DNA from: Saprospiraceae bacterium
GTDB lineage: Bacteria; Bacteroidota; Bacteroidia; Chitinophagales; Saprospiraceae
Assembly (NCBI GenBank): GCA_028284395.1
Contig: JANQRV010000481.1
Span: 1-64,000, forward strand
Reading direction: 5' to 3'
DNA length: 64,000 nt
Numbering within the stretch: the first letter of the stretch is position 1; each line of letters begins with the position of its first letter. This document shows, one piece after another, positions 1 through 64,000 of the stretch. Below the pieces are notes generated by a model, which made no database searches, was not told the origin of the DNA, and saw nothing but the letters and a program-made list of their open reading frames with translations. The position numbers and the translations under genes are program-made.

Positions 1-3000
1 TATCATCACGAAAATCCAGGTCGAGTTCCTGTCGGGCGAAAAGGAAATTCATTTCCTCACTGGCTCCTCTGATTTCGCCCAAATCCTCAATGATATTCCC
101 CTGTTGCATATCTCGCCCCAAGTGCTCGACGCCAAAATTAAAATTGACGGAGGATTGACGGGCAAATTCGCGGATTAGAGACACACTCGCTTGACCATTA
201 TTGAATCTCAACTGGTAATAATCGGCATCAAATAGCGCCGGGTCTTTGATCGAATTGTTTCCAAATCCAAAAAATGAGTTGTAAACTCGATGATTTCTGT
301 AACTGGCAGCGAACTCCAGGTCCCAGCTCTTTATTACGTACCTAAACCGGGAAGTGAAATCAAAGTTATAATTCCCCAGAGTAGTGAGTCCACCTGCGAA
401 TTTATAAGAAGAGGCAAAATCAGGTTTTCCATATTTCTGATTTCGGAATGTGATTCCAGCTTTGATTCCAAGGCCGTCATCTCCACTATAAAAAGCGTAG
501 AACAATGGGAAATATGTGTCGAACTTAAATTCCGTCCGCCCAAAATCGTAAGCAGCTTGATAGTCTTTCTTGTAGAATTTGAACTTGCTTTTTTCACTGA
601 TGACTTCACTCGGTCTGCGGGTGTACACGGTAACATTACTTTTTTTTCGGACTGGCTCCGAAAGGTCCTGGATTGTATCATTGGATTCACCTGGGATTAG
701 CCTGAGCTTTATTCTCCCGTTTTTTTGTCCGTGGATAAAATAGTGGTCTTTGCCTCCCAATCCGAAAAGTCTTATTTCCCGGGTCTCTTGTGTCAAAAAT
801 GTTCGGTCAAAATATAGCCTCTTTTTCGACTGGTTATTGTAAATCTTGACGTTTACATCACCGTTCTTGTGCAATCGAATATCGAAATAGTCTCCTTTAT
901 CCGATCCTACTATGTCAGGTGTTTTAGCAAGCATTTCATACATATCGGCGGCATATTTCTTCAGATCTCCTCGCCTCGCTTTGAGTTTTTCGGAAATTTC
1001 ATTGGCGTCAATTTGCTGAATGGTCTTGGGAAATGCTGCTAGACTGCTGTCGATGACCTCTTCGGTTAATTGGCCTTGTAATACTTTGGCAGCATCGATC
1101 CAGTCATTTCTTGAGGCTTCTTGGGTAAGGAAGCGGTCTTGGTGCCGAGCTTGCCAAACCAAGCTTCGGAGACCCTTAATTTTTTTGCCAAAGTTTTCGC
1201 CCGATGGTTTTGCCCATTCTCGGTCGACGAACCAAGGGAGAACGCCATCCCAACGAGAGAAAACGTGATCCCGGTCTCTTGGGATCGGACGAAAAAACCA
1301 ATTCTTTTTTCCCTTATAAGCCGCCCATTTCCAGTTATCCTCGTGCTTTCCCCAGTCTCCAACCAGAATGTCGAACATCCTGGCCTGTAAATATTCATCT
1401 AAGGCAATCGTGTTCTTGAGATCCTTGAATTTGGTTCGAAACATTGAAGCTGTTTTAACAACGTCATTAGCGCCCGCAAAAACATTGCCTTTAGCTACTT
1501 TGCCACTAGGGCGCTCTTCCAGCATACCAAGCATCCCCTTGAAATCTTCACGAAAAATATGTAATGCGGGATCATCCGGCAAATAGAAGACCAGCGGTTT
1601 GGCGTGCAAGATATTAGTATGGTCGAGCAGTTCGGAGGCGACTATTGCTCCATATGGATGTTGAGTACTCGTTTGATCCTGAACAATTCTTGCTACGGCG
1701 GTTTTTCTGAGAATGTAACTGAGGGCTTTAGAGGGGTCCTTGTCAATGGAACGAAAAACGTATTGCTTGCCATCTCCCCCAATAAATTTGAGAGACCTGG
1801 TTTGTCGGCCACCTCCCATTTCGTAGGCATCCAATCCTCCGTGGAGATCCAACGGTAACGGACTAACGTTAATTTTTGAGGTCCAACTTGCTCTGTAATG
1901 GGCTCCGAGCATCATTTTTTTGAAGCCCCTTGCTTTGTACTTTTCGCTACCTGCCAGCATCTTAATACCCTCTTCTTTAGCAGGAGAATTATCGTAGTCT
2001 CCGTATAAACAAGGCTCAAACTGGTGGTTCACAAACTTCAAGGTATTGATATTACAGGGGCTTTCCAGTAGTTTTCCTTCAAAACTAGTCTTTAAGGTGT
2101 TCAAATCAAAAACAGTTGCTTTGCTGGTCCCATTTTTGAAAAAACTGACGCGAACAATAGATTGTTCTTTGGAGCCATACAACAAATCCTTCCTTTCTTT
2201 GTAAAACGAATTTGAATGCCCCAGCCCGGCATTGATGTGGAAATTTTCTCTTTTCTGAATAATTTGTGTGTTTTGCTCATGCCCCGATAGGAATAAAAGA
2301 GATTGGGATATTTCATTCAATTCCATGAGTTTCTCCCGAAGTTCAAAAAAGTACGGGTTTACCAAATCGGTCGATTGTCCAATGTTCTGCCGATAGGACT
2401 GAAGAAAACTGCCCAATACCGGAATCGGTTTTAACCAATCGGAAAATTTATAGTAACCATTGAAGTTTCCATAGCTGACGGTTGGAAAATGGGAGGCAAT
2501 GGCTATATGCGAATGATTGTTTTCTAGTAGGAAATCTTCCAACTCTTCATAGAAGCCCTCTTTCGTTGATATTTTACAATCAATCGATTCCGGAGTAGGT
2601 TTTCGAAAGGGGTGATTCCACCATTGGGAATTGATAGCAATTACTTTAGCGAAATCCGACAAGTTGATCAATTTAGGGCCAGGGCACCCTTTATCATTTA
2701 CCCATTTTACATTCTTATAACCTAGGTTTTCTATGATTTCTTCGAGGACTCGAACGTTCTTCCAACCACCACCTTGAGAGCGAAACCAATCTCGATCCCC
2801 TTGTAGAACATAAAAACCCACTTCCGGGAATTGTTCGCTGATGAGAAAAATCTTCTCCATGTCTTCTTTTACCGATTCGTAGTTTGTATTGGTAATGAAG
2901 GCGTCCACAAAATCTCCTAGAAATAATACACTGCTTTCATTCGGGGCATCTCTCAACATGATCGCCAGGGCATCACTAACTATCGATTTGTTTTCAATAT

Positions 3001-3112
3001 CGGCCAAGTTACCCACACAATAGAGGTGATGGACTTTTTGTTCTTGAGCAGAGGTCTGCAGGATTGCGCAGATAGAAATCAGGATGGTCAGAAATCTACT
3101 AAGTTGGGTCAT
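1..3112 (-). CDS. Partial outer-membrane protein: degenerate metallophosphoesterase domain plus BamA-like barrel (3' end off window)
   Basis: The reading frame opens at an ATG at 3112 and stays open to the left edge, so at least 1037 residues are present and the C-terminus is missing. Residues 1-20 form a signal peptide ending in TSAQ. The next ~300 residues match the order of motifs of calcineurin-like phosphoesterases (GDFVD, GDRDW, QWW, SHFP, SGHEQ). A long middle region (PRDRDHVFSRWDG is recognisable) and then a beta-strand-rich part (from about residue 830) follow, as in the Bacteroidota family annotated as metallophosphoesterase fused to a BamA/TamA-type surface antigen. Several metal ligands are replaced: GNLAD stands where GDAG is usual, GDRD replaces GNHD, and GHEQ replaces GHEH. 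Catalysis is therefore doubtful. Location in the outer membrane is inferred from the signal peptide and barrel-like C-terminus. Confidence 0.8.
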   Translation of the reverse strand, partial: MTQLSRFLTILISICAILQTSAQEQKVHHLYCVGNLADIENKSIVSDALAIMLRDAPNESSVLFLGDFVDAFITNTNYESVKEDMEKIFLISEQFPEVGFYVLQGDRDWFRSQGGGWKNVRVLEEIIENLGYKNVKWVNDKGCPGPKLINLSDFAKVIAINSQWWNHPFRKPTPESIDCKISTKEGFYEELEDFLLENNHSHIAIASHFPTVSYGNFNGYYKFSDWLKPIPVLGSFLQSYRQNIGQSTDLVNPYFFELREKLMELNEISQSLLFLSGHEQNTQIIQKRENFHINAGLGHSNSFYKERKDLLYGSKEQSIVRVSFFKNGTSKATVFDLNTLKTSFEGKLLESPCNINTLKFVNHQFEPCLYGDYDNSPAKEEGIKMLAGSEKYKARGFKKMMLGAHYRASWTSKINVSPLPLDLHGGLDAYEMGGGRQTRSLKFIGGDGKQYVFRSIDKDPSKALSYILRKTAVARIVQDQTSTQHPYGAIVASELLDHTNILHAKPLVFYLPDDPALHIFREDFKGMLGMLEERPSGKVAKGNVFAGANDVVKTASMFRTKFKDLKNTIALDEYLQARMFDILVGDWGKHEDNWKWAAYKGKKNWFFRPIPRDRDHVFSRWDGVLPWFVDREWAKPSGENFGKKIKGLRSLVWQARHQDRFLTQEASRNDWIDAAKVLQGQLTEEVIDSSLAAFPKTIQQIDANEISEKLKARRGDLKKYAADMYEMLAKTPDIVGSDKGDYFDIRLHKNGDVNVKIYNNQSKKRLYFDRTFLTQETREIRLFGLGGKDHYFIHGQKNGRIKLRLIPGESNDTIQDLSEPVRKKSNVTVYTRRPSEVISEKSKFKFYKKDYQAAYDFGRTEFKFDTYFPLFYAFYSGDDGLGIKAGITFRNQKYGKPDFASSYKFAGGLTTLGNYNFDFTSRFRYVIKSWDLEFAASYRNHRVYNSFFGFGNNSIKDPALFDADYYQLRFNNGQASVSLIREFARQSSVNFNFGVEHLGRDMQQGNIIEDLGEIRGASEEMNFLFARQELDLDFRDD

Positions 3113-3408
3113 GCAGCACTTTTTGTTGGGATCTGAAGGGCAAATTAAAGAACAAATTCAGATAAATTGCCTACTACTTTTGCTATTAACCGGACATGAA
3201 AACAATATTAATTCAAAGTTAAGTACAAAGAACTATTTTACCTTGTTTTTGCTTCAATTTCCATTTCTGAATGCGCATCATTGATTCTTCGAATTAATAC
3301 AACGGTTCATAGGTCAAAAATTACGATTCACTAAAAAATAAGAGCGAGCAGTCGTTATAATCTGGATAATTGTCTTGTAAATCACCTCTTCATCAAAGAC
3401 TATTATCT
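3113..3408. other. Intergenic region between divergent genes
   Basis: These 296 bases separate the divergent phosphoesterase-barrel gene and the TonB-dependent receptor gene. I see no ORF, tRNA or strong hairpin. On the minus strand, TAACTTTG at 3214-3221 fits the Bacteroidota -7 element and would give a leader of about 100 bases for the leftward gene, but no matching -33 box is present. I could not identify a convincing promoter for the rightward gene. Confidence 0.4.
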
Positions 3409-5814
3409 ATGATCCGATTTTTATCGTTGTTATTTCTCTTGGGGGCCAGTCAATTGCTATCGGCGCAATCAGCCAATCAAACTGTCAAAGGAAGCGTTTT
3501 TGACAAACAGTCTGAAATGCCGCTAATTGGAGCAACCATAGCCTTGATCGGTACCGATCTTTCAAAGGGTACTGTTACCGCTGTTGATGGATACTTTCGG
3601 TTGGAGAAAGTACCTCTGGGGCGCCATTCATTTCGGATCAATTATCTGGGATACAATACGATTACGTTGCCGAACGTAGTTGTTACTGCTGGCAAGGAAG
3701 TCATTTTGGAAATTGGCTTGGAAGAAAGTATTGAAGAGCTCACTGAAGTTGTCGTGAAAGCCGAAGCGGAGAAGGACCGAGCACAAAATGAAATGGCCAC
3801 TATTTCAGCACGAACTTTTAGTCTGGAGGAAGTCAATCGCTATTCAGGAGGACGAAGTGATGTAGCTCGATTGGCCGCTAATTTTGCGGGGGTTTCTGCA
3901 CCAGACGATTCGCGAAATGATATTGTAGTGCGAGGAAATTCACCAACTGGCTTATTGTGGCGACTGGAAGGTATTCCCATTCCAAGTCCCAATCATTATG
4001 CGACGCTTGGTACAACTGGAGGACCGGTAAGTGCCCTTAATCCAAACCTTTTGAAAAATTCAGACTTTTTGACCAGTGCCTTTCCAGCAGAATATGGTAA
4101 TGCAGTTGGGGGAGTATTTGATCTAGGTTTCAGAAATGGGAATCGGGACAAGCATGAATTTATGTTGCAGCTAGGAGCGGTCAGTGGCTTTGAAGCAATG
4201 GCGGAAGGCCCGCTGAATCCTAAAGCAAATGGTTCATATATTGTAGCTGGCCGTTATTCTTTTGTGGGAATTGCTTCCGAACTTGGACTTAATATAGGAA
4301 CCAATGCCACACCTAATTATCAGGATTTGGCATTTAAGTTCGACTTTGGTAATACAAAGGCCGGGCGATTTACGCTATTTGGAATTGGCGGTCACTCGGA
4401 CATTGAGTTTCTGGGCACAGAAATTGATGAAGATGATCTTTTTGCCGCTCCAGACGAAGATTCATATGCGGAATCCACTGTTGGTGTTCTTGGTCTGAAA
4501 CACAATTACTTATTAGGAGAAAATGCATACATTCGGACTGTTGTTGCAGCCAGTTTTTCAGAAAATATTTTCACTCAAGATCGTTACTTTAATTTGAATT
4601 CTTCGGAGGAATTTAGTGCTCGATATGCAGAAACCGATAATACAGAAAATCGATTTTCCTTTTCCAGCTTGTACAACAAGAAATTCAGTAAGCGACTGAC
4701 GGCAAAACTTGGCTTTTTACTTGAATCCTTTCAATATGATGTCGATTCGAAAGATGCCGACCGAGGCCCAGATCCAGATAATGATGGCATTCATGATTTG
4801 ATAACCGTGTTCAGTTTCGATGGAGGAATGCTGTTGTTTCAACCATTTGCTCAGGCCCAATATCGATTTGATAGAAAATGGACCTTTAATGCTGGCCTAC
4901 ATGCACAGTACCTTTCTTTAAATGGATCCTTTGCATTGGAGCCCAGAGCGGCATTGAATTGGCGCTTTGCTTCTAACCAAACCTTTAATCTAGGTTATGG
5001 GCTGCATCATCAAGCGCAACCCCTGCCTATTTTGAGGTTACAATCACCGGGGATTGATGGTCTACCTGAGTATACCAATGAAGACCTAGGTTTTACCCGG
5101 AGTCAACACTTTGTCCTTGGATATGACAACCGTTTTTTGCCGGATTGGCGAATAAAAGTAGAGCTTTATTTCCAGTCGATCGATCGAGTAGCCGTCGAAT
5201 CGACGCCTTCATCTTTTTCCTTATTAAATGCAGGCGCAGACTTCATTTTTCCCACAGACAAGTTTAACTTGAAAAACGATGGCACTGGTACAAACCTGGG
5301 AATTGAACTCACTGTTGAAAAATTCTTTAGTCGTGGCTATTATGCTCTTTTGACAACTTCCATTTTTGACTCGAACTATAAAGGCAGCGATGGAATTGAA
5401 CGCAATACGGCCTTTGACAATACCTATGTTTTTAATCTACTGGGAGGGAAAGAATGGAAGGTCGGAAGAGGGAAACACAATGCCATTTCTCTCGATACAA
5501 AGTTGACGATTGCTGGAGGCCGGCCCTATACTCCGGTAGATCTGGAGGCTTCAAAGATAGCTGGATTTAGCGTAGACGTAGAAGAAGAAGCTTTTTCGTT
5601 GCGGTACGACGCTTATGTTCGATGGGATGTCAAAATTGGGTTTCAACTCAACAGTAGCCAGAAAAAACTGTCGCATCAATTCTATTTTGATGTTCAAAAT
5701 GTCACAAATAATCAGAATATCTTCGTCCGTCAATACAACCGACAAACGAATCAGGTAAACGAAGTATATCAGATCGGCTTCTTTCCTGATTTTATGTATC
5801 GAATTCAATTTTAG
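3409..5814 (+). CDS. TonB-dependent receptor with carboxypeptidase-regulatory-like N-terminal domain
   Basis: Predicted 801-residue outer-membrane active transporter. The ATG at 3409 is preferred to an in-frame TTG at 3370 because it starts directly with a signal peptide (MIRFLSLLFLLGASQLLSAQ). Residues about 24-117 form a CarboxypepD_reg-like domain ending in EVVVKA. A plug domain follows at about 140-250 (DIVVRGNSP; FPAEYGNAVGG), then a 22-strand-type barrel that ends in Phe, the usual barrel assembly signal. Length and layout match the non-SusC class of Bacteroidota TonB-dependent receptors, and no susD-like gene is beside it. The substrate cannot be told from sequence. It would be energised by a TonB system such as the one encoded at 33303-34235. 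A sensor kinase gene follows in the same direction. Confidence 0.9.
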   Translation: MIRFLSLLFLLGASQLLSAQSANQTVKGSVFDKQSEMPLIGATIALIGTDLSKGTVTAVDGYFRLEKVPLGRHSFRINYLGYNTITLPNVVVTAGKEVILEIGLEESIEELTEVVVKAEAEKDRAQNEMATISARTFSLEEVNRYSGGRSDVARLAANFAGVSAPDDSRNDIVVRGNSPTGLLWRLEGIPIPSPNHYATLGTTGGPVSALNPNLLKNSDFLTSAFPAEYGNAVGGVFDLGFRNGNRDKHEFMLQLGAVSGFEAMAEGPLNPKANGSYIVAGRYSFVGIASELGLNIGTNATPNYQDLAFKFDFGNTKAGRFTLFGIGGHSDIEFLGTEIDEDDLFAAPDEDSYAESTVGVLGLKHNYLLGENAYIRTVVAASFSENIFTQDRYFNLNSSEEFSARYAETDNTENRFSFSSLYNKKFSKRLTAKLGFLLESFQYDVDSKDADRGPDPDNDGIHDLITVFSFDGGMLLFQPFAQAQYRFDRKWTFNAGLHAQYLSLNGSFALEPRAALNWRFASNQTFNLGYGLHHQAQPLPILRLQSPGIDGLPEYTNEDLGFTRSQHFVLGYDNRFLPDWRIKVELYFQSIDRVAVESTPSSFSLLNAGADFIFPTDKFNLKNDGTGTNLGIELTVEKFFSRGYYALLTTSIFDSNYKGSDGIERNTAFDNTYVFNLLGGKEWKVGRGKHNAISLDTKLTIAGGRPYTPVDLEASKIAGFSVDVEEEAFSLRYDAYVRWDVKIGFQLNSSQKKLSHQFYFDVQNVTNNQNIFVRQYNRQTNQVNEVYQIGFFPDFMYRIQF

Positions 5815-5903
5815 GACATCTAAAGTCATTTGTAGGACTGATTTAACGCGATAAAGTTCTGCTGACTGATGGAGGCCATGGCCAAAGTCCGGCAGAAATT
5901 CCA

Positions 5904-5911
5904 TAAATTTG
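5904..5911 (+). promoter_or_regulatory. Candidate -7 promoter element (TAAATTTG) for the sensor kinase gene
   Basis: A perfect match to the Bacteroidota TAnnTTTG -7 element lies 33 bases before the ATG at 5945. It overlaps the alternative TTG start at 5909, which supports translation from 5945. No good -33 box is seen, so this is tentative. Confidence 0.35.
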
Positions 5912-5944
5912 AATGAATATTTGATAAAGAGACCTCTCATTAGC

Positions 5945-7033
5945 ATGTACAGGAAAGCAGATGTGGTAAATGCACTTGGTGTGGATGATCGCTGGTTTTT
6001 GCTTTTTGCAATACCAGCAACTGCTTTTGTGGTACCGCTGTTATTTTTTGATGCGACTTTGAGTAATGGTCTGGCAGCATACTGGCCAAAGTTGCGGATG
6101 TCCTTGATCTATGCATTCTGCTACTGGCTTTTGATTCGTTGGGCCTTCATTTACTACCGAAAAAGGTTTCCTTCGCATAAAGAAACGCGAAAACGATTGG
6201 TATATGAGGCTTTGACCATTGTGTTAATTTTTGTTTTGGTCAACTTTGTTTGTCATCGCATCGATTACTATTTGATGTGCTTGGAAAGCACGGAATATAT
6301 GCTTGCGGGCAGGACTGTTTCCGAGTTTGATTACCACGTAGCTTCCTTCACCATTATCGCCTTGGTAGTAGCTATTTATGAAAGTATTTTCTTTTATGAT
6401 CGTTGGAAGAAGTCTATTGTTTTGACAGAAAGTCTTCGGAGGCAAAACATTCAATCGCAGTTGGAAGGGTTGAAAAACCAGGTCAATCCCCACTTTTTAT
6501 TTAACAGCTTGAATACCTTATCTTATTTGATACCAGAAGATTCAGATAAAGCGGTGAACTTTGTTCAGAAGTTGTCGAAAGTTTACCGCTATATTTTGGA
6601 GATCAAGGATAGGAAACTGATCACTCTCAAAGAAGAACTTGAATTTCTGAATTCATATGCATTTCTGCTCAATGAACGGTTTGGAGATAATTTGAACATA
6701 CACCTGAATATACCCGATATTGTTCATGAATTGAGCATTGTGCCACTTTCCTTACAAATTCTTTTCGAAAATGCGATTAAGCACAATGTCATTTCCTCTG
6801 ATCGACCCTTGCAAATTGATGTTTTTGTAGACAATAGCCATTCGAAGCTAATCGTCCGGAATAATTTGCAGAAGAAAAACCTCAATAAGGTGACGACGAA
6901 GATCGGCTTGGAGAATGTCAAAAATCGCTACGCTTATTTTTCCGATGAACTGGTGGATGTTATTGTAACCAAGGAGTATTTTATGGTCAGTTTACCTCTC
7001 ATTAAAGTGGCTTTTGAGGTTGAGAATATTTAG
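5945..7033 (+). CDS. LytS/YehU-type sensor histidine kinase (orphan)
   Basis: A 362-residue inner-membrane kinase of the His_kinase (PF06580-type) family. Four membrane segments occupy the N-terminal half. The phospho-acceptor motif NPHFLFN places His at about residue 183, and an HATPase-like end has the N-box ENAIKHN (about 275-281) and a GLENVKNRY motif. The start is the ATG at 5945; an in-frame TTG at 5909 adds 12 residues and overlaps a candidate promoter. Such kinases normally pair with a LytTR response regulator, but none is adjacent. The gene ends 26 bases before the Rieske/ThDP gene, so it may be cotranscribed with the redox operon downstream and could sense something relevant to it; that link is inference. 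Confidence 0.88.
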   Translation: MYRKADVVNALGVDDRWFLLFAIPATAFVVPLLFFDATLSNGLAAYWPKLRMSLIYAFCYWLLIRWAFIYYRKRFPSHKETRKRLVYEALTIVLIFVLVNFVCHRIDYYLMCLESTEYMLAGRTVSEFDYHVASFTIIALVVAIYESIFFYDRWKKSIVLTESLRRQNIQSQLEGLKNQVNPHFLFNSLNTLSYLIPEDSDKAVNFVQKLSKVYRYILEIKDRKLITLKEELEFLNSYAFLLNERFGDNLNIHLNIPDIVHELSIVPLSLQILFENAIKHNVISSDRPLQIDVFVDNSHSKLIVRNNLQKKNLNKVTTKIGLENVKNRYAYFSDELVDVIVTKEYFMVSLPLIKVAFEVENI

Positions 7034-7059
7034 GGCCTTCTGTCTTGTTATTGACAGCT

Positions 7060-9060
7060 ATGTCGGAAAAATTAAATACCTTTCTACAAAAATCCGACAC
7101 CGGCATGACAGACCAAATTACTTGGCATAAAGTACTTGAGAATCCCGCAGATTTACCAGATGGTCGCGTAATGACCGTTCAAGCTGGGCATAAGAGTTTT
7201 TGTCTTACTCATTACCAAGGTACCTTTGGATGTTTAGACAATAAATGTCCACATCAAGGAGGGCCGCTTGGTGAAGGTTCAATTGAAAAAGGCTTTTTAA
7301 GATGTCCATGGCACGGGTGGGACTACCATCCCTTGACAGGAAAACCTCCTGGTGGTTTTGACGATGCTGTAGATACATTTCCAGTTGAAATCCGAGAGGA
7401 CGGCATTTTTATTGGTTTACCGGCAGATTCGGTTCACGAACCAACAATTACGGACATTATGGTCCAGACCATGGTTAACTGGGGGGTGAATGTAGGCTTC
7501 GGGATGGTAGGACATTCCAATTTAGGTTTAGCTGATGCGATTCGAAGAGCGGAGGAGCGAGGCGATATGCGTTTTTATTCGATTCGTCATGAAGGAGCAG
7601 CATCTTTTGCAGCTTCCGCTTTCGGAAAACTGACTGGAAAACCAGCTTATTGTTTTGCTATCGCTGGTCCTGGTTCAACCAATATGTTTACGGGCCTTTG
7701 GGATGCCAAGGTAGATAGAGCCCCAATTCTAGCTTTAACTGGTCAGGTTGCTACACAAGTCGTAGGTACTGGAAACTTCCAAGAATTGGATCTGGTAAAG
7801 GCCTTTCAAACCGTAGCCGCATTTAATCATCGGGTCCAACAAGATAGCCAACACACCGAGTTAATGTCACTGGCAATCAAACATGCAATTTTACAACGAG
7901 ATGTTTCTCATCTCACTTTTCCAGACGAAATTCAAGTTGTTCCTGCGGGAAAGGAAGCCAAAGCTCAGAATGCCATCGGCCGTATCACATCGGTCAAAAT
8001 TTCACCCCCCGCAGAAGAATTGGAGCAGGCAATTGGAATGCTTAAAGCTGCCAAAAGGCCAGTTATAATTACCGGGCACGGAGCACGATTTACAATGTCG
8101 GAAATAACTGCTCTTGCTGAAGAACTCAACTGTCCCGTGTTGACGACATTTAAAGGGAAAGGTCAAATACCGGATCATCACCCGCTAGCGGGTGGAGTAC
8201 TAGGACGAAGTGGAACACCGATCGCCTCCTGGTTCATGAACGAATGCGATCTACTCCTGGTCTTTGGTGCTTCCTTTTCCAAACATACGGGAATTACCCC
8301 AAAGAAAAAGACCATTCAAATTGATTTTGATCCTTTGGCACTCAGCAAATTTCACAAAGTAGATTGTGCGCTTTGGGGAGAGATTTCGGTCACGGCTCGT
8401 CTTTTGAGAAATGCGATTGAAGGGCGAACCAATGCCATGGACCAGCGATCCGAAATTGCAGAAAGATGGCGAATTTGGCGAGCGGAGAAAGCTAGAAGAT
8501 TGCAAGATGATCATGGAAATGGCGTCAGTTCGATTGCGGTCTTCGAGGCTATGAACCGACTCGCTCCATCTGATGCCATCATGTGCGTCGATGTAGGCAA
8601 TAATGCTTATTCGTTTGGTCGCTATTATGAGAGTAAAGAAAATAACACCTTTTTGATGTCGGGCTACCTCGGGTCCATCGGTTTTGCTTTTCCGGCTGCG
8701 ATCGGAGCTTGGGCTGCTCAGGGGGATCAGCGTCCGATTGTCGCGGTTGCTGGAGATGGAGGTTTTGGACAATATATGGGCGAACTGAATACTGCTGTTC
8801 TCTATAATATGCCGATCACGCTGATACTTCTGAACAACCAGGAATTGGGCAAGATATCAAAAGAGCAAAGAGCTGGCGAATTCCAAGTTTGGAAAACCGG
8901 TCTACACAATCCGAATTTTGCGGAATATGCTAGAAGCTGTGGGGCTTTAGGCTTTCGAGTCACCGAACGGGGGAAGGTATTGGATGAGGCATTGGAAGCT
9001 GCATTTTCCCACAATGGTCCGGCTTTGATTGAAGTAATGACGGATGTTTCGCTCATCTAG
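7060..9060 (+). CDS. Rieske [2Fe-2S] domain fused to a pyruvate-oxidase/acetolactate-synthase-like ThDP enzyme
   Basis: A 666-residue cytosolic protein with no signal peptide. The N-terminal ~105 residues are a complete Rieske domain: CPH at 63-65 and CPWH at 82-85 supply the two Cys and two His ligands. The rest is a standard three-part thiamine-diphosphate enzyme of the POX/ALS family: N-terminal pyrimidine-binding domain with the conserved Glu in RHEGAA (Glu178), a middle domain (about 300-450), and a C-terminal domain with the GDGGF...NN diphosphate/Mg motif (565-593). The ATG at 7060 is chosen over a TTG at 7045. Family knowledge says such enzymes decarboxylate 2-oxo acids; the specific substrate is unknown. 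The fused cluster suggests one-electron oxidation of the ThDP intermediate. First gene of a tight operon whose fourth gene carries another Rieske domain. Confidence 0.9.
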   Translation: MSEKLNTFLQKSDTGMTDQITWHKVLENPADLPDGRVMTVQAGHKSFCLTHYQGTFGCLDNKCPHQGGPLGEGSIEKGFLRCPWHGWDYHPLTGKPPGGFDDAVDTFPVEIREDGIFIGLPADSVHEPTITDIMVQTMVNWGVNVGFGMVGHSNLGLADAIRRAEERGDMRFYSIRHEGAASFAASAFGKLTGKPAYCFAIAGPGSTNMFTGLWDAKVDRAPILALTGQVATQVVGTGNFQELDLVKAFQTVAAFNHRVQQDSQHTELMSLAIKHAILQRDVSHLTFPDEIQVVPAGKEAKAQNAIGRITSVKISPPAEELEQAIGMLKAAKRPVIITGHGARFTMSEITALAEELNCPVLTTFKGKGQIPDHHPLAGGVLGRSGTPIASWFMNECDLLLVFGASFSKHTGITPKKKTIQIDFDPLALSKFHKVDCALWGEISVTARLLRNAIEGRTNAMDQRSEIAERWRIWRAEKARRLQDDHGNGVSSIAVFEAMNRLAPSDAIMCVDVGNNAYSFGRYYESKENNTFLMSGYLGSIGFAFPAAIGAWAAQGDQRPIVAVAGDGGFGQYMGELNTAVLYNMPITLILLNNQELGKISKEQRAGEFQVWKTGLHNPNFAEYARSCGALGFRVTERGKVLDEALEAAFSHNGPALIEVMTDVSLI

Positions 9061-9077
9061 AAATCAAAAATTCGTTT

Positions 9078-9281
9078 ATGCAGCAGGTTATTGTCATTTT
9101 GGTCAACCTATTTCAGGCATATCTATTGATTGGTTTTGTATTTGGCATCGCCTTCTTATGGAAGGGAGCCAGAGTTGTTGACCCGCTGGTAAAGGATACG
9201 TCCTGGGCTTTTAAACTGCTCATTTTGCCTGGATCTATAGCTTTATGGCCAATTTTACTAACTAAATGGATTAGAAGATGA
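9078..9281 (+). CDS. Small membrane protein, unknown (redox operon)
   Basis: A 67-residue hydrophobic protein beginning 17 bases after the Rieske/ThDP gene and overlapping the next gene at ATGA. It has two likely membrane helices (about residues 3-28 and 44-62), linked by a short basic/acidic loop with KGARVVDP, and ends in KWIRR. I do not recognise the family. Position and coupling suggest a subunit or assembly factor of the adjacent membrane redox proteins, which is inference. The length and clean operon spacing support it as a real gene. Confidence 0.6.
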   Translation: MQQVIVILVNLFQAYLLIGFVFGIAFLWKGARVVDPLVKDTSWAFKLLILPGSIALWPILLTKWIRR

Positions 9282-9742
9282 TTCGCCCACTGCGGAAAAG
9301 GCATTTTTTTGTTTGGCTCGGCTTGGGCATTGCATTACCCGTATTTTTCTTCCTGTCGTTGCCGAGTGGCACCAATACGAAGCCCGCTACCAAATTTTCT
9401 ACCAGTCGGAAAGAATATTCTGGGAAAGAATTATTGGATGAAATTCAAAGACAACCGTTAATAGTTAAGCTTTGGCAAGAACTTAGTGAAAAAAGACTAA
9501 AACAATTTGAGGTCGTTATAAACGAAAGTATCAATAGCCCTTCCGCGCATTTATATTTATCTCTAACCAATGAAGAAAATCCCGTAAGCGGCTCCAATAT
9601 TTGGATTCAACCTATTTCTGAAATTGGGCGGTACGTGATTCAACTGGATTCACTGGAAAGCACTTTACCACAGTACCATTTTGCGGTATATGATAATATC
9701 ACGAAAGAGTTTCTTCTTCGTTTTGAGCTGTCGAGTAAGTGA
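9278..9742 (+). CDS. Membrane-anchored protein, unknown (redox operon)
   Basis: A 154-residue protein whose ATG overlaps the stop of the preceding gene by 4 bases, indicating translational coupling. Residues about 10-30 are a single uncleaved-looking membrane anchor after a basic N-terminus (MIRPLRKRHFF), followed by a roughly 120-residue soluble domain of mixed alpha/beta character, presumably periplasmic. No Cys ligands or catalytic motif are visible. I do not recognise the family. It ends 23 bases before the ferric-reductase/Rieske gene, so it probably acts with it. Confidence 0.6.
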   Translation: MIRPLRKRHFFVWLGLGIALPVFFFLSLPSGTNTKPATKFSTSRKEYSGKELLDEIQRQPLIVKLWQELSEKRLKQFEVVINESINSPSAHLYLSLTNEENPVSGSNIWIQPISEIGRYVIQLDSLESTLPQYHFAVYDNITKEFLLRFELSSK

Positions 9743-9765
9743 TGAAGTATAAGTAATTTTAGACA

Positions 9766-10800
9766 ATGAGCGTAAAATACGTACCAATCATCTGGAATCG
9801 TCAAAAAAGACGATATGATCGAATTATGCTGATGGCCGTCGGCCTATATCTCCTCTTTTTTACGGGGTTACAATTAGTTTTATTTCCTGAAATATCTCCA
9901 GAAACTTTGATAATAAGAGGGACGGCTACTTTAGCGTTTATTTTTTTGCACGTCATCTTGTTAATCGGTCCCTTAAGTAGATTAGATAAGCGGTTTCTAC
10001 CATTGCTCTATAATCGCCGGCATTTGGGCGTCACGATGTTCTTGATTGCACTTGTTCATGGACTTTTTTCACTGATACAGTTTCACGCATTGGGCGATGT
10101 TCATCCCCTGGTGTCACTTTTTACATCCAATATGGCATATGGGACATTAGCGGATTTTCCTTTTCAGGTTTTAGGCTTCTTTGCATTGTTGATTCTTTTT
10201 TTGATGGCAGCCACCAGTCACGATTTTTGGTTGAAAAACCTGGGACCACGATTTTGGAAAGGTCTCCACATGATGGTCTACCTCGCTTATGGTCTGATTT
10301 TATTGCACGTTTTGTTAGGTGTTTTACAACAGGAAACATCACCAGTCCTAGCTTTGATCACCGGAATGGGGCTGGCGACAGTCGTTAGTATTCATCTCAC
10401 TTCGGCGATCAAAGGCATGAGAGAAGAAAAGCAACTGGTACAGAAAGCGAATGATGAATATCTCGAAGTTTGCCACATCAAAGACATTTTAGAAAATCGT
10501 GCAAAAGTGGTCGTATGCGGCGGCGAAGAAATTGCCATATTTAAGTATGATGGAAAAGTTTCGGCTGTTAATAACGTTTGCAAGCACCAAAATGGACCGC
10601 TTGGTGAAGGAAAGATAGTGGATGGGTGTATCACTTGCCCCTGGCATGGATATCAATATTTACCGAAAAATGGACAATCTCCTCCCCCCTTCACGGAAAA
10701 AGTTGCTACTTACGATGTGAAGGTACTCGACGGTAGGGTTTTCGTAAACCCCTTGCCCTATGCTGAAGGAACAGCCAGACCACCAGCGATTATTTCTTAA
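9766..10800 (+). CDS. Ferric-reductase-like membrane protein with C-terminal Rieske domain
   Basis: 344 residues. The first ~215 form about six membrane helices of the ferric-reductase-like b-cytochrome type; His62, His98, His168 and His181 lie in or beside helices and are candidate heme ligands. A C-terminal Rieske domain carries CKH at 272-274 and CPWH at 291-294, the full ligand set. The basic N-terminus (NRQKRRYDR) should be cytosolic, and with six helices the Rieske domain should also be cytosolic. No FAD/NAD(P)H domain is present, so electrons must come from another protein, plausibly the Rieske/ThDP enzyme two genes upstream. The acceptor (quinone, metal or periplasmic partner) is unknown. 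Middle of a same-strand operon with gaps of 23 and 18 bases. Confidence 0.85.
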   Translation: MSVKYVPIIWNRQKRRYDRIMLMAVGLYLLFFTGLQLVLFPEISPETLIIRGTATLAFIFLHVILLIGPLSRLDKRFLPLLYNRRHLGVTMFLIALVHGLFSLIQFHALGDVHPLVSLFTSNMAYGTLADFPFQVLGFFALLILFLMAATSHDFWLKNLGPRFWKGLHMMVYLAYGLILLHVLLGVLQQETSPVLALITGMGLATVVSIHLTSAIKGMREEKQLVQKANDEYLEVCHIKDILENRAKVVVCGGEEIAIFKYDGKVSAVNNVCKHQNGPLGEGKIVDGCITCPWHGYQYLPKNGQSPPPFTEKVATYDVKVLDGRVFVNPLPYAEGTARPPAIIS

Positions 10801-10818
10801 AATTGCAATCAATTGCCA

Positions 10819-11670
10819 ATGACTATCGATAATAAGAATAAGGATGAATTTTATATTGGTTATTTTCCGAAAGCGCCCCGAGCAGTGGCAGGTGCACTAA
10901 AATGGTTTGTGGGAATTGGTTTAACTGTATTTATAATACTCGCTTTATTAATAGTTAGCGAGCAAAACGAATTTGCTGATTCTACTTTCGAACTGGGGAC
11001 GTCTACACAGATAGAAGGCATCTATGTTTCAAAGCCGGTACCAATGCTCAGGAGGTCGATTGGCTTTAGTCAGAAGCAAGAAGAACAATTTCAGAATATT
11101 CTGTTAATTGGTTTTGGTAAATCAGGTGCTGAAAAAACCATAATGGAAATGAAAGCGAAGCATGGAAAAGAATTAGAGGGTGCAAGAGTTGTCTTTGAAG
11201 GCACATTGATTTATTATGATGGAAAGACTCTTTTGGAGCTAACCAAAGGGGTAAAGTCTTTGATTTCGGTTGCCGGCCCCGGTCCGGTAGTTAATAGAAA
11301 ATGGAAGGCACTCGGGACGGTTTCTCTACGAGGTGAAATTGTTGATCCAAAGTGTTATTTCGGTGTTATGAAGCCTGGAGAGGGCAAAGTACATCGATCA
11401 TGTGCTATTCGTTGTCTGTCCGGAGGAATTCCTCCGGTTTTTAAAGTGGTGAGAGTTGATGGCCAAAGAGAATACTATCTTTTGGAAGGTCTTTCTGGTC
11501 GAGACCTACTTGATCGTGTAGGGCAGTGGATTAGGGTAGAAGGCGAAGCAGAAGAACTTGAAGATTGGAAGCGCCTCAAGATCGCCGGGACCAGCGATAT
11601 CAAAAAGCTAACATTCCGACTTTCGCCGGATGCGATGCACAGATGCAGTCAAGCATTCGTCTACAAATAA
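10819..11670 (+). CDS. Membrane-anchored protein with conserved C-x12-H-x2-C-x3-C motif, unknown
   Basis: 283 residues starting at the ATG at 10819; the TTG at 10813 is an alternative. One membrane helix at about 28-47 is followed by a large domain likely outside the cytoplasm. The striking part is GEIVDPKCYFGVMKPG followed by HRSCAIRC and GGIPP: Cys179, His192, Cys195 and Cys199 look like a metal, heme or cluster site. I recall this motif as conserved in uncharacterised proteins but cannot name the family or role. Being the next gene after the ferric-reductase/Rieske protein, it is a candidate periplasmic electron acceptor or cofactor-binding partner. That role is inference. Confidence 0.7.
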   Translation: MTIDNKNKDEFYIGYFPKAPRAVAGALKWFVGIGLTVFIILALLIVSEQNEFADSTFELGTSTQIEGIYVSKPVPMLRRSIGFSQKQEEQFQNILLIGFGKSGAEKTIMEMKAKHGKELEGARVVFEGTLIYYDGKTLLELTKGVKSLISVAGPGPVVNRKWKALGTVSLRGEIVDPKCYFGVMKPGEGKVHRSCAIRCLSGGIPPVFKVVRVDGQREYYLLEGLSGRDLLDRVGQWIRVEGEAEELEDWKRLKIAGTSDIKKLTFRLSPDAMHRCSQAFVYK

Positions 11671-11675
11671 CCAAG

Positions 11676-12575
11676 ATGCTAGAGAAACTACCTCTTACCT
11701 ATCGAAAATACAGAAAGCTACTGAAGTTTCAAGATGTTGATGGTGGCCGGATCGCATACCTCGATCGTGGTGATGGACCGGTGATTCTCTTAGTTCACGG
11801 TGTCCCTACTTCTTCTTGGTTATACCGACATGTTTCTGATGCCTTGGTCCAAAAGGGGTTTCGTGTCGTGGTACCCGATCTGCTTGGCTATGGTGCTAGT
11901 GATAAACCTAAGGGATACGAAGTTTATCACGAGGAAAGGCAAGGGCTGCGTTTGCTTCAATTAATGGATGCCCTCCACATCGAAAGCTGGATTCATACTT
12001 GCCACGATGTGGGTGGTTTGTGGACCTGGGAAATGCTTCAGCAAGACGCTTCAAAAACCGCTGGCTTGGTTATCCTGAACACCATCATATACGAGGCGGG
12101 TTTCCAACCTCCAATGCGTTTTGATGAAGGTTGGGCTGCTCGTGTCTACACCTTCTTATACAAATGGTGGTTGACCAACGGCTTGATGATAAACTTGACG
12201 CTGAAAAATGGCTTAGCTGACGACCGACAGGCATTGAAATTTAGAGACAGGTTTGATCGTGAGGGTTACAAGATTCCAATGCTTCAAGGAGGAAATCGAG
12301 CATTGTACTATTTCTTTACTCAAACCTGTAATGCATTACCTACGGATTATAAAGAATTACTACAAACATTAGATAAACCAGCCACCGTAATATGGGGCGC
12401 GAAAGATCCCATGCTCAAATGGTTACCCCAGGCAGAAGCTGTGATGGCCGACTTACGGCTTAGTGACGCCAATGTTCACATCCTTGAGCATAATAGTCAT
12501 TTTATCCAGGAAGAAGAACCGGAACAAATCGCAGAATTGATAAATCGCTTCGCAAGCCCTATTTGTTCTGATTGA
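11676..12575 (+). CDS. Alpha/beta hydrolase, haloalkane dehalogenase/epoxide hydrolase-like
   Basis: 299 residues from the ATG at 11676, five bases after the previous stop; an in-frame ATG at 11643 would overlap the upstream gene. The fold motifs are clear: oxyanion-hole HGVPTSSWLYR, nucleophile elbow CHDVGG with Asp as nucleophile (haloalkane dehalogenase and epoxide hydrolase type rather than Ser), an acid in WGAKDPM, and catalytic His in EHNSHFIQEE. The substrate is not predictable; many such marine proteins are promiscuous or non-dehalogenating. Last gene of the redox operon; its 3' end overlaps the converging lipoprotein gene by 17 bases. Confidence 0.8.
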   Translation: MLEKLPLTYRKYRKLLKFQDVDGGRIAYLDRGDGPVILLVHGVPTSSWLYRHVSDALVQKGFRVVVPDLLGYGASDKPKGYEVYHEERQGLRLLQLMDALHIESWIHTCHDVGGLWTWEMLQQDASKTAGLVILNTIIYEAGFQPPMRFDEGWAARVYTFLYKWWLTNGLMINLTLKNGLADDRQALKFRDRFDREGYKIPMLQGGNRALYYFFTQTCNALPTDYKELLQTLDKPATVIWGAKDPMLKWLPQAEAVMADLRLSDANVHILEHNSHFIQEEEPEQIAELINRFASPICSD

Positions 12576-13530
12576 GCCAAGCAAGGATGGTTTGGTTGTT
12601 CCCCTGACCAATATTTTGTGGTAAATCGACGATTGCTCTTTTCATCAAGTCTACCGCGATGGCAGAGCCGTTATTCCCTTTTCCTCTAAAGACAACAAAT
12701 TGACTATTTTCCCGACCAGTAGCGTTCTCCGTATTGATCTCTTGTGGCCTAGAAAAAATCGGATTGATGGAAAAGGCGTCCTTTTCAAAATCATAGCTGG
12801 GTATAAACGCCTGTTGGCCACCTTGTTGGGATGGTAATAGGAATAAGGAATAGTAGATTTCTTCTGGTGGCATCCATTCAGCAAAGGGAAGCGCTGGAGT
12901 TGAGTTCGTATTTTCATCTAGACTAAAAGCAAATGCACCATATTCTTGTGCATAACCGATCAGATAGTCTTCCCAGAGCTCTACTCTGATAATTCGCCCC
13001 GATTGCGCATCAGAAGCAAAACGTTCTTCTTTGAATTGAGGTTCGAGAGGAGGGAACAACTTCTTACTGGCAATGTCGTAAATGTGTACAGTATTAAAAC
13101 CTCTAATGGCAATCAGTTGACTTTGGATATTGTAACTGATCTTTGCTAAATAGTAAGGGAAGTCTGCGCTTACATTAAGCGGTAAAACTTCTTCTGCTAT
13201 TTTTTGGCATGTTTCCGTATCATACAGTTCTAATATGCGGTGACTCAAGACATTTAAATCCTTGTCGTATGTGAGCGAATCCGCTTTTATACACACTAAG
13301 GTGTTTCTTTCTTTCAGCCAATATTGATTGTCATCCAGAACTTCCCCGCTAATGTCACAATTGTGGGAAGAAGCGGTGATTTCTGTGTTGGTGTAATTCA
13401 TTGGAATTTGCCCTGACGTATCATCAGCTATGCTCCTTGACGATTCGGAACTGTTTGGTGCTTCCGAATTGTTGCAACTACTCAACAACACGATGATTGA
13501 GAGTGAAGCAAAGTAAATCATAATTTTCAT
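12559..13530 (-). CDS. Lipoprotein of unknown function
   Basis: 323 residues with a lipoprotein signal peptide and lipobox LSSC (Cys19), so it should be attached to a membrane after export. A Ser/Asn-rich linker follows, then a long beta-rich region with repeated blocks such as LNVLSHRILELYD, VHIYDIASKKL and YAQEYGAFAFSLD, which read like blades of a beta-propeller. No enzyme motif is visible. It converges on the redox operon, and its last 17 bases overlap the hydrolase gene. I do not recognise a named family. Confidence 0.65.
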   Translation of the reverse strand: MKIMIYFASLSIIVLLSSCNNSEAPNSSESSRSIADDTSGQIPMNYTNTEITASSHNCDISGEVLDDNQYWLKERNTLVCIKADSLTYDKDLNVLSHRILELYDTETCQKIAEEVLPLNVSADFPYYLAKISYNIQSQLIAIRGFNTVHIYDIASKKLFPPLEPQFKEERFASDAQSGRIIRVELWEDYLIGYAQEYGAFAFSLDENTNSTPALPFAEWMPPEEIYYSLFLLPSQQGGQQAFIPSYDFEKDAFSINPIFSRPQEINTENATGRENSQFVVFRGKGNNGSAIAVDLMKRAIVDLPQNIGQGNNQTILAWLNQNK

Positions 13531-13710
13531 CCTACAAATATTTTTTCACAAAATGGCAGAGCAATCGGCCAGGAACGTTCCGAAGTTGTTCGGGAAAAAT
13601 TATACAAGTATACTGCAATAAGGAAATAATAAGGCAATTGAGGCCCAACTTTCTTTATTGTTTAATGGGTGCCTGACCACGATAAAAGATAGGGAAGGAT
13701 GCAAAGGAAA

Positions 13711-13872
13711 TCAACTCAGTACACTCTTGACGATTTCTAAAGCGCTCGTTAAGATATCATTTTCTTGGTTGGAATCCAGTAAAATAGAGGCCAGAATACA
13801 TAAATTGAATAACACAAAAACGACAAGCTGGTCGTACTCTTTAATAAGTTGCTTTTTGTTTTGAATAGCCAT
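13711..13872 (-). CDS. Tiny membrane protein candidate (53 aa)
   Basis: An ATG at 13872 opens a 53-residue frame ending at a TGA at 13711-13713. It has a charged head (MAIQNKKQLIKEYDQ), one hydrophobic helix (LVVFVLFNLCILASILL) and a short polar tail. The layout is that of a single-pass small membrane protein, and no other gene occupies 13531-13961 on either strand. I do not recognise it. The gene could be spurious; its coding-like composition and position before the DUF58 operon end are the only support. Confidence 0.35.
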   Translation of the reverse strand: MAIQNKKQLIKEYDQLVVFVLFNLCILASILLDSNQENDILTSALEIVKSVLS

Positions 13873-13961
13873 GGGTGCAGTATTTTGAGAGAAAACAGTA
13901 TCTCAATTAGAGTCATCTGAATTTTCATGATCTATCCAAGTAGGTCGAGCTGGAGTTTCAT

Positions 13962-15284
13962 CTATATCAACCCTCTAGCTTTCAGTTCCAAGTATTTGTT
14001 AATGGTATTGATAGAGAGTTCTTCTGGGTTTGTGATGACAGCCTGGATGCCAAATTTTCTTAGCTTTTGAACCATCTGTCTTTTCTCATTCAGGAATTTC
14101 TGGGCAATGGTTTGATAGTAAATGTCTTCAACGGAAGCAGTACTTTTCTTTATCAGTCCGCTAATTTCAGTATTTTCGAAGAATATTACAACCAATAAGT
14201 GAAATTTGTTAATCTTTCGGAGGATCGGTAAAACCCGATCCAAAGCGTATTCGTTTTCAAAATTCGTGTATAATAACAACAGACTTCTTCGGTGAATCAA
14301 TTTCCGAGCAGCGAAATAAAGCAATTCGTGGTTGGATTCAACCTGCCGTTCCTTCTCTTTGTAGAGCGCTTGCAATATCTTATTGAGTTGGTTGGAGCGA
14401 CTATCGGCTTTAATGACAGCTCCCAATTTATCGGAGTAGGTGATTAAACCAGCACGATCGTGTTTGAGTAAGGCAATATTCGAGATGGCTAAGCTGGCAT
14501 TAATGGCATAATCCAGTAAACTCATTCCTTCGAAAGGCATTCTCATGATCCTGCTCTTGTCAATGATATTGTACACTTGTTGCGATCTCTCATCTTCATA
14601 TTGATTAACCATTAGAGTAGCTCTGCGGCTACTTGCTTTCCAATTGATGCTTCTATGATCGTCCCCTCGCACATAATTCTTAATTTGCTCAAATTCATAG
14701 CTATGACCAATACGCCTGATCTTTTTTACGCCACGAAAATGTGAGAACTGGTCAACGGCTCTTAATTCAAACTGTTTCATTTGAATAATGGAAGGATACA
14801 CCGGAATACTGGTTTGCTCCGCAATCTTGAAATGCCTTTCGATCAAACCTAACCGGGTCATTGCAAAAATATTGATCCTACCAAATTCGTAAGCGCCTCT
14901 TTCAACAGGACGCAACGTATACTTAATGGTATTTTCATTTCCGGCCTCAACACTTAATAGGTGCTCAAAATTTCTTATCTGAAATTGATATGGAAGTTCT
15001 TCAATGGCTTTGAGATTCAAATTTAGATTGGATCGATTCCTCACCGTAAAGGATACCGTGTTCTGGTCTCCGTTGGAAAATAACCTAGGCAATTGACGTT
15101 CCCCAGTAACTTTAACATTCCTATTAAAAAGAATGAGGAAATCTACAATAATTAAGCTCATTCCAACAATGAAGATACCTAAGGCAACCGGATATAGAAA
15201 CTCTACCAGGTAGGCAATGATGAAAAATAAAAGGATTCCTCCCCAAAGCCTGAAAAATCGATTGCTTAGATATAAGTTCTTCAA
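13962..15284 (-). CDS. DUF58 domain protein (VWA-like), MoxR operon
   Basis: 440 residues. Two membrane helices near the N-terminus (about 10-55) are followed by a large cytosolic or surface domain with the DUF58 signature RGDDHRSINWKASSR, then a VWA-like region. Family knowledge: DUF58 proteins accompany MoxR AAA ATPases and are thought to act as their membrane partners in assembly or stress functions. It is the last gene of the operon that starts at 20259, 34 bases after the MoxR gene. The ATG at 15284 gives the expected N-terminal helix. Confidence 0.88.
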   Translation of the reverse strand: MKNLYLSNRFFRLWGGILLFFIIAYLVEFLYPVALGIFIVGMSLIIVDFLILFNRNVKVTGERQLPRLFSNGDQNTVSFTVRNRSNLNLNLKAIEELPYQFQIRNFEHLLSVEAGNENTIKYTLRPVERGAYEFGRINIFAMTRLGLIERHFKIAEQTSIPVYPSIIQMKQFELRAVDQFSHFRGVKKIRRIGHSYEFEQIKNYVRGDDHRSINWKASSRRATLMVNQYEDERSQQVYNIIDKSRIMRMPFEGMSLLDYAINASLAISNIALLKHDRAGLITYSDKLGAVIKADSRSNQLNKILQALYKEKERQVESNHELLYFAARKLIHRRSLLLLYTNFENEYALDRVLPILRKINKFHLLVVIFFENTEISGLIKKSTASVEDIYYQTIAQKFLNEKRQMVQKLRKFGIQAVITNPEELSINTINKYLELKARGLI

Positions 15285-15318
15285 AATTTTTGCTAGTTAA
15301 AGGATGAATTGGAAGACC

Positions 15319-16356
15319 TTATCGAGGCACTTCAATCTTGCTAATGATATTTTCAATCACATCTTTGGCGTAGTACCCTTCCATTTCCCGTTCTGGCGTC
15401 AGTATGACCCGATGGTTCAAAACCGGATAAGCTACAAATCGGATGTCTTCTGGAATTACGAAGTTTCGCCCATTTATGGCGGCGTTTGCTTTTGATGCCT
15501 TCAAAATTGCTAAAGAAGCCCTCGGAGAGGCTCCTAAGAAAAGGTCACCATGATTCCTTGTCATATGTACCATCGCCGCGATGTAGCGCAGTAAATCGTC
15601 GCTAATGTGAACCTGCTCAATGTGCTTTTCACATTCCTTGATGGTCACTGCATTGAATAAGGTGTTGACACTATATCGTTGGTTAATTTTGAAATCATTT
15701 CTGAAGCGGAAAAGAATATCTTGTTCTTCTTCCAAAGATGGATATGATAGATTAATCTTCATCAGGAAACGATCGAGTTGTGCTTCGGGAAGTTTGTAGG
15801 TCCCTTCTTGCTCAATCGGGTTTTGAGTTGCAATTACAAAAAATGGAAAGTCCATGCGATATGTCTGACCATCAACGGTAACCTGATATTCTTCCATTAC
15901 TTCAAACAACGCTGCTTGCGTCTTAGCTGGAGCCCTGTTTATCTCGTCGATCAGAATGATGTTTGAGAAGATGGGACCTTCCGTGAAGGAAAAATCCGAC
16001 GTCTTCATATTGTAGACCGTTGTTCCAACAACATCACTCGGCATCAAATCCGGAGTAAACTGAATACGAGAAAATCCGACATCTAAGGTTTGCGCTAATA
16101 GTTTGGCGGAAAGTGTCTTGGCAATCCCCGGTACTCCCTCCAGCAATGCATGTCCTCCCGAGAAAAGGCAGATCAAAAGAAGATCTATCATTTCTGACTG
16201 GCCGATGATGACCTTTTGTAGTTCTACTCTTACCTTTCCCGCTGTTTCTTTTACAACCGATATATTCGTATTGAGCGGCGGAAATGCTCCTTCCGGAATC
16301 GACTTTCTCTTATATGGTTCATGACTTTCTTCATGGTTGTTTTCTTCCAGGTGCAT
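15319..16356 (-). CDS. MoxR-family AAA+ ATPase
   Basis: 345 residues. The Walker A motif reads GVPGIAKT, Walker B is LIDEINRAP, sensor-1-like ATQNP follows, and the LDRFLMKI and GASPRAS segments are typical of MoxR. These ATPases act as chaperones for partner proteins, often with VWA/DUF58 partners. Its gene sits between DUF4350 (6-base gap upstream) and DUF58 genes, the standard Bacteroidota arrangement. All catalytic motifs look intact. Confidence 0.93.
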   Translation of the reverse strand: MHLEENNHEESHEPYKRKSIPEGAFPPLNTNISVVKETAGKVRVELQKVIIGQSEMIDLLLICLFSGGHALLEGVPGIAKTLSAKLLAQTLDVGFSRIQFTPDLMPSDVVGTTVYNMKTSDFSFTEGPIFSNIILIDEINRAPAKTQAALFEVMEEYQVTVDGQTYRMDFPFFVIATQNPIEQEGTYKLPEAQLDRFLMKINLSYPSLEEEQDILFRFRNDFKINQRYSVNTLFNAVTIKECEKHIEQVHISDDLLRYIAAMVHMTRNHGDLFLGASPRASLAILKASKANAAINGRNFVIPEDIRFVAYPVLNHRVILTPEREMEGYYAKDVIENIISKIEVPR

Positions 16357-16362
16357 AGCGTA

Positions 16363-17643
16363 TTACTTACAATTTTGATAAAATTTGTCCATTGTGTTAT
16401 GAAAATCGATTAATGTGTTTTCTGAAACAAAGGAAGACCCTTGGATATTCTTGTTCATGATTCGAATTTGCTTGAGTATTTCAAAGTCGACCGTGGATTT
16501 GGCGACAAGTTTCTCTACGTTTTTGGGTTCCTCCAAATTCTTTATTTGCAGATTGTATCGATCGTTTACAAAAGACCTGAACAATTTCATTTTTTGCAGC
16601 GCAAGATGTTTGTGATTCTGCTGCATAAAATACAAACGACTCATAATACCTAAAAACTCAAGTGATGTATTAGTATTGGGGTCTTTTACCGGGATAACCC
16701 GTTGACGCCTTTTTGAACGGAAAAGTAAATACAGAACTCCCATTGCCAAAAGCATGTACCAAGCCCAGGTCAAGGCTGGCTGAGAAAGAATGTACTGAAG
16801 CGGGCTTTCACTACTGAGGAGTCGACTATTGCCAGATCGATTTAGTCTACGACCGAGTGCTTCCGGAATTTTACTATAGCTATCCCAATAGATAGGCCCT
16901 TCTGGTAAATGTGAAAATACCTTATCTGCATATTGAAGATGGAAAGAATCTAAGAGGCTGAAATTAGTGAAAGCAATAGGGGTTGTATGCAGAAAGAATT
17001 GGCCCTGGCCATATGCTACTTTAATGAAATTCACCAGGCTGTCGCCGAGGTAGGACATATGTCCAAGAGGAAAAATGTTAGGCGCCTCTTCACAAAAAAA
17101 AGCATCGCTAACGTATTGCCAGTAGTAATTGTAAACTTGGTTTCGCCGGACGAATTTGTAGATGTATTCGGCATCAAAATCTAAGTCGGGATGTAGCAGC
17201 CGCAACTCGGCAGTCGTATCCAAAACTTCTTCATAATCCTCCCATTGATCCATGAAGCATTGACTAACGTAAACAGAATCCATCAGGTCATAAGGGAGGG
17301 TCCGGCTAGATATAAAGGCAACATTGCCTTCATAAATGAAGTTCATCAAGGTTTTTCTGTCAATGGAATCTAGGTAAAGCGCTTCTCCAATAAATACGTA
17401 GTTGCTTCTGGTAGCATTATCTAAGTCTAGCTCATCTTTGAGACCTTCCTCGAGAACCGTAAAATTCTGTTCGGGAAAATAGGAAGCTAGTAACTCTGTG
17501 ATGATGAATGTTCCGTATGGCTGCTTACTTTTCTTAAGATAGGTTTCTCTCCAATTTGCTCGTTTTCCTGTACAGCCGTAAAAGGTGGACAAGGCAATAC
17601 AAAAAAGTAGGGCAAAATTAATATGGAGTTTTACTTTCTTCAT
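16363..17643 (-). CDS. DUF4350 domain membrane protein
   Basis: 426 residues. The N-terminus (MKKVKLHINFALLFCIALSTFYGC) is a signal peptide with a lipobox-like FYGC or a membrane anchor. A DUF4350-type domain follows (KKSKQPYGTFIITELL, then about 200 residues), a second membrane helix lies near residue 300 (PALTWAWYMLLAMGVLYLLF) before a basic RSKRRQR stop-transfer, and a cytosolic tail ends the protein. The function of the family is not established; it is found next to MoxR and DUF58 genes. Operon spacing: 33 bases after DUF4129, 6 bases before MoxR. Confidence 0.82.
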   Translation of the reverse strand: MKKVKLHINFALLFCIALSTFYGCTGKRANWRETYLKKSKQPYGTFIITELLASYFPEQNFTVLEEGLKDELDLDNATRSNYVFIGEALYLDSIDRKTLMNFIYEGNVAFISSRTLPYDLMDSVYVSQCFMDQWEDYEEVLDTTAELRLLHPDLDFDAEYIYKFVRRNQVYNYYWQYVSDAFFCEEAPNIFPLGHMSYLGDSLVNFIKVAYGQGQFFLHTTPIAFTNFSLLDSFHLQYADKVFSHLPEGPIYWDSYSKIPEALGRRLNRSGNSRLLSSESPLQYILSQPALTWAWYMLLAMGVLYLLFRSKRRQRVIPVKDPNTNTSLEFLGIMSRLYFMQQNHKHLALQKMKLFRSFVNDRYNLQIKNLEEPKNVEKLVAKSTVDFEILKQIRIMNKNIQGSSFVSENTLIDFHNTMDKFYQNCK

Positions 17644-17676
17644 AGGCCCGTTAACGGGAGGTTTTTTCCTTTGTCA

Positions 17677-18399
17677 TTAAATGGTGTTCTGTTGATCGGC
17701 CGCAATTTCTTTCGTTAAATTTTGAAACTGGGTCTCAATATGATGAAACGCCTTTTTCTCAACTGACTGATTCCCATACCAAATACGTTCGAAAATGGTG
17801 GTTATCCTTTTAAAACGCTCTAAAAAAGGCCGACCATTGAGTTCTCGAGTATAATCGAGATTAGTTTTTTGCTTTTTCCATCGGATAAACTTCTTTTCAT
17901 GTAGCTGTTTCAACATTTGGAGGTAGTATAGTCTGATGGCCAAAGGATAGTCATTCTCGGAAATTGCTTCACGAATGAATTGCTTTATATTGACTTGATC
18001 AAAGTAGTCCTCGATCTGTTCCAGCTGCATCTTGCCTGCGATCGGTGGAGGTTTTGAAGAAATATCTGCCCCCCTGCTGCCACTAAAGCCCAAAAGATGC
18101 TTTAGAATCACTGCAACCAAGACAATTGCCAAAACAATGATGACAAATTTCAAGATACCAGCCTTTAGGGCTTCATTGGAATTCTGGTCTTGGACCACAT
18201 CTTTTTGATGCTGTGAATCTTTACTGTAATCTATGTCCCGGGTGCTTTCTTCCCATTTTTCCCGATCGAATGGACGCTCCCTCAAAGGTTTATCATAATA
18301 TCTCTTTTCGGGAGATTGACCATGCACACTAATTGACATCCAAACCATCATTTGGAGTAGCAGCAGTATCAAACGGGTATGTTTTTGGATGTGCTTCAT
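17677..18399 (-). CDS. DUF4129 domain membrane protein
   Basis: 240 residues. A signal peptide (to about residue 27, VHGQ) precedes a charged region with RERPFDREKWEE, a membrane helix at about 85-108 (ILKFVIIVLAIVLVAVILKHLL), and a C-terminal helical domain with the DUF4129-like segments AIRLYYLQMLKQL and TNLDYTREL. Role unknown; the family is regularly found in MoxR-DUF58 operons, as here. It starts 6 bases after the SpoIIM-like gene. Confidence 0.8.
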   Translation of the reverse strand: MKHIQKHTRLILLLLQMMVWMSISVHGQSPEKRYYDKPLRERPFDREKWEESTRDIDYSKDSQHQKDVVQDQNSNEALKAGILKFVIIVLAIVLVAVILKHLLGFSGSRGADISSKPPPIAGKMQLEQIEDYFDQVNIKQFIREAISENDYPLAIRLYYLQMLKQLHEKKFIRWKKQKTNLDYTRELNGRPFLERFKRITTIFERIWYGNQSVEKKAFHHIETQFQNLTKEIAADQQNTI

Positions 18400-18405
18400 C
18401 TTCGC

Positions 18406-20259
18406 TTATTCTCTGTCAAGTCCTCTTAATTTCTTCTTCTGACCAATATTTTGAATATCTGCTTTGAGATTGGTAGCATCAACAATTTCTTTAAGACTGA
18501 AGTACAATAATACCAATCCCACGACAAACATCGAAAAGATCAAACTCATGACAAAGAGGGAAATAAAAGTAAGTAATACTACGCTGATCTCATTCATCAC
18601 ATCTTGTTCAAAGTGAATAATCCATTCCAAAAGGCTTACAAAGCTCCACAGAATTGCTGAATCGGTAATCATGAAGAACAAAACTCCTAACAAGAGAAGA
18701 ATGCAAAAAAGACCGAATGCTTTTCCAAGGCCCTTAGACAGAAGGTGACCAGTTCGATTGAGCGCTTTCAATGGACCCAAATTCTCCAATATCATGACAC
18801 AAGTCCAAATGATAAGCAGTGGATAACCCAATAGAATACCTAAAAAGATCAGGCTATCGTTTAGCCATAAGACACAATATAAGCCGGTTACGCCGAGAGT
18901 GGCTTTTACCATATCGTGAAAAACCATCCTACTGTTTTTAACCGTCTCCGGTTGAAGGTTCTTTTCCACTAAATCCAATACCTTCCAGGCAACTGCGCTA
19001 AGGAACAGGATGGTCAGAATGGGCGTTACCTGCCAAGAGATTGGCGAAAAAAACTGCTCTAAAACTTTGAATGATCGAAAACCATCGAAAAAGAAGGAAA
19101 ACAGTTCTGAAGGTTTGAAAGGAGCAAAGGTGAAACAGATGAAGCAAAAAAGACTGCTCCCCACTAAGGTGGTAAGCAGTAATGGACGAAAAAACTTAGC
19201 AATCAGGATAAAAATCTCTGAGAAAATTTCCCCGGAAGGCTTAATTCTGCCGTAATCGATTTGACCGTATTGATCGGGATATAACTCGAATTCTTGTGTC
19301 CTATTTTGGAAACCCCGACGTGCTTTTAGTAAAGGGTACCAGACAAAGTAGCCCAGTACAAAAAGCAAACAGCCGATGATGAACAACCCTTTCATCCAAT
19401 CTGGCGTTTCAGTCAATCTTGTTAAGAATCCTTCGAAGAAGCCAGCGAGTATTATGATGGGAGTGATGCCAATCATAATTTTTAAGCCACGACGAGCCGA
19501 TCTTTGGAAAGATTGGAGGCGCGTATAGGTACCTGGAAAAACTAGGCCCTGCCCCATTGTGATTCCGGCTGCTCCTGCGATGATGATGGCTGAAACTTCA
19601 AGAGTACCGTGAATCCAAATCGTTAGAAATGATTCCCAAAATAAATCTCGTTCGATAAAAAAGTATTGGAAAGTGCCAATCATAATACCATTTCGAATCA
19701 GGACTGCAAGCGATCCAACCATATAACATGCACCGAGAGCGAAAGTGAGAAATGCAACGTATAAATTGTTCATAGTGATACCCAGGAACATGCCAAACTT
19801 ACCTTTTTCCTTGTAAACCGCCATGGGGTCGCCGGAGGCAATGTTTTCAAGTGTCATATTTATATAGGATTCGCCAAGAATCACTTCAGCAAAACCCGGG
19901 TCCATGGCACATGACAACATTCCAATGACAATCGAAATCAAAAAAGCAAACAAGGAAAGTCGGAAAGCCGAGCGGGAATGATAGATTAGCTGTGGCAGTT
20001 CTTCTGTCCAAAATGTAACGAGGCGGTGACGATGTGATTTCCTGTTCTTATATATAAGTAGGAAGATGCGTTGCGCCAGACCGTTGAGGTAAACCCTTAC
20101 CGATCTGTTAGTATAGAAGGTCCGGGAATAGGAAAGGTCATCTGTTATTTGCACAAACAGATCATTCAGTTTTTCCGGGCTTGGGTTTCGACCATCAAGG
20201 GTTTGTTCTAACTCTTTCCATTTTTCCTTATTTTGATCGATGAAATCAGTTTCCCGCAT
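18406..20259 (-). CDS. SpoIIM-like membrane protein with extra C-terminal membrane module
   Basis: 617 residues, about twice the usual length of the Bacteroidota SpoIIM-like protein. Residues 1-320 match that family: a cytosolic helical head (MRETDFIDQNKEKWKELEQ), then membrane helices with the segment MTLENIASGDPMAVYKEKG between them and the typical FFIERDLFWESF and HGTLEVSAI. Residues 330-617 hold roughly another six helices and end with KADIQNIGQKKKLRGLDRE. In relatives that second part is commonly a separate gene, so this looks like a gene fusion; that is from memory. First gene of the operon running to DUF58, divergent from the RDD gene. Confidence 0.8.
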   Translation of the reverse strand: MRETDFIDQNKEKWKELEQTLDGRNPSPEKLNDLFVQITDDLSYSRTFYTNRSVRVYLNGLAQRIFLLIYKNRKSHRHRLVTFWTEELPQLIYHSRSAFRLSLFAFLISIVIGMLSCAMDPGFAEVILGESYINMTLENIASGDPMAVYKEKGKFGMFLGITMNNLYVAFLTFALGACYMVGSLAVLIRNGIMIGTFQYFFIERDLFWESFLTIWIHGTLEVSAIIIAGAAGITMGQGLVFPGTYTRLQSFQRSARRGLKIMIGITPIIILAGFFEGFLTRLTETPDWMKGLFIIGCLLFVLGYFVWYPLLKARRGFQNRTQEFELYPDQYGQIDYGRIKPSGEIFSEIFILIAKFFRPLLLTTLVGSSLFCFICFTFAPFKPSELFSFFFDGFRSFKVLEQFFSPISWQVTPILTILFLSAVAWKVLDLVEKNLQPETVKNSRMVFHDMVKATLGVTGLYCVLWLNDSLIFLGILLGYPLLIIWTCVMILENLGPLKALNRTGHLLSKGLGKAFGLFCILLLLGVLFFMITDSAILWSFVSLLEWIIHFEQDVMNEISVVLLTFISLFVMSLIFSMFVVGLVLLYFSLKEIVDATNLKADIQNIGQKKKLRGLDRE

Positions 20260-20376
20260 TATCCGATTTTTAGTTTAATTTGCAGGCGCAAAGTACCACC
20301 GCACGTCTGGGGGCAAATAGTGCAAAATGTTCTTATTATGCAATTTTAGCATAAAAATAATACTAATATTGACCAG

Positions 20377-21123
20377 ATGAAAAGTATTGATATTATAACA
20401 GCTCAAAATGTTGTTATAGAATACGAACTGGCATCACTCAGAGAAAGGTTTCTAGCTTTTTTTATCGACTTTGTCATTGTAATGTCCTCCTATTACTTGT
20501 TGGTAATCTTTTTGCTGACCATATTGGAAGATACCATTGCCGGCTCTAATTTTGCAGCGGGTATTATTTTCTGGTTACTACCAATTGTAGGCTTCATGTT
20601 TTATCAGTTTTTATCAGAATTGCTAGCGAATGGTCAATCCCTAGGAAAAAAAGCAATGGGTACTAAAGTTGTTAGGGTTGATGGCCGGGAACCGGGCCTT
20701 AGTGAATATACCTTACGAGCGGTTTTTCACATTGTCGATACTTTTTTGTCCGGAGGGGTCGTCGGCGCTCTGTTAATAAGTTCTTCTATACGAAATCAGA
20801 GATTGGGGGACTTAACTTCTAATACTACCGTCGTCAGAATTCGAAACTCAGAACGATTTAGTTTAGATAAAATATTGAAAATTAATACACTGGAAGATTA
20901 CATTCCTCAATTTCCTGAAGTTGTACAACTCAATGAAGAGGATATGTTGTTGATCAAAGAATCACTGAACCGTTATCGGACATATGGAAATAAGGCGCAC
21001 CAAGAAGCGATTGTTTCATTAGTCGAAAAGGTGTCGACCCTGCTGGAAATTGAGGAGGTACCCGGGAATAAATTAGAATTTCTGAAAACCCTGTTGAGGG
21101 ATTACATCGTACTTACACGTTGA
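20377..21123 (+). CDS. RDD family membrane protein
   Basis: 248 residues. The RDD domain fills about residues 15-150, with the family Arg in SLRERFLAFFIDF, the first Asp in FIDFVI, the second segment GQSLGKKAMGTKVVRVDG, and RLGDLTSNTTVV at the end. Three membrane segments are predicted, then a cytosolic tail of about 95 residues. Function of RDD proteins is poorly defined; transport roles have been proposed. It diverges from the SpoIIM-DUF58 operon across a 117-base gap, the usual Bacteroidota neighbourhood, so it probably acts with that operon. Confidence 0.88.
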   Translation: MKSIDIITAQNVVIEYELASLRERFLAFFIDFVIVMSSYYLLVIFLLTILEDTIAGSNFAAGIIFWLLPIVGFMFYQFLSELLANGQSLGKKAMGTKVVRVDGREPGLSEYTLRAVFHIVDTFLSGGVVGALLISSSIRNQRLGDLTSNTTVVRIRNSERFSLDKILKINTLEDYIPQFPEVVQLNEEDMLLIKESLNRYRTYGNKAHQEAIVSLVEKVSTLLEIEEVPGNKLEFLKTLLRDYIVLTR

Positions 21124-21126
21124 TAA

Positions 21127-22545
21127 ATGGGAAGAAGAAGAAAGCCAAAGTTATACCCTGAATTGGAAATTATGGGGATTGCTGACAAGGGAAAATGTGT
21201 AGCCAGAGACCCAGAAGGCAGAGTGATTTTCGTTGATGATGTAGCACCCGGAGATATTGTCGATGTGCTTGTATACAAAAAAAAGAAGTCTTTCTTTTTG
21301 GGAAAGGCGACCAATTTTCACCGTTTCTCGGAGGAAAGAACCACTCCCTTTTGTGATCATTTTGGCGCTTGCGGAGGCTGTAAGTGGCAACATCTTACTT
21401 ACCAAGCTCAGTTAAAGTATAAACAGCAGGTCGTGGCAAGCGCACTGAGTCGGATCGGTAAGTTGACCGAAGTGGAAATATTACCTATTCTGGGAGTTGG
21501 ACAGAATACAACCTTTTACAGGAATAAGTTGGAATTTAGTTTTTCCAATAAGAGGTGGCTAACTAGGGAAGAGATTAATAGCGAGGTCTCCAATTTGAAG
21601 AATGTCCTCGGGTTTCACCGTGCCGGTGCTTTTGATAAGATCATTGATATTGATCATTGTTGGTTGCAACCCGATCCTTCTAACGCCATAAGGAATGCCA
21701 CCCGCAAACTAGCACTTGAACAAGGTTTGTCTTTTTTCGATGCCAAATCTCATGAGGGCTTCCTGAGGAATATGATCATTCGGGTAACTAGCCTGGGAGA
21801 GGTTATGTTGATCTTTAGTTTTTCTAAAAATGACCCCGAAAGGATTAATCGTATATTGGATGCTTTGCTTGATCAATTTCCCGATGTAACTTCTGTGTAC
21901 TATTGCATTAACTCGAAAATGAATGATTTCATTTTGGATTTGGAAATGGAATTGTACCATGGAAATGCTTTTGTCATTGAGGAGCTCGGGCATGTTCGTT
22001 TCGAAATCGGGCCTAAATCATTTTTTCAAACCAATAGCTCACAGGCAAAAGTGCTTTATGATACTGTTGTGAATTTCGCAGAACTTAGCGGCCATGAAAA
22101 CGTTTATGATTTGTATACGGGTATCGGAAGTATCGCCCTATATATTGCATCAAAATGTAAGGCAATCGTCGGTATCGAAGAGGTGGAGGATGCAATCTTA
22201 GATGCCCGGAAGAATGCTACAGTCAACTCTATCGAAAATGCTACTTTTTATGCTGGCGATGTAAAAGAATTGTTAACTTCTAACTTCGCCGAAAATCATG
22301 GGGCACCAGACTTATTGATCACAGATCCGCCAAGAGCAGGGATGCACCCGAAAGTTATTGATATGCTATTGCAACTAGAATCACCTAAAATAGTATATGT
22401 TAGTTGTAATCCGGCCACTCAAGCGCGGGATCTGGCACTGTTGAATACCAAATATAGTACGGTGAAAGTGCGGCCGGTTGATATGTTTCCGCACACACAT
22501 CATATTGAAAGTGTTGCTTTGTTAAAAAAACGGACGGATGCTTAA
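21127..22545 (+). CDS. rlmD: 23S rRNA (uracil-C5)-methyltransferase, RlmD/TrmA family
   Basis: 472 residues. An N-terminal TRAM domain (about 10-65) is followed by the [4Fe-4S] cysteines at 76, 82 and 85 (CDHFGACGGC) with the fourth in DHCWLQPD, and a Rossmann methyltransferase domain. The SAM motif is DLYTGIGSIALYIA, motif IV is DPPRAGMHP, and the nucleophile is in VSCNPATQARDL. All catalytic residues are present. The family methylates U1939 or related positions in rRNA; which uridine is not decided by sequence alone, so the symbol is by family. It begins 3 bases after the RDD stop and overlaps the next gene by 8 bases. Confidence 0.87.
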   Translation: MGRRRKPKLYPELEIMGIADKGKCVARDPEGRVIFVDDVAPGDIVDVLVYKKKKSFFLGKATNFHRFSEERTTPFCDHFGACGGCKWQHLTYQAQLKYKQQVVASALSRIGKLTEVEILPILGVGQNTTFYRNKLEFSFSNKRWLTREEINSEVSNLKNVLGFHRAGAFDKIIDIDHCWLQPDPSNAIRNATRKLALEQGLSFFDAKSHEGFLRNMIIRVTSLGEVMLIFSFSKNDPERINRILDALLDQFPDVTSVYYCINSKMNDFILDLEMELYHGNAFVIEELGHVRFEIGPKSFFQTNSSQAKVLYDTVVNFAELSGHENVYDLYTGIGSIALYIASKCKAIVGIEEVEDAILDARKNATVNSIENATFYAGDVKELLTSNFAENHGAPDLLITDPPRAGMHPKVIDMLLQLESPKIVYVSCNPATQARDLALLNTKYSTVKVRPVDMFPHTHHIESVALLKKRTDA

Positions 22546-22888
22546 AGAAGATCAACTGAATCAATTGAAGAAAGCGCTTGATCCATATTTGCCTGTATTG
22601 GGTAAGGCTACCGATGCCATCTTGGATCAAGAAGTTTCGGACTATCCCATTTTTATCCTCACAAATGAGATTGCCAATATTGGAATCCCTTTGGTTGATG
22701 AACTAAAAACGATGGAAGACTGGTCAATCAACGCTTCCTCGCTTGAAGAGTTTTCCACAAAGCAAGTGATTCAATCCGGCCGTGTAGAGGATTTTCGAAG
22801 CATTTATAAAGATGCCAAAGATAACTTTTGTTTATTCATCATGGAAAAAGGAGAAGCGCAGTTTGTTTTCATTCCGAGGTCAAATTAA
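22538..22888 (+). CDS. Conserved small protein, unknown
   Basis: 116 residues; its ATG lies inside the last codons of the methyltransferase gene (8-base overlap), which implies translational coupling. The predicted protein is soluble and acidic, with helix-rich N-terminus (LKEDQLNQLKKALDPYLPVL) and a strand-rich second half ending FLFIMEKGEAQFVFIPRSN-like. No motif is recognised. It may act with the methyltransferase or merely share its transcript. Confidence 0.65.
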   Translation: MLKEDQLNQLKKALDPYLPVLGKATDAILDQEVSDYPIFILTNEIANIGIPLVDELKTMEDWSINASSLEEFSTKQVIQSGRVEDFRSIYKDAKDNFCLFIMEKGEAQFVFIPRSN

Positions 22889-22920
22889 CTCGACCCTATT
22901 TTCTATAAAAAATCCTAACA

Positions 22921-23280
22921 ATGAAAATTCTGATTTGTGAAAATGAAGAAATACTTTTAACGGCTTTAGAATTTCGTCTCCGTAAAAATGGTTACGATTT
23001 GGTCTGGGCGAATGACGGAGAAGAAGCCCTGAATAAGGCCAAATCAGAAAGCCCGGAGCTAATCATTAGCAGCTTGGCACTGCCAAAGGTTTCAGGATTG
23101 GACCTCGTCAAGAAAATCAGGTCAGATAATGCAGAAACACCCATCATTGTCATTGGCGAACTCGAAGAGAGAGAAAGTATCGTGGAAGCTTTGAAATCAG
23201 GTGTAAATGATTTTTTGACGAAGCCCTTTAAGCCCGTCGAACTCGTTCTTCGCGTACAACACATTCTAAGGAATTACTAA
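22921..23280 (+). CDS. Atypical single-domain response regulator receiver
   Basis: 119 residues, exactly one CheY-like receiver with no output domain. The usual phospho-acceptor position is Ser51 (LIISSLALP where LIILDLMLP is normal), the acidic pair is Glu7-Asn8, and the conserved Thr/Ser after the fourth strand is Gly79 (PIIVIGE). The conserved Lys101 (LTKPFK) is retained. It should therefore fold as a receiver but cannot be phosphorylated in the normal way. No kinase is adjacent. It may work as a constitutive or protein-interaction module. It converges on the protease gene 32 bases downstream. Confidence 0.85.
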   Translation: MKILICENEEILLTALEFRLRKNGYDLVWANDGEEALNKAKSESPELIISSLALPKVSGLDLVKKIRSDNAETPIIVIGELEERESIVEALKSGVNDFLTKPFKPVELVLRVQHILRNY

Positions 23281-23312
23281 TACTTCAGACGCTTCAGTGC
23301 TAATATTGCTAG

Positions 23313-26030
23313 TTAGCCTTTCAGGACAATCACTTTTTTAACCAATGTCTTTTTGCCAGAAGACTTGAGCCTGATGAAGTAGATTCCAGGTGGTAAAGAC
23401 GCAGTTTCGATTAATTGAGATTGAGAAGTATTGGCGGGATGATTATTGATTTCAGTAGAAAAATATGAAGTTCCATTAACACCAAAAATTTCGAGAAACA
23501 TCGACTTAATTAACGTCGGAAACTTGGTTTCAACAGTAAAAGTACTGTTTCTAATTGCCGGGTTAGGGAAGACATTGAAAATCGGTTGACTGATTCCCGG
23601 GCCATTGGTAGAGGTCGAAGTTGTTTCAATAATCTCGATGCAGTAATCTTCGTATTCGCCAAATTTGGAAACAACGGAAGATGGGCAAGAATTGGTTTCT
23701 GAGAGTCCAAGCATGCCGATGCGCATTCTCGTATTTCCAAGCAAGGCGTCCTCCGGGATGTCGAAAGAGGCAGTCACTACTTCACGGCTGGCCTCTGGAT
23801 TAGACCATGCAAGTTCTTTACTGGGATTAAAAATGCCATTCTGGTCATAGTCGATCCAAACCGAGAAAAATTCGGTGAAGGAAATTCCATCGGGGAATCC
23901 CGGTGCGATTTCGATTTCGACCGTTTCATTGATTTCAACCTTTATGGCACCCAATCCGGTGTAATCCCCGTATCCATCGTCAGATTGGCTTAGATTTTGA
24001 AAAGTATCGATTGTAACCGATGCAATCCATTCTTCATTGGAGTCAAGGTTTCTTGGCTGACAGTACTCAGATTCATAACATGCACCACAGCCAAGAGTGG
24101 TAAATGCCAGCTCGGTATTGAATTCCCCGACTAAATCACCACAAACAGTTGCGATTTCAATTTCATAGGTTGTACAACTGTTGAGTTCATTAAAAAACTC
24201 ATTGTTTCCGAAGGAGACTTCTTCGATCCATTCTTCGGTACCTTCTTCCCGGTATCGAATTTGGTACTGATCGGCGCCAAAAATAGCATTCCATTCTCCA
24301 AAAGCCAGATTTTCTTCGATCGTCAAAAAGTTTATCTCAGAAGGTGGTTCACAACACCCCATGGAGCTAAAAGAAAAGCTCTCAGTATAATTGAGCGATT
24401 CTCCTTCGCAGTCTGTTTTCAACTGAAACTCATATTCCGTGCAGCCAACCAATCCATCTAATTGCAAAGGGGAAGTGGCATTTTCAACAACAATCCAGTC
24501 TCCATCGTCTTTGGCTTTCCACCTCAGGTCGATTTTAGCAATGCCCGGATTAAGAGACCAATTAACTTGAGCTTCTGTATCGGTTAGCCGATCTATACTA
24601 GGGTTGGTAACTGCAATGCAGTCCGTACATCGCTCCGTCAAATACTGCATGGCACTATTGACATTGAGATGCCCACCGGCGACGGTAATGCCTTCAAGGC
24701 TGGCATTTGGAACAACACTGTTAAGAATGTAGTCTTTAATCAACAGGGCGGTCATCGGGGGATCTGCCAAGGCTAACTCCGAAATACTGGGACAGGGCGC
24801 TGCATACAAAAGGGCTACCGTTCCGGTCACATGAGGAGTGGAAGCAGATGTACCATCAAACGCTCCATAATCATTGAACGTACTCGAAGTCCAAGTCCCA
24901 CTAGAGCGATTACCTCCAAAAGCACCAAGATCTACACTCATTGAACCGAATCCGGATCCATCGACTTTTTTGCCATCGTTACCAACATTTGTCACGGAGA
25001 TGATGAAGTCACTTGAACAAGAAGATGGCATATCTCCATCTTTGTCCACATCGATATTGGAATTATCGGTTGCAACAATATTGAGAATACCTTCTTCGCC
25101 TAACTGATCATAAAAGCTACACCATATAGGAGAGTTTTCTGGTTGTGCATTCGGAACTCCCCAAGATCCATTAGTCGCGACTACAAATGCACCTTCCTCC
25201 CCATTTGTTTCGTTGTATCTCTTTCTTTGCTGCAAAACATAATCGTATGCCTTAAGGATTTCTCCCTCCGTTGTTGGAAAGTCACTCGTAATCGTCATGA
25301 TCTTGACATGCCAATTAACACCTGTTACTCCAATTCCATTGTTACCTTTGGCTCCGATGATACCCGCTACCGGAGTGCCATGAAAATTATCGGCACTGAT
25401 CTCATCTGTTCCTTTACTGACATTCCAGCCTCGATAATCATCGATAAAGCCGTTGTTGTCATCGTCAAGTCCATTTCCCGGTTTTTCCGCGTGATTGATC
25501 CAGAGGTTTCCCGCAAAATCGCTATGGTCTATTTCTTGGCCGTTATCAATGACACAGACGACAATTGTATCGTTATTGGGTGTTACTCCCCCCTGGGTGA
25601 TGTTCCAGGCCAGGTCGATGTCTAAGTCAGTACCCGTGATGCCACCGGATTGACCGGTGTTAACATATTGCCATTGACTGGTAAATAATGGGTCGTTAGG
25701 TATAGTAGACCGTAAATCTACCCATCTGTTGAGCTGAGCACTGATAACCCGGGGTTCTTTCTGCAAGTGATAAAGGAAATGCTTCTCATGAATAAGTGTG
25801 AAATCAAAAGTAAACTTCCAGATATTTAATTCTTTGGATAGTTGTTGGCTGGGTTGAAAAGAAGTTCGATTAGAGGTAAATCTCTGTTGAGAATTTGAAA
25901 AAGCACGGGCATCGGTTTTGCGATCCAACTGAATAATGACTTCCCCCTGCACATAGCTTAGCTTCTGACCGAAAATAGTTCCAGCATATAACAAAGCAAT
26001 AGAAGCTAAAAGCAGAGAATATCTTGGCAT
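23313..26030 (-). CDS. Secreted subtilisin-like (S8) protease with T9SS sorting domain
   Basis: 905 residues from the ATG at 26030, which starts a signal peptide (MPRYSLLLASIALLYAGTIFGQ); a longer TTG-started frame from 26090 lacks that logic. A pro-region precedes the S8 domain: Asp162 (VIDNGQEIDHSD), His217 (HGTPVAGIIG), oxyanion Asn in ATNGSWG, Ser395 (GTSASTPH). A Cys-containing linker, two fibronectin-III-like domains, and a GEVED-type domain (FSVWIDYDQNGIF) follow. The last ~85 residues form a type IX secretion sorting domain (NVFPNPAIRN to KKTLVKKVIVLKG). The enzyme is thus exported by T9SS and probably surface-attached or released to digest protein. Catalytic residues are complete. 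Confidence 0.93.
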   Translation of the reverse strand: MPRYSLLLASIALLYAGTIFGQKLSYVQGEVIIQLDRKTDARAFSNSQQRFTSNRTSFQPSQQLSKELNIWKFTFDFTLIHEKHFLYHLQKEPRVISAQLNRWVDLRSTIPNDPLFTSQWQYVNTGQSGGITGTDLDIDLAWNITQGGVTPNNDTIVVCVIDNGQEIDHSDFAGNLWINHAEKPGNGLDDDNNGFIDDYRGWNVSKGTDEISADNFHGTPVAGIIGAKGNNGIGVTGVNWHVKIMTITSDFPTTEGEILKAYDYVLQQRKRYNETNGEEGAFVVATNGSWGVPNAQPENSPIWCSFYDQLGEEGILNIVATDNSNIDVDKDGDMPSSCSSDFIISVTNVGNDGKKVDGSGFGSMSVDLGAFGGNRSSGTWTSSTFNDYGAFDGTSASTPHVTGTVALLYAAPCPSISELALADPPMTALLIKDYILNSVVPNASLEGITVAGGHLNVNSAMQYLTERCTDCIAVTNPSIDRLTDTEAQVNWSLNPGIAKIDLRWKAKDDGDWIVVENATSPLQLDGLVGCTEYEFQLKTDCEGESLNYTESFSFSSMGCCEPPSEINFLTIEENLAFGEWNAIFGADQYQIRYREEGTEEWIEEVSFGNNEFFNELNSCTTYEIEIATVCGDLVGEFNTELAFTTLGCGACYESEYCQPRNLDSNEEWIASVTIDTFQNLSQSDDGYGDYTGLGAIKVEINETVEIEIAPGFPDGISFTEFFSVWIDYDQNGIFNPSKELAWSNPEASREVVTASFDIPEDALLGNTRMRIGMLGLSETNSCPSSVVSKFGEYEDYCIEIIETTSTSTNGPGISQPIFNVFPNPAIRNSTFTVETKFPTLIKSMFLEIFGVNGTSYFSTEINNHPANTSQSQLIETASLPPGIYFIRLKSSGKKTLVKKVIVLKG

Positions 26031-26370
26031 AACCGTATGATGAAAGGAGTTAATGACTGCAAATTTGGGGGAAGTATTGGCAATTCCCAAATACTAAATG
26101 GCAATTCGCAATATTTTTTGCAAAATACGGAAGTTTGTCGACAAAAGAAACAACCTTTTTTGTCAAATTAAGGGGCCATCTAATACCTACTAAAACAACT
26201 CTCTTTGTGAGTATGATCTCTTCCGTATGAAGATCTCTAATAATTAATCGAAGTGAATGGCAAATCTATACAGACTTGAAACTGCTGGACTACTCGCTTG
26301 GCGGGAAGAACAAACAGAAGAAGGCAAGATGACTTGCTATTTGTGATAGAAAGTCAGTCAATAAATAGAA
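26031..26370. other. Intergenic region upstream of the protease, downstream of rho
   Basis: About 340 bases between two minus-strand genes. I see no convincing ORF: a 29-codon ATG frame on the plus strand at 26257 is too short to support. The element GGCAATTC occurs twice near 26080-26110. No TAnnTTTG match with correct spacing was found for the protease, and no strong terminator hairpin for rho. Confidence 0.3.
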
Positions 26371-28038
26371 CTATCCATTCATCGAAGTGATAAACTCCTC
26401 ATTGTTATTAGTACCGTGAATGTGTTTCCTCAGGAATTCCATTGCTTCAACGGGTTTCATATCTGCCAGGTGATTCCGAAGAATGATCATTCGCTGCATC
26501 GTGTCTTTATCTAACAACAGGTCTTCTCTACGTGTACTGGAACGAGTAAGGTCGATGGCGGGATACATTCTCTTGTTGGCAAGTGAACGATCTAATTGTA
26601 GTTCCATATTACCGGTACCTTTGAATTCTTCAAAGATTACACCATCCATTTTCGAACCAGTGTCGATCAAAGCCGTTGCTAAGATGGTCAAAGAACCTCC
26701 TTTTTCAATGTTTCTGGCCGCGCCGAAAAACTTTTTAGGCTTGTGTAAAGCATTTGCTTCAACACCACCCGAAAGTACTTTTCCACTAGCCGGTGCCACT
26801 GTGTTGTAAGCTCTAGCAAGTCTGGTAATTGAGTCCAGAAGAATCACAACATCATGGCCGCTTTCTACCAGTCGCTTTGCTTTTTCCAGAACTATTCCGG
26901 CAACTCTAACGTGGTTTTCTGCAGGCTCATCAAAGGTCGATGCAACTACTTCTGCATTAACGCTGCGTTTCATATCCGTTACCTCTTCCGGGCGTTCATC
27001 GATCAAAAGAACAAGTAAGTAGCATTCTGGGTGATTCTTGGCAATTGCATTGGCTATATCCTTCAGTAAGAAAGTCTTACCTGTCTTCGGCTGAGCTACG
27101 ATCAGTCCCCTCTGACCCTTTCCAATTGGAGTGAAAAGGTCTATCATCCGTACTCCATATTCACGACTGGAGGAGGCTGTTGCCAACTTGAATTTTTGGC
27201 GCGGGAAAAGTGGGGTCAAATAATCGAAAGGCACTCTTTCGCGGATATCCTGAGGGTCTAAACCATTAATCTTCGATACTCGCAAAAGGGCAAAATACTT
27301 TTCTCCTTCCTTGGGAGGCCTAATGGCACCTTTCACAGTATCTCCAGTACGCAATCCGAAAAGCTTGATTTGCGATGGAGAAACATAAATGTCATCCGGA
27401 GAAGTCAGATAATTGTAATCAGAAGACCTGAGGAAACCATATCCATCGGGCATCATTTCCAAAATTCCTTCTCCCTCAATAATTCCATCTAATTCGATGT
27501 CAAAATTATTTTCTTCTTTAGCTTCGCGTTCGCGATTTTCTCGTGGTTCACGCTCTCTTTCCCGGGGTTCGCGTTCTCTTTCTCGTGGTTCACGTTCTCT
27601 TTCTCGTGGTTCACTGATCTCTTCAATTGAAGTCTTTTTACTGTCTTCTGCAACACCTTGGCCATTTTCCGTAGAAGGATCATCTGATGACTCTTCCTCG
27701 GATTTCTTGACCTTGTCAAAGTCAACTTTGGTAACTCTCCTTCGAGACCTTTTTCTTTTTTCCTTGTTTTCCGGCTCTTCTATTTCAACTTCCTCATTGT
27801 CTACTCCTGTGGCAGTAGATACACGAGCACGCGTTTGTCGAGTCCTTTTGGGTTTGGCAGGGGCCTTATCGTCTTTGGGGTTTTCCTCAGCGGAAGATCC
27901 CAAGATAGCTTGCTTGTCAAGAATTCTGTGGATGAGTTCTTGTTTATTTAATCTTTTATAACCTTTTAATCCAACTTGTTCTGCTAATTCCCGCAACTCA
28001 GGAACCAACATGTCATTTAACTGCAATATGTCGTACAT
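26371..28038 (-). CDS. rho: Transcription termination factor Rho
   Basis: 555 residues, longer than the ~420 of E. coli Rho because of a charged insertion. An N-terminal Rho_N domain (1-45) is followed by a linker at about 46-185 rich in Lys, Arg and Glu that contains near-perfect EREREPR repeats. Then come the cold-shock-like RNA-binding domain ([14 protein letters not shown]), the Walker A motif QPKTGKT, Walker B ([15 protein letters not shown]), and the R-loop region ([20 protein letters not shown]). Insertions of this kind are known in Bacteroidota Rho. A candidate promoter lies ~280 bases upstream, implying a long leader compatible with self-control. Confidence 0.97.
27541..27614 (-). 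repeat. In-frame 21-bp tandem repeat inside rho
   Basis: Three 21-base units (27541-27561, 27562-27582, 27583-27603) and a half unit to 27614, differing at a few positions, encode heptapeptide repeats of Glu/Arg/Pro in the Rho insertion. A more diverged unit precedes them. Length should be prone to slippage. Confidence 0.9.
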
Positions 28039-28316
28039 GATGTTTATAGTATGTTATCCAGTTTTAATAAATTGAGGTGAAGATACTGCTGTAGCATCGA
28101 AAGATGATTTGAGATAATGAAATAAAATGCTGCGGAATCTAAGTTACGCGGGGACTATATTACATTATAATATTTACCAACCTGAAAGTTACCAAATCCT
28201 TACTCTTAAAAATTGAGGTGGAAACGATTGAAGGACTTAGAGTGTTTACGAAATTAACTATAACTATAACTAGAAAAAGATGATCTTAGTGTGGTATGCC
28301 CTAAGCTTTCGCTTCG

Positions 28317-28346
28317 CAAAAATACATTTAATTTTCAAAATTCAAA
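28317..28346 (-). promoter_or_regulatory. Candidate rho promoter (TTTG-N18-TATTTTTG)
   Basis: On the minus strand, TTTG at 28346-28343 and TATTTTTG at 28324-28317 match the Bacteroidota -33 and -7 elements with 18 bases between. Transcription would start near 28311, giving a leader of about 273 bases before the rho ATG at 28038. Confidence 0.55.
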
Positions 28347-28357
28347 TACTATCTTTG
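28327..28357 (+). promoter_or_regulatory. Candidate serS promoter (TTTA-N19-TATCTTTG)
   Basis: TATCTTTG at 28350-28357 is a perfect TAnnTTTG element; TTTA at 28327-28330, with 19 bases between, is a near match to the -33 TTTG. The start would be near 28363, 74 bases before the serS ATG. It overlaps the rho promoter on the other strand. Confidence 0.55.
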
Positions 28358-28436
28358 CAAAAAAATGACTCTTTATATAGTGAAAAGTTTAATTTTTTCT
28401 TAAATAGCCATATACAAAACATGTAATTAACTGATT

Positions 28437-29714
28437 ATGTTGGAGTTAAATTTTATAAGAAATAATAAAGAAAAAGTTGAGGATGGGCTTCGTACAAGGA
28501 ATTACAAGGAAGAAGATCTTTCGGTCATCGGCGGTATTATTGAACTTGATCGAGAGCGTAAAGCGGTTCAGACGGAGCTTGATCAGATGAAAGCTGAAAG
28601 AAATCAACTGACTGGTGAGATCGGTAAACTCTATAAAAGTGGAAAAGCTTCGGAAGCGCAGGAGAAAAAAGAATTGGTGAGTCGTTTGAAGGAATCAATT
28701 GGAGGTTTAGAGGCGCGTTTAAAAGGCACGGAAAAGAGCCTTGCTGAAAAACTTTATTCGGTCCCTAACGTTCCACATCCAAGTGTGCCGCAAGGCAATA
28801 CAGATGAAGACAATGAAGTTCATAAAGCTTGGAACGGGAGTCTGCCTGAGCTTTACGACGGAGCTATTCCTCATTGGGAACTCGCTAAAAGATACAATTT
28901 ATTTGACCTGGAGCTAGGGACTAAGATTACGGGTTCTGGTTTTCCCGTTTTTAGAGGAAAAGGTGCAAAACTAAAGCGTGCATTGGTTGCTTTTTTTCTG
29001 GATGAAGCACACAAAGCAGGATATGAAGAAATTATTCCTCCTTTGGTCGTTAACGAAGACACTGCACGGGCTACAGGCCAACTTCCTGATAAGGAAGCGC
29101 AAATGTATCACATTGAGCGAGACGATCTTTATTTGATCCCTACAGCTGAAGTACCTGTGACTAATATTTATCGCAACGTCTTATTAAAGGAAGATGATTT
29201 TCCAATTAAGTTGACTGGGTTTACGCCGTGTTTTCGTAGAGAGGCTGGATCCTATGGAGCACATGTTCGGGGATTGAACCGGGTACATCAATTCGATAAG
29301 GTCGAGATTGTGCAGATCGTGCATCCGGACAAATCTTACGAGGCTCTAAACGAGATGATGGATCACGTTGAAGGATTGTTGCAAAAATTGGAATTGCCAT
29401 ATCGCATTTTGCGATTGTGCGGGGGAGATCTTGGATTTACTTCTGCACTGACTTTTGACTTTGAGATTTATTCAGCAGCCCAAAAACGATGGTTGGAAGT
29501 CAGCTCGGTTTCAAATTTTGAAACTTTTCAGAGTAATCGCCTCAAATTGAGGTTTAAAGATGGTAAGGTTTCTCGTCTGGCCCATACGCTTAACGGCAGT
29601 GCTTTGGCCTTAGCAAGGATTGTTGCAGGGATCTTAGAAAACAATCAAACTCCAGATGGAATTGAAGTGCCTAAAGTGCTGAGAAACTATACTGGTTTTG
29701 ATATCGTTAGATAA
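28437..29714 (+). CDS. serS: Seryl-tRNA synthetase
   Basis: 425 residues, normal length. Residues 1-110 form the tRNA-binding coiled-coil arm (MLELNFIRNNKEKVEDGL start). The class II catalytic core has motif 2 (FRREAGSYGAHVRGLNRVHQF) and motif 3 region (HTLNGSALALARIVAGILEN), plus TAEVPVTN for the Ser/ATP pocket. It charges tRNA-Ser in the cytosol. Preceded by its own promoter and followed 69 bases later by a membrane peptidase gene on the same strand. Confidence 0.97.
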   Translation: MLELNFIRNNKEKVEDGLRTRNYKEEDLSVIGGIIELDRERKAVQTELDQMKAERNQLTGEIGKLYKSGKASEAQEKKELVSRLKESIGGLEARLKGTEKSLAEKLYSVPNVPHPSVPQGNTDEDNEVHKAWNGSLPELYDGAIPHWELAKRYNLFDLELGTKITGSGFPVFRGKGAKLKRALVAFFLDEAHKAGYEEIIPPLVVNEDTARATGQLPDKEAQMYHIERDDLYLIPTAEVPVTNIYRNVLLKEDDFPIKLTGFTPCFRREAGSYGAHVRGLNRVHQFDKVEIVQIVHPDKSYEALNEMMDHVEGLLQKLELPYRILRLCGGDLGFTSALTFDFEIYSAAQKRWLEVSSVSNFETFQSNRLKLRFKDGKVSRLAHTLNGSALALARIVAGILENNQTPDGIEVPKVLRNYTGFDIVR

Positions 29715-29783
29715 TTACCTGCTTCATTCGGGAAGAGGGAGTCTCAGGAATTCGAAATTGTTTAATTGTAAAATACGAAAATT

Positions 29784-30485
29784 ATGGGTTTTAGTCCTGA
29801 ATATATGGGTTATATGGTGGTAGCCGCCATTTTGTCCTTCGTAGGAATGTTTGTTAGTAATCGCCTTAAAAGTAAATTTAAGAAATACAGTCAGGTAGCT
29901 TTGCGTTCGGGGATGAGTGGGGCTGAGGTTGCAGATGCGATGTTGAGAAAGTATGGCATCACCAATGTAAGAATTGTGGAAGGAAGAGGCTTTTTGTCCG
30001 ATCACTATAACCCCGCTACCAAAACCGTCAGTCTGAGTCCGGCGGTATACCGTGGAAGAAGCGTGGCCGCTGCCGCTGTTGCAGCTCATGAGTGTGGACA
30101 CGCTGTGCAACATGATACAGCCTATGCTATGCTGAAGATGCGATCTGGATTAGTGCCACTCGTGAAGGCAGCATCCATGGCACAACAATGGTTGTTGATC
30201 ATAGCATTCATGACACTGAGCGTATTTCCGGGACTAATGCTGATTACGATCGCTGCCTTCGGTATTACAACCTTGTTTAGTTTTGTGACCCTGCCAGTGG
30301 AGTTCGATGCTAGCCGAAGAGCGTTGGTGTGGCTTGAAAACAGTGGTGTTACGCGTGGAGCAGAACATGAAGGGGCGAAAGATGCACTCTGGTGGGCAGC
30401 AATGACCTACGTTTCCGCTGCACTTTCTTCTTTGGTCATGGTCATCTATCTGGTTTTGCAATATATGGCAGCTAGCAACGACTAA
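29784..30485 (+). CDS. Membrane zinc metallopeptidase, YugP-like
   Basis: 233 residues. A membrane helix at about 8-28, a soluble loop with SLSPAVYRGRSVAAAAVAAH leading to the zinc motif HECGH (HExxH form), then three more helices. This matches the putative neutral zinc metallopeptidase family typified by YugP (Zn_peptidase_2). Substrate unknown; probably a membrane-protein protease. The gene is between serS and frr on the same strand. Confidence 0.9.
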   Translation: MGFSPEYMGYMVVAAILSFVGMFVSNRLKSKFKKYSQVALRSGMSGAEVADAMLRKYGITNVRIVEGRGFLSDHYNPATKTVSLSPAVYRGRSVAAAAVAAHECGHAVQHDTAYAMLKMRSGLVPLVKAASMAQQWLLIIAFMTLSVFPGLMLITIAAFGITTLFSFVTLPVEFDASRRALVWLENSGVTRGAEHEGAKDALWWAAMTYVSAALSSLVMVIYLVLQYMAASND

Positions 30486-30566
30486 AAATTTGAGATCAAA
30501 ATTTTTTGAAAATCGTTTTTTTTCGTAATTTTTATGTTTCCAGGATTTTAAATTAAGCAAATAGTT

Positions 30567-31130
30567 ATGCAAGAGGAAGTGAATATGTATATCGATATGG
30601 CGAAGGAGTCTATGGAGGGCTCGGTAGATCATTTACAAAAAGAACTGGTAAAGATCAGAACCGGGAAGGCATCACCTAACATGTTGGGTGGTCTTGTGGT
30701 GCCCTACTATGGAAGCCCTACTCCATTGAATCAAGTTGCTAACGTTGCGACTTCAGATGCGAAAACCCTGGTGGTCCAGCCTTGGGAAAAGAATATGCTT
30801 GCCCCAATTGAAAAGGCGATTTTCGAAGCTAATCTCGGTCTTACACCACAGAATGACGGAGAAATGATCCGAATTAATATTCCTCCTTTGACGGAAGAAA
30901 GAAGAAAGTTATTGGTAAAGAGAGCAAAAAGCTTGGGAGAAGAAACCAAGGTTAGTATCAGAAATGCAAGAAGAGAGGCAATGGATGGTGTCAAGGATGC
31001 CGTTAAAAACGGTTATCCAGAGGATTCGGGAAAAAAGAAGGAAAGTGAGATTCAGCGAGTCACAGATGACTTTGGTAAACGGATTGAAAAACTCATCGAA
31101 GCGAAGGAAAAGGATATAATGACAATATAA
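30567..31130 (+). CDS. frr: Ribosome recycling factor
   Basis: 187 residues, the standard size. The family layout is complete: N-terminal helix with HLQKELVKIRTGKASPNML, the strand-rich domain (PYYGSPTPLNQVANV, VVQPWEKNML), and the C-terminal helices (KKKESEIQRVTDDFGKRIEKL). With EF-G it splits post-termination ribosomes. pyrH, its common neighbour, is not adjacent. rpmH follows 72 bases downstream from its own promoter. Confidence 0.97.
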   Translation: MQEEVNMYIDMAKESMEGSVDHLQKELVKIRTGKASPNMLGGLVVPYYGSPTPLNQVANVATSDAKTLVVQPWEKNMLAPIEKAIFEANLGLTPQNDGEMIRINIPPLTEERRKLLVKRAKSLGEETKVSIRNARREAMDGVKDAVKNGYPEDSGKKKESEIQRVTDDFGKRIEKLIEAKEKDIMTI

Positions 31131-31131
31131 A

Positions 31132-31162
31132 TTGCTAAACCGAAATTTTAATCCTACATTTG
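31132..31162 (+). promoter_or_regulatory. Candidate rpmH promoter (TTG-N20-TACATTTG)
   Basis: TTG at 31132-31134 and a perfect TACATTTG at 31155-31162 fit the Bacteroidota promoter with 20 bases between. The predicted start near 31168 gives a 35-base leader before rpmH, so rpmH can be transcribed independently of frr. Confidence 0.6.
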
Positions 31163-31202
31163 CCCCGCTTTTTGCGAAAATGTTAGATGAAAATTATAGA
31201 AA

Positions 31203-31358
31203 ATGAAAAGGACTTACCAGCCTTCGAGAAGAAAGCGCGTCAATAAACATGGATTTAGAGCTAAAATGAGCTCAAAGAGTGGAAGAAAGCTTTTAGCGCG
31301 TCGTCGGGCTAAAGGTAGATTAAAACTGACGGTTTCTGACGAAAAGAGATTGAAGTAG
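31203..31358 (+). CDS. rpmH: 50S ribosomal protein L34
   Basis: 51 residues: [20 protein letters not shown] to the basic [16 protein letters not shown] and KRLK end. The N-terminal TYQPSxRKR and GFRxRM-like motifs identify L34 with certainty. It is a component of the large ribosomal subunit. The usual partners rnpA or dnaA are not beside it here. It ends 14 bases from the converging TPR gene. Confidence 0.97.
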
Positions 31359-31372
31359 TATTATTGATGTAA

Positions 31373-33172
31373 TCAGATATTATCTCCTCTTAATATCCTG
31401 AATTTCTTCCTTGCATCTACCGCAAAGGTGCTGTTGGAGTATTCTATAAATAATCTCTCGTACAATTCCTGCGCTTTTTCGACATTATCCAGTCGAGTTT
31501 CGTACAACTCTGCCAATTCGAATAGCGCATTGTCGGCCCTAATCTCTTCTGCGTGTTTCTCGATAATGATTTGGAGCACTTCAGCCTGCTTATCAAATTC
31601 CCTTTTTTTCTGATAGATTTTGGATTTTGAATAGAGTACATCGTCTTCAAGACTGTGTTCGGGATATTCCTGTAATAATGTGTCCAACACTTGAAAAGCA
31701 TCATCGAAGCGATTCTGGAAAATCAGGAGGTCAGCTTTGGCGTATAGTTTTAAGGGGCGATCAGTTGTATCGAGCCCCATATTATCCATAATAAATACCG
31801 ATAAATCCAAAGCATCGTTAGAAATCAGTTTGGAGGTAGATGCCTTCAAAACATCAAATTGAGCCTGGGCCCACTGGAAGTCACTGTTATAATACGAAAG
31901 CTTGGCGTTTCTAAATCTCGCTTCGTGGCCTAAGAGGTCTTCCTTAAAAGCCTTGTCTACTTGAGAATACAGAAGTGTGGCTTCCCAGATTTCACTTTGC
32001 ATCAGGTAGAAGTCTGCCAGGCTGAGTTTGGCCTCCGCTTGTACATTGTCGTCGATATTGGGGTAATTAATGATCTCGGTCAATAGTTCAATAGACTTAG
32101 GCAAATCATTCAAATAAAACGCTTCTAGACGGGCCAATTCTAAAACGATTTCTGCGGTTCTCTTTGATCGACCAAATTCATTGAGAAAGCTCAGATATTC
32201 ATTTTCTAGATCCTTTAATTCTTCTGTCGTATAGTCAAAGCCTTCTACAATTTTTTCTCTTTTGTTGTTAAGGGCTCCCTGTTTGGATTCGATGTAGTAG
32301 GTGGAGGCAGGGCCCTTCGTTTCCACGATGTATTCATAAGCCGCAATTGCCGTATCATAGTCTTTGTCGTTGGCAGCGATCGCGGCGAGGTCGAAGACTC
32401 TTTCCCCGTGTTCTCGGAATCTGCGATCCAATGCGCGAACCTGTCTGAAGGCACTTTTATAATCCTTCTGTTGGATGAAAACCCAAGATAACAATTCCGG
32501 ATAATGAGCGGCCTCCTCATTTTTGTGTATCCTGCTGTAAAGCTGAGCCTTCAATTCTTGATAATCTTCTTTGGAGAAAACACGTTGGAAAGTTGTCTTA
32601 ATATTGTTTAACCTGGAAGGGTTGGCATCCAAACTATTCAAGTAATTTAGAATCATTTTTGGGGTGTCACCTTTCCTCCGGTAGAGGTCACCAAGGTTGT
32701 AAGAAAACGTCATATCATCCTTCAATAATTTGCTGCCTCTTTCAAAGGCTGCAATGGCATAATCGTACTTGGTCAGACGAATGAAAGCATTGGCCAACCG
32801 TATGACTGAAAATCGATCTTTCGTAAGCCTCTCGATGGCTTTTTGATATTGCTCGTTGGCTTCTTTGTCCTTAACCTGCCTTTCGAATACATTACCATAG
32901 GTGACATATAGGTTGACGTTGTCAGGGGTCTTTTTGACTTGTTTCTTAATGGCTTTCTCGCACTCATCGTACCGCTCTAAAGCCATTAGGCTTTCAATGT
33001 AGCGATCAAAATAATAATCATTTCGTTCGTCCTTACGGAACAACTTCTCGTAAATGATGGCAGATTTTTCATATTCTCCTTCCCTGAAATATTGCTGTGC
33101 GAGGCGGGCTTCCTGCGCTGAGGCGACTCCGGAAAAAGAACAAAGTAAAATGATAGGAATTAGTAACCGCAT
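31373..33172 (-). CDS. Exported TPR-repeat protein
   Basis: 599 residues with a signal peptide (to VASAQ, residue 20). The remainder is almost entirely helical TPR-like repeats, for example AQQYFREGEYEKSAIIYEKL, AIAAFERGSKLL and RRKGDTPKMILNYLNSL, down to KAQELYERLFIEYSNS. Such proteins serve as periplasmic scaffolds for multi-protein complexes. No partner can be named. It lies downstream of tonB but is separated from it by a strong terminator, so it has its own promoter. Confidence 0.88.
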   Translation of the reverse strand: MRLLIPIILLCSFSGVASAQEARLAQQYFREGEYEKSAIIYEKLFRKDERNDYYFDRYIESLMALERYDECEKAIKKQVKKTPDNVNLYVTYGNVFERQVKDKEANEQYQKAIERLTKDRFSVIRLANAFIRLTKYDYAIAAFERGSKLLKDDMTFSYNLGDLYRRKGDTPKMILNYLNSLDANPSRLNNIKTTFQRVFSKEDYQELKAQLYSRIHKNEEAAHYPELLSWVFIQQKDYKSAFRQVRALDRRFREHGERVFDLAAIAANDKDYDTAIAAYEYIVETKGPASTYYIESKQGALNNKREKIVEGFDYTTEELKDLENEYLSFLNEFGRSKRTAEIVLELARLEAFYLNDLPKSIELLTEIINYPNIDDNVQAEAKLSLADFYLMQSEIWEATLLYSQVDKAFKEDLLGHEARFRNAKLSYYNSDFQWAQAQFDVLKASTSKLISNDALDLSVFIMDNMGLDTTDRPLKLYAKADLLIFQNRFDDAFQVLDTLLQEYPEHSLEDDVLYSKSKIYQKKREFDKQAEVLQIIIEKHAEEIRADNALFELAELYETRLDNVEKAQELYERLFIEYSNSTFAVDARKKFRILRGDNI

Positions 33173-33237
33173 GGTAAATGAGATTTTGCTTTATTAAAAC
33201 GCCAGTCAAAAATAAAAGTTGCTTCGTCAAAAATAAC

Positions 33238-33272
33238 AAAAGCCAAATTCCCGTAACAGGAATTTGGCTTTT
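33238..33272 (-). terminator. Intrinsic terminator after tonB
   Basis: A perfect 14-bp inverted repeat (33238-33251 and 33259-33272) with a 7-base loop; on the minus strand the stem ends in TTTT and is followed by TTTTGTTATTTTTG. It lies 31 bases past the tonB stop and would end the gcvH-VanZ-tonB transcript. Confidence 0.8.
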
Positions 33273-33302
33273 ATCTATCTAGGTAGTTGCAAGCTTCTGC
33301 TT

Positions 33303-34235
33303 CTACTCAAGGCGGAACCTTACAGGAAGGTTAAACTGTACCCTTACAGGTCGTCCGCGTTGTCTACCGGGAACCCAATTTAATCCCTTAGAATTCATTA
33401 GACCTACAACGCGCAGTGCTTCCTGTCCACATTGTGCTCCAATGTCACGAACTACTCTTGCATCAGTTACTTTTCCGTCTTTTTCAACTACGAAAGTGAT
33501 TACAACCATTCCTTCAACACCATTTTCTCTGGCAATTGCAGGATACTTGATGTTCTTATAAATGAATTCAAGCATTTTTTTGTCGGCACACTTCTTCTTC
33601 TCTGCTACGGAACCCAAGTCTTCACAGCCTGGGAAACGAGGCATTTCTTCTACCACTTTGAAGATTTCGTCGACTTTAGGTTCTGGTGGCGGTGGTGGCG
33701 GTGGCGGCGGTGGCGGTGGAGCATCTTCTACTGGATCCGGTCTTTCAACCAGCGTCTCTTCTTCGATACTCTGATCCACAAATTCTGGTTCTTCTTCCTC
33801 CAGAATTTCCTCTTCCGGAACTTCTTCAATCACCGGCGGAGGTGGCGGCGGTGGTGGTGGTGGCGGTTCAGCTGTACGTGGCGGTTCTATTTCGATGTCC
33901 TCCTCCAGATCTTCGAGGTAGTCTGAAACATCGATCACTTTTTCGAACTGAGTCCAACTGAATGCCAATACAGTAATACCAACAGCAAGTGCCAGACCAA
34001 GATTGAAGAAAGTACCGCTAAGTCCGAAAACATCAACACCGGGATACTTATTTCGTCCTTTCAAAGGCGATTTGCTTGGGTTTTGCTGAAATTGCTCGGC
34101 AAGCTCCTCGTTCGCCTGGGATCTCTTGGAATAAATGCTTCTCATAACCAGAATTAAAGCGGTTACAAGAACTGCAATTCCAAAAATCATCCATGCAACA
34201 GTGCCGCCAGCAATCGATAGGTCTACATTACCCAT
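33303..34235 (-). CDS. tonB: Energy transducer TonB
   Basis: 310 residues. Two membrane helices (about 10-33 and 70-90) are followed by an acidic, proline-rich periplasmic spacer with two runs of 11-12 prolines (about 125-137 and 174-186), and a TonB C-terminal domain from about 218 (YPAIARENGVEGMVVITFVV to VQFNLPVRFRLE). It passes proton-motive energy to outer-membrane receptors. The extra first helix before the normal anchor is seen in many Bacteroidota TonB proteins. Last gene of a gcvH-VanZ-tonB group, 14 bases after the VanZ-like gene, ended by a hairpin terminator. Confidence 0.93.
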   Translation of the reverse strand: MGNVDLSIAGGTVAWMIFGIAVLVTALILVMRSIYSKRSQANEELAEQFQQNPSKSPLKGRNKYPGVDVFGLSGTFFNLGLALAVGITVLAFSWTQFEKVIDVSDYLEDLEEDIEIEPPRTAEPPPPPPPPPPPVIEEVPEEEILEEEEPEFVDQSIEEETLVERPDPVEDAPPPPPPPPPPPPEPKVDEIFKVVEEMPRFPGCEDLGSVAEKKKCADKKMLEFIYKNIKYPAIARENGVEGMVVITFVVEKDGKVTDARVVRDIGAQCGQEALRVVGLMNSKGLNWVPGRQRGRPVRVQFNLPVRFRLE

Positions 34236-34249
34236 ACTGACAATGATTT

Positions 34250-34618
34250 TTATTTTACAAATAATTTACGAACAAATATCAAACTTGACAATGAACCAAT
34301 AATATTAGCAACAATGTCCAAGACTTCAAAATATCTGTCAGGAAAAAAGCTAAATTGAATTATTTCCATCAAGATACCGTAAAGTACTGCGCCCGTAATA
34401 CTTCCGGCGATGACCCACGGGCTAATAACAGAGGTTCGATGGAAGCCCCAGATTATCAATATTGTGAAGATGCAATAGAACGTCATATGACCTATTTTAT
34501 CAACACTAATCAAGTCTGTAAGCTCCTGTGGAAGCGATACCCCCCCTCTTGTGGAGAGATATAGAATGATCAAAGCCCAAACGAGGGCAGGGGTGAAAGC
34601 TTTCAGTCTATTGATCAT
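34250..34618 (-). CDS. VanZ-like membrane protein
   Basis: 122 residues with four membrane helices. The family segments are visible: WALIILYLSTR, DKIGHMTFYCIFTILIIWG and an acidic/Gln pocket near MEIIQFSFFPDRYFEVLDIVAN. VanZ-like proteins are linked to cell-envelope resistance in Gram-positives, but the role in Bacteroidota is unknown. Conserved neighbour of gcvH and tonB in this phylum. 54 bases separate it from gcvH. Confidence 0.87.
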   Translation of the reverse strand: MINRLKAFTPALVWALIILYLSTRGGVSLPQELTDLISVDKIGHMTFYCIFTILIIWGFHRTSVISPWVIAGSITGAVLYGILMEIIQFSFFPDRYFEVLDIVANIIGSLSSLIFVRKLFVK

Positions 34619-34672
34619 TTATCAGGTAAGATGCAGCGTTTTGAGAAAGTGGTGTGTCTTAGGAAAAAAAAA

Positions 34673-35068
34673 TTAGGCATTAATTGAAGTCTTGTACTCC
34701 GAAGCTTTCATTAATTGTGCCAGTGCCTCGGCTACATTCCCACTAATCTTAATTTTTATGATCCAACCCTCATTATATGGAGAATTATTGACGGATTCCG
34801 GATCGTTGTCGAGGTTTTCATTCACTTCGAGTACTTCCCCGTCCACTGGCATAAATAAATCAGAAGTTGTTTTCACAGCTTCAACGGTTCCAAATTCTTC
34901 ACCAGCATTTAGTGTATCTCCAACTGTTTCTACTTCTACATAAACAATTTCCCCCAATTCACTTTGTGCGAAATCGGTGATTCCTACCGAGGCAACACCA
35001 TTTGCCTCATCTTCGATACGGAGCCATTCATGGTCTTCTGAATACCACAAATCTTCTGGAAAATTCAT
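34673..35068 (-). CDS. gcvH: Glycine cleavage system H protein
   Basis: 131 residues, normal length. The lipoyl domain has the attachment Lys in VEAVKTTSDL and the family patterns GITDFAQSELGEIVYVE and DPESVNNSPYNEGWIIKI. It shuttles the aminomethyl group between the P, T and L proteins of glycine cleavage. No gcvP or gcvT is in the window. Confidence 0.97.
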   Translation of the reverse strand: MNFPEDLWYSEDHEWLRIEDEANGVASVGITDFAQSELGEIVYVEVETVGDTLNAGEEFGTVEAVKTTSDLFMPVDGEVLEVNENLDNDPESVNNSPYNEGWIIKIKISGNVAEALAQLMKASEYKTSINA

Positions 35069-35133
35069 AATTCTAATTGATTAATGGTCAATACTGGCTC
35101 GAAAGTAAGTAAGATCTTTTAAAAAATTGGCTT

Positions 35134-36450
35134 CTAACCAGCCACATTTTCGGATAAATATTCCTTGATCCAATCGTAGGTGACCGATTTGGGCCTTTCC
35201 AGCGGCATCCCAAGGGCTCGGGACCAACACATCGCGGCTAAAACCCCAAGGGCTCTAGATACTCCGAATAGGACCGTATAGTAACTATATTCTTTCAGAC
35301 CATAATGCACCAATAGTGCACCTGAATGAGCATCGACATTGGGCCATGGGTTTTTGACTTTACCCAAACCCTTTAAGATGGGAGGAACCACTTCAAAAAC
35401 CTGCCAGACCACCTTGACGATGTCGTCGTCTTTAATGTATTCTTCGGCAAAGGTTTTTTGGGCAACAAATCTGGGGTCGGGACGGCGAAGGACAGCGTGA
35501 CCATAGCCGGGGATTACTTGTCCTGCTGCCAGAGTGCTATTGACGTAATCGGCGATTTGGTCATTGGTCGGTTTGGTGGTTCCTAGTGCGTCTAACATCT
35601 TGAAAATCCATTTGATAACCTCTTGGTTCGCCAGCCCATGTAGTGGCCCAGCTAGGGCATTCATTCCTGCAGCGAGAGAAAAGTATGCATCACTTAAAGT
35701 CGAACCTACCAGGTGCGTGGTATGTGCCGACGCATTGCCACCTTCGTGATCGGCATGAATGGTTAAATAAATTCGCATTAAGCTTTTAAAATCTTCACCT
35801 GAAATTCCCAAAAGATGAGCAAAATTCCCCGCCCAGTCCAAAGAGATATCCGGGGCAATATGTTCGCCGTTGTGGTAAGTGCGTCGATAGATATAAGCCG
35901 CCACTCTAGGCAGACGTGCGATGAGGTTCATGGTGTCCTCATAAGTTGGATCCCAATAATCTGTCTTCTTCATTCCCTCCGCATATCTCCTTGCAAAACA
36001 GCTTTCTGTTTGTAATGAAATGATAGCGGCAGAAAGTTGTGTCATTGGGTGGGTATCTACCGGAAGACTATCCAGGAGATCAAAAGTATGTTGCGGGACA
36101 TTACTGCGATGCGTCCATTGATCCGTGAGCCAATCTACTTCTTCTGGCGTGGGAATCTCTCCCACTAACATAAGCCAGAATAAACCTTCTGGTCGGGGTT
36201 CTTTTCCATCGGGGCCTTTGGGAAGTAATTCTTTTAGTTCTGGGATAGAGTAACCTCTAAAACGGATCCCATCGATTGGATCTAATTGTGACGTTTCCCA
36301 CACCATCATTTTGATACCCCTCGCGCCACCAAATACTTGTCGCAATGTGACTTCGTCTACTTTTCTGTTTCCGTGTTCTTTTAATAATGCCCTCATCTCT
36401 GCTTTGAGAGCACTGGATTTCTCAAAAAATTTCTGTTTTAATGGATCCAT
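35134..36450 (-). CDS. Citrate synthase, eukaryotic (mitochondrial)-type
   Basis: 438 residues. Catalytic residues are His235 (HADHEGGN), His318 (PGYGHAVLR) and Asp373 (NVDAHSGALL), so it should condense acetyl-CoA and oxaloacetate for the TCA cycle. The motifs HADHEGGNASAHT, GPLHGLANQEV and NVDAHSG are those of the mitochondrial-type subfamily, not the hexameric type of most Gram-negatives. A few Bacteroidota are known to have this form. The start at 36450 gives an N-terminus without a targeting or signal peptide. It lies alone between gcvH and an exported protein gene. Confidence 0.92.
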   Translation of the reverse strand: MDPLKQKFFEKSSALKAEMRALLKEHGNRKVDEVTLRQVFGGARGIKMMVWETSQLDPIDGIRFRGYSIPELKELLPKGPDGKEPRPEGLFWLMLVGEIPTPEEVDWLTDQWTHRSNVPQHTFDLLDSLPVDTHPMTQLSAAIISLQTESCFARRYAEGMKKTDYWDPTYEDTMNLIARLPRVAAYIYRRTYHNGEHIAPDISLDWAGNFAHLLGISGEDFKSLMRIYLTIHADHEGGNASAHTTHLVGSTLSDAYFSLAAGMNALAGPLHGLANQEVIKWIFKMLDALGTTKPTNDQIADYVNSTLAAGQVIPGYGHAVLRRPDPRFVAQKTFAEEYIKDDDIVKVVWQVFEVVPPILKGLGKVKNPWPNVDAHSGALLVHYGLKEYSYYTVLFGVSRALGVLAAMCWSRALGMPLERPKSVTYDWIKEYLSENVAG

Positions 36451-36520
36451 CTGTTGTGGAAGTGAATTTTAGTTATTGAAAAGCTTTACTATTAAGACAT
36501 CTTTGAGGAAAGCTTTGTTC

Positions 36521-36943
36521 TTAATAAATTTCTGAAAATTGCCGGAGAATCTGATCGTTGTACGCATTTCCCGCTTTTTTAAGAGTTGCGTAAAGTTCCT
36601 TCTCCTTTAGAGCTCTTTCTTTTAGGAATTGTAAGTGTAGCTTAGTTTGGTCTTTGTCTAATATGCGAAAGAGAGCCCCATCCGTGACTTTCCGAATGGC
36701 TTTTCTTTTTTCAAGGTACAACGTTGGATTGCTGTTTTGTAGCGAGCTTATTTCCTCTAAATTTGCAAGGTACTCGGTATGGATATTCTTAAGCTTTTTG
36801 ACTTGATCTTTGTCCAATTTATATTTGGCGGTTACCATTCTTACCGCTTTCTTTGCGCTTTTATCGAATATCTTTTCTTGGCCAAAAATCGAAACTGTTG
36901 TTAAGAGGGTGCAAGCAATCAACAAAAATACCATCCTATTCAT
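36521..36943 (-). CDS. Small exported helical protein, unknown
   Basis: 140 residues with a signal peptide (MNRMVFLLIACTLLTTVSIFGQ). The mature part is charged, Lys-rich and almost all helical (KKAVRMVTAKYKLDKDQVKKL; RKAIRKVTDGALFRILDKDQ), without Cys. It recalls small periplasmic helical proteins such as the Spy type in general character only. No homology can be claimed. Confidence 0.6.
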   Translation of the reverse strand: MNRMVFLLIACTLLTTVSIFGQEKIFDKSAKKAVRMVTAKYKLDKDQVKKLKNIHTEYLANLEEISSLQNSNPTLYLEKRKAIRKVTDGALFRILDKDQTKLHLQFLKERALKEKELYATLKKAGNAYNDQILRQFSEIY

Positions 36944-37070
36944 AAGCGATACAGGTTTACTTTTGATGCTAAATTACGATTTTTATAATGGAAAAAAAGT
37001 CGGTGAAGATGACCACAGATAAATTCGATAAATTTGTCTTTTTTTGAAAATCTTTCAAGCGATAATTTGA

Positions 37071-38966
37071 ATGAGCGAATTTATAAAACACGAGTGTGGC
37101 GTGGCTTTGGTGAGACTGTTGAAACCTATGAGCTATTTCTACGAAAAGTATGGCGATAGCTTATACGGCCTGGAGAAGATCCGACTCTTGATGCAGAAAC
37201 AAAGGAATAGAGGGCAAGATGGTGCTGGTATTGCAACGATCAAAATAAATCCGAACCCAGGAAAGCCGTATATTGATCGAGCTAGAAATAATACTAGCGG
37301 ATACCTCGAAAAATTGTTTAAAGATGTTTACAGCAATTTTGAGAACCTTACCACCGAACAGCTGACTAACCCCGACTGGTTAAAAGAACATGTTCCATTT
37401 GCCGGAGAGTTACTATTGGGGCATTTGCGGTATGGAACCCACGGTTCAAACAGCATTAGTACCTGTCATCCATTGCATCGATCAAACAATTGGATCACTA
37501 GAAATTTGATTCTGGCCGGCAACTTTAATCTCACCAATATGCCGGAGCTTTTTGACGAACTGGTCGATCTGGGACAGTACCCCAGAGAAAAGTCGGATAC
37601 CGTTACGATTCTTGAAAAGATCGGACACTTTCTCGACGATGAGGTACAGCGATTGCACACCTGGTTTAAGCCGGACGGTTACTCGAATATTGAAATTAAT
37701 GAGCTGATTTTTAAAAATCTAGATATTCAGCGCCTACTGAAACGAGCTAGTAAAAAATTTGATGGAGGCTACGTCATCGCAGGCATGATTGGGCATGGCG
37801 ATGCTTTCATCATCAGGGATCCAAATGGAATTCGCCCGGCATTTTACTACCAGGATGAAGAGGTTGTTGTAGCTGCTTCAGAACGCCCGGCAATTCAGAC
37901 AACGCTCGATGTAAACATCAGTCGTATTAAAGAACTAGATCCAGGACATGCTTTGATCGTTAAATACGATGGAAACGTTTCCGTTCAACCTTTCATCACT
38001 TCTCAAAAGGTAAGACCTTGTTCCTTTGAACGAATCTATTTCTCCAGAGGGACTGACCGAGACATTTACCTGGAGCGAAAGAAACTGGGAGAACAATTGG
38101 TGAAGCCTGTTTTAGAAGCCGTAAACCATGATTTTAAGCATACTGTTTTTTCATTTGTTCCAAATACAGCCGAATCAGCATTTTTGGGTTTGATTAAAGG
38201 ACTGGAGAGGGAACTTAATGTGGTGAAGAAAGAGAAAATACTGGAACTTGGTTCGGATTTGAACGCCAAAAAATTGAAGAAGATCCTATCCCTGACACCA
38301 AGGGTAGAAAAGATCGTGGTAAAAGATGCCAAACTGCGTACCTTCATCGCTGATACGGACCATCGCCATGATTTGGTCTCGCATGTGTATGACGTAACCT
38401 ATGGCATTGTCCAAAACGATAGAGATTACCTAGTATTATTGGACGATTCTATTGTTCGTGGCACAACTCTTAAAAACAGCATACTGCAAATTGTATCCCG
38501 TCTTCGACCCAAAAAGATCGTTATCGTCTCTTCGGCACCCCAAATTAGATACCCTGATTGTTATGGCATCGATATGTCAAGGATGAAAGAGTTTGTGGCA
38601 TTTCGAGCTCTAGTGGCATTACTCCAAGAAAATGACAAAGGGCACTTGATACAAGAAACTTACAACCGCTGCAAAGAACAAGAAAACTTGCCAATCGATC
38701 AGGTGACTAATGAGGTTATCTCTTTGTATGATCAATTTTCTTACCAGGAAGTTTCTAAAAAGATCAGCGATATCATTCGTCCAGCAAGTATTTCCATCGA
38801 TGTGGAGGTAATTTATCAAACCATTGAGGGTTTACACGAAGCCATTACAGAACACAATGGAGATTGGTACTTTTCGGGTAAGTACCCGACACCAGGGGGG
38901 AATCGAGTGGCAAATCGCGCCTTTATGAACTTTGTAGAAAATAAGAATGTGAGGGCATACAATTAA
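37071..38966 (+). CDS. Large amidophosphoribosyltransferase-like class II glutamine amidotransferase
   Basis: 631 residues, about 130-150 longer than classical PurF. The N-terminal glutaminase has its nucleophile at Cys9 (HECGVALV), so an 8-residue propeptide must be removed, as in B. subtilis PurF. GHLRYGTHG and the glutamine pocket are present. The PRPP-binding loop VLLDDSIVRGTTLKN is intact. Bacteroidota commonly carry such a long paralogue; whether this one does the first step of purine synthesis or a related reaction is unclear, so no symbol is given. A minus-strand hairpin/T-tract overlaps its stop codon. Confidence 0.85.
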   Translation: MSEFIKHECGVALVRLLKPMSYFYEKYGDSLYGLEKIRLLMQKQRNRGQDGAGIATIKINPNPGKPYIDRARNNTSGYLEKLFKDVYSNFENLTTEQLTNPDWLKEHVPFAGELLLGHLRYGTHGSNSISTCHPLHRSNNWITRNLILAGNFNLTNMPELFDELVDLGQYPREKSDTVTILEKIGHFLDDEVQRLHTWFKPDGYSNIEINELIFKNLDIQRLLKRASKKFDGGYVIAGMIGHGDAFIIRDPNGIRPAFYYQDEEVVVAASERPAIQTTLDVNISRIKELDPGHALIVKYDGNVSVQPFITSQKVRPCSFERIYFSRGTDRDIYLERKKLGEQLVKPVLEAVNHDFKHTVFSFVPNTAESAFLGLIKGLERELNVVKKEKILELGSDLNAKKLKKILSLTPRVEKIVVKDAKLRTFIADTDHRHDLVSHVYDVTYGIVQNDRDYLVLLDDSIVRGTTLKNSILQIVSRLRPKKIVIVSSAPQIRYPDCYGIDMSRMKEFVAFRALVALLQENDKGHLIQETYNRCKEQENLPIDQVTNEVISLYDQFSYQEVSKKISDIIRPASISIDVEVIYQTIEGLHEAITEHNGDWYFSGKYPTPGGNRVANRAFMNFVENKNVRAYN

Positions 38967-39050
38967 AAAAAAATGAGGCAGCGCTATCGCACTACCTCAG
39001 CCCTAACCAAATAAAACCAAATTATAATTCTGTATATCTTTTTAATGTCT
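38965..39050 (-). ncRNA. Candidate ~85-nt small RNA (minus strand)
   Basis: A promoter (TTG at 39087-39085, TATATTTG at 39064-39057, 20 bases between) would start a transcript near 39050. It would end at an intrinsic terminator: an 11-bp stem at 38974-38999 with a 4-base loop, followed by nine T on the minus strand (38973-38965). The stem has two G·U pairs on the minus strand but two C-A mismatches on the plus strand, so the minus strand is the functional RNA. No minus-strand gene is upstream, and no ORF is present. No known RNA family is recognised. Confidence 0.5.
38974..38999 (-). terminator. Intrinsic terminator on minus strand
   Basis: Stem arms 38974-38984 and 38989-38999, loop 38985-38988, with nine consecutive A on the plus strand at 38965-38973, which is a T-run on the minus strand. 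No minus-strand protein gene lies upstream. On the plus strand it has no T-run, so it is a poor terminator for the purF-like gene. Confidence 0.65.
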
Positions 39051-39056
39051 GTAGTA

Positions 39057-39087
39057 CAAATATAAAAAGTAATTGTAAATTTTACAA
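39057..39087 (-). promoter_or_regulatory. Promoter for candidate small RNA
   Basis: Minus-strand TTG (39087-39085) and TATATTTG (39064-39057) with 20 bases between fit the phylum promoter pattern, the same spacing as the rpmH promoter. It points away from the M28 gene and toward the terminator. Confidence 0.55.
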
Positions 39088-39091
39088 TTAC
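39069..39091. promoter_or_regulatory. Perfect 11-bp palindrome over the -33 box (operator candidate)
   Basis: GTAATTGTAAA and TTTACAATTAC are exact inverted repeats around a single central T. It covers the -33 box of the small-RNA promoter, a position suited to control by a dimeric regulator. The regulator is unknown. Confidence 0.55.
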
Positions 39092-39220
39092 AAGAATAGA
39101 ATTTTTTCAAAGGAGAATTTTTCTTTTTCGTAAAGAAACGCTGTGTTTGTTGAAAAATAAGGGAATTCGGTGGTTTTAAACACGGCCTAAAAGTTGCAAA
39201 AAATCAGACTTTTTTTGTCA

Positions 39221-39246
39221 ATTCCGGAATAATTTGGCATTCCGGA
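39221..39246. repeat. Paired ATTCCGGA elements upstream of M28 peptidase
   Basis: TCCGGAAT (39223-39230) and ATTCCGGA (39239-39246) form an 8-bp inverted repeat with an 8-base spacer; the first copy, ATTCCGGAAT, is itself palindromic. They lie 41-66 bases before the peptidase ATG, suitable for an operator. Confidence 0.45.
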
Positions 39247-39286
39247 GTAGATTATTTAACTATACGTTTTTGAATAAAGGACCTTC

Positions 39287-40684
39287 ATGAAAAAGATCAT
39301 TAGCTTTCTCCTTTTCTCTTTTTCGGTCTCGTTTTTTATCCATGCACAGAATCAAGATTTAGCTGAAGAGGCCTTTTACGTTAGGGAAATCTATAATACA
39401 GCTCTCACTCAAGGACAATGCCACCAGTGGTTGGAACATCTAACAACCAACATAGGGGGGCGACTAAGTGGTTCGCCGCAGTCCATAGCTGCCATTGAAT
39501 ACACTCGTCAGATGTTGGATACTTTGCTGTTGGACAAGGTCTATCTCCAGGAATGCAAGGTACCACATTGGGTTCGAGGAGAGCCTGAGCAGGTAAAGAT
39601 CGTAAGCTCTCAAAAGTTGGGTTCGGTTGATTTGCACGCTCTTGCTCTTGGTAACTCCATAGGCACCGGAGCAATGGGAATTACCGCAGAGGTAATAGAG
39701 GTAAAATCTTTGGAGGAATTAGAACAACTGGGACAAGACCAAATAGAGGGCAAGATCGTTTTTTTCAATCGTCCGTTCGATCCGACTCAAATCAATACCT
39801 TTGCCGGTTATGGCGGTGCAGTGGATCAACGGGCTTTTGGCGCCTCTCGAGCCTCGAATTATGGCGCCGTTGGATGCCTGGTAAGATCCGTTACTCCTTC
39901 TTTAGACTATTTTCCTCATACGGGAGGAATGAGCTATGAAACAGGCAGTATCCAAATCCCTTCCATCGCTATCAGTACGAAGGATGCTGCTTTGTTAAGT
40001 AGCCTGTTGAAAGAGGAACCGATTCGCGTTTACATGCGAAATACCAGCCAGATGCTTGATGACAAGACATCTTATAATGTCATTGGTGAGATCATGGGGA
40101 CCGAAAAACCCGAGGAAATAATCTTGGTAGGAGGACACCTGGATTCCTGGGACGTTGGACAAGGGGCACATGATGACGGAGCTGGTTGCGTGCAGGCCAT
40201 GGATGTCTTGCAAATCTTTAAGAGGTTGAATTATCAACCTAAGCGGACCATCCGCTGTGTCTTATTCATGAATGAAGAGAATGGGCTTAGAGGAGCTCGT
40301 GCCTACTGGCAAGCCTCTAAGGAGTCTGGTACTCTTCATTTGGCAGCAATTGAATCCGATCGGGGTGGGTTTACCCCTCGGGGTTTTAGTTGTGATGGCG
40401 ACCCTTCTACTTTTAACGAAAAGTTTAAAAAAGTGACTAGATGGCTCCCACTCTTAGAACCCTACGGTATAGGCCTCAAAAAAGGAGGTTCAGGAGCAGA
40501 TATTTCAGGATTGAAGAACCCTGATGGTCTTCTTTTTGGCCTGCTACCTGATTCGCAGCGTTATTTTGATGTCCACCATGCTGCCAATGATACCTTCGAC
40601 AAAGTGAATAAACGGGAATTGGAACTGGGGGCAGCCGCCATGGCAAGCCTGGTTTACCTTCTTGACAAATATGGATTAGATTAA
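39287..40684 (+). CDS. Exported M28-family peptidase with PA-like insert
   Basis: 465 residues with a signal peptide (to FFIHAQ, about residue 21). A PA-like domain (about 110-255) precedes the zinc peptidase domain: GGHLDSWDVGQGAHDDGAG gives the His and bridging Asp ligands, NEENGLRGA the catalytic and metal Glu, ESDRGG an Asp, and DVHHAANDTFD the last His. This is the M28 set, so an aminopeptidase or carboxypeptidase acting in the periplasm or outside is expected. It would help use peptides freed by proteases such as the one at 23313-26030. hpt follows 30 bases later. Confidence 0.9.
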   Translation: MKKIISFLLFSFSVSFFIHAQNQDLAEEAFYVREIYNTALTQGQCHQWLEHLTTNIGGRLSGSPQSIAAIEYTRQMLDTLLLDKVYLQECKVPHWVRGEPEQVKIVSSQKLGSVDLHALALGNSIGTGAMGITAEVIEVKSLEELEQLGQDQIEGKIVFFNRPFDPTQINTFAGYGGAVDQRAFGASRASNYGAVGCLVRSVTPSLDYFPHTGGMSYETGSIQIPSIAISTKDAALLSSLLKEEPIRVYMRNTSQMLDDKTSYNVIGEIMGTEKPEEIILVGGHLDSWDVGQGAHDDGAGCVQAMDVLQIFKRLNYQPKRTIRCVLFMNEENGLRGARAYWQASKESGTLHLAAIESDRGGFTPRGFSCDGDPSTFNEKFKKVTRWLPLLEPYGIGLKKGGSGADISGLKNPDGLLFGLLPDSQRYFDVHHAANDTFDKVNKRELELGAAAMASLVYLLDKYGLD

Positions 40685-40714
40685 TTTTTTAACGTCACAG
40701 CATCAACACTAGGA

Positions 40715-41254
40715 ATGAGCGAAAGAATCAAAGTCAACGACCTCTATTTTGAAAAATTTATTACTCAGGAACAAATCGATGAGAGGGTGGCGGCCATCGG
40801 GACAGAAATAACCGATAAATACCAGGGGGAATGTCCGGTTATGTTAGGAATTTTAAACGGTGTTTATGTGTTCATGGCCGATCTGTCAAGAGCTTGTGAC
40901 CTGGAAACAGAGATTTCATTTATGAAACTTTCCTCGTATAGAGGTACGTCGTCTACCGGTAAGGTAGAAACGCTATTGGGAGTTAATACGGTGCTCAAAG
41001 ATAAACCAGTAATCATTGTAGAAGATATTGTGGATTCCGGTAAAACGATGAACTTCTTGATTCCCGAACTAAAAAAACTAGAGCCGAAGTCCATTGAATT
41101 GGTTTCATTGCTGGTCAAACGGGAAGCCATGGAGTTCCCAATTCAGGTAGATTACGTGGGATTTGAGATCCCTACTAAGTTCGTTGTAGGTTATGGATTG
41201 GATTACGACGGAAAAGGGCGTAACCTGAGATCCATTTATCAACTGGTTGGATGA
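40715..41254 (+). CDS. hpt: Hypoxanthine phosphoribosyltransferase
   Basis: 179 residues, normal length. The PRPP-binding motif is VIIVEDIVDSGKTMNFL, the first loop LGILNGVYVFMADL, and the C-terminal FVVGYGLDYDGKGRNL binds the purine. It salvages hypoxanthine and guanine to IMP and GMP. Encoded on the same strand, 30 bases after the peptidase gene. Confidence 0.94.
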   Translation: MSERIKVNDLYFEKFITQEQIDERVAAIGTEITDKYQGECPVMLGILNGVYVFMADLSRACDLETEISFMKLSSYRGTSSTGKVETLLGVNTVLKDKPVIIVEDIVDSGKTMNFLIPELKKLEPKSIELVSLLVKREAMEFPIQVDYVGFEIPTKFVVGYGLDYDGKGRNLRSIYQLVG

Positions 41255-41259
41255 TCGTG

Positions 41260-41267
41260 TATTTTTG
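41260..41267 (+). promoter_or_regulatory. Candidate -7 element (TATTTTTG) for the inositol-phosphatase-like gene
   Basis: A perfect TAnnTTTG match lies just after the hpt stop and 33 bases before the next ATG. A TTTA at 41235-41238 inside hpt could act as a weak -33 box. Tentative. Confidence 0.4.
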
Positions 41268-41300
41268 ATAGCAAACAGTACATAAAAAATTCTCGCAACG

Positions 41301-42095
41301 ATGAATTATCAGAACATTTGTAGGAAGGCCCGAAAAGTAGTTGAAGAAGCAGCTCTCTTCATAAAGTCTGAGGTCGGCAGAGTTGAAAATGATCAAATTG
41401 AAGATAAGGCCCACAACAGCTTGGTAAGTTACGTGGATAAGCATGCCGAAGATATTCTGGTAAGGGGATTAGGTGCTATCGTGCCTGAAGCTACTTTTTT
41501 AACGGAAGAAGATACAATCGAAAATAAAATCAGCGAATTGGTTTGGATCATCGATCCACTTGACGGGACCTCCAATTTCTTACACCAAATTCCAGTTTTT
41601 TCGGTCAGTGTTGCCCTGCAGCATCACGACGAAATCGTTGTTGGTCTGGTACTTGAAGTCAACAAGAATGAATGCTTTTACGCCTGGAAAGGAGGAGGAG
41701 CATTTCTAAATGAACATCCGATCCACGTCTCGGATGTACAGACATTATCGGGCGCACTTGTAGCAACTGGTTACCCGAGCCGCAATTTTGATTTATTGGA
41801 TCCTTATTTTGTGGCACTAAAGAAATTGATGTTTTCTACACGAGGAATGCGTCGGCTTGGTTCTGCTGCCGTTGATTTGGTTTATGTGGCTTGCGGTAGA
41901 TTTAGCGGCTATTTTGAATACGGATTGAGCGCCTGGGATGTTGCTGCAGGAATTATCATAGTCAAAGAAGCAGGGGGAGAGGTTGCCGACTTTAAAGGTG
42001 GGAACAACTATCTTTTTGGAGGAGAAATGGTTGCATCTAATGGGAGGATCCACAAGGACTTTTTAGCCGTTCTGACCCCCGCTTTCCATGCGTAA
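41301..42095 (+). CDS. Inositol monophosphatase-family enzyme
   Basis: 264 residues. The three signature blocks are present: LTEEDT (first metal Glu), IDPLDGTSNFLHQIPVFSVS (second metal motif and phosphate loop), and GLSAWDVAAGIIIVKEAGG (third Asp). It should be an Mg-dependent phosphatase; family members act on inositol phosphate, histidinol phosphate, fructose bisphosphate or PAP, and the sequence does not decide which. Own candidate promoter just upstream. Confidence 0.9.
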   Translation: MNYQNICRKARKVVEEAALFIKSEVGRVENDQIEDKAHNSLVSYVDKHAEDILVRGLGAIVPEATFLTEEDTIENKISELVWIIDPLDGTSNFLHQIPVFSVSVALQHHDEIVVGLVLEVNKNECFYAWKGGGAFLNEHPIHVSDVQTLSGALVATGYPSRNFDLLDPYFVALKKLMFSTRGMRRLGSAAVDLVYVACGRFSGYFEYGLSAWDVAAGIIIVKEAGGEVADFKGGNNYLFGGEMVASNGRIHKDFLAVLTPAFHA

Positions 42096-42250
42096 TATTG
42101 CATGCACAAACAAACCACATTAAAACCTGTTTAGAAAAACAGTAATAAAGGTAGGCAGATTATAGACGTCTGTCTAGTGTTGACAGAGATTGATCGAACA
42201 AAATCTTTGTTTACAGTAGTCATCTCTATTTTTAGAAAAACAATAGAGGC

Positions 42251-43492
42251 ATGAATCTCCAGGAGAATGTAAATTATGCGCTTCGTACTGTCCGGTCCAA
42301 TTGGCTTCGAGCTATCCTGACCTTAATTATTATTGCATTGGGAATTATGGCGTTAGTAGGAATTCTAACTGCTATTGATAGTGCGATTTATTCTCTTAAT
42401 GATAATTTTGCAACACTCGGGGTAAATTCTTTTGATATTGACCCCAAAGGTGATGGCGTACACGGAAATCGCAAAGGAAGAAGAGAAAAACGCGGGGATC
42501 CCATTACCTTCAAACAGGCAATCGCTTTCAAAGAGCGATACGATTTTCCTGCCAAGACCTCAATTTCTCTCCGTTGTACCGGCACCGCTACCATAAAATA
42601 TGGCGATAAAGAGACCAACCCTAATGTTTGGATGTTTGGTGTCAATGAACATTACATCGATGCCAGAAGTTATGAATTGGAATTGGGACGGAATTTTACC
42701 CAAAAAGAAGCAGAGTTTGGTGGTTATAAAACACTGATTGGCCATGAAATTGTGAATTTGTTGTTCGACAAAGATCCTGCGAAAGCCCTCGATCAATACA
42801 TTTATGCTGGTAACATTAAACTGAAAGTGATTGGTGTTTTGAAAAAGCGTGGCTCTGGTATGGGAGGACAAGGAGACGACAGACGTATACTCATCCCCGT
42901 GCAGACAGGAAAGAGATACTATGGAACTCAGAACACTGACTACAATCTTTTTGTCACAGTTACCGAAGGAGGGATGGTTGACTATGGTATTGAGAAAGCC
43001 ATTGCTACCTTTCGAAAGGTTAGGGGATTGAGAACAACGCAATCAAATGATTTTGAGATCACAAAAAGTGATAATCTCATCGATATGATCCGTGAAAATA
43101 CACTCTATTTTCGGTTAGCTGCTATCGGAATCGGTATGATCACGCTGCTGGGAGCAGCGATTGGTTTGATGAATATCATGTTAGTTTCAGTGACGGAGCG
43201 CACCCGGGAGATCGGCATCAGTAAAGCTATTGGTGCAACCCGGCAAAATATCATGATTCAGTTCTTGACCGAGGCAGTGGTTATTAGCTTGTTGGGAGGT
43301 TTTCTCGGTATTATCCTCGGAGTACTTATGGGAAATGTGGTAACTTACTTGATGGGAGGCAGTTTCCTAGTCCCTTGGTTATGGATTACCATTGCCGTGG
43401 TTACTTGTACCTTCGTAGGACTGATATCTGGTTTATACCCTGCCTTAAAGGCAGCACGCTTAGATCCAATCGAATCTCTCCGGTACGAATAA
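42251..43492 (+). CDS. MacB/FtsX-type ABC transporter permease
   Basis: 413 residues. The N-terminal helix ([18 protein letters not shown]) is followed by a MacB-like periplasmic core domain (about 45-280) and three C-terminal helices with the FtsX-domain motif [21 protein letters not shown] and a final [10 protein letters not shown]. It moves substrates out or acts mechanically, powered by a partner ATPase that is not adjacent. The neighbouring polysaccharide genes do not prove a link. Confidence 0.9.
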
Positions 43493-43532
43493 TGAGGTAC
43501 GGTTTCATTTTGAATCTTTGATTTGAAAGCCT

Positions 43533-43572
43533 AAATTCCCCGTTCATAAACCGTTGTATGAACAGGGAATTT
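43533..43572 (+). promoter_or_regulatory. 15-bp hairpin enclosing the flippase start codon
   Basis: Arms 43533-43547 and 43558-43572 pair at 14 of 15 positions (one C-A mismatch, 43541/43564) around a 10-base loop. The ATG of the flippase gene (43558-43560) is the start of the right arm, so the folded mRNA would hide it. It could also be an end-of-transcript hairpin for the permease gene, but no T-run follows. Confidence 0.55.
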
Positions 43573-45006
43573 CTTGTTAATATACTACTGGTCGTCGTTC
43601 TGAATTTATTGATTAAAACTGTCTATCTTTTTGGAATCGATCGCACCGTACAGAATATTGTGGGTGAAGGAGAATACGGTGTGTATTTTACCTTATTAAG
43701 CTTTACCTTCCTATTTCAAATTGTGACGGACCTCGGAGTCAATAGTTTTAATAATCGCCACATTGCTCAGAATCGCTTTCTACTTGATAAGTACTTTCCT
43801 GGCCTCCTGATTCTTAAAGGGCTGTTAGGATTGGCTTTCTTTTTGGTCATATTGATTTTTGGCTTGTTGTCCGGTTACATTCGGTCCTATCCACTTTTTG
43901 TCCTGGGATTGGCAACCACACAATTGCTGAGTTCTCTAGTCGCTTTTCTAAGATCCAATATTTCCGGCTTGGGTATGTACAAGACGGATAGCCTAGTTTC
44001 TGTTCTGGATCGTTTGTTGATGATCATTATTTGCGGTGCCTTATTGATACATCCTGTGTTGGGTTCCGAATTTAAGATTAGCTGGTTTATACAGTGTCAA
44101 ATTCTGACCCTGAGCATTACGGCTACAGTCGCCTTCCTGGTAATCAAGCGGAAAATGAAGGTTTTGCGATTTCGTTTTAATCCTACTTTTATCTTGTTAT
44201 TACTCAAGAAAAGTGCTCCCTATGCTTTGGCTATATTCTTGATGACCGTTTATACCCGACTAGACACAGTTATGGTCGATCAATTACTCACAGACGGTAT
44301 CATTGAAGCAGATTATTATGCATCAGCGTTTCGTCTTTTTCAGGCAAGTACCATGGTTGGACTCTTGTTCGCCGGTTTGCTTCTTCCCATGTTTGCTCGT
44401 CAGTTGAAGGAGAAGGTACCAATCAATAACCTGTTGCAGTTTAGTTTCAAAATGGTGATAGGAGGAGCGCTTCCACTAGCCATTTCTACGGTTTTTTTCC
44501 GAGAAGAGATTATGGTCTGGATGTATTACAATGGGAGCTTATATACCGGAGATATTCTGGGATTGCTCATGATAAGCTTTATCGGAGTTAGTGGAGCATC
44601 AATCTACAGCGCATTATTGACCGCCAACGAAAGTTTAGGGTCCATGAATCGTGTTTTTTTGATGGGTGCCCTATTAAATGTCCTACTTAATTTGCTGCTC
44701 ATTCCAGGTTTTAAGGCTCTGGGCGCCGCCGCCGCAACGTGTATTACACAATTTTTCATTTTCTTTGGACTAATTTTGTTGGCTCGGAAATTACTGGGGT
44801 TGAGCAGCCAACCTCGGTTGATCTTTAACATCCTAATGACGGCGATTTTGACAGTAGGAAGCACTTATCTCGTTAAAGGGATCAATGTATTGGATTGGCA
44901 ATTCCGTTTTGTTCTCAGTTTCGGAATCGGCTTATGTATTGCAATCCTTTTTGGCCTATTGGAAAAAAGGAGTTTCCTGGAATTGCTGCAAACGAGCAAA
45001 ACTTGA
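43558..45006 (+). CDS. Polysaccharide flippase, Wzx/MATE-like
   Basis: 482 residues with 12-14 membrane helices and almost no soluble domain. The N-terminal half has YLFGIDRTVQNIVGEGEYGVYF and TDLGVNSFNNRHIAQ, typical of Bacteroidota oligosaccharide flippases that move lipid-linked sugars over the inner membrane. The start codon is the ATG at 43558 inside a hairpin. Followed 15 bases later by a Wzz-like gene, then a Wzy-like gene, forming a polysaccharide assembly set. Confidence 0.87.
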   Translation: MNREFLVNILLVVVLNLLIKTVYLFGIDRTVQNIVGEGEYGVYFTLLSFTFLFQIVTDLGVNSFNNRHIAQNRFLLDKYFPGLLILKGLLGLAFFLVILIFGLLSGYIRSYPLFVLGLATTQLLSSLVAFLRSNISGLGMYKTDSLVSVLDRLLMIIICGALLIHPVLGSEFKISWFIQCQILTLSITATVAFLVIKRKMKVLRFRFNPTFILLLLKKSAPYALAIFLMTVYTRLDTVMVDQLLTDGIIEADYYASAFRLFQASTMVGLLFAGLLLPMFARQLKEKVPINNLLQFSFKMVIGGALPLAISTVFFREEIMVWMYYNGSLYTGDILGLLMISFIGVSGASIYSALLTANESLGSMNRVFLMGALLNVLLNLLLIPGFKALGAAAATCITQFFIFFGLILLARKLLGLSSQPRLIFNILMTAILTVGSTYLVKGINVLDWQFRFVLSFGIGLCIAILFGLLEKRSFLELLQTSKT

Positions 45007-45021
45007 GTAATTTTACTTCTT

Positions 45022-46131
45022 ATGGAAAAAACAGAACGACTTAACTTGTTGGGGATGATTGGTATACTTTACAAGTGGCGTAAGCCTATTGTTCGATTTT
45101 GTATACTGGCTGGCGTCCTTACTGCAGGTGTTTCATTGCTGCTTCCCAATTTTTATCAGGCTACTACAGTTTTCCTGGTTGCCAGCCCGGACCAAGCTTC
45201 TCCGGAGGTTCTCTTTAATAAGTCGGGCCTTCGGTCCTTTGTTTATGGGACGGAAAATGATATTGATCGGATCCTGACCATCTCCGAATCCAATGAGCTG
45301 GTCGACTATTTAGTTGCGAAATTCAATTTGTATAGCCACTACAATATCGATAGTACTCTCATGAAGGGGCCTCATCGGGTTCAAAAGAAGTTTTTTAAGT
45401 ACTATGATGTTCTGAAGACAAGTCGCGATGCAATCGAGCTTTCATTTGAGGATAAAGATCCAGAGTTTGCTGCTTTGGTAGCCAATGCGGCTAGAGAGAA
45501 GATCGACTTAATAGCTCAGGAACTCTTGAAGGAACGACAGTTGAAAGCAATCAAGACTTTTGAGAGTAACATCGCATCAAAAAACCAACAATTGAAAACC
45601 TTGGGAGATAGTTTGCAATCGTTGCGGAGTCGCTATAAAATCTATAACTCGATCTCCCAGACTGAAAATATTACGGCCCAGTTCAATGCGGTTGAGTCGA
45701 AATTGGTGCGTTATCGTGCCCGTCTTCAACAACTTCGAGAAGTTCGCGGAGTTCCAAGGGATACCATCGTCATGATGGAGGCGATGGTGGCCGGTTATGA
45801 GGAGGAAGTGAATAATCTCTCTGATAAGATGGATCAACTGAACGAAGGCTTACCAGCGGTCAACATTTTTGAAAAACAGTACCTAGAGGCCAATCAGACG
45901 CTAAGTGATGACCAAGAACGACTCAAAGAGTTTCAAGCTGCCTACCAGTCTGTTATACCTGCCACTATTTTGGTGGGGAAGGCGGTTCCTCCGGTGGTAA
46001 AATCCAGACCCAGGAGATCAATCTTTGTCATTGCGGCCGGATTAATTGCTTTTCTGTTCAGCGTATTTGGCGTTTTACTACTGGAGACTTACAAGCATAT
46101 AAATTGGCAAGAAGTTTTAGATGCTAAGTAG
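45022..46131 (+). CDS. Wzz/GumC-type chain-length (polysaccharide co-polymerase) protein
   Basis: 369 residues. Helix one (about 23-44) and helix two (about 335-357) flank a long periplasmic region rich in coiled coil (ERQLKAIKTFESNIASKNQQ and further). This is the layout of Wzz-type proteins that set polymer length. No Tyr-kinase domain is fused. It shares 11 bases with the next gene (Wzy-like), so translation is coupled. Confidence 0.87.
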   Translation: MEKTERLNLLGMIGILYKWRKPIVRFCILAGVLTAGVSLLLPNFYQATTVFLVASPDQASPEVLFNKSGLRSFVYGTENDIDRILTISESNELVDYLVAKFNLYSHYNIDSTLMKGPHRVQKKFFKYYDVLKTSRDAIELSFEDKDPEFAALVANAAREKIDLIAQELLKERQLKAIKTFESNIASKNQQLKTLGDSLQSLRSRYKIYNSISQTENITAQFNAVESKLVRYRARLQQLREVRGVPRDTIVMMEAMVAGYEEEVNNLSDKMDQLNEGLPAVNIFEKQYLEANQTLSDDQERLKEFQAAYQSVIPATILVGKAVPPVVKSRPRRSIFVIAAGLIAFLFSVFGVLLLETYKHINWQEVLDAK

Positions 46132-47557
46132 AGTTCAGCACAGATTTGTCCGAAGTAAACCTCAGCAAATGGTCTTCGGGATATGGGGATGCATCATTCT
46201 CGGTAGCATTCTGGGCAGCATGTTGATCAATAGTCCGATCTTATTGGCATTACCCGTCGCCTGCTTACTGATCTTCCTGCTCATAGTTGATTTTAAGAAG
46301 GTCTTTCTAATGTTAATCGCCTGTCTTCCTCTTTCGACTGAAATATCGGTGATTGGAGGAGTTTCAACAGACTTGCCAACTGAACCACTAATGGTGGTAC
46401 TGATGTTGGTCTATTTTGTGTATGCATTAAGTCGACCAAAGCAATTGGGTTCATCATTTCTGGTCCATCCAATCAGCCTTTTGCTGATGGTCCATGTTGG
46501 CTGGATTCTTGTTACCACCATTACCTCCAGCCTCCTGTTTGTTTCGGTCAAGTATTTATTGGCTAAAATCTGGTATGTTACTGTGTTCTACTTTTTAGCC
46601 GGACTTTTAATAAGAAACGAGAAAGACCTTAAACAGCTTTTCTGGTATTTTTTCATCCCGCTGATGCTGACGGTATTGATCATCATGGTTCGGCATGCAT
46701 CATTCGGGTTCACCTTTAGGGATATATACCAAGTACTACATCCTTTCTATCGAAACCATGTTTCCTATGCTGGAATTATGACATTGTTTTTTCCAATCAT
46801 TTGGTTGGCGATGGGGTGGTATCGAAGATTTTCATTACCATGGTGGTTTGTTGCCGCGGCCATTCCGGTTTTGTTTGCCGCTATTTATTTGTCTTATACA
46901 AGAGCGGCTTATGTGGCACTATTGGTCGCTGCCGGTGCTTATTTCGTGGTCCGATTGAGAATGATGCGCCTTGCATTGGCCGCTGCGGTCATCGCGAGTA
47001 TATTAACGGTTGTTTTCTTTGTCCGTCAAAATACCTATTTGGAGTATGCCCCCAATTTTGATCGTACCATTACTCATGTAGAATTTGATAACTTAATTGA
47101 GGCAACCTATAAGCTGGAGGATATATCGACAGTCGAGCGATTTTACCGATGGATTGCCGGATGCTACATGTTTACAGAAAAACCCGTCTTTGGGTTTGGC
47201 CCGGGAAATTTCACTAAATTCTATCGAAGTTATACGGTAACGAGCTTTAGAACCTACGTCAGTAGGAATGAAGATCAATCCGGGATACATAGTTACTACC
47301 TAATGTTGTTAGTGGAACAAGGTTTGGTGGGACTTTTGTTATTTATAGCCCTGACGTTTTATTTTTTGATTCGGGGAGAAAGAATATACCATCGAACTCA
47401 TTCTCCGGGAAAGAAGAGGATCGTGATGATGTTGCTACTCTGTGTTATTGTAATCAGCTCTTTTTCCATTATTAATGATGTTGTTGAAACGGATAAATTT
47501 GGACCATGGTTCTTCATGAGTTTGGCAATTTTGGTCAATATGGATGCTCGAGACTAG
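46121..47557 (+). CDS. O-antigen ligase/Wzy-like polymerase
   Basis: 478 residues with about 12 membrane helices and the large periplasmic loop typical of the O-antigen ligase/polymerase family (about 310-400), including CYMFTEKPVFGFGPGNF and EDQSGIHSYYLMLLVEQGLVG; Arg and His residues there are the usual functional ones. It either polymerises or transfers a polysaccharide. The adjacent flippase and chain-length genes favour polymerase. Its stop overlaps the converging FkbM gene by 4 bases. Confidence 0.87.
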   Translation: MLSRVQHRFVRSKPQQMVFGIWGCIILGSILGSMLINSPILLALPVACLLIFLLIVDFKKVFLMLIACLPLSTEISVIGGVSTDLPTEPLMVVLMLVYFVYALSRPKQLGSSFLVHPISLLLMVHVGWILVTTITSSLLFVSVKYLLAKIWYVTVFYFLAGLLIRNEKDLKQLFWYFFIPLMLTVLIIMVRHASFGFTFRDIYQVLHPFYRNHVSYAGIMTLFFPIIWLAMGWYRRFSLPWWFVAAAIPVLFAAIYLSYTRAAYVALLVAAGAYFVVRLRMMRLALAAAVIASILTVVFFVRQNTYLEYAPNFDRTITHVEFDNLIEATYKLEDISTVERFYRWIAGCYMFTEKPVFGFGPGNFTKFYRSYTVTSFRTYVSRNEDQSGIHSYYLMLLVEQGLVGLLLFIALTFYFLIRGERIYHRTHSPGKKRIVMMLLLCVIVISSFSIINDVVETDKFGPWFFMSLAILVNMDARD

Positions 47558-48462
47558 TATTTGCAAAATACCACGTTTTCTGAATCCACGCCTCTTTCCT
47601 TCAAAAAATTTGAAAGGTTGAAAATAGAAGACAAAGCTCCCTTTTCATCAATGATAAAAGGGCGGTATCCGTCCATTTCCAATTGTGTAAGAGCTCCGGC
47701 ATAGAGTTCGGTTGACTGCGGGTTGGAAATGTACTCCATGATTATGATTGGTTGTCCAGTCTTCAATAGATTTTGCATTCCCTTGATGACCAAAGATTCG
47801 GCTCCTTCTACATCGATCTTGATAATATCGGGCACCAAATTCAATTCGCGGAAAAAACCATCAATACTGACAGAATCGACTGTAGTCCGCATTGCTTGCG
47901 ACTGCCACTTCTCGTTTTCCAAATGTTCAATAAAAATGCTGCTAAATTCAGAGAGACGCATGGGAAATTCGTGAAAGGTTGTCCGTCCATTATGGTCATC
48001 ACTGACGGCTTTCGCGATGGCGGTAATACTAGTGTTCGTTTCGATGTTCTTTTTCAGAAGACGAAAACTATTGATAGAAGGTTCAAACGCAAAAACATGA
48101 CCGTGAGGCCCAACGATTTTGGCTGCTAACAAAGAAAAAAAACCAAAGTGAGCTCCAACATCAGCAAAAATGTCTCCCGACTTCAGCTTCCGGAGCAGGA
48201 ATTTACACAACCGTAATTCGGAATCATGTGTCTTGCCCCCCAAAAGGTATAGGTCGATGGAGGCGGGTAGTTCGATTTCCATCCGATGACCAAAAAAGGT
48301 GATAGTGCTGACCGGCATGTTTTTTTGTGAGAAGCGATACCATAATTTACTGAAAAGTATCGCTACTAAATATCTTTGCGGTTTGTGGAGAAAACGATTT
48401 AATTTACTCCCTTTCGCCAAAGCAATTACTTTTTCTAATTCTTGTATCATATGTTGCTGCAT
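47554..48462 (-). CDS. FkbM-family methyltransferase
   Basis: 302 residues. The SAM motif is ADVGAHFGFFSLLAAK and the acidic loop VFAFEPSINSFRLLKKNI; IIKIDVEGAE is the FkbM signature. Family members O-methylate sugars and polyketides. The location next to polysaccharide genes suggests a sugar substrate, though it is on the opposite strand. The ATG at 48462 is used; a second ATG lies 12 bases inside. Confidence 0.88.
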   Translation of the reverse strand: MQQHMIQELEKVIALAKGSKLNRFLHKPQRYLVAILFSKLWYRFSQKNMPVSTITFFGHRMEIELPASIDLYLLGGKTHDSELRLCKFLLRKLKSGDIFADVGAHFGFFSLLAAKIVGPHGHVFAFEPSINSFRLLKKNIETNTSITAIAKAVSDDHNGRTTFHEFPMRLSEFSSIFIEHLENEKWQSQAMRTTVDSVSIDGFFRELNLVPDIIKIDVEGAESLVIKGMQNLLKTGQPIIIMEYISNPQSTELYAGALTQLEMDGYRPFIIDEKGALSSIFNLSNFLKERGVDSENVVFCKY

Positions 48463-48493
48463 GGTTGCGCGGTCGTTTAGAGCAATTTAATCC

Positions 48494-49660
48494 TTACCAC
48501 CATTTTATCGGTGAAAGGCGCTTTTCAAATTGCATCAAGTTATCTAACCAAAGCATCATCTTTCGAAGCGGAGTTGCAGCGAGCTTAAAGCCCAGTCGAT
48601 TCCACCATTTACTATAATCTTTGTTATAAGGGCAGACTCGAATGCAAATGGCACAGTCAGTGTTCATCCCCACCCAAAACTTAAAGCACTTTTCGGCATT
48701 AACCGTCCATTTTGTGATCGCATTATGACTGGAAAAATTCGGTGGCTTTACTTGTGGTTTTCCTCCTGGAATCGCTTTAACAGGGCAAGCATTGGCACAT
48801 TTCTGGCAAATAGAACAAAATTCTTTCACCCCAAAACGGGTCGGCCGATCAATTTGCAGCGGAAGATCAGTGAAAACTTTTGCTATCCTTACATTAGGGC
48901 CAAATTTTGAGGTAATCAAAAGCCCATTTCTACCATATTCGCCCAAACCTGCTTGGATGGCCATAGGGATACTTAATGCAGTGTCGTTTAGGGAAGCTAC
49001 GGCGTCATAACCGAGGTTGACTATGAATTGAGCCAGGGCGTTGGCCACATTTAAGCTTGCAGCATACCCAAGCCCGGTGGTGGTGCCGCCCAATGCAGAA
49101 GGAATCGTTTGAGTCAGACGATGATCCATCGGCAAAATCAGAATAATAGCATGGGAAAGGTGTTTGGGTAAATCGAGTTTGGCGGATGTGCCTGTTTTTC
49201 GCTGAAATTGATGGGAGTATAACCAACGGCGATCCAGGCGGCAAATGCCGACATCACCAGCTCCTAAAACCCGAGCTGCCTTCTTAATGCGAGAAGTGGT
49301 TTCGGATAAACTCAATTCAGGGGCTTTGACCTTGGGGCCAGGTGTTTGGATTGAATAATAGTTTGTGAAACCTTCGACTTTACCTTCTGAATGCCACTTT
49401 AATTCTGCAACTACATCAGTCAGGTGCCAACTCGCGTTTCGGAGTGCATAATCCCAGTGGTCAAACCCCTTAGATTTTTTCGGTTGGTAATTGGCTACAT
49501 CATAACTTTTGAAAAAGTTTTTCGGCTTTACCGAGGGATCCCAAATGGCTCGGCTAAAAATATCGTTTCTTTGGTCGAACCTTTGGTAATTGGCCCCGAT
49601 CTCAAATTCTCTATCAATAAATGCCATTGCCGATTGAGTTGAAGGATTAGCATTTTTCAT
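48494..49660 (-). CDS. Reductive-dehalogenase-like corrinoid/iron-sulfur protein
   Basis: 388 residues. The segment VLGAGDVGICRLDRRWLYSH and the block AGLGEYGRNGLLITSKFGP match the reductive dehalogenase/QueG corrinoid fold. Two ferredoxin clusters follow: C282, C285, C288, C292 and C336, C339, C343 with C325. No Tat signal and no membrane anchor, so it is cytosolic and not a classic respiratory enzyme. QueG-type epoxyqueuosine reductase is a relative, but the N-terminal part and the RRWLYSH motif fit dehalogenase-like proteins better. Substrate unknown. Ends 31 bases from the FkbM gene. Confidence 0.75.
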   Translation of the reverse strand: MKNANPSTQSAMAFIDREFEIGANYQRFDQRNDIFSRAIWDPSVKPKNFFKSYDVANYQPKKSKGFDHWDYALRNASWHLTDVVAELKWHSEGKVEGFTNYYSIQTPGPKVKAPELSLSETTSRIKKAARVLGAGDVGICRLDRRWLYSHQFQRKTGTSAKLDLPKHLSHAIILILPMDHRLTQTIPSALGGTTTGLGYAASLNVANALAQFIVNLGYDAVASLNDTALSIPMAIQAGLGEYGRNGLLITSKFGPNVRIAKVFTDLPLQIDRPTRFGVKEFCSICQKCANACPVKAIPGGKPQVKPPNFSSHNAITKWTVNAEKCFKFWVGMNTDCAICIRVCPYNKDYSKWWNRLGFKLAATPLRKMMLWLDNLMQFEKRLSPIKWW

Positions 49661-49669
49661 AAGATTACA

Positions 49670-50764
49670 TTAACTTTTTTTTCTTTTGTCATTGACAATT
49701 TTCCGGATCCATATTGGTATGATGATAGCACCTGCCAAAAGATAAGTATAGTAACTTAGAAGCCTCCAAATAGTCGAAATCACAGTAGCGTAGGTTTGAT
49801 TGTCTACGTAGTCGCTGAGAAAACCTCCGAAAAGAATTTCTACAAATCCCGCTCCACCGGGGGTGGGGCTAAAGGCTATGATAACAAACATGCTCTTCAA
49901 TCGCGCATATAGCTCGAACTGCGTCCAGAAATCAATGGGTAAAGCTACTATGAATGCAATGATTAGGCAATTGAGTAGCAAAAAACGGCATGACCATGCG
50001 ACCGAAGTAGCGAGAAAGGCGGTTAGGTGAAACCCAGCCTTCTGTCGTCTTAACTCAGCGGACGCAATCATCATATCAGCTCCAAGTTTGTCGAATTGTT
50101 CTTTGTACCGCTTTTTGAGAAATCCAATGCTGGAAATCAGAGAGAGGAATTGCTTGATCTTCTTCGGACTAATGAAAAGACCATAAAAGAAGATAGAACT
50201 ATAAATGAACATGACGGTATAAGCAAAAAGAAAATAGTAGCCCCATCCCCCAATTTCAGCTAGACTCCCGGCATTTGGTCTGATCATTCCTGAACCGAAG
50301 AGAAGATATAGTAGGGGAAGTCCAAAAATAAAAAAGAAACTGTCCAGCACTATGGTGTATAAGACGATCGTGGCTGTTTTTGCGGTCGAAAGTTTTTCTT
50401 GAGCTAGTACAAAGAATGCAACGGCGGATCCACCCACACTAGTCGGCGAAACGGCGGAGCTAAACTCCCAGATGAAGATTAATTCGATGCACTTACTCCA
50501 GGAAAATTCACCTTCTGAAAGAATGCGTAATCTTGTGGCATAAGCCAAGTGCCGAATCACCAATAGAAATACGGAAAGGCCTATCCAGAAGAAAGTGTGA
50601 GAAGTCCAATCGATGGTCGCAAATTCATCGGGATCAAACCGACTCCACAGCATATAAAATACGGCACCGATACCAAGGAGGACTGGAATTATAATTCTAG
50701 AAATCCGGATGGATTGGAGGCCTTCTTGTTGTTCGGTCGTAAGTTCATCCACGTGGTTATTCAC
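49670..50764 (-). CDS. Lysylphosphatidylglycerol-synthase-like membrane protein (UPF0104 type)
   Basis: 364 residues with about eight membrane helices. The family motif is visible in IWEFSSAVSPTSVGGSAVAFFVL and in SPTPGGAGFVE near the C-terminus. The catalytic aminoacyl transfer domain of true MprF is absent, so the role is probably flipping or carrying a lipid, unproved. It appears to start at GTG (50764), as no in-frame ATG gives the full N-terminal helix. Ends 9 bases before the dehalogenase-like gene on the same strand, so they are likely cotranscribed. Confidence 0.85.
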   Translation of the reverse strand: MNNHVDELTTEQQEGLQSIRISRIIIPVLLGIGAVFYMLWSRFDPDEFATIDWTSHTFFWIGLSVFLLVIRHLAYATRLRILSEGEFSWSKCIELIFIWEFSSAVSPTSVGGSAVAFFVLAQEKLSTAKTATIVLYTIVLDSFFFIFGLPLLYLLFGSGMIRPNAGSLAEIGGWGYYFLFAYTVMFIYSSIFFYGLFISPKKIKQFLSLISSIGFLKKRYKEQFDKLGADMMIASAELRRQKAGFHLTAFLATSVAWSCRFLLLNCLIIAFIVALPIDFWTQFELYARLKSMFVIIAFSPTPGGAGFVEILFGGFLSDYVDNQTYATVISTIWRLLSYYTYLLAGAIIIPIWIRKIVNDKRKKS

Positions 50765-50847
50765 AGAAATTATTTGGTGTACAATTATATTTAAAGTATG
50801 TTTAAACTTCCTCTTTTTCTCTGTAAAAGCGAATTTTGAACATACGT

Positions 50848-50870
50848 TAACTTCTTAAAATTTGAAGTTA
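50848..50870. repeat. Inverted repeat TAACTTC-N9-GAAGTTA
   Basis: A 7-bp perfect inverted repeat with a 9-base AT spacer sits in the divergent gap between the LPG-synthase-like gene and the GlsB-like gene, 22 bases before the ATG at 50892. It overlaps a TAAAATTTG that is one base off a -7 element. It may be an operator. Confidence 0.35.
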
Positions 50871-50891
50871 TTTCAACAAAAGTAATTATTA

Positions 50892-51149
50892 ATGGAATTA
50901 CAAAATTTGATTTCTTTTTTGTTGGTTGGCGCCATTGCAGGTTGGATTGGAGGCCAAATTATGAAGGGATCCGGATTTGGCCTAATTGGTAATATTGTGG
51001 TAGGGATCGTTGGCAGTGTTCTGGGAGGTTGGTTATTCGACTTCCTGCAGATCGAAACACCAAATAACTTCATGGGAGCGATTGTCACTGCTGTCGGTGG
51101 AGCCATCGTCTTGCTATGGGTTGCCAAGATGATGAACGCTAAAAAATAG
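50892..51149 (+). CDS. GlsB/YeaQ/YmgE-family small membrane protein
   Basis: 85 residues, three glycine-rich helices: ISFLLVGAIAGWIGGQIMKG, GLIGNIVVGIVGSVLGGWLF and FMGAIVTAVGGAIVLLWVA. This is the transglycosylase-associated/stress family of tiny inner-membrane proteins, whose function is not known. The VWA gene starts 8 bases after it, so they share a transcript. Confidence 0.93.
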   Translation: MELQNLISFLLVGAIAGWIGGQIMKGSGFGLIGNIVVGIVGSVLGGWLFDFLQIETPNNFMGAIVTAVGGAIVLLWVAKMMNAKK

Positions 51150-51157
51150 GTTTTCCA

Positions 51158-52294
51158 TTGGAAGAAAATGTCTCAAAATGGCGCTTAATTTTGGGGAAAG
51201 ACGCAGATCCCGAAAGACAAAATGAATTGTCAGGCGAAGATCAAAAGGCAATGGATGCAGTACTGGAAGCCCTCTACGATACCGACCGAAAAGGTGGTTT
51301 GGGGCCCTCCTCTCCAAATATTAATCGTTGGCTGGGTGATATCCGCAAGTATTTTCCTGCTTCAACTGTCCAGATTATGCAAAAGGATGCGCTGGAGCGT
51401 TTAGAACTAAACAGGATGCTACTCGAACCAGAATTGCTCGAATCCATCGAAGCGGATGTCAATCTGGTTGCCACCCTATTGTCTCTCAATAAGGTATTGC
51501 CTGCAAAGACTCGTGAAACAGCTCGACAGGTAGTGCAGAAAGTAGTCAAAGAAATAGAAAAACGATTGCGGACCCCACTTCTACGGGCTATCAGAGGAAG
51601 CTTACACCAAGCTACTAGAAATCTTCGGCCAAAACTTAATGAAATAGATTGGCAGCGAACCATTAAGGCAAATCTCAAACATTATCAAAAGGATTTGGAA
51701 ACGATCATCCCCGAGAACCTGGTTGGTTACGGGCGAAAGCGACAACAACTAAAGCACGTGATTCTCCTGGTAGACCAAAGTGGATCAATGGCCACATCGG
51801 TGGTCTATTCGAGTGTTATGGCTGCTATTTTAGCCTCTCTAGGTTCTTTGAAAACGCATATTGTGGCCTTCGACACGAAGGTCGTCGACCTCACTGATCG
51901 ACTACCAGATCCGGTCGATATACTGTTTGCAAGTCAATTAGGCGGGGGGACGGATATTCATAACGCTTTGATTTACGCACAGCGATTAATCCAGAAGCCA
52001 AGTGACACAATATTGCTGCTGGTCAGTGATTTGTTTGAAGGCGGAAATGAACACAAAATGATGAAGATAGCGGCAAGTATTAAGAGTACCGGAGTCAACT
52101 TTATTTCTCTCTTGGCACTAAGTGATCAGGGAATGCCGGCTTACGATCGGTCGCTGGCAACAAAACTGGCAGGATTGGGTATTGCATCATTTGCTTGCAC
52201 ACCAGATCAATTTCCAAATTTACTGGCATCCGCAATTAAGAAGGAAGATGTTAGAAAGTGGGCTGCTAGAGCCGGGGTTATCATCCGCAATTAA
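51158..52294 (+). CDS. VWA-domain (CoxE-like) protein
   Basis: 378 residues. An N-terminal helical region (SKWRLILGKDADPERQ, residues 5-20) is followed by a VWA domain from about 195 with a full MIDAS (LLVDQSGSMATS; Thr in GGGTD; Asp in LLVSDLFEGG). The start appears to be TTG at 51158; the next ATG would remove the conserved WRLILG start. Family members usually sit beside a MoxR ATPase and partners, but here the gene is alone after the GlsB-like gene. Converges with the HTH regulator (4-base overlap). Confidence 0.85.
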   Translation: MEENVSKWRLILGKDADPERQNELSGEDQKAMDAVLEALYDTDRKGGLGPSSPNINRWLGDIRKYFPASTVQIMQKDALERLELNRMLLEPELLESIEADVNLVATLLSLNKVLPAKTRETARQVVQKVVKEIEKRLRTPLLRAIRGSLHQATRNLRPKLNEIDWQRTIKANLKHYQKDLETIIPENLVGYGRKRQQLKHVILLVDQSGSMATSVVYSSVMAAILASLGSLKTHIVAFDTKVVDLTDRLPDPVDILFASQLGGGTDIHNALIYAQRLIQKPSDTILLLVSDLFEGGNEHKMMKIAASIKSTGVNFISLLALSDQGMPAYDRSLATKLAGLGIASFACTPDQFPNLLASAIKKEDVRKWAARAGVIIRN

Positions 52295-53316
52295 AATACG
52301 CCTCCCAGCTGATTTTCAATTCTGTTCCGAGTATTTTCGATCCGTCTTTTAATTCCCTTGAAAAACCAGTTGCGGTCTCTGGCCGCATCTCCAATGACCG
52401 GGGTTGATCGAGCTTTGATCTTTTTAATCCAATTTTCGGTATAATCACAGATCCTTTCATCAGAACTCGTCATGTAATTTGGGCTACCGTAGATCGAGAA
52501 CAAGACCCTAATGTGCGGCGACGTCAGGTAGATGAAACTATTAGTTGAAATCATTTCATTGTGATAAAGCTGGAAGTCAGCATACTTCATAGAGCTGCTT
52601 TTAAGACTGGTTTTTTTACCTTCTTCCGCCATCTTATACATGTGTTTGGCCAAATCCAAGAGCCTATCGCAAAGCATTAACGCATCGTCTTCATTTTTAA
52701 AACCACCGGTATTAGCATAGTATTCAATCTGATTGAGTGTATTGTCAAACAGATTTAAGCTCCACATTTCGATCGTATCGATGTTGAGATATGTTTGTAA
52801 AACCTCATTACATATATCAACAGCATGATGCTGGATAATCTCCGGATGAAAAGCTTGCTGTTGAAGATATTCTAGGTCCCAGATATTGCGACCCCAAACG
52901 TACAGCTTAAAGCTGATCAATTCTGGAAAAAAGCAATAGTAAAAGATTGGGATCTCATTTGTTGGATAATAAATCTCCGCATTGGGAATGGCACCAAAAT
53001 TTTCCACATTGGCCTTGAGGTTTGCCAAATAATCATCGACGTTCTTAATCTTTACGGAGAAGGCATTGAAGCTGAAGAATACCATGTCTTTGTCTTCAAA
53101 TAGGATCGCATCCAATGATATCTTATACTTCTTGGCCAATTGAAGAATTTCTTCCGGGGTGAGCAAAGTATCTCCCCGCAGCCGTCGGTAAATCGCATCT
53201 TTGCCGACGTTAAAAAAATCAGCTAATTCCCTTACTGCATCCACTCGTTTTTCAAAACGATCGATGATTCGGCTAAGTAGTTCGTTCTGAAGATTAGTAG
53301 TAGAGGTTATTCCCAT
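52291..53316 (-). CDS. Cytoplasmic protein with N-terminal HTH, putative regulator
   Basis: 341 residues. Residues about 20-75 look like a DNA-binding helix-turn-helix (DAVRELADFFNVGKDAIYRRL, then LTPEEILQLAKKY). The remaining ~260 residues are a helical/mixed domain with no named motif (FSFNAFSVKIKNVDDYL, SMKYADFQLYHNEMIS). The class is common in Bacteroidota, with unknown ligands. A candidate TAGTTTTG -7 element occurs at 53446-53453 on the minus strand. The gene ends converging on the VWA gene. Confidence 0.7.
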   Translation of the reverse strand: MGITSTTNLQNELLSRIIDRFEKRVDAVRELADFFNVGKDAIYRRLRGDTLLTPEEILQLAKKYKISLDAILFEDKDMVFFSFNAFSVKIKNVDDYLANLKANVENFGAIPNAEIYYPTNEIPIFYYCFFPELISFKLYVWGRNIWDLEYLQQQAFHPEIIQHHAVDICNEVLQTYLNIDTIEMWSLNLFDNTLNQIEYYANTGGFKNEDDALMLCDRLLDLAKHMYKMAEEGKKTSLKSSSMKYADFQLYHNEMISTNSFIYLTSPHIRVLFSIYGSPNYMTSSDERICDYTENWIKKIKARSTPVIGDAARDRNWFFKGIKRRIENTRNRIENQLGGVF

Positions 53317-53694
53317 ATTATAGTAGGTGTTGTGCCTTTGTTATACCAATATTGATATTCAATAAAAAAAAATATTTGACTTGGAGAAGTCGCTTTATTT
53401 TAATGAGATAAGAAGTGCAAATTGCAGTTGTAATTCAATTGTTGCCAAAACTACAAATACCCTAAGCCCTGTATAACCCAGCCGGTAGCAATCGAAAAAG
53501 GGCGCTTGATATTGTTAAAATCAATGCATAGGGACATTCACATAATAAAGTAAAACTATGTAGAGCTACTCTTAGATCGTGAAAACCGGCAGATCCAAAT
53601 CCCTCAACATCTTTAATGAAAACGATCCTTTGATAATGCGGCGTCGATTTGCTTCGGCAGCCGCATTATTCTTAGTTTTGAGTAAAACTAAGAA
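53317..53694. other. Intergenic region with hairpin-rich leader
   Basis: 378 bases between divergent genes, no ORF. The left half holds a candidate -7 element for the HTH gene (53446-53453, minus). The last 62 bases are two stem-loops leading to the outer-membrane protein start. The middle part shows nothing I recognise. Confidence 0.5.
53633..53694 (+). promoter_or_regulatory. Two tandem hairpins abutting the start codon at 53695
   Basis: Stem 1: 10 bp perfect, 53633-53642 with 53660-53669 (17-base loop). Stem 2: 11 bp perfect, 53669-53679 with 53684-53694 (4-base loop GAGT). Stem 2 ends at the base just before the ATG, so initiation would require melting or bypassing it. Candidate leader switch or thermosensor. 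Confidence 0.5.
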
Positions 53695-54477
53695 ATGAAA
53701 ACCATTTATTTGCTAAATTCATATGGTTTAATTTTTTCATGCTTCTTCTTAATCACCAGCGCTTCTTTGGCCCAGGAAAACATCAACTCAAATCTCTCTA
53801 AAACAGGTGCTAAAGATTCCATTTTGAACAATTGGCACCGGAATCCCAATGCTTTCCGCAACTTTATTGGACCAACCGCTTATGGACCCGACCTTGGGAG
53901 TATCCAGTACCAAAATTACCTCTTGGTGATCAATCAAATTAACCTGTCAGTAGGACAACGTTTTTCCCTTGGAATGGGGGTCGAACTTGTTTCCCTGTTG
54001 GAGGATACGGTATCATTTCCCAGTGCCTTTCTCAATGCTAAATACAGTATTCCGGTCCGAGAAAACTTTGTAAACCTCGCCGTTGGTGGCATATTTATAC
54101 ATTCTGCTGGGGCTACTCAATTCTTTGATTTTGGAGGGTTCTATTTCGCAGCTACGTTGGGACCCCGTGACCGCAATGTAACCGGCGGTGTAGGGTTTGG
54201 TATCCTAAACGGCGATTTTGCTCCGTCTCCATTTTTTTTATTGAACGGAAACTGGCGCTTATCCAGCAAGATTGGTTTCATAAGCGATAATTGGATCATT
54301 CCGGACCTGAAAATTGGACTGCTTTCTCTGGGAGTAAGAATTATTGGACGGAAATTGAATTGGGATTTCGCGCTCTTTGGAACGCGGGAAAGAGGAGGGT
54401 TCTTTCAGGTTAGCCCGCTTCCATTAATGGGGATAGGTATTCCCCTGGGAATACCCCTACCCCATTCACCTAATTAA
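53695..54477 (+). CDS. Exported beta-barrel-like protein, unknown
   Basis: 260 residues. Signal peptide to about residue 26 (ITSASLAQ). The mature part is rich in alternating beta strands (YQNYLLVINQINLSVGQRFSLGMGVE) with the segment NPNAFRNFIGPTAYG near the start, a pattern I associate with an uncharacterised Bacteroidota outer-membrane family. No ligands or catalytic residues seen. Preceded by two hairpins at its start codon. Converges on the acyl-CoA dehydrogenase gene 34 bases downstream. Confidence 0.65.
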   Translation: MKTIYLLNSYGLIFSCFFLITSASLAQENINSNLSKTGAKDSILNNWHRNPNAFRNFIGPTAYGPDLGSIQYQNYLLVINQINLSVGQRFSLGMGVELVSLLEDTVSFPSAFLNAKYSIPVRENFVNLAVGGIFIHSAGATQFFDFGGFYFAATLGPRDRNVTGGVGFGILNGDFAPSPFFLLNGNWRLSSKIGFISDNWIIPDLKIGLLSLGVRIIGRKLNWDFALFGTRERGGFFQVSPLPLMGIGIPLGIPLPHSPN

Positions 54478-54511
54478 TGTCTCTTCAACCAAAGGGAAAA
54501 AAATAAGTGCA

Positions 54512-56314
54512 TTAGAAACAGTATTTATTGGCCTTCTTAAGGGCTGAGGCAACCTTTCGTCGCTCTGTTTTTACATTGACATATTGTTTGTTACGGAACC
54601 GCTCGAGACCATTCATCAAGGTAGTTAGCAAAGTTCCTTCCGCGAAGGAGACAATAGCATCTTCCGCATTTTTTTGAATTCGTGCAGCAGCATCCGCAAG
54701 GAATACTTTTAGCATTGCCTCGTACACTTCATCGGCAATTTCCTTGTTCAGGATGTCCGACAGTTTCTGAACCCTCAGCAGAGTGGATTCGGCCATGAGC
54801 GTATCTATCATCATATTCGAGGCGTTCATAAGAATCTCCTGTTCTTCCTTTAGGTTTAATTTCCCTTCCATTTGCAACTTGGCAGCAGCCCCAATCACCA
54901 TGAGTACAATTTTCTTGAAATTGGTGACGATCTGTTTTTCCATGTCCAGCGGACCTTCGGGAACAGTTGGTTCCATAGGAACAGCCAATTCTTTGTGCAC
55001 TTTCCAGGCAGGTCCTACAATGTCAATTTGACCCTTGAGCGCCCTCCTGAATAACATATCAATCGACAGCAAGCGGTTGATCTCGTTGGTGCCTTCAAAA
55101 ATCCTGTTGATTCTTGAGTCCCGGTAAGCTCGTGCTGCAACACCTTCTTCAGAGTAACCCATTCCTCCATGAACTTGTACCGACTCATCTACCACATAGT
55201 CCAGAACTTCTGAACCGGCTACCTTTAAGAGTGCACATTCAACGGCGTATTCCTCTGCGGCCTGAAGTTTGGCACCGGCATAATCAATCCCTGCCTCGAG
55301 TAGGTCTACTTTTTTTTGATTCAGTAGGTGCGAAACGCGATACATGGCACTTTCGGCGCTGAAGATACGGATTGCCTGTTCGGCCAGTTTATACTGAATG
55401 GCTCCGAAATTGGATATCGGTTGTTTGAATTGAATCCGTTCATTAGCATATTGGATGGCACCCGTAGACGAGGCCTTTGCTCCACCTATACAAGCCACAC
55501 AAAGCTTGAAACGGCCAATATTTAGTGCATTGAAGGCAATCAAGTGGCCTTTCCCTCGTTCACCCAATAGATTTTCTGTGGGTACTTTTACATTTTCGAA
55601 AAATACCTGGCGAGTCGACGATCCTTTAATCCCAAGTTTCTGCTCCTCCGCTCCGAAGGTCAAACCTGCGGATCCTCTTTCGACGATAAAACCCGTGAAT
55701 TCTTTTCCATCTATTTGCGCAAATACTACCAACAGATCGGCAAATCCAGCATTCGAAATCCACATTTTTTGTCCGTTGAGGATATAATTCTTTCCACTCT
55801 CATCTAGTTCAGCACGAGTCTTGGCTGCCAATGCGTCAGATCCACTGGAGGGCTCCGTTAGGCAATAAGCTGCCTTTAATTCGCCTGAAATCAATCCTGG
55901 CAGGTATTTTTGTTTTTGAGTCTCCGTTCCAAAATAGAGGATCGGAAGCATTCCAATTCCCGTGTGAGCTGCATAAGCGACATAAAAGGACCCTGCCGGA
56001 CCAAAGGACTCCCCAATTAGTGTATTGGTATTCATGTCCAATTGCATGCCACCGTAAATTTCCGGCATGTGCGTGCCAAGGAATCCAAGCTCTCCCATTT
56101 TTTCCAACAAAGTGGAGGCAATATTATCCGCTTGATTTTCAATTTTGTCCATGTTAGCCAAGACCTCGGTGTTAACGAATTCTATTGCCGTGGATTGGAT
56201 CATTCGCTGCTCTTCGTCGAATTCTTCCGGTATAAAGGTTTGATCGGGAGAACTGTCCTTCACTAGAAATTCACCGCCTTTTAAATAACTTTTGATATTC
56301 GATAGTACTGCCAT
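54512..56314 (-). CDS. Acyl-CoA dehydrogenase, VLCAD/ACAD9-like
   Basis: 600 residues, longer than the ~380 of short/medium forms because of a C-terminal ~170-residue extension as in VLCAD/ACAD9. FAD-binding motifs CLTEPSSGSD and MWISNAG are present, the CoA segment GERGKGHL, and the catalytic Glu is 407 (IFEGTNEI). It should oxidise fatty acyl-CoA in beta-oxidation and feed ETF. Divergent from the P450 gene across a region with a duplicated 15-mer. Confidence 0.93.
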   Translation of the reverse strand: MAVLSNIKSYLKGGEFLVKDSSPDQTFIPEEFDEEQRMIQSTAIEFVNTEVLANMDKIENQADNIASTLLEKMGELGFLGTHMPEIYGGMQLDMNTNTLIGESFGPAGSFYVAYAAHTGIGMLPILYFGTETQKQKYLPGLISGELKAAYCLTEPSSGSDALAAKTRAELDESGKNYILNGQKMWISNAGFADLLVVFAQIDGKEFTGFIVERGSAGLTFGAEEQKLGIKGSSTRQVFFENVKVPTENLLGERGKGHLIAFNALNIGRFKLCVACIGGAKASSTGAIQYANERIQFKQPISNFGAIQYKLAEQAIRIFSAESAMYRVSHLLNQKKVDLLEAGIDYAGAKLQAAEEYAVECALLKVAGSEVLDYVVDESVQVHGGMGYSEEGVAARAYRDSRINRIFEGTNEINRLLSIDMLFRRALKGQIDIVGPAWKVHKELAVPMEPTVPEGPLDMEKQIVTNFKKIVLMVIGAAAKLQMEGKLNLKEEQEILMNASNMMIDTLMAESTLLRVQKLSDILNKEIADEVYEAMLKVFLADAAARIQKNAEDAIVSFAEGTLLTTLMNGLERFRNKQYVNVKTERRKVASALKKANKYCF

Positions 56315-56334
56315 GATTAAAACTTATATTTTTG

Positions 56335-56349
56335 TTAGCGAATTTTCGC
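56335..56349. repeat. Operator-like 15-mer, copy 1 (TTAGCGAATTTTCGC)
   Basis: Contains the inverted repeat GCGAA-TT-TTCGC. It lies 21 bases before the acyl-CoA dehydrogenase start. An identical copy is at 56398-56412. Confidence 0.5.
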
Positions 56350-56397
56350 TTAAAAATACGGGTGTTTTAGCATATTGTAAAGATTTAGCGGTAAAAT

Positions 56398-56412
56398 TTA
56401 GCGAATTTTCGC
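56398..56412. repeat. Operator-like 15-mer, copy 2
   Basis: Identical to copy 1, 63 bases away (about six helix turns), between the divergent acyl-CoA dehydrogenase and P450 genes. The arrangement suits control by a dimeric regulator binding both sites. Confidence 0.5.
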
Positions 56413-56499
56413 AATTTTTGAAAGGTGCCGACGTCTTCTCGAACATCGTAAGGCCTCTTTTTGTGAATGCTATCCGCTATTTCTATTTTGGTCTTAAAA

Positions 56500-57861
56500 A
56501 TGGCGTACAATTACCCTCCGGCTGTTTCTCGCTGGAAATCCCTTCAAAACCTACCTCGGATGATGGCTAACCCAATTCCCGTTTTCAATGAATACATTGC
56601 TGAATGTGGAGATGTCTACACTTTTAATTTTCGAGGAAGTAGCACCAAAGGGATTTTTTCCATCAATCCGATTTTCCATCAACACGTTTTGCAAAAGAAC
56701 AATAGAAATTATCGTAAGTCAGAGGTGCAATCTAGATGGTTAGGTCATTATTTAGGTAAGAATTTATTGACGACAGAGGGGAGTTATTGGTTACGTCAAC
56801 GTCGACTCATTCAACCTGGGTTTCATCGTCAGCGGCTGGCCGGGATCCTTAACATTATGCATTCGGTCATTGATCAATACCTTATTTCTCTTGATCTCCG
56901 ATTGAAGAATGATTCGGAGATAGATATCGCTGAGGATATGATGGAATTGGCTTTTTTGTTGGTTGCTCGATCTTTGTTTAATACCAGTGTAGGTCCTGGA
57001 CAATTGAAAGACTTAGCCCTTAAAATTACGCTTTTGCAGGAATTTCTGGTCAAGCAGATTCGGCTTCCCTTTTTAAATCCTTGGTTTAAATTCAGTGGCC
57101 TGCAAAGAAAACATGAGCGAATCAGTTATGAAGCAGAGCAAATAATCCGGGAAGTCATTGAAGCGCGCCAAAAGTCGGATGCTGAGCAGGATGATCTTCT
57201 ACAAATGCTCATCGATGCACGATATGAAGATACAGGTAAAACTATGAGTTACCGACAATTGCTGGACGAAACCAAAATTCTCTTCGTAGCTGGGCATGAG
57301 ACCACCGCTAATGCCCTGGCCTGGACCTGGTATTTACTTGCTCAGCATCCGGCGGCATTGCAAAAAATCCGAGAAGAAGTGACCCAAATCAACTCAGATG
57401 GAGTACTACAATTTGAAGACTTACGAAAGTTGGAGTATACCACACAGGTCATTGAAGAATCCATGCGAATTTACCCGCCTGCATGGATTACGGACCGTTT
57501 ATCGATGGATGAAGATGAATGTATGGGGTATCACTATCCCAAAAATACGATGATCGGTATTTACATTTATGGAACCCATCACAATCCAAAATTGTGGGAA
57601 GAGCCCACTGCTTTTAAACCGGAGCGTTTTACCAAAGAAGAAAAGAAAAAAAGGATACCTTATTCCTACTTTCCATTCGGCGGTGGTCCCCGCCTCTGTA
57701 TCGGGAATAACTTTGCGATGATGGAGATGCAACTCGTTTTGGCCAAAATGGCAATGGCTTATGATTTCGAATTAGCACCTGGACATAAAGTAAAACAATT
57801 GCCGCTTGTGACCCTAAGACCACAAAACGGCATTCGGTTACGGATTCGCTCGATCCATTAA
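56500..57861 (+). CDS. Cytochrome P450
   Basis: 453 residues from the ATG at 56500 (MAYNYPPAVSRWKSL start); another ATG at 56467 adds 11 residues. The I-helix motif is AGHETTAN, ExxR lies in EESMRIYPPAW, and the heme loop FPFGGGPRLCIG places the thiolate at Cys400. The form recalls CYP4/CYP102-type bacterial P450s that hydroxylate fatty acids. No reductase or ferredoxin partner gene is adjacent. Divergent from acyl-CoA dehydrogenase, so fatty-acid metabolism is a reasonable but unproved setting. Confidence 0.93.
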   Translation: MAYNYPPAVSRWKSLQNLPRMMANPIPVFNEYIAECGDVYTFNFRGSSTKGIFSINPIFHQHVLQKNNRNYRKSEVQSRWLGHYLGKNLLTTEGSYWLRQRRLIQPGFHRQRLAGILNIMHSVIDQYLISLDLRLKNDSEIDIAEDMMELAFLLVARSLFNTSVGPGQLKDLALKITLLQEFLVKQIRLPFLNPWFKFSGLQRKHERISYEAEQIIREVIEARQKSDAEQDDLLQMLIDARYEDTGKTMSYRQLLDETKILFVAGHETTANALAWTWYLLAQHPAALQKIREEVTQINSDGVLQFEDLRKLEYTTQVIEESMRIYPPAWITDRLSMDEDECMGYHYPKNTMIGIYIYGTHHNPKLWEEPTAFKPERFTKEEKKKRIPYSYFPFGGGPRLCIGNNFAMMEMQLVLAKMAMAYDFELAPGHKVKQLPLVTLRPQNGIRLRIRSIH

Positions 57862-57891
57862 TTTCTAGATCACGGGAAATCCAGTTCTGTA

Positions 57892-58416
57892 TTAATTGTT
57901 ATGATAAGCCGCATTGTGTGCTAATGCCGCTCCGCAACTTGCACAATTTCCTGTGGTCCCGCTTCCCCCTGCACATCCATTACTACAAGTGTAATGGTAG
58001 ACACCGGCAGCATTTTGGGCTGGAGATGCAGTTGGCGGAGGTACCGTGGTTGTAGTTGGTGGAGGTATCGTGGTTGTAGTTTGTGGAGCCTTTCCCTGTT
58101 GAAACATCGGGTTTGTTCCAGGAGGGATAGTGGTAGTGTTGGCAACACCGGGTTGATTGTGATAGGCGGCATTATGTACGTACTGAGAATTACAGACTGG
58201 GCAGCTACCTGCCTGAGGGCCCCCACTGCCTACGCAATTCTTGGGGCAAATGTAATGGTGTACCACACCTGCAGTAGTGGTATTAATTGGTGGTGGTGAG
58301 GTTGTTGGAGGAGTATAGATAGGTGGCTGATTGACCGCATTGTCTTGCTTATTGTCAGAGCATCCTGAAAATAGGATCGCGAATAAGGCGATGATGAGCG
58401 TATTTGAAAATTTCAT
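57892..58416 (-). CDS. Lipoprotein with two Cys/His zinc-ribbon-like repeats
   Basis: 174 residues. Lipobox FSGC (Cys19). A Pro/Thr-rich stalk links two copies of one small domain: C57, C61, C72, C75, H81, H86 and C144, C148, C158, C161, H167, H172, each ending in HNAAYHN. The C-x3-C ... C-x2-C ... H pattern should bind zinc or another metal outside the cytoplasm. The stalk has TTTTIPPP repeats. Function unknown; metal storage or a scaffold are possible. Converges on the P450 gene. Confidence 0.75.
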   Translation of the reverse strand: MKFSNTLIIALFAILFSGCSDNKQDNAVNQPPIYTPPTTSPPPINTTTAGVVHHYICPKNCVGSGGPQAGSCPVCNSQYVHNAAYHNQPGVANTTTIPPGTNPMFQQGKAPQTTTTIPPPTTTTVPPPTASPAQNAAGVYHYTCSNGCAGGSGTTGNCASCGAALAHNAAYHNN

Positions 58417-58608
58417 GGCATTCTAATGATAATTAAAACGCTAAAAGTACGATTTTTTAAAAAACAATTTAGCATGGCCCAGACGAACCGACCAGTCTCC
58501 ATAAGTGCTTGACTGGTAAAAGATCCAGAATTTTTGTAATATTAGGTAGCTACCCGTTTAATGGTACGACATGAATCCTGTTCCCAAGAATTGATTGAAA
58601 GTTTGCGA

Positions 58609-60510
58609 ATGAGTTACGAGACTATCTACAAAAATAGTATTTCCGATCCAGTTGATTACTGGGAAAAAAATGCCCATCTCATTGATTGGTTTAGGTTTCC
58701 TCAAGAGATATTGTACCGAGATGAAGACGATCTTTATCGCTGGTATCGAGGTGGTGTACTCAATACTTCTTATCTAGCCCTCGACGTCCATATCAAGAAT
58801 GGAAAAGGCGACCGGATCGCTTTAATCTATGATTCACCGGTTACTGGCACAAAGAAAAAATTTACCTATTCGGAAGTTCATTCAGCAGTAGAAAGAATCG
58901 CTGGTATGCTCACCGCTTTCGGGGTAGAAAAAGGCGACCGAGTCATCATCTACATGCCGATGATTCCTGAAACTGCTTTTGCCATGTTAGCAACTGCACG
59001 GATCGGAGCCATACATTCTGTCGTATTCGGCGGTTTTGCTGCTAATGAATTGGCTCTTCGAATCGACGATGCAAAACCCAAAGTGTTACTCACGGCATCG
59101 GGAGGTATTGAGGTTCAACGCATCGTTTCGTATAAACCCCTGGTCGACGAAAGTTTAAAACAAGCAACTCACCAAGTGGAAAATGTTGTCGTTTTTCAGC
59201 GTGAATTTCTGAAAGCTGATCTTCTTCCGGGGCGGGATCATGACTGGGCCTCCGTAGTAGCAAAAGCACAACCGACAGGGTATACAGAAGTCATGGCATC
59301 AGATCCACTTTACATCATTTACACCTCCGGAACCACCGGTAAACCTAAGGGAGTAGTGCGTGAAAACGGAGGACACGCAGTGGCGATGTATTATAGTATG
59401 AAACATGTATATGGTGCTCAAAGTGAAGATGTGTTTTGGGCTGCTTCCGACTATGGTTGGGCAGTAGGGCATTCTTATATTGTTTATGGCCCCTTGATTT
59501 ATGGATGCACCTCTGTCATTTTCGAAGGAAAACCAGTTAGAACGCCGGACGCCGGTACTTTTTGGAGAATTTTGGAGGAATACCAAGTAAATATATTTTT
59601 CACGGCGCCGACAGCTTTCCGGGCCATTAGAAAGGAAGATCCTGAAGGAAGATTGAAAGTTAGATATGATACTAGTGCCTTGCGCCATCTCTTCGTAGCC
59701 GGTGAAAGGTGTGATGTGTCGACACTCAACTGGCTTCGAGAACTATTGCGGGTGCCCGTTATCGACCACTGGTGGCAAACAGAATCTGGTTGGCCGATGA
59801 TTAGTCAAATGACTGCCTTGGGGTTGTATCCCGTCAAACCGGGATCGTCGGGAAAACCAGTAGCGGGATACGAATTTCGCATTGTAAATGAAAATGGCGA
59901 AGAGTGTAGGGAAAATGAAGAAGGGGTTCTGCTCATAAAATATCCCTTACCACCTGGCGCATTACCCAATCTTTGGAATGATACATCGCGGTTTAAATCC
60001 TCTTATTTAGGTTCATATCCCGGTTACTACTTTTCTGGTGACGGGGCATATCGGGATGCTGAGGGGTATTTTTTCATCACAGGCAGGATTGACGATGTCA
60101 TCAATGTAGCCGGCCATCGTTTGTCTACTGCCGAAATGGAAGAGGTGATTGCTTCTCATCGTTCGGTCGCAGAGTGTGCTGTCATCGGTGTTTTCGATGA
60201 GCTCAAAGGACAGGTACCAATCGGACTAGTTGTTTTAAAAGAAAATGAATCTATTTCCGAGGACGAAATAGAGTCAGCACTCATTACTATGATCCGGAAT
60301 CAGATTGGACCGGTAGCTTCCTTTAAAAAGGCGCTTGTAGTGGAGCGTTTACCGAAGACCAGATCGGGAAAAATTCTGAGAAATGTAATGCGTGCCATTG
60401 CGGATCACAAAGCTTATCGCCCCCCATCTACCATTCAGGATATTTCAGTTTTACCAGAGATTGAGGCCTTATTGAACCAAAAAGGAATCAGGAAATCCCC
60501 AAATGGTTAA
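58609..60510 (+). CDS. Propionyl-CoA synthetase-like acyl-CoA ligase (PrpE/ACSS3 type)
   Basis: 633 residues from the ATG at 58609 (MSYETIYKNSISDPVDYW); a longer in-frame ATG at 58561 is not conserved in the family as I know it. AMP-binding signature IIYTSGTTGKPKGVVRENGG, core WWQTESGWPM, FSGDGAYRD and C-terminal Lys in KTRSGKILRN are intact. It activates a short carboxylate, most likely propionate, with ATP and CoA; acetate is possible. Its stop overlaps the converging small gene by 4 bases. Confidence 0.88.
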   Translation: MSYETIYKNSISDPVDYWEKNAHLIDWFRFPQEILYRDEDDLYRWYRGGVLNTSYLALDVHIKNGKGDRIALIYDSPVTGTKKKFTYSEVHSAVERIAGMLTAFGVEKGDRVIIYMPMIPETAFAMLATARIGAIHSVVFGGFAANELALRIDDAKPKVLLTASGGIEVQRIVSYKPLVDESLKQATHQVENVVVFQREFLKADLLPGRDHDWASVVAKAQPTGYTEVMASDPLYIIYTSGTTGKPKGVVRENGGHAVAMYYSMKHVYGAQSEDVFWAASDYGWAVGHSYIVYGPLIYGCTSVIFEGKPVRTPDAGTFWRILEEYQVNIFFTAPTAFRAIRKEDPEGRLKVRYDTSALRHLFVAGERCDVSTLNWLRELLRVPVIDHWWQTESGWPMISQMTALGLYPVKPGSSGKPVAGYEFRIVNENGEECRENEEGVLLIKYPLPPGALPNLWNDTSRFKSSYLGSYPGYYFSGDGAYRDAEGYFFITGRIDDVINVAGHRLSTAEMEEVIASHRSVAECAVIGVFDELKGQVPIGLVVLKENESISEDEIESALITMIRNQIGPVASFKKALVVERLPKTRSGKILRNVMRAIADHKAYRPPSTIQDISVLPEIEALLNQKGIRKSPNG

Positions 60511-60755
60511 CCGCTGTACGCTCCTTTTAAGTATTCGCGATGGACGGCATTGCAAGCCCAGCATTGATTTAATTTATCCCCAAGGCGCTCAATGATTTTG
60601 TATTCATAAAGGCCAGTCCAAAAGAACCCCTTGGAATCATAGTTTTCGACTCTGAAAGCTTCCGCTTCGCTCAAATCGGCAAAACTTTCTTTCTCAGAAT
60701 GCCAATTTACCTTGGCTTGCGAAATGTAAAATTCAATGATGGTATAGGATTTCAT
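60507..60755 (-). CDS. Small conserved protein, unknown
   Basis: 82 residues from the ATG at 60755. Acidic and aromatic: KSYTIIEFYISQAKVNWHSE, FFWTGLYEYKIIE, and CWACN near the end, whose two Cys could bind metal. No signal or membrane helix. Not recognised. It overlaps the end of the acyl-CoA ligase gene by 4 bases on the opposite strand. Confidence 0.6.
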   Translation of the reverse strand: MKSYTIIEFYISQAKVNWHSEKESFADLSEAEAFRVENYDSKGFFWTGLYEYKIIERLGDKLNQCWACNAVHREYLKGAYSG

Positions 60756-60948
60756 GCTCTATTGCTTTGGAGTTCCAGTTGGCCCAAGTTTCATCAAATG
60801 TTTGGTGAAACAAAGCTTCGAACTCTTCTGTAAGAATCAATTGGTGCTTGAGCGTAAGCAGCACTTTTCTCTTCTAAATTGACCTTTTGAGCAATGAGAT
60901 CAAAAAGAATTGTGGTGAAATGGTAAACTTATGTAGTGAACTGGCCTT
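60756..60948. other. Gap between two minus-strand genes, possible remnant
   Basis: On the minus strand a 43-residue frame from GTG at 60864 to a TGA at 60733 overlaps the next start and reads protein-like (ILTEEFEALFHQTFDETWAN). A neighbouring frame also reads protein-like. This may be a decayed or tiny gene; I cannot support either as functional. Confidence 0.25.
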
Positions 60949-61449
60949 CTAATTGTATGCAATTGCTTCATAATTAAAAAAACGCCGAGCTAGACCTAAT
61001 TGTCCAATGTGGTAAGCTTCATGATGTGCAATGAAAGTGATGAAGCCAATTAAACCTCCATTGTACTGTGACATTGGGCTTGGCACCGGAGCTTCAGCTT
61101 CCAATTCCCAATCCTTGAGATTTTCTAGTCGATCGATCAGAGGTTCAGAAATAACGGACCAATCTTTTGTCAATTCTTCGAAACTTGGATAGGTTATGTT
61201 TTCATCCAAGCCTTTTCCCCGTGCAAATAGTTGGGGGAATGGCTCACGAAGTGGCAGTCCCAGGACAGTACCCAATGCAAATCTAGTGGAGACGATATGA
61301 CCTGTAATCCAGGCCATGTGATTGGTGATTTCCATGAAACGATGATGGGCGTGTGCTGGTGTGATGTCCTTCGTCGCATTCCGGAACAGAGTCGTTTGTA
61401 ATCGAAACATTTGTACCAGAGGGCTGATAATTGTTTGTGTAGTCGGCAT
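60949..61449 (-). CDS. DinB-family (DinB_2-like) protein
   Basis: 166 residues from the ATG at 61449 (MPTTQTIISPLVQMF); an upstream frame start at 61494 is less likely. Four-helix bundle character with metal-type His residues: HRFMEITNHMAWI, and HHEAYHIGQLGLARR at the C-terminus, the DinB signature. Such proteins are metal-binding, sometimes thiol transferases; the substrate is unknown. Confidence 0.87.
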   Translation of the reverse strand: MPTTQTIISPLVQMFRLQTTLFRNATKDITPAHAHHRFMEITNHMAWITGHIVSTRFALGTVLGLPLREPFPQLFARGKGLDENITYPSFEELTKDWSVISEPLIDRLENLKDWELEAEAPVPSPMSQYNGGLIGFITFIAHHEAYHIGQLGLARRFFNYEAIAYN

Positions 61450-61584
61450 AGCACTGATTTTAGGATATAAAGCTTTGAATGAAATTACAACCACAATTTG
61501 TTTGATAAAGTTTGCATCGACGAAAAAAAAAATTTGTCGTCGGCCAGCAACTTATGCGTAAATCATTTTGTTTTATTACACCAA

Positions 61585-61615
61585 TTGATTATGAACGGAT
61601 ATTAGTCTATATTTA
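61585..61615 (+). promoter_or_regulatory. Candidate promoter of the GAF-protein gene (TTG-N20-TATATTTA)
   Basis: TTG at 61585-61587 and TATATTTA at 61608-61615 give a near-consensus promoter with the 20-base spacing also seen upstream of rpmH and the candidate small RNA. The start would lie near 61621, about 25 bases before the ATG. Confidence 0.45.
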
Positions 61616-61645
61616 GAAGAATACACGGAGCAAATAGGTCAGCTT

Positions 61646-64000
61646 ATGAATTATATCAGGTATTACGGAGGAAAAGAATTACCGGAGGGCGCGGAATTTC
61701 CATTCGACATCAAGGTTAATTTCAAACCGGTTTTTGACTTTTGGAAGGAGGAAGCTAAGAGCAAACACGTAGAAACGGCAGAAAAGGCAAAGGCGGTACT
61801 GAAAAAAATGGCCAAAGCACCAGAATTAGCAGGCTCGATCGAGGATGAGCAAATTCTGGAGAAGTACGGAGAAGAGCTACAGATGTTTTTAGCTCCGTTG
61901 TTTCCTAAATTACTGGGATTGAACGAGATAAAAGCAGCGTGTATACCATTTAGTCCGTATCTATTCAATGTTTCTCCGCGTTTAGACGGGATATTGAAGG
62001 CGGCAGATACCGAGTGCATCCACATGCGGCACGTTAGTTATGAGCAAATGTACATCAGTGCCTGTGTTTTCATCCTGAATTTTAAGTATGGAGCCGGTAT
62101 TAATTATGCAAAGTCTTTTTATTTCGATATACCTAATGCCGAAACGGGTGTCATTCGTCATTATCGGGTCTTTTTTAATGCAGATTTTACCACATTTACG
62201 CCAAAGAATGGTTTTAAGCCGTTGACAAAAGAGGAAATCAAAGAACTCACGGATAATTTTGGTGATTTTGAACTGTGGAAGGAAAAAATTCCGCCGGGAA
62301 GCTTTGATTATGAAGGATTTGCCATTATGAACTTCTTCGATGTTACTTCTGAAGAAGCAAAGTCTGCCCTAAAAAACGACCTACTGAAAAAAGATGCCTT
62401 ACAATCACCGGATGTCGTGGAGCAAATCCGCCATAATCTTGGCAAAATGCTGAACATTAAGGATATCAAACTCGGATTTGCGGTTTTCGACGAAGAACGA
62501 CAGTCCCTGAAATCACTGGGATATGGACTTTGGAACAGTGTTATTCTATCGGAGCAGGGCCAAAAAAAGGCCAGTGAAGCGTTTTGTGAGTATTCCTATC
62601 CACTAATCTTCAAGGAGCGCAAAATTTTTGCTATTTCCAAATTTGAGGAACGCTATGCGGATAACCCCGTGGTTAGTAAACTCCTTCGACACAATTTGAA
62701 GAGCTACTTGGCGGTCCCCCTAGTGTACAACGATGGTATCATTGGTATGTTGGAATTGGGCTCACAGGAGGAAAATGCTGTAAACTCTGTTATCGCACGA
62801 ACATTAGAAGAAGTGATTCCTTTGTTTACTACTGCCCTGCAACGGTCTTTAGATGAATTGGAGACTAAGCTGGAGGCCATAATTCAAGAAAAATGTACCG
62901 CCATCCACCCAACTGTTAGTTGGCGGTTCTTCGAAGCAGCAGAAAACTTATACAAACGGCAGCGCTTCTATGATACCAATACGATGGAGGAAATAGTCTT
63001 TAACGATGTAGTACCACTGTACGGTCAATCCGATATTAAGAGCTCTTCTACGCTCAGAAACAATGCCATTCAAGCGGACTTGATTGAACAATTTAATCTG
63101 GCGAAAGGCGTATTGGATTTGACCATGGACCGAATGAATTACCCCGTCTATGACAATCTTCGGTTTCGCATCGACCAATACATCAACAAGACAAGAGAAC
63201 GCCTGGGAGCAGGGGATGAACTTAAAGCTTTGGAATTTCTTAAACGGGAGATCTATCCAGTTTTCGACCATGTTAAAAGGTTGGACAGCGATATCAACGA
63301 GGCCGTCGTAGACTATCAGAACGCATTGGATACTGAACTGGAGGTAGTATACAAAGAAAGAAAGGCTTATGAAGATAGTGTAACGGCCTTAAATAATAAG
63401 ATTGCAGATTATTTAGAGAAAGCACAGGAAGAAGCACAAGAAATGTTTCCGCACTACTTTGAAAGGTATAAAACAGATGGTGTCGAATACAACATGTACA
63501 TTGGGCAGTCTCTCGTCAATCATCGTGATTATAATAACATTTATCTACATAATCTGAGACTCTGGCAGTTAAAGACAATGATTGAGGTCGAAAACGCAGT
63601 ACACCGTCTCCGACCACAAATGCCGATGCCTTTGGAAGTATGCTCCTTGATTTTGGTACATAGCAATCCGATGAGTATTCGCTTTCGGCAGGATGAGAAG
63701 CAATTTGATGTGGATGGAGCTTACAATGTTCGTTATGAGATTGTGAAGAAACGCATTGATAAAGCTTACATTAAAGGAACCGAAGAACGACTTACACAGC
63801 CGCGTAAGATCGCTATTGTTTATTCTCGAGATGAGGAATTGCAAGAATATCAGAATTATCTTGAATACCTTAGATCGATCGATTACATCAAAAAAGGAGT
63901 CGAAATTTTGGATTTGGAGAATATGCCCGGTGTAAATGGTTTAAAGGCCATTAGGGTCGAAGTGAATTACAAGGTCAAGCGGAAAAAACCCATTCCAAAG
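61646..64000 (+). CDS. Large GAF-domain protein, 3' end off window
   Basis: The frame opens at ATG 61646 (MNYIRYYGGKELPEGAEFPF) and runs to the right edge without a stop: 785 codons present. A GAF-like part lies near residues 230-400, with the segment LAVPLVYNDGIIGMLELGS at about 353-373. The rest is a helical/mixed cytosolic protein with no kinase, HTH or output motif in the visible part, and no membrane segment. Bacteroidota have long GAF proteins of this kind with unknown function. The sensed ligand and output are unknown. Confidence 0.75.
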   Translation, partial: MNYIRYYGGKELPEGAEFPFDIKVNFKPVFDFWKEEAKSKHVETAEKAKAVLKKMAKAPELAGSIEDEQILEKYGEELQMFLAPLFPKLLGLNEIKAACIPFSPYLFNVSPRLDGILKAADTECIHMRHVSYEQMYISACVFILNFKYGAGINYAKSFYFDIPNAETGVIRHYRVFFNADFTTFTPKNGFKPLTKEEIKELTDNFGDFELWKEKIPPGSFDYEGFAIMNFFDVTSEEAKSALKNDLLKKDALQSPDVVEQIRHNLGKMLNIKDIKLGFAVFDEERQSLKSLGYGLWNSVILSEQGQKKASEAFCEYSYPLIFKERKIFAISKFEERYADNPVVSKLLRHNLKSYLAVPLVYNDGIIGMLELGSQEENAVNSVIARTLEEVIPLFTTALQRSLDELETKLEAIIQEKCTAIHPTVSWRFFEAAENLYKRQRFYDTNTMEEIVFNDVVPLYGQSDIKSSSTLRNNAIQADLIEQFNLAKGVLDLTMDRMNYPVYDNLRFRIDQYINKTRERLGAGDELKALEFLKREIYPVFDHVKRLDSDINEAVVDYQNALDTELEVVYKERKAYEDSVTALNNKIADYLEKAQEEAQEMFPHYFERYKTDGVEYNMYIGQSLVNHRDYNNIYLHNLRLWQLKTMIEVENAVHRLRPQMPMPLEVCSLILVHSNPMSIRFRQDEKQFDVDGAYNVRYEIVKKRIDKAYIKGTEERLTQPRKIAIVYSRDEELQEYQNYLEYLRSIDYIKKGVEILDLENMPGVNGLKAIRVEVNYKVKRKKPIPK

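Follow-up and report, generated by a model that had tools for sequence, protein, structure and literature searches.

A Rieske domain fused to a thiamine diphosphate enzyme suggests an electron route linking 2-oxo acids to the cell membrane

Introduction

Where could the electrons of a thiamine diphosphate (ThDP) enzyme go when a Rieske iron-sulfur domain is part of the same polypeptide? Known electron acceptors of ThDP enzymes are FAD or a quinone, lipoamide, NAD and 4Fe-4S clusters, and an attached Rieske centre would add another electron exit. Such an arrangement is encoded in a stretch of 64,000 nucleotides from a Saprospiraceae bacterium (hereafter the window), in which an open reading frame on the + strand (7045-9060), uninterrupted over its full length, carries a Rieske domain and a ThDP enzyme in one chain. 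An earlier note on this DNA had proposed that the Rieske cluster takes electrons from the hydroxyalkyl-ThDP intermediate in single steps, giving a new kind of 2-oxo acid oxidase.

The fusion is a genuine and widely conserved protein

The gene is described by the following feature.

7105-9060, + strand: Rieske-ThDP fusion gene, 651 amino acids from ATG 7105; alternative starts at ATG 7060 and TTG 7045

ATG 7105 is probably the likelier start than ATG 7060 because homologues start at that methionine. Residues are numbered here from nucleotide 7102 (residue n begins at 7102+3(n-1)), and the positions first reported for the CPH (63-65) and CPWH (82-85) motifs and for Glu178 hold if translation begins at ATG 7060. 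Within one chain, Pfam places, in order, a Rieske domain (PF00355, 9e-14) and the TPP_enzyme_N (2e-29), M (3e-33) and C (2e-37) domains; the key residues are C49, H51, C68, H71, E164, GDG 551-553 and NN 578-579, with GDG and NN marking the two ends of the ThDP/Mg motif.

The Rieske-ThDP fusion is a genuine, widely conserved protein. It is full length in 86/86 aligned proteins, which span Bacteroidota, Acidobacteriota, Myxococcota, Cyanobacteria, Actinomycetota and haloarchaea. The C/H/C/H Rieske ligands, Glu164, Lys584 and Glu588 are invariant in these 86, and all four Pfam domains are present in each of the 64 aligned family members that were scanned; conservation of this extent lies well outside chance. 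The Pfam order and the retention of the ligands and the catalytic Glu thus bear out the initial observation of complete Rieske ligands ahead of a complete POX/ALS-type enzyme. The earlier note had also named homologues split by a frameshift as a possible refutation; the domains are joined in all 86 aligned homologues. Matches at E<=1e-120 in the Saprospiraceae, Acidobacteriota, Myxococcota and Cyanobacteria samples all begin within query residues 1-14, and the only two shortened copies in these four samples (G004:C19 and G749:C6) both reach a contig end. A frameshift or assembly artefact as the source of the fusion is ruled out by its universality among family members.

Scanning a single genome from each species gave 541 relatives, the best 80 of which are full-length fusions with 63-78% identity. 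Cultured organisms with a homologue include Roseivirga sp. E12, Flagellimonas flava DSM 22638 and Haloferax larsenii. Plasmid records from haloarchaea and a Mycobacteroides hold homologues that are likewise fused (53-60% identity) and are annotated only as 'thiamine pyrophosphate-binding protein'. Below the fusions identity drops sharply, to ordinary POX enzymes that lack a Rieske domain at about 36%. The family, annotated in this generic way in those records, extends over many phyla and both bacteria and archaea. Among genome samples in which many assemblies are metagenomic, the gene is present in 13/100 Saprospiraceae genomes, in 16/247 and 13/141 genomes from the phyla of an acidobacterial and a myxococcal match, respectively, and in 1/292 genomes from the phylum of a cyanobacterial match. 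The patchy spread and the carriage on plasmids suggest horizontal transfer.

The Rieske domain resembles ferredoxins of aromatic dioxygenases

The N-terminal part of the protein comprises the following features.

7123-7422, + strand: Rieske [2Fe-2S] domain of the dioxygenase-ferredoxin type, from Pfam, alignment and structure matches
7246-7248 (C49), 7252-7254 (H51), 7303-7305 (C68) and 7312-7314 (H71), + strand: Rieske ligands, invariant in 86/86
7423-7446, + strand: short linker, residues 108-115, from the predicted structure; length near-constant in homologues (about 8 residues)

The best matches of the Rieske part are HcaC and T4moC, which are ferredoxins of aromatic dioxygenases. With these two and the naphthalene dioxygenase ferredoxin it shares the Rieske domain sequence and ligand pattern, though those ferredoxins are separate small proteins that serve oxygenases, whereas the domain is fused here to a ThDP enzyme. 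All 86 aligned proteins have the CPH...CPWH pattern (C-x-H...C-x-x-H), and the domain lacks the bc1-type disulfide cysteines. Dioxygenase-type Rieske ferredoxins are one-electron carriers, and Rieske proteins without the bc1-type disulfide cysteines are expected to have a low potential, about -150 mV for this type.

In the predicted structure the last Rieske strand extends to residue 107, and the ThDP part opens with a helix at residue 116. Since confidence in the linker is high (pLDDT about 90 or more) and the single-chain model as a whole has a pTM of 0.90, the Rieske domain is probably docked at a fixed position. ThDP in this superfamily is located between subunits.

The ThDP part is related to pyruvate oxidases and has a remodelled middle-domain pocket

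The remainder of the chain consists of three domains.

7444-7797, + strand: TPP_enzyme_N (PYR) domain, with H138 (Asp in POX/PoxB) and catalytic Glu164 at 7591-7593
8020-8400, + strand: TPP_enzyme_M (middle) domain, with an FAD-type outline and a remodelled pocket
8590-9036, + strand: TPP_enzyme_C (PP) domain, with GDG...NN at 8752-8838 and invariant Lys584 at 8851-8853

The architecture is that of POX/PoxB enzymes: the TPP_enzyme N-M-C arrangement, and the ThDP fold, catalytic Glu and GDG...NN motif that the fusion has in common with Escherichia coli PoxB and Corynebacterium glutamicum PQO. Enzymes of the PoxB/PQO type are also the closest solved structures (3EYA and 9EV6), with E. coli PoxB, its tail excluded, as the best fold match (3EYA; Z 42.4; 518 residues at 2.5 A). 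No PDB chain combining Rieske and ThDP parts is among the structure matches listed, which were dominated by the ThDP part and hardly tested the Rieske part. In a tree of 15 Rieske-ThDP members, eight POX/PoxB-type enzymes, AHAS, AlsS, Xsc and Oxc, the fusions form one clade (0.994) whose sister is the POX/PoxB group (support 1.0 for the two together). This clade lies outside the eight POX/PoxB enzymes sampled, on a stem of length 0.69.

By score, tail and key residue, the fusion is outside the defined POX/PoxB families. Its best NCBIfam model, pyruvate oxidase PRK08611, gives 402.2 bits and misses the cut-off of 742; the PoxB model gives 310.8 bits (cut-off 792, missed), and the acetohydroxyacid/acetolactate synthase models give 302.3 and 293.9 bits and miss cut-offs of 509 and 538, respectively. 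The C-terminus lies 2 residues past the last strand in 15/15 tree members, as against 27-66 residues further in POX/PoxB. Compared with PoxB/PQO, the fusion thus lacks the C-terminal membrane tail, has Lys in place of Phe465 and carries a Rieske domain at its N-terminus. Pyruvate oxidases of the Bacillus/Listeria type (PRK08611) are about 35% identical, and only the fusion has the Rieske domain. Respiratory 2-oxo acid oxidation as in PoxB/PQO serves as the working model, and the Rieske-ThDP enzyme probably functions as a respiratory pyruvate oxidase does.

The Rieske-ThDP family has 32 fixed positions whose residues occur in none of the eight POX/PoxB relatives in the comparison. Position 584 is an invariant Lys, where these relatives have Phe, Met, Gln or Glu; we take it to correspond to the electron-transfer aromatic residue of these enzymes (LpPOX Phe479, PoxB Phe465). 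By analogy with POX and AHAS structures, both H138 and K584 presumably lie at the active site, and since the invariant Lys584 and His138 are both basic, they hint at a 2-oxo acid with an extra acidic group as substrate. In the middle domain, the invariant residues F350, K351, R369, S370, A390 and H395-T396-G397 are absent from POX/PoxB. Because these changes map to the part of the POX middle domain that holds FAD, the flavin site is, by this comparison, either re-tuned or lost. With the aromatic residue replaced by Lys584 and the flavin-pocket residues different, POX-type electron transfer to FAD may have been lost.

These changes also bear on the idea that the enzyme is a non-oxidative carboligase or decarboxylase, similar to acetolactate synthase, in which the Rieske cluster serves solely as a sensor of redox state or oxygen, or as a stabiliser of the fold. 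The substitution of Lys for the POX electron-transfer Phe is compatible with this idea, as is the behaviour of AHAS-type enzymes, which retain FAD without net redox use. The middle domain taken alone, moreover, matches carboligases (CsmA, AHAS and BbmA) as well as it matches POX, so that FAD and non-FAD enzymes fit alike. The whole-enzyme tree nevertheless groups the fusion with oxidases, and a sensor role leaves unexplained why Rieske-bearing redox proteins are its commonest neighbours (described below). We regard this non-oxidative reading as rather unlikely.

Genes for other Rieske proteins accompany the fusion

Directly downstream of the fusion gene, and in the same direction, lies a membrane module (9078-11670).

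9078-9281, + strand: small hydrophobic protein of 67 amino acids, whose stop overlaps the next start (ATGA)
9278-9742, + strand: membrane module member, a 154-amino-acid protein with an N-terminal hydrophobic segment and an LRKRH...W motif
9766-10800, + strand: membrane Ferric_reduct (heme b type) protein with a C-terminal Rieske domain (Ferric_reduct-Rieske), the proposed electron acceptor
10813-11670, + strand: partner protein with an N-terminal hydrophobic segment and a conserved GEI.DPKC..G.MKPG.GK.H..CA..C..GGIPP motif

The partner protein (about 280 amino acids, with a C/H/C/C motif) has no match in Pfam or the PDB and adjoins the Rieske-ferric-reductase protein in nearly all loci. Small open reading frames of 68-77 amino acids lie beside the same module at other loci. 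The module, which also lies at L097-L099 and L108, occurs without the ThDP gene as well.

We clustered open reading frames around 81 loci and counted neighbours at the 78 loci where the gene lies on the + strand, these loci having been picked by similarity. The commonest neighbour, at 39/78 loci and always on the strand of the Rieske-ThDP gene, is a Rieske domain fused to the glutamate synthase FMN/3Fe-4S domain, with the FMN and 3Fe-4S motifs kept (Rieske-GltS). This protein has about 535 amino acids and no glutaminase domain, and it also occurs on haloarchaeal plasmids. The Ferric_reduct-Rieske protein and its C/H/C/C partner are found at 23/78 loci each. Because the membrane Rieske protein is missing nearby at most loci (about 55/81), no single electron acceptor is universal for the Rieske-ThDP enzyme.

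Across 100 Saprospiraceae genomes, strong co-occurrence links the three Rieske proteins. Ferric_reduct-Rieske is present in 12/13 genomes with the gene versus 7/87 without it (p 6e-10, phylogeny ignored) and Rieske-GltS in 12/13 versus 18/87 (p 9e-7, phylogeny ignored), or 30/100 genomes overall for the latter. The genome that supplied the window encodes its Rieske-GltS on another contig (L085:1432-3030, contig C198). Acidobacteriota and Myxococcota also have both partners next to the gene, and haloarchaeal plasmids have Rieske-GltS and a Na+/H+ antiporter there. That three Rieske proteins share a neighbourhood in different phyla argues for a common electron pathway, and the fact that the fusion travels with two other Rieske-carrying proteins suggests an undescribed route by which electrons of 2-oxo acids reach the cell membrane. 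The linked Rieske-GltS and membrane Rieske-heme proteins provide testable partners.

The prevalence of Rieske-GltS raises the alternative that it forms one soluble pathway with the Rieske-ThDP enzyme, in which 2-oxo-acid oxidation drives formation of glutamate or an N-substituted glutamate, or glutamate oxidation yields the 2-oxo acid. Its rank as commonest neighbour, with an unvarying strand, its occurrence beside the gene in haloarchaea too and its intact glutamate synthase motifs all favour such a pathway. The two proteins are nonetheless separable: the 18 Saprospiraceae genomes noted above have Rieske-GltS without the ThDP protein, and a close Rieske-GltS orthologue is missing in 15/38 Rieske-ThDP genomes, several of which are incomplete metagenome assemblies. 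A single soluble pathway consequently seems quite unlikely.

A proposed path for the electrons

On balance, and with moderate confidence, we favour a Rieske-wired oxidative 2-oxo-acid decarboxylase from which electrons exit via the attached Rieske domain; in this genome the membrane complex encoded next to it would receive them. In this scheme, whose oxidative direction, electron route, bound FAD and acidic 2-oxo acid substrate we infer, the ThDP part would decarboxylate a 2-oxo acid in the fashion of pyruvate oxidase, as the chemistry of its superfamily suggests. Two electrons would leave the hydroxyalkyl-ThDP, probably via FAD in the middle domain, and then pass singly out through the fused [2Fe-2S] cluster, a step suggested by the conserved ligands and fixed linker. 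The Rieske domain would hand them to a partner Rieske protein and here, judging by co-occurrence and adjacency, to the membrane heme/Rieske complex (9078-11670) and on to the respiratory chain. The attached Rieske domain would thereby take over the role of the C-terminal membrane tail and quinone site of PoxB.

The earlier proposal is upheld in part: the fusion is conserved and belongs to the oxidase branch, and its neighbours are electron-transfer proteins. Direct single-electron uptake by the cluster from the ThDP intermediate is left unsupported. Because the middle domain keeps the general outline of FAD-binding relatives despite its remodelled pocket, a ThDP-FAD-Rieske relay appears at least as likely as direct transfer from hydroxyalkyl-ThDP. 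A bolder version, which we hold only tentatively, is that the Rieske cluster replaced the flavin and takes single electrons from hydroxyalkyl-ThDP (by way of a radical, with Lys584 standing in for the POX aromatic residue), and that a common membrane Rieske/heme hub serves Rieske-tagged dehydrogenases, including Rieske-ThDP and Rieske-GltS. If true, flavin replacement and a common hub would amount to an undescribed respiratory wiring scheme in bacteria and archaea.

Like pyruvate:ferredoxin oxidoreductase, the favoured oxidative enzyme would send electrons from a ThDP adduct singly to Fe-S clusters. That enzyme differs in its unrelated domain set, 4Fe-4S clusters and use of CoA, and Pfam detected no POR or 4Fe-4S domain in the fusion, only Rieske and TPP_N/M/C. 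Flow in the reverse direction, in which the Rieske membrane protein or a flavodoxin feeds the ThDP enzyme for reductive acyl transfer or 2-oxo-acid synthesis, would suit the usual role of dioxygenase Rieske ferredoxins as suppliers of electrons to an enzyme and the FMN-reductase and flavodoxin genes that adjoin some copies, but is very improbable, since 2-oxo-acid synthesis demands a potential far below that of a usual Rieske cluster and domains of the PFOR kind, 4Fe-4S included, are absent.

Other neighbours of the fusion gene

The remaining neighbours recurring over the 78 loci include a protein of about 286 amino acids (35), DUF427 (19), a Na+/H+ antiporter (15) and EgtD (15); YHS, TauE/SafE and flavodoxin/FMN-reductase proteins also recur. 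EgtD is sometimes accompanied by EgtB, or by a rhodanese matching PDB 'Sulfurtransferase' chains (E about 1e-204) that we take to be the ergothioneine synthase EanB. Ergothioneine genes adjoin the Rieske-ThDP gene at loci L037, L038, L044, L047, L071, L170 and L171, which belong to Bacteroidales and to divergent family members in the Myxococcota sample. In that sample, two members that rank among the most divergent (52% identity) adjoin both EgtD and the EanB-like rhodanese.

Within the window, the membrane module is followed by an open reading frame for a haloalkane-dehalogenase-like alpha/beta hydrolase (11565-12575), which as called overlaps the last part of the gene before it; its true start probably lies further in. 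Taken as pathway clues, neither this hydrolase nor the ergothioneine genes led to a coherent route. Searches of the open-access literature, with most subscription papers outside their reach, found no paper on a fusion of Rieske domain and ThDP oxidase, on the Rieske-GltS fusion or on the combination of Rieske, ergothioneine and glutamate synthase.

The protein of about 286 amino acids (L065:7134-7991 and 34 other loci) is conserved, has a WPHHFD motif and is modelled confidently by AlphaFold (pLDDT 93.9), with no match in Pfam, NCBIfam or the PDB (Foldseek). A cysteine-dioxygenase-type protein (PF05995) is encoded downstream of the Rieske-ThDP gene at two loci (L052:8487-9188 and L038:8943-9647). 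Together with the TauE/SafE and rhodanese neighbours, this protein hints at a link between the Rieske-ThDP enzyme and sulfur compounds.
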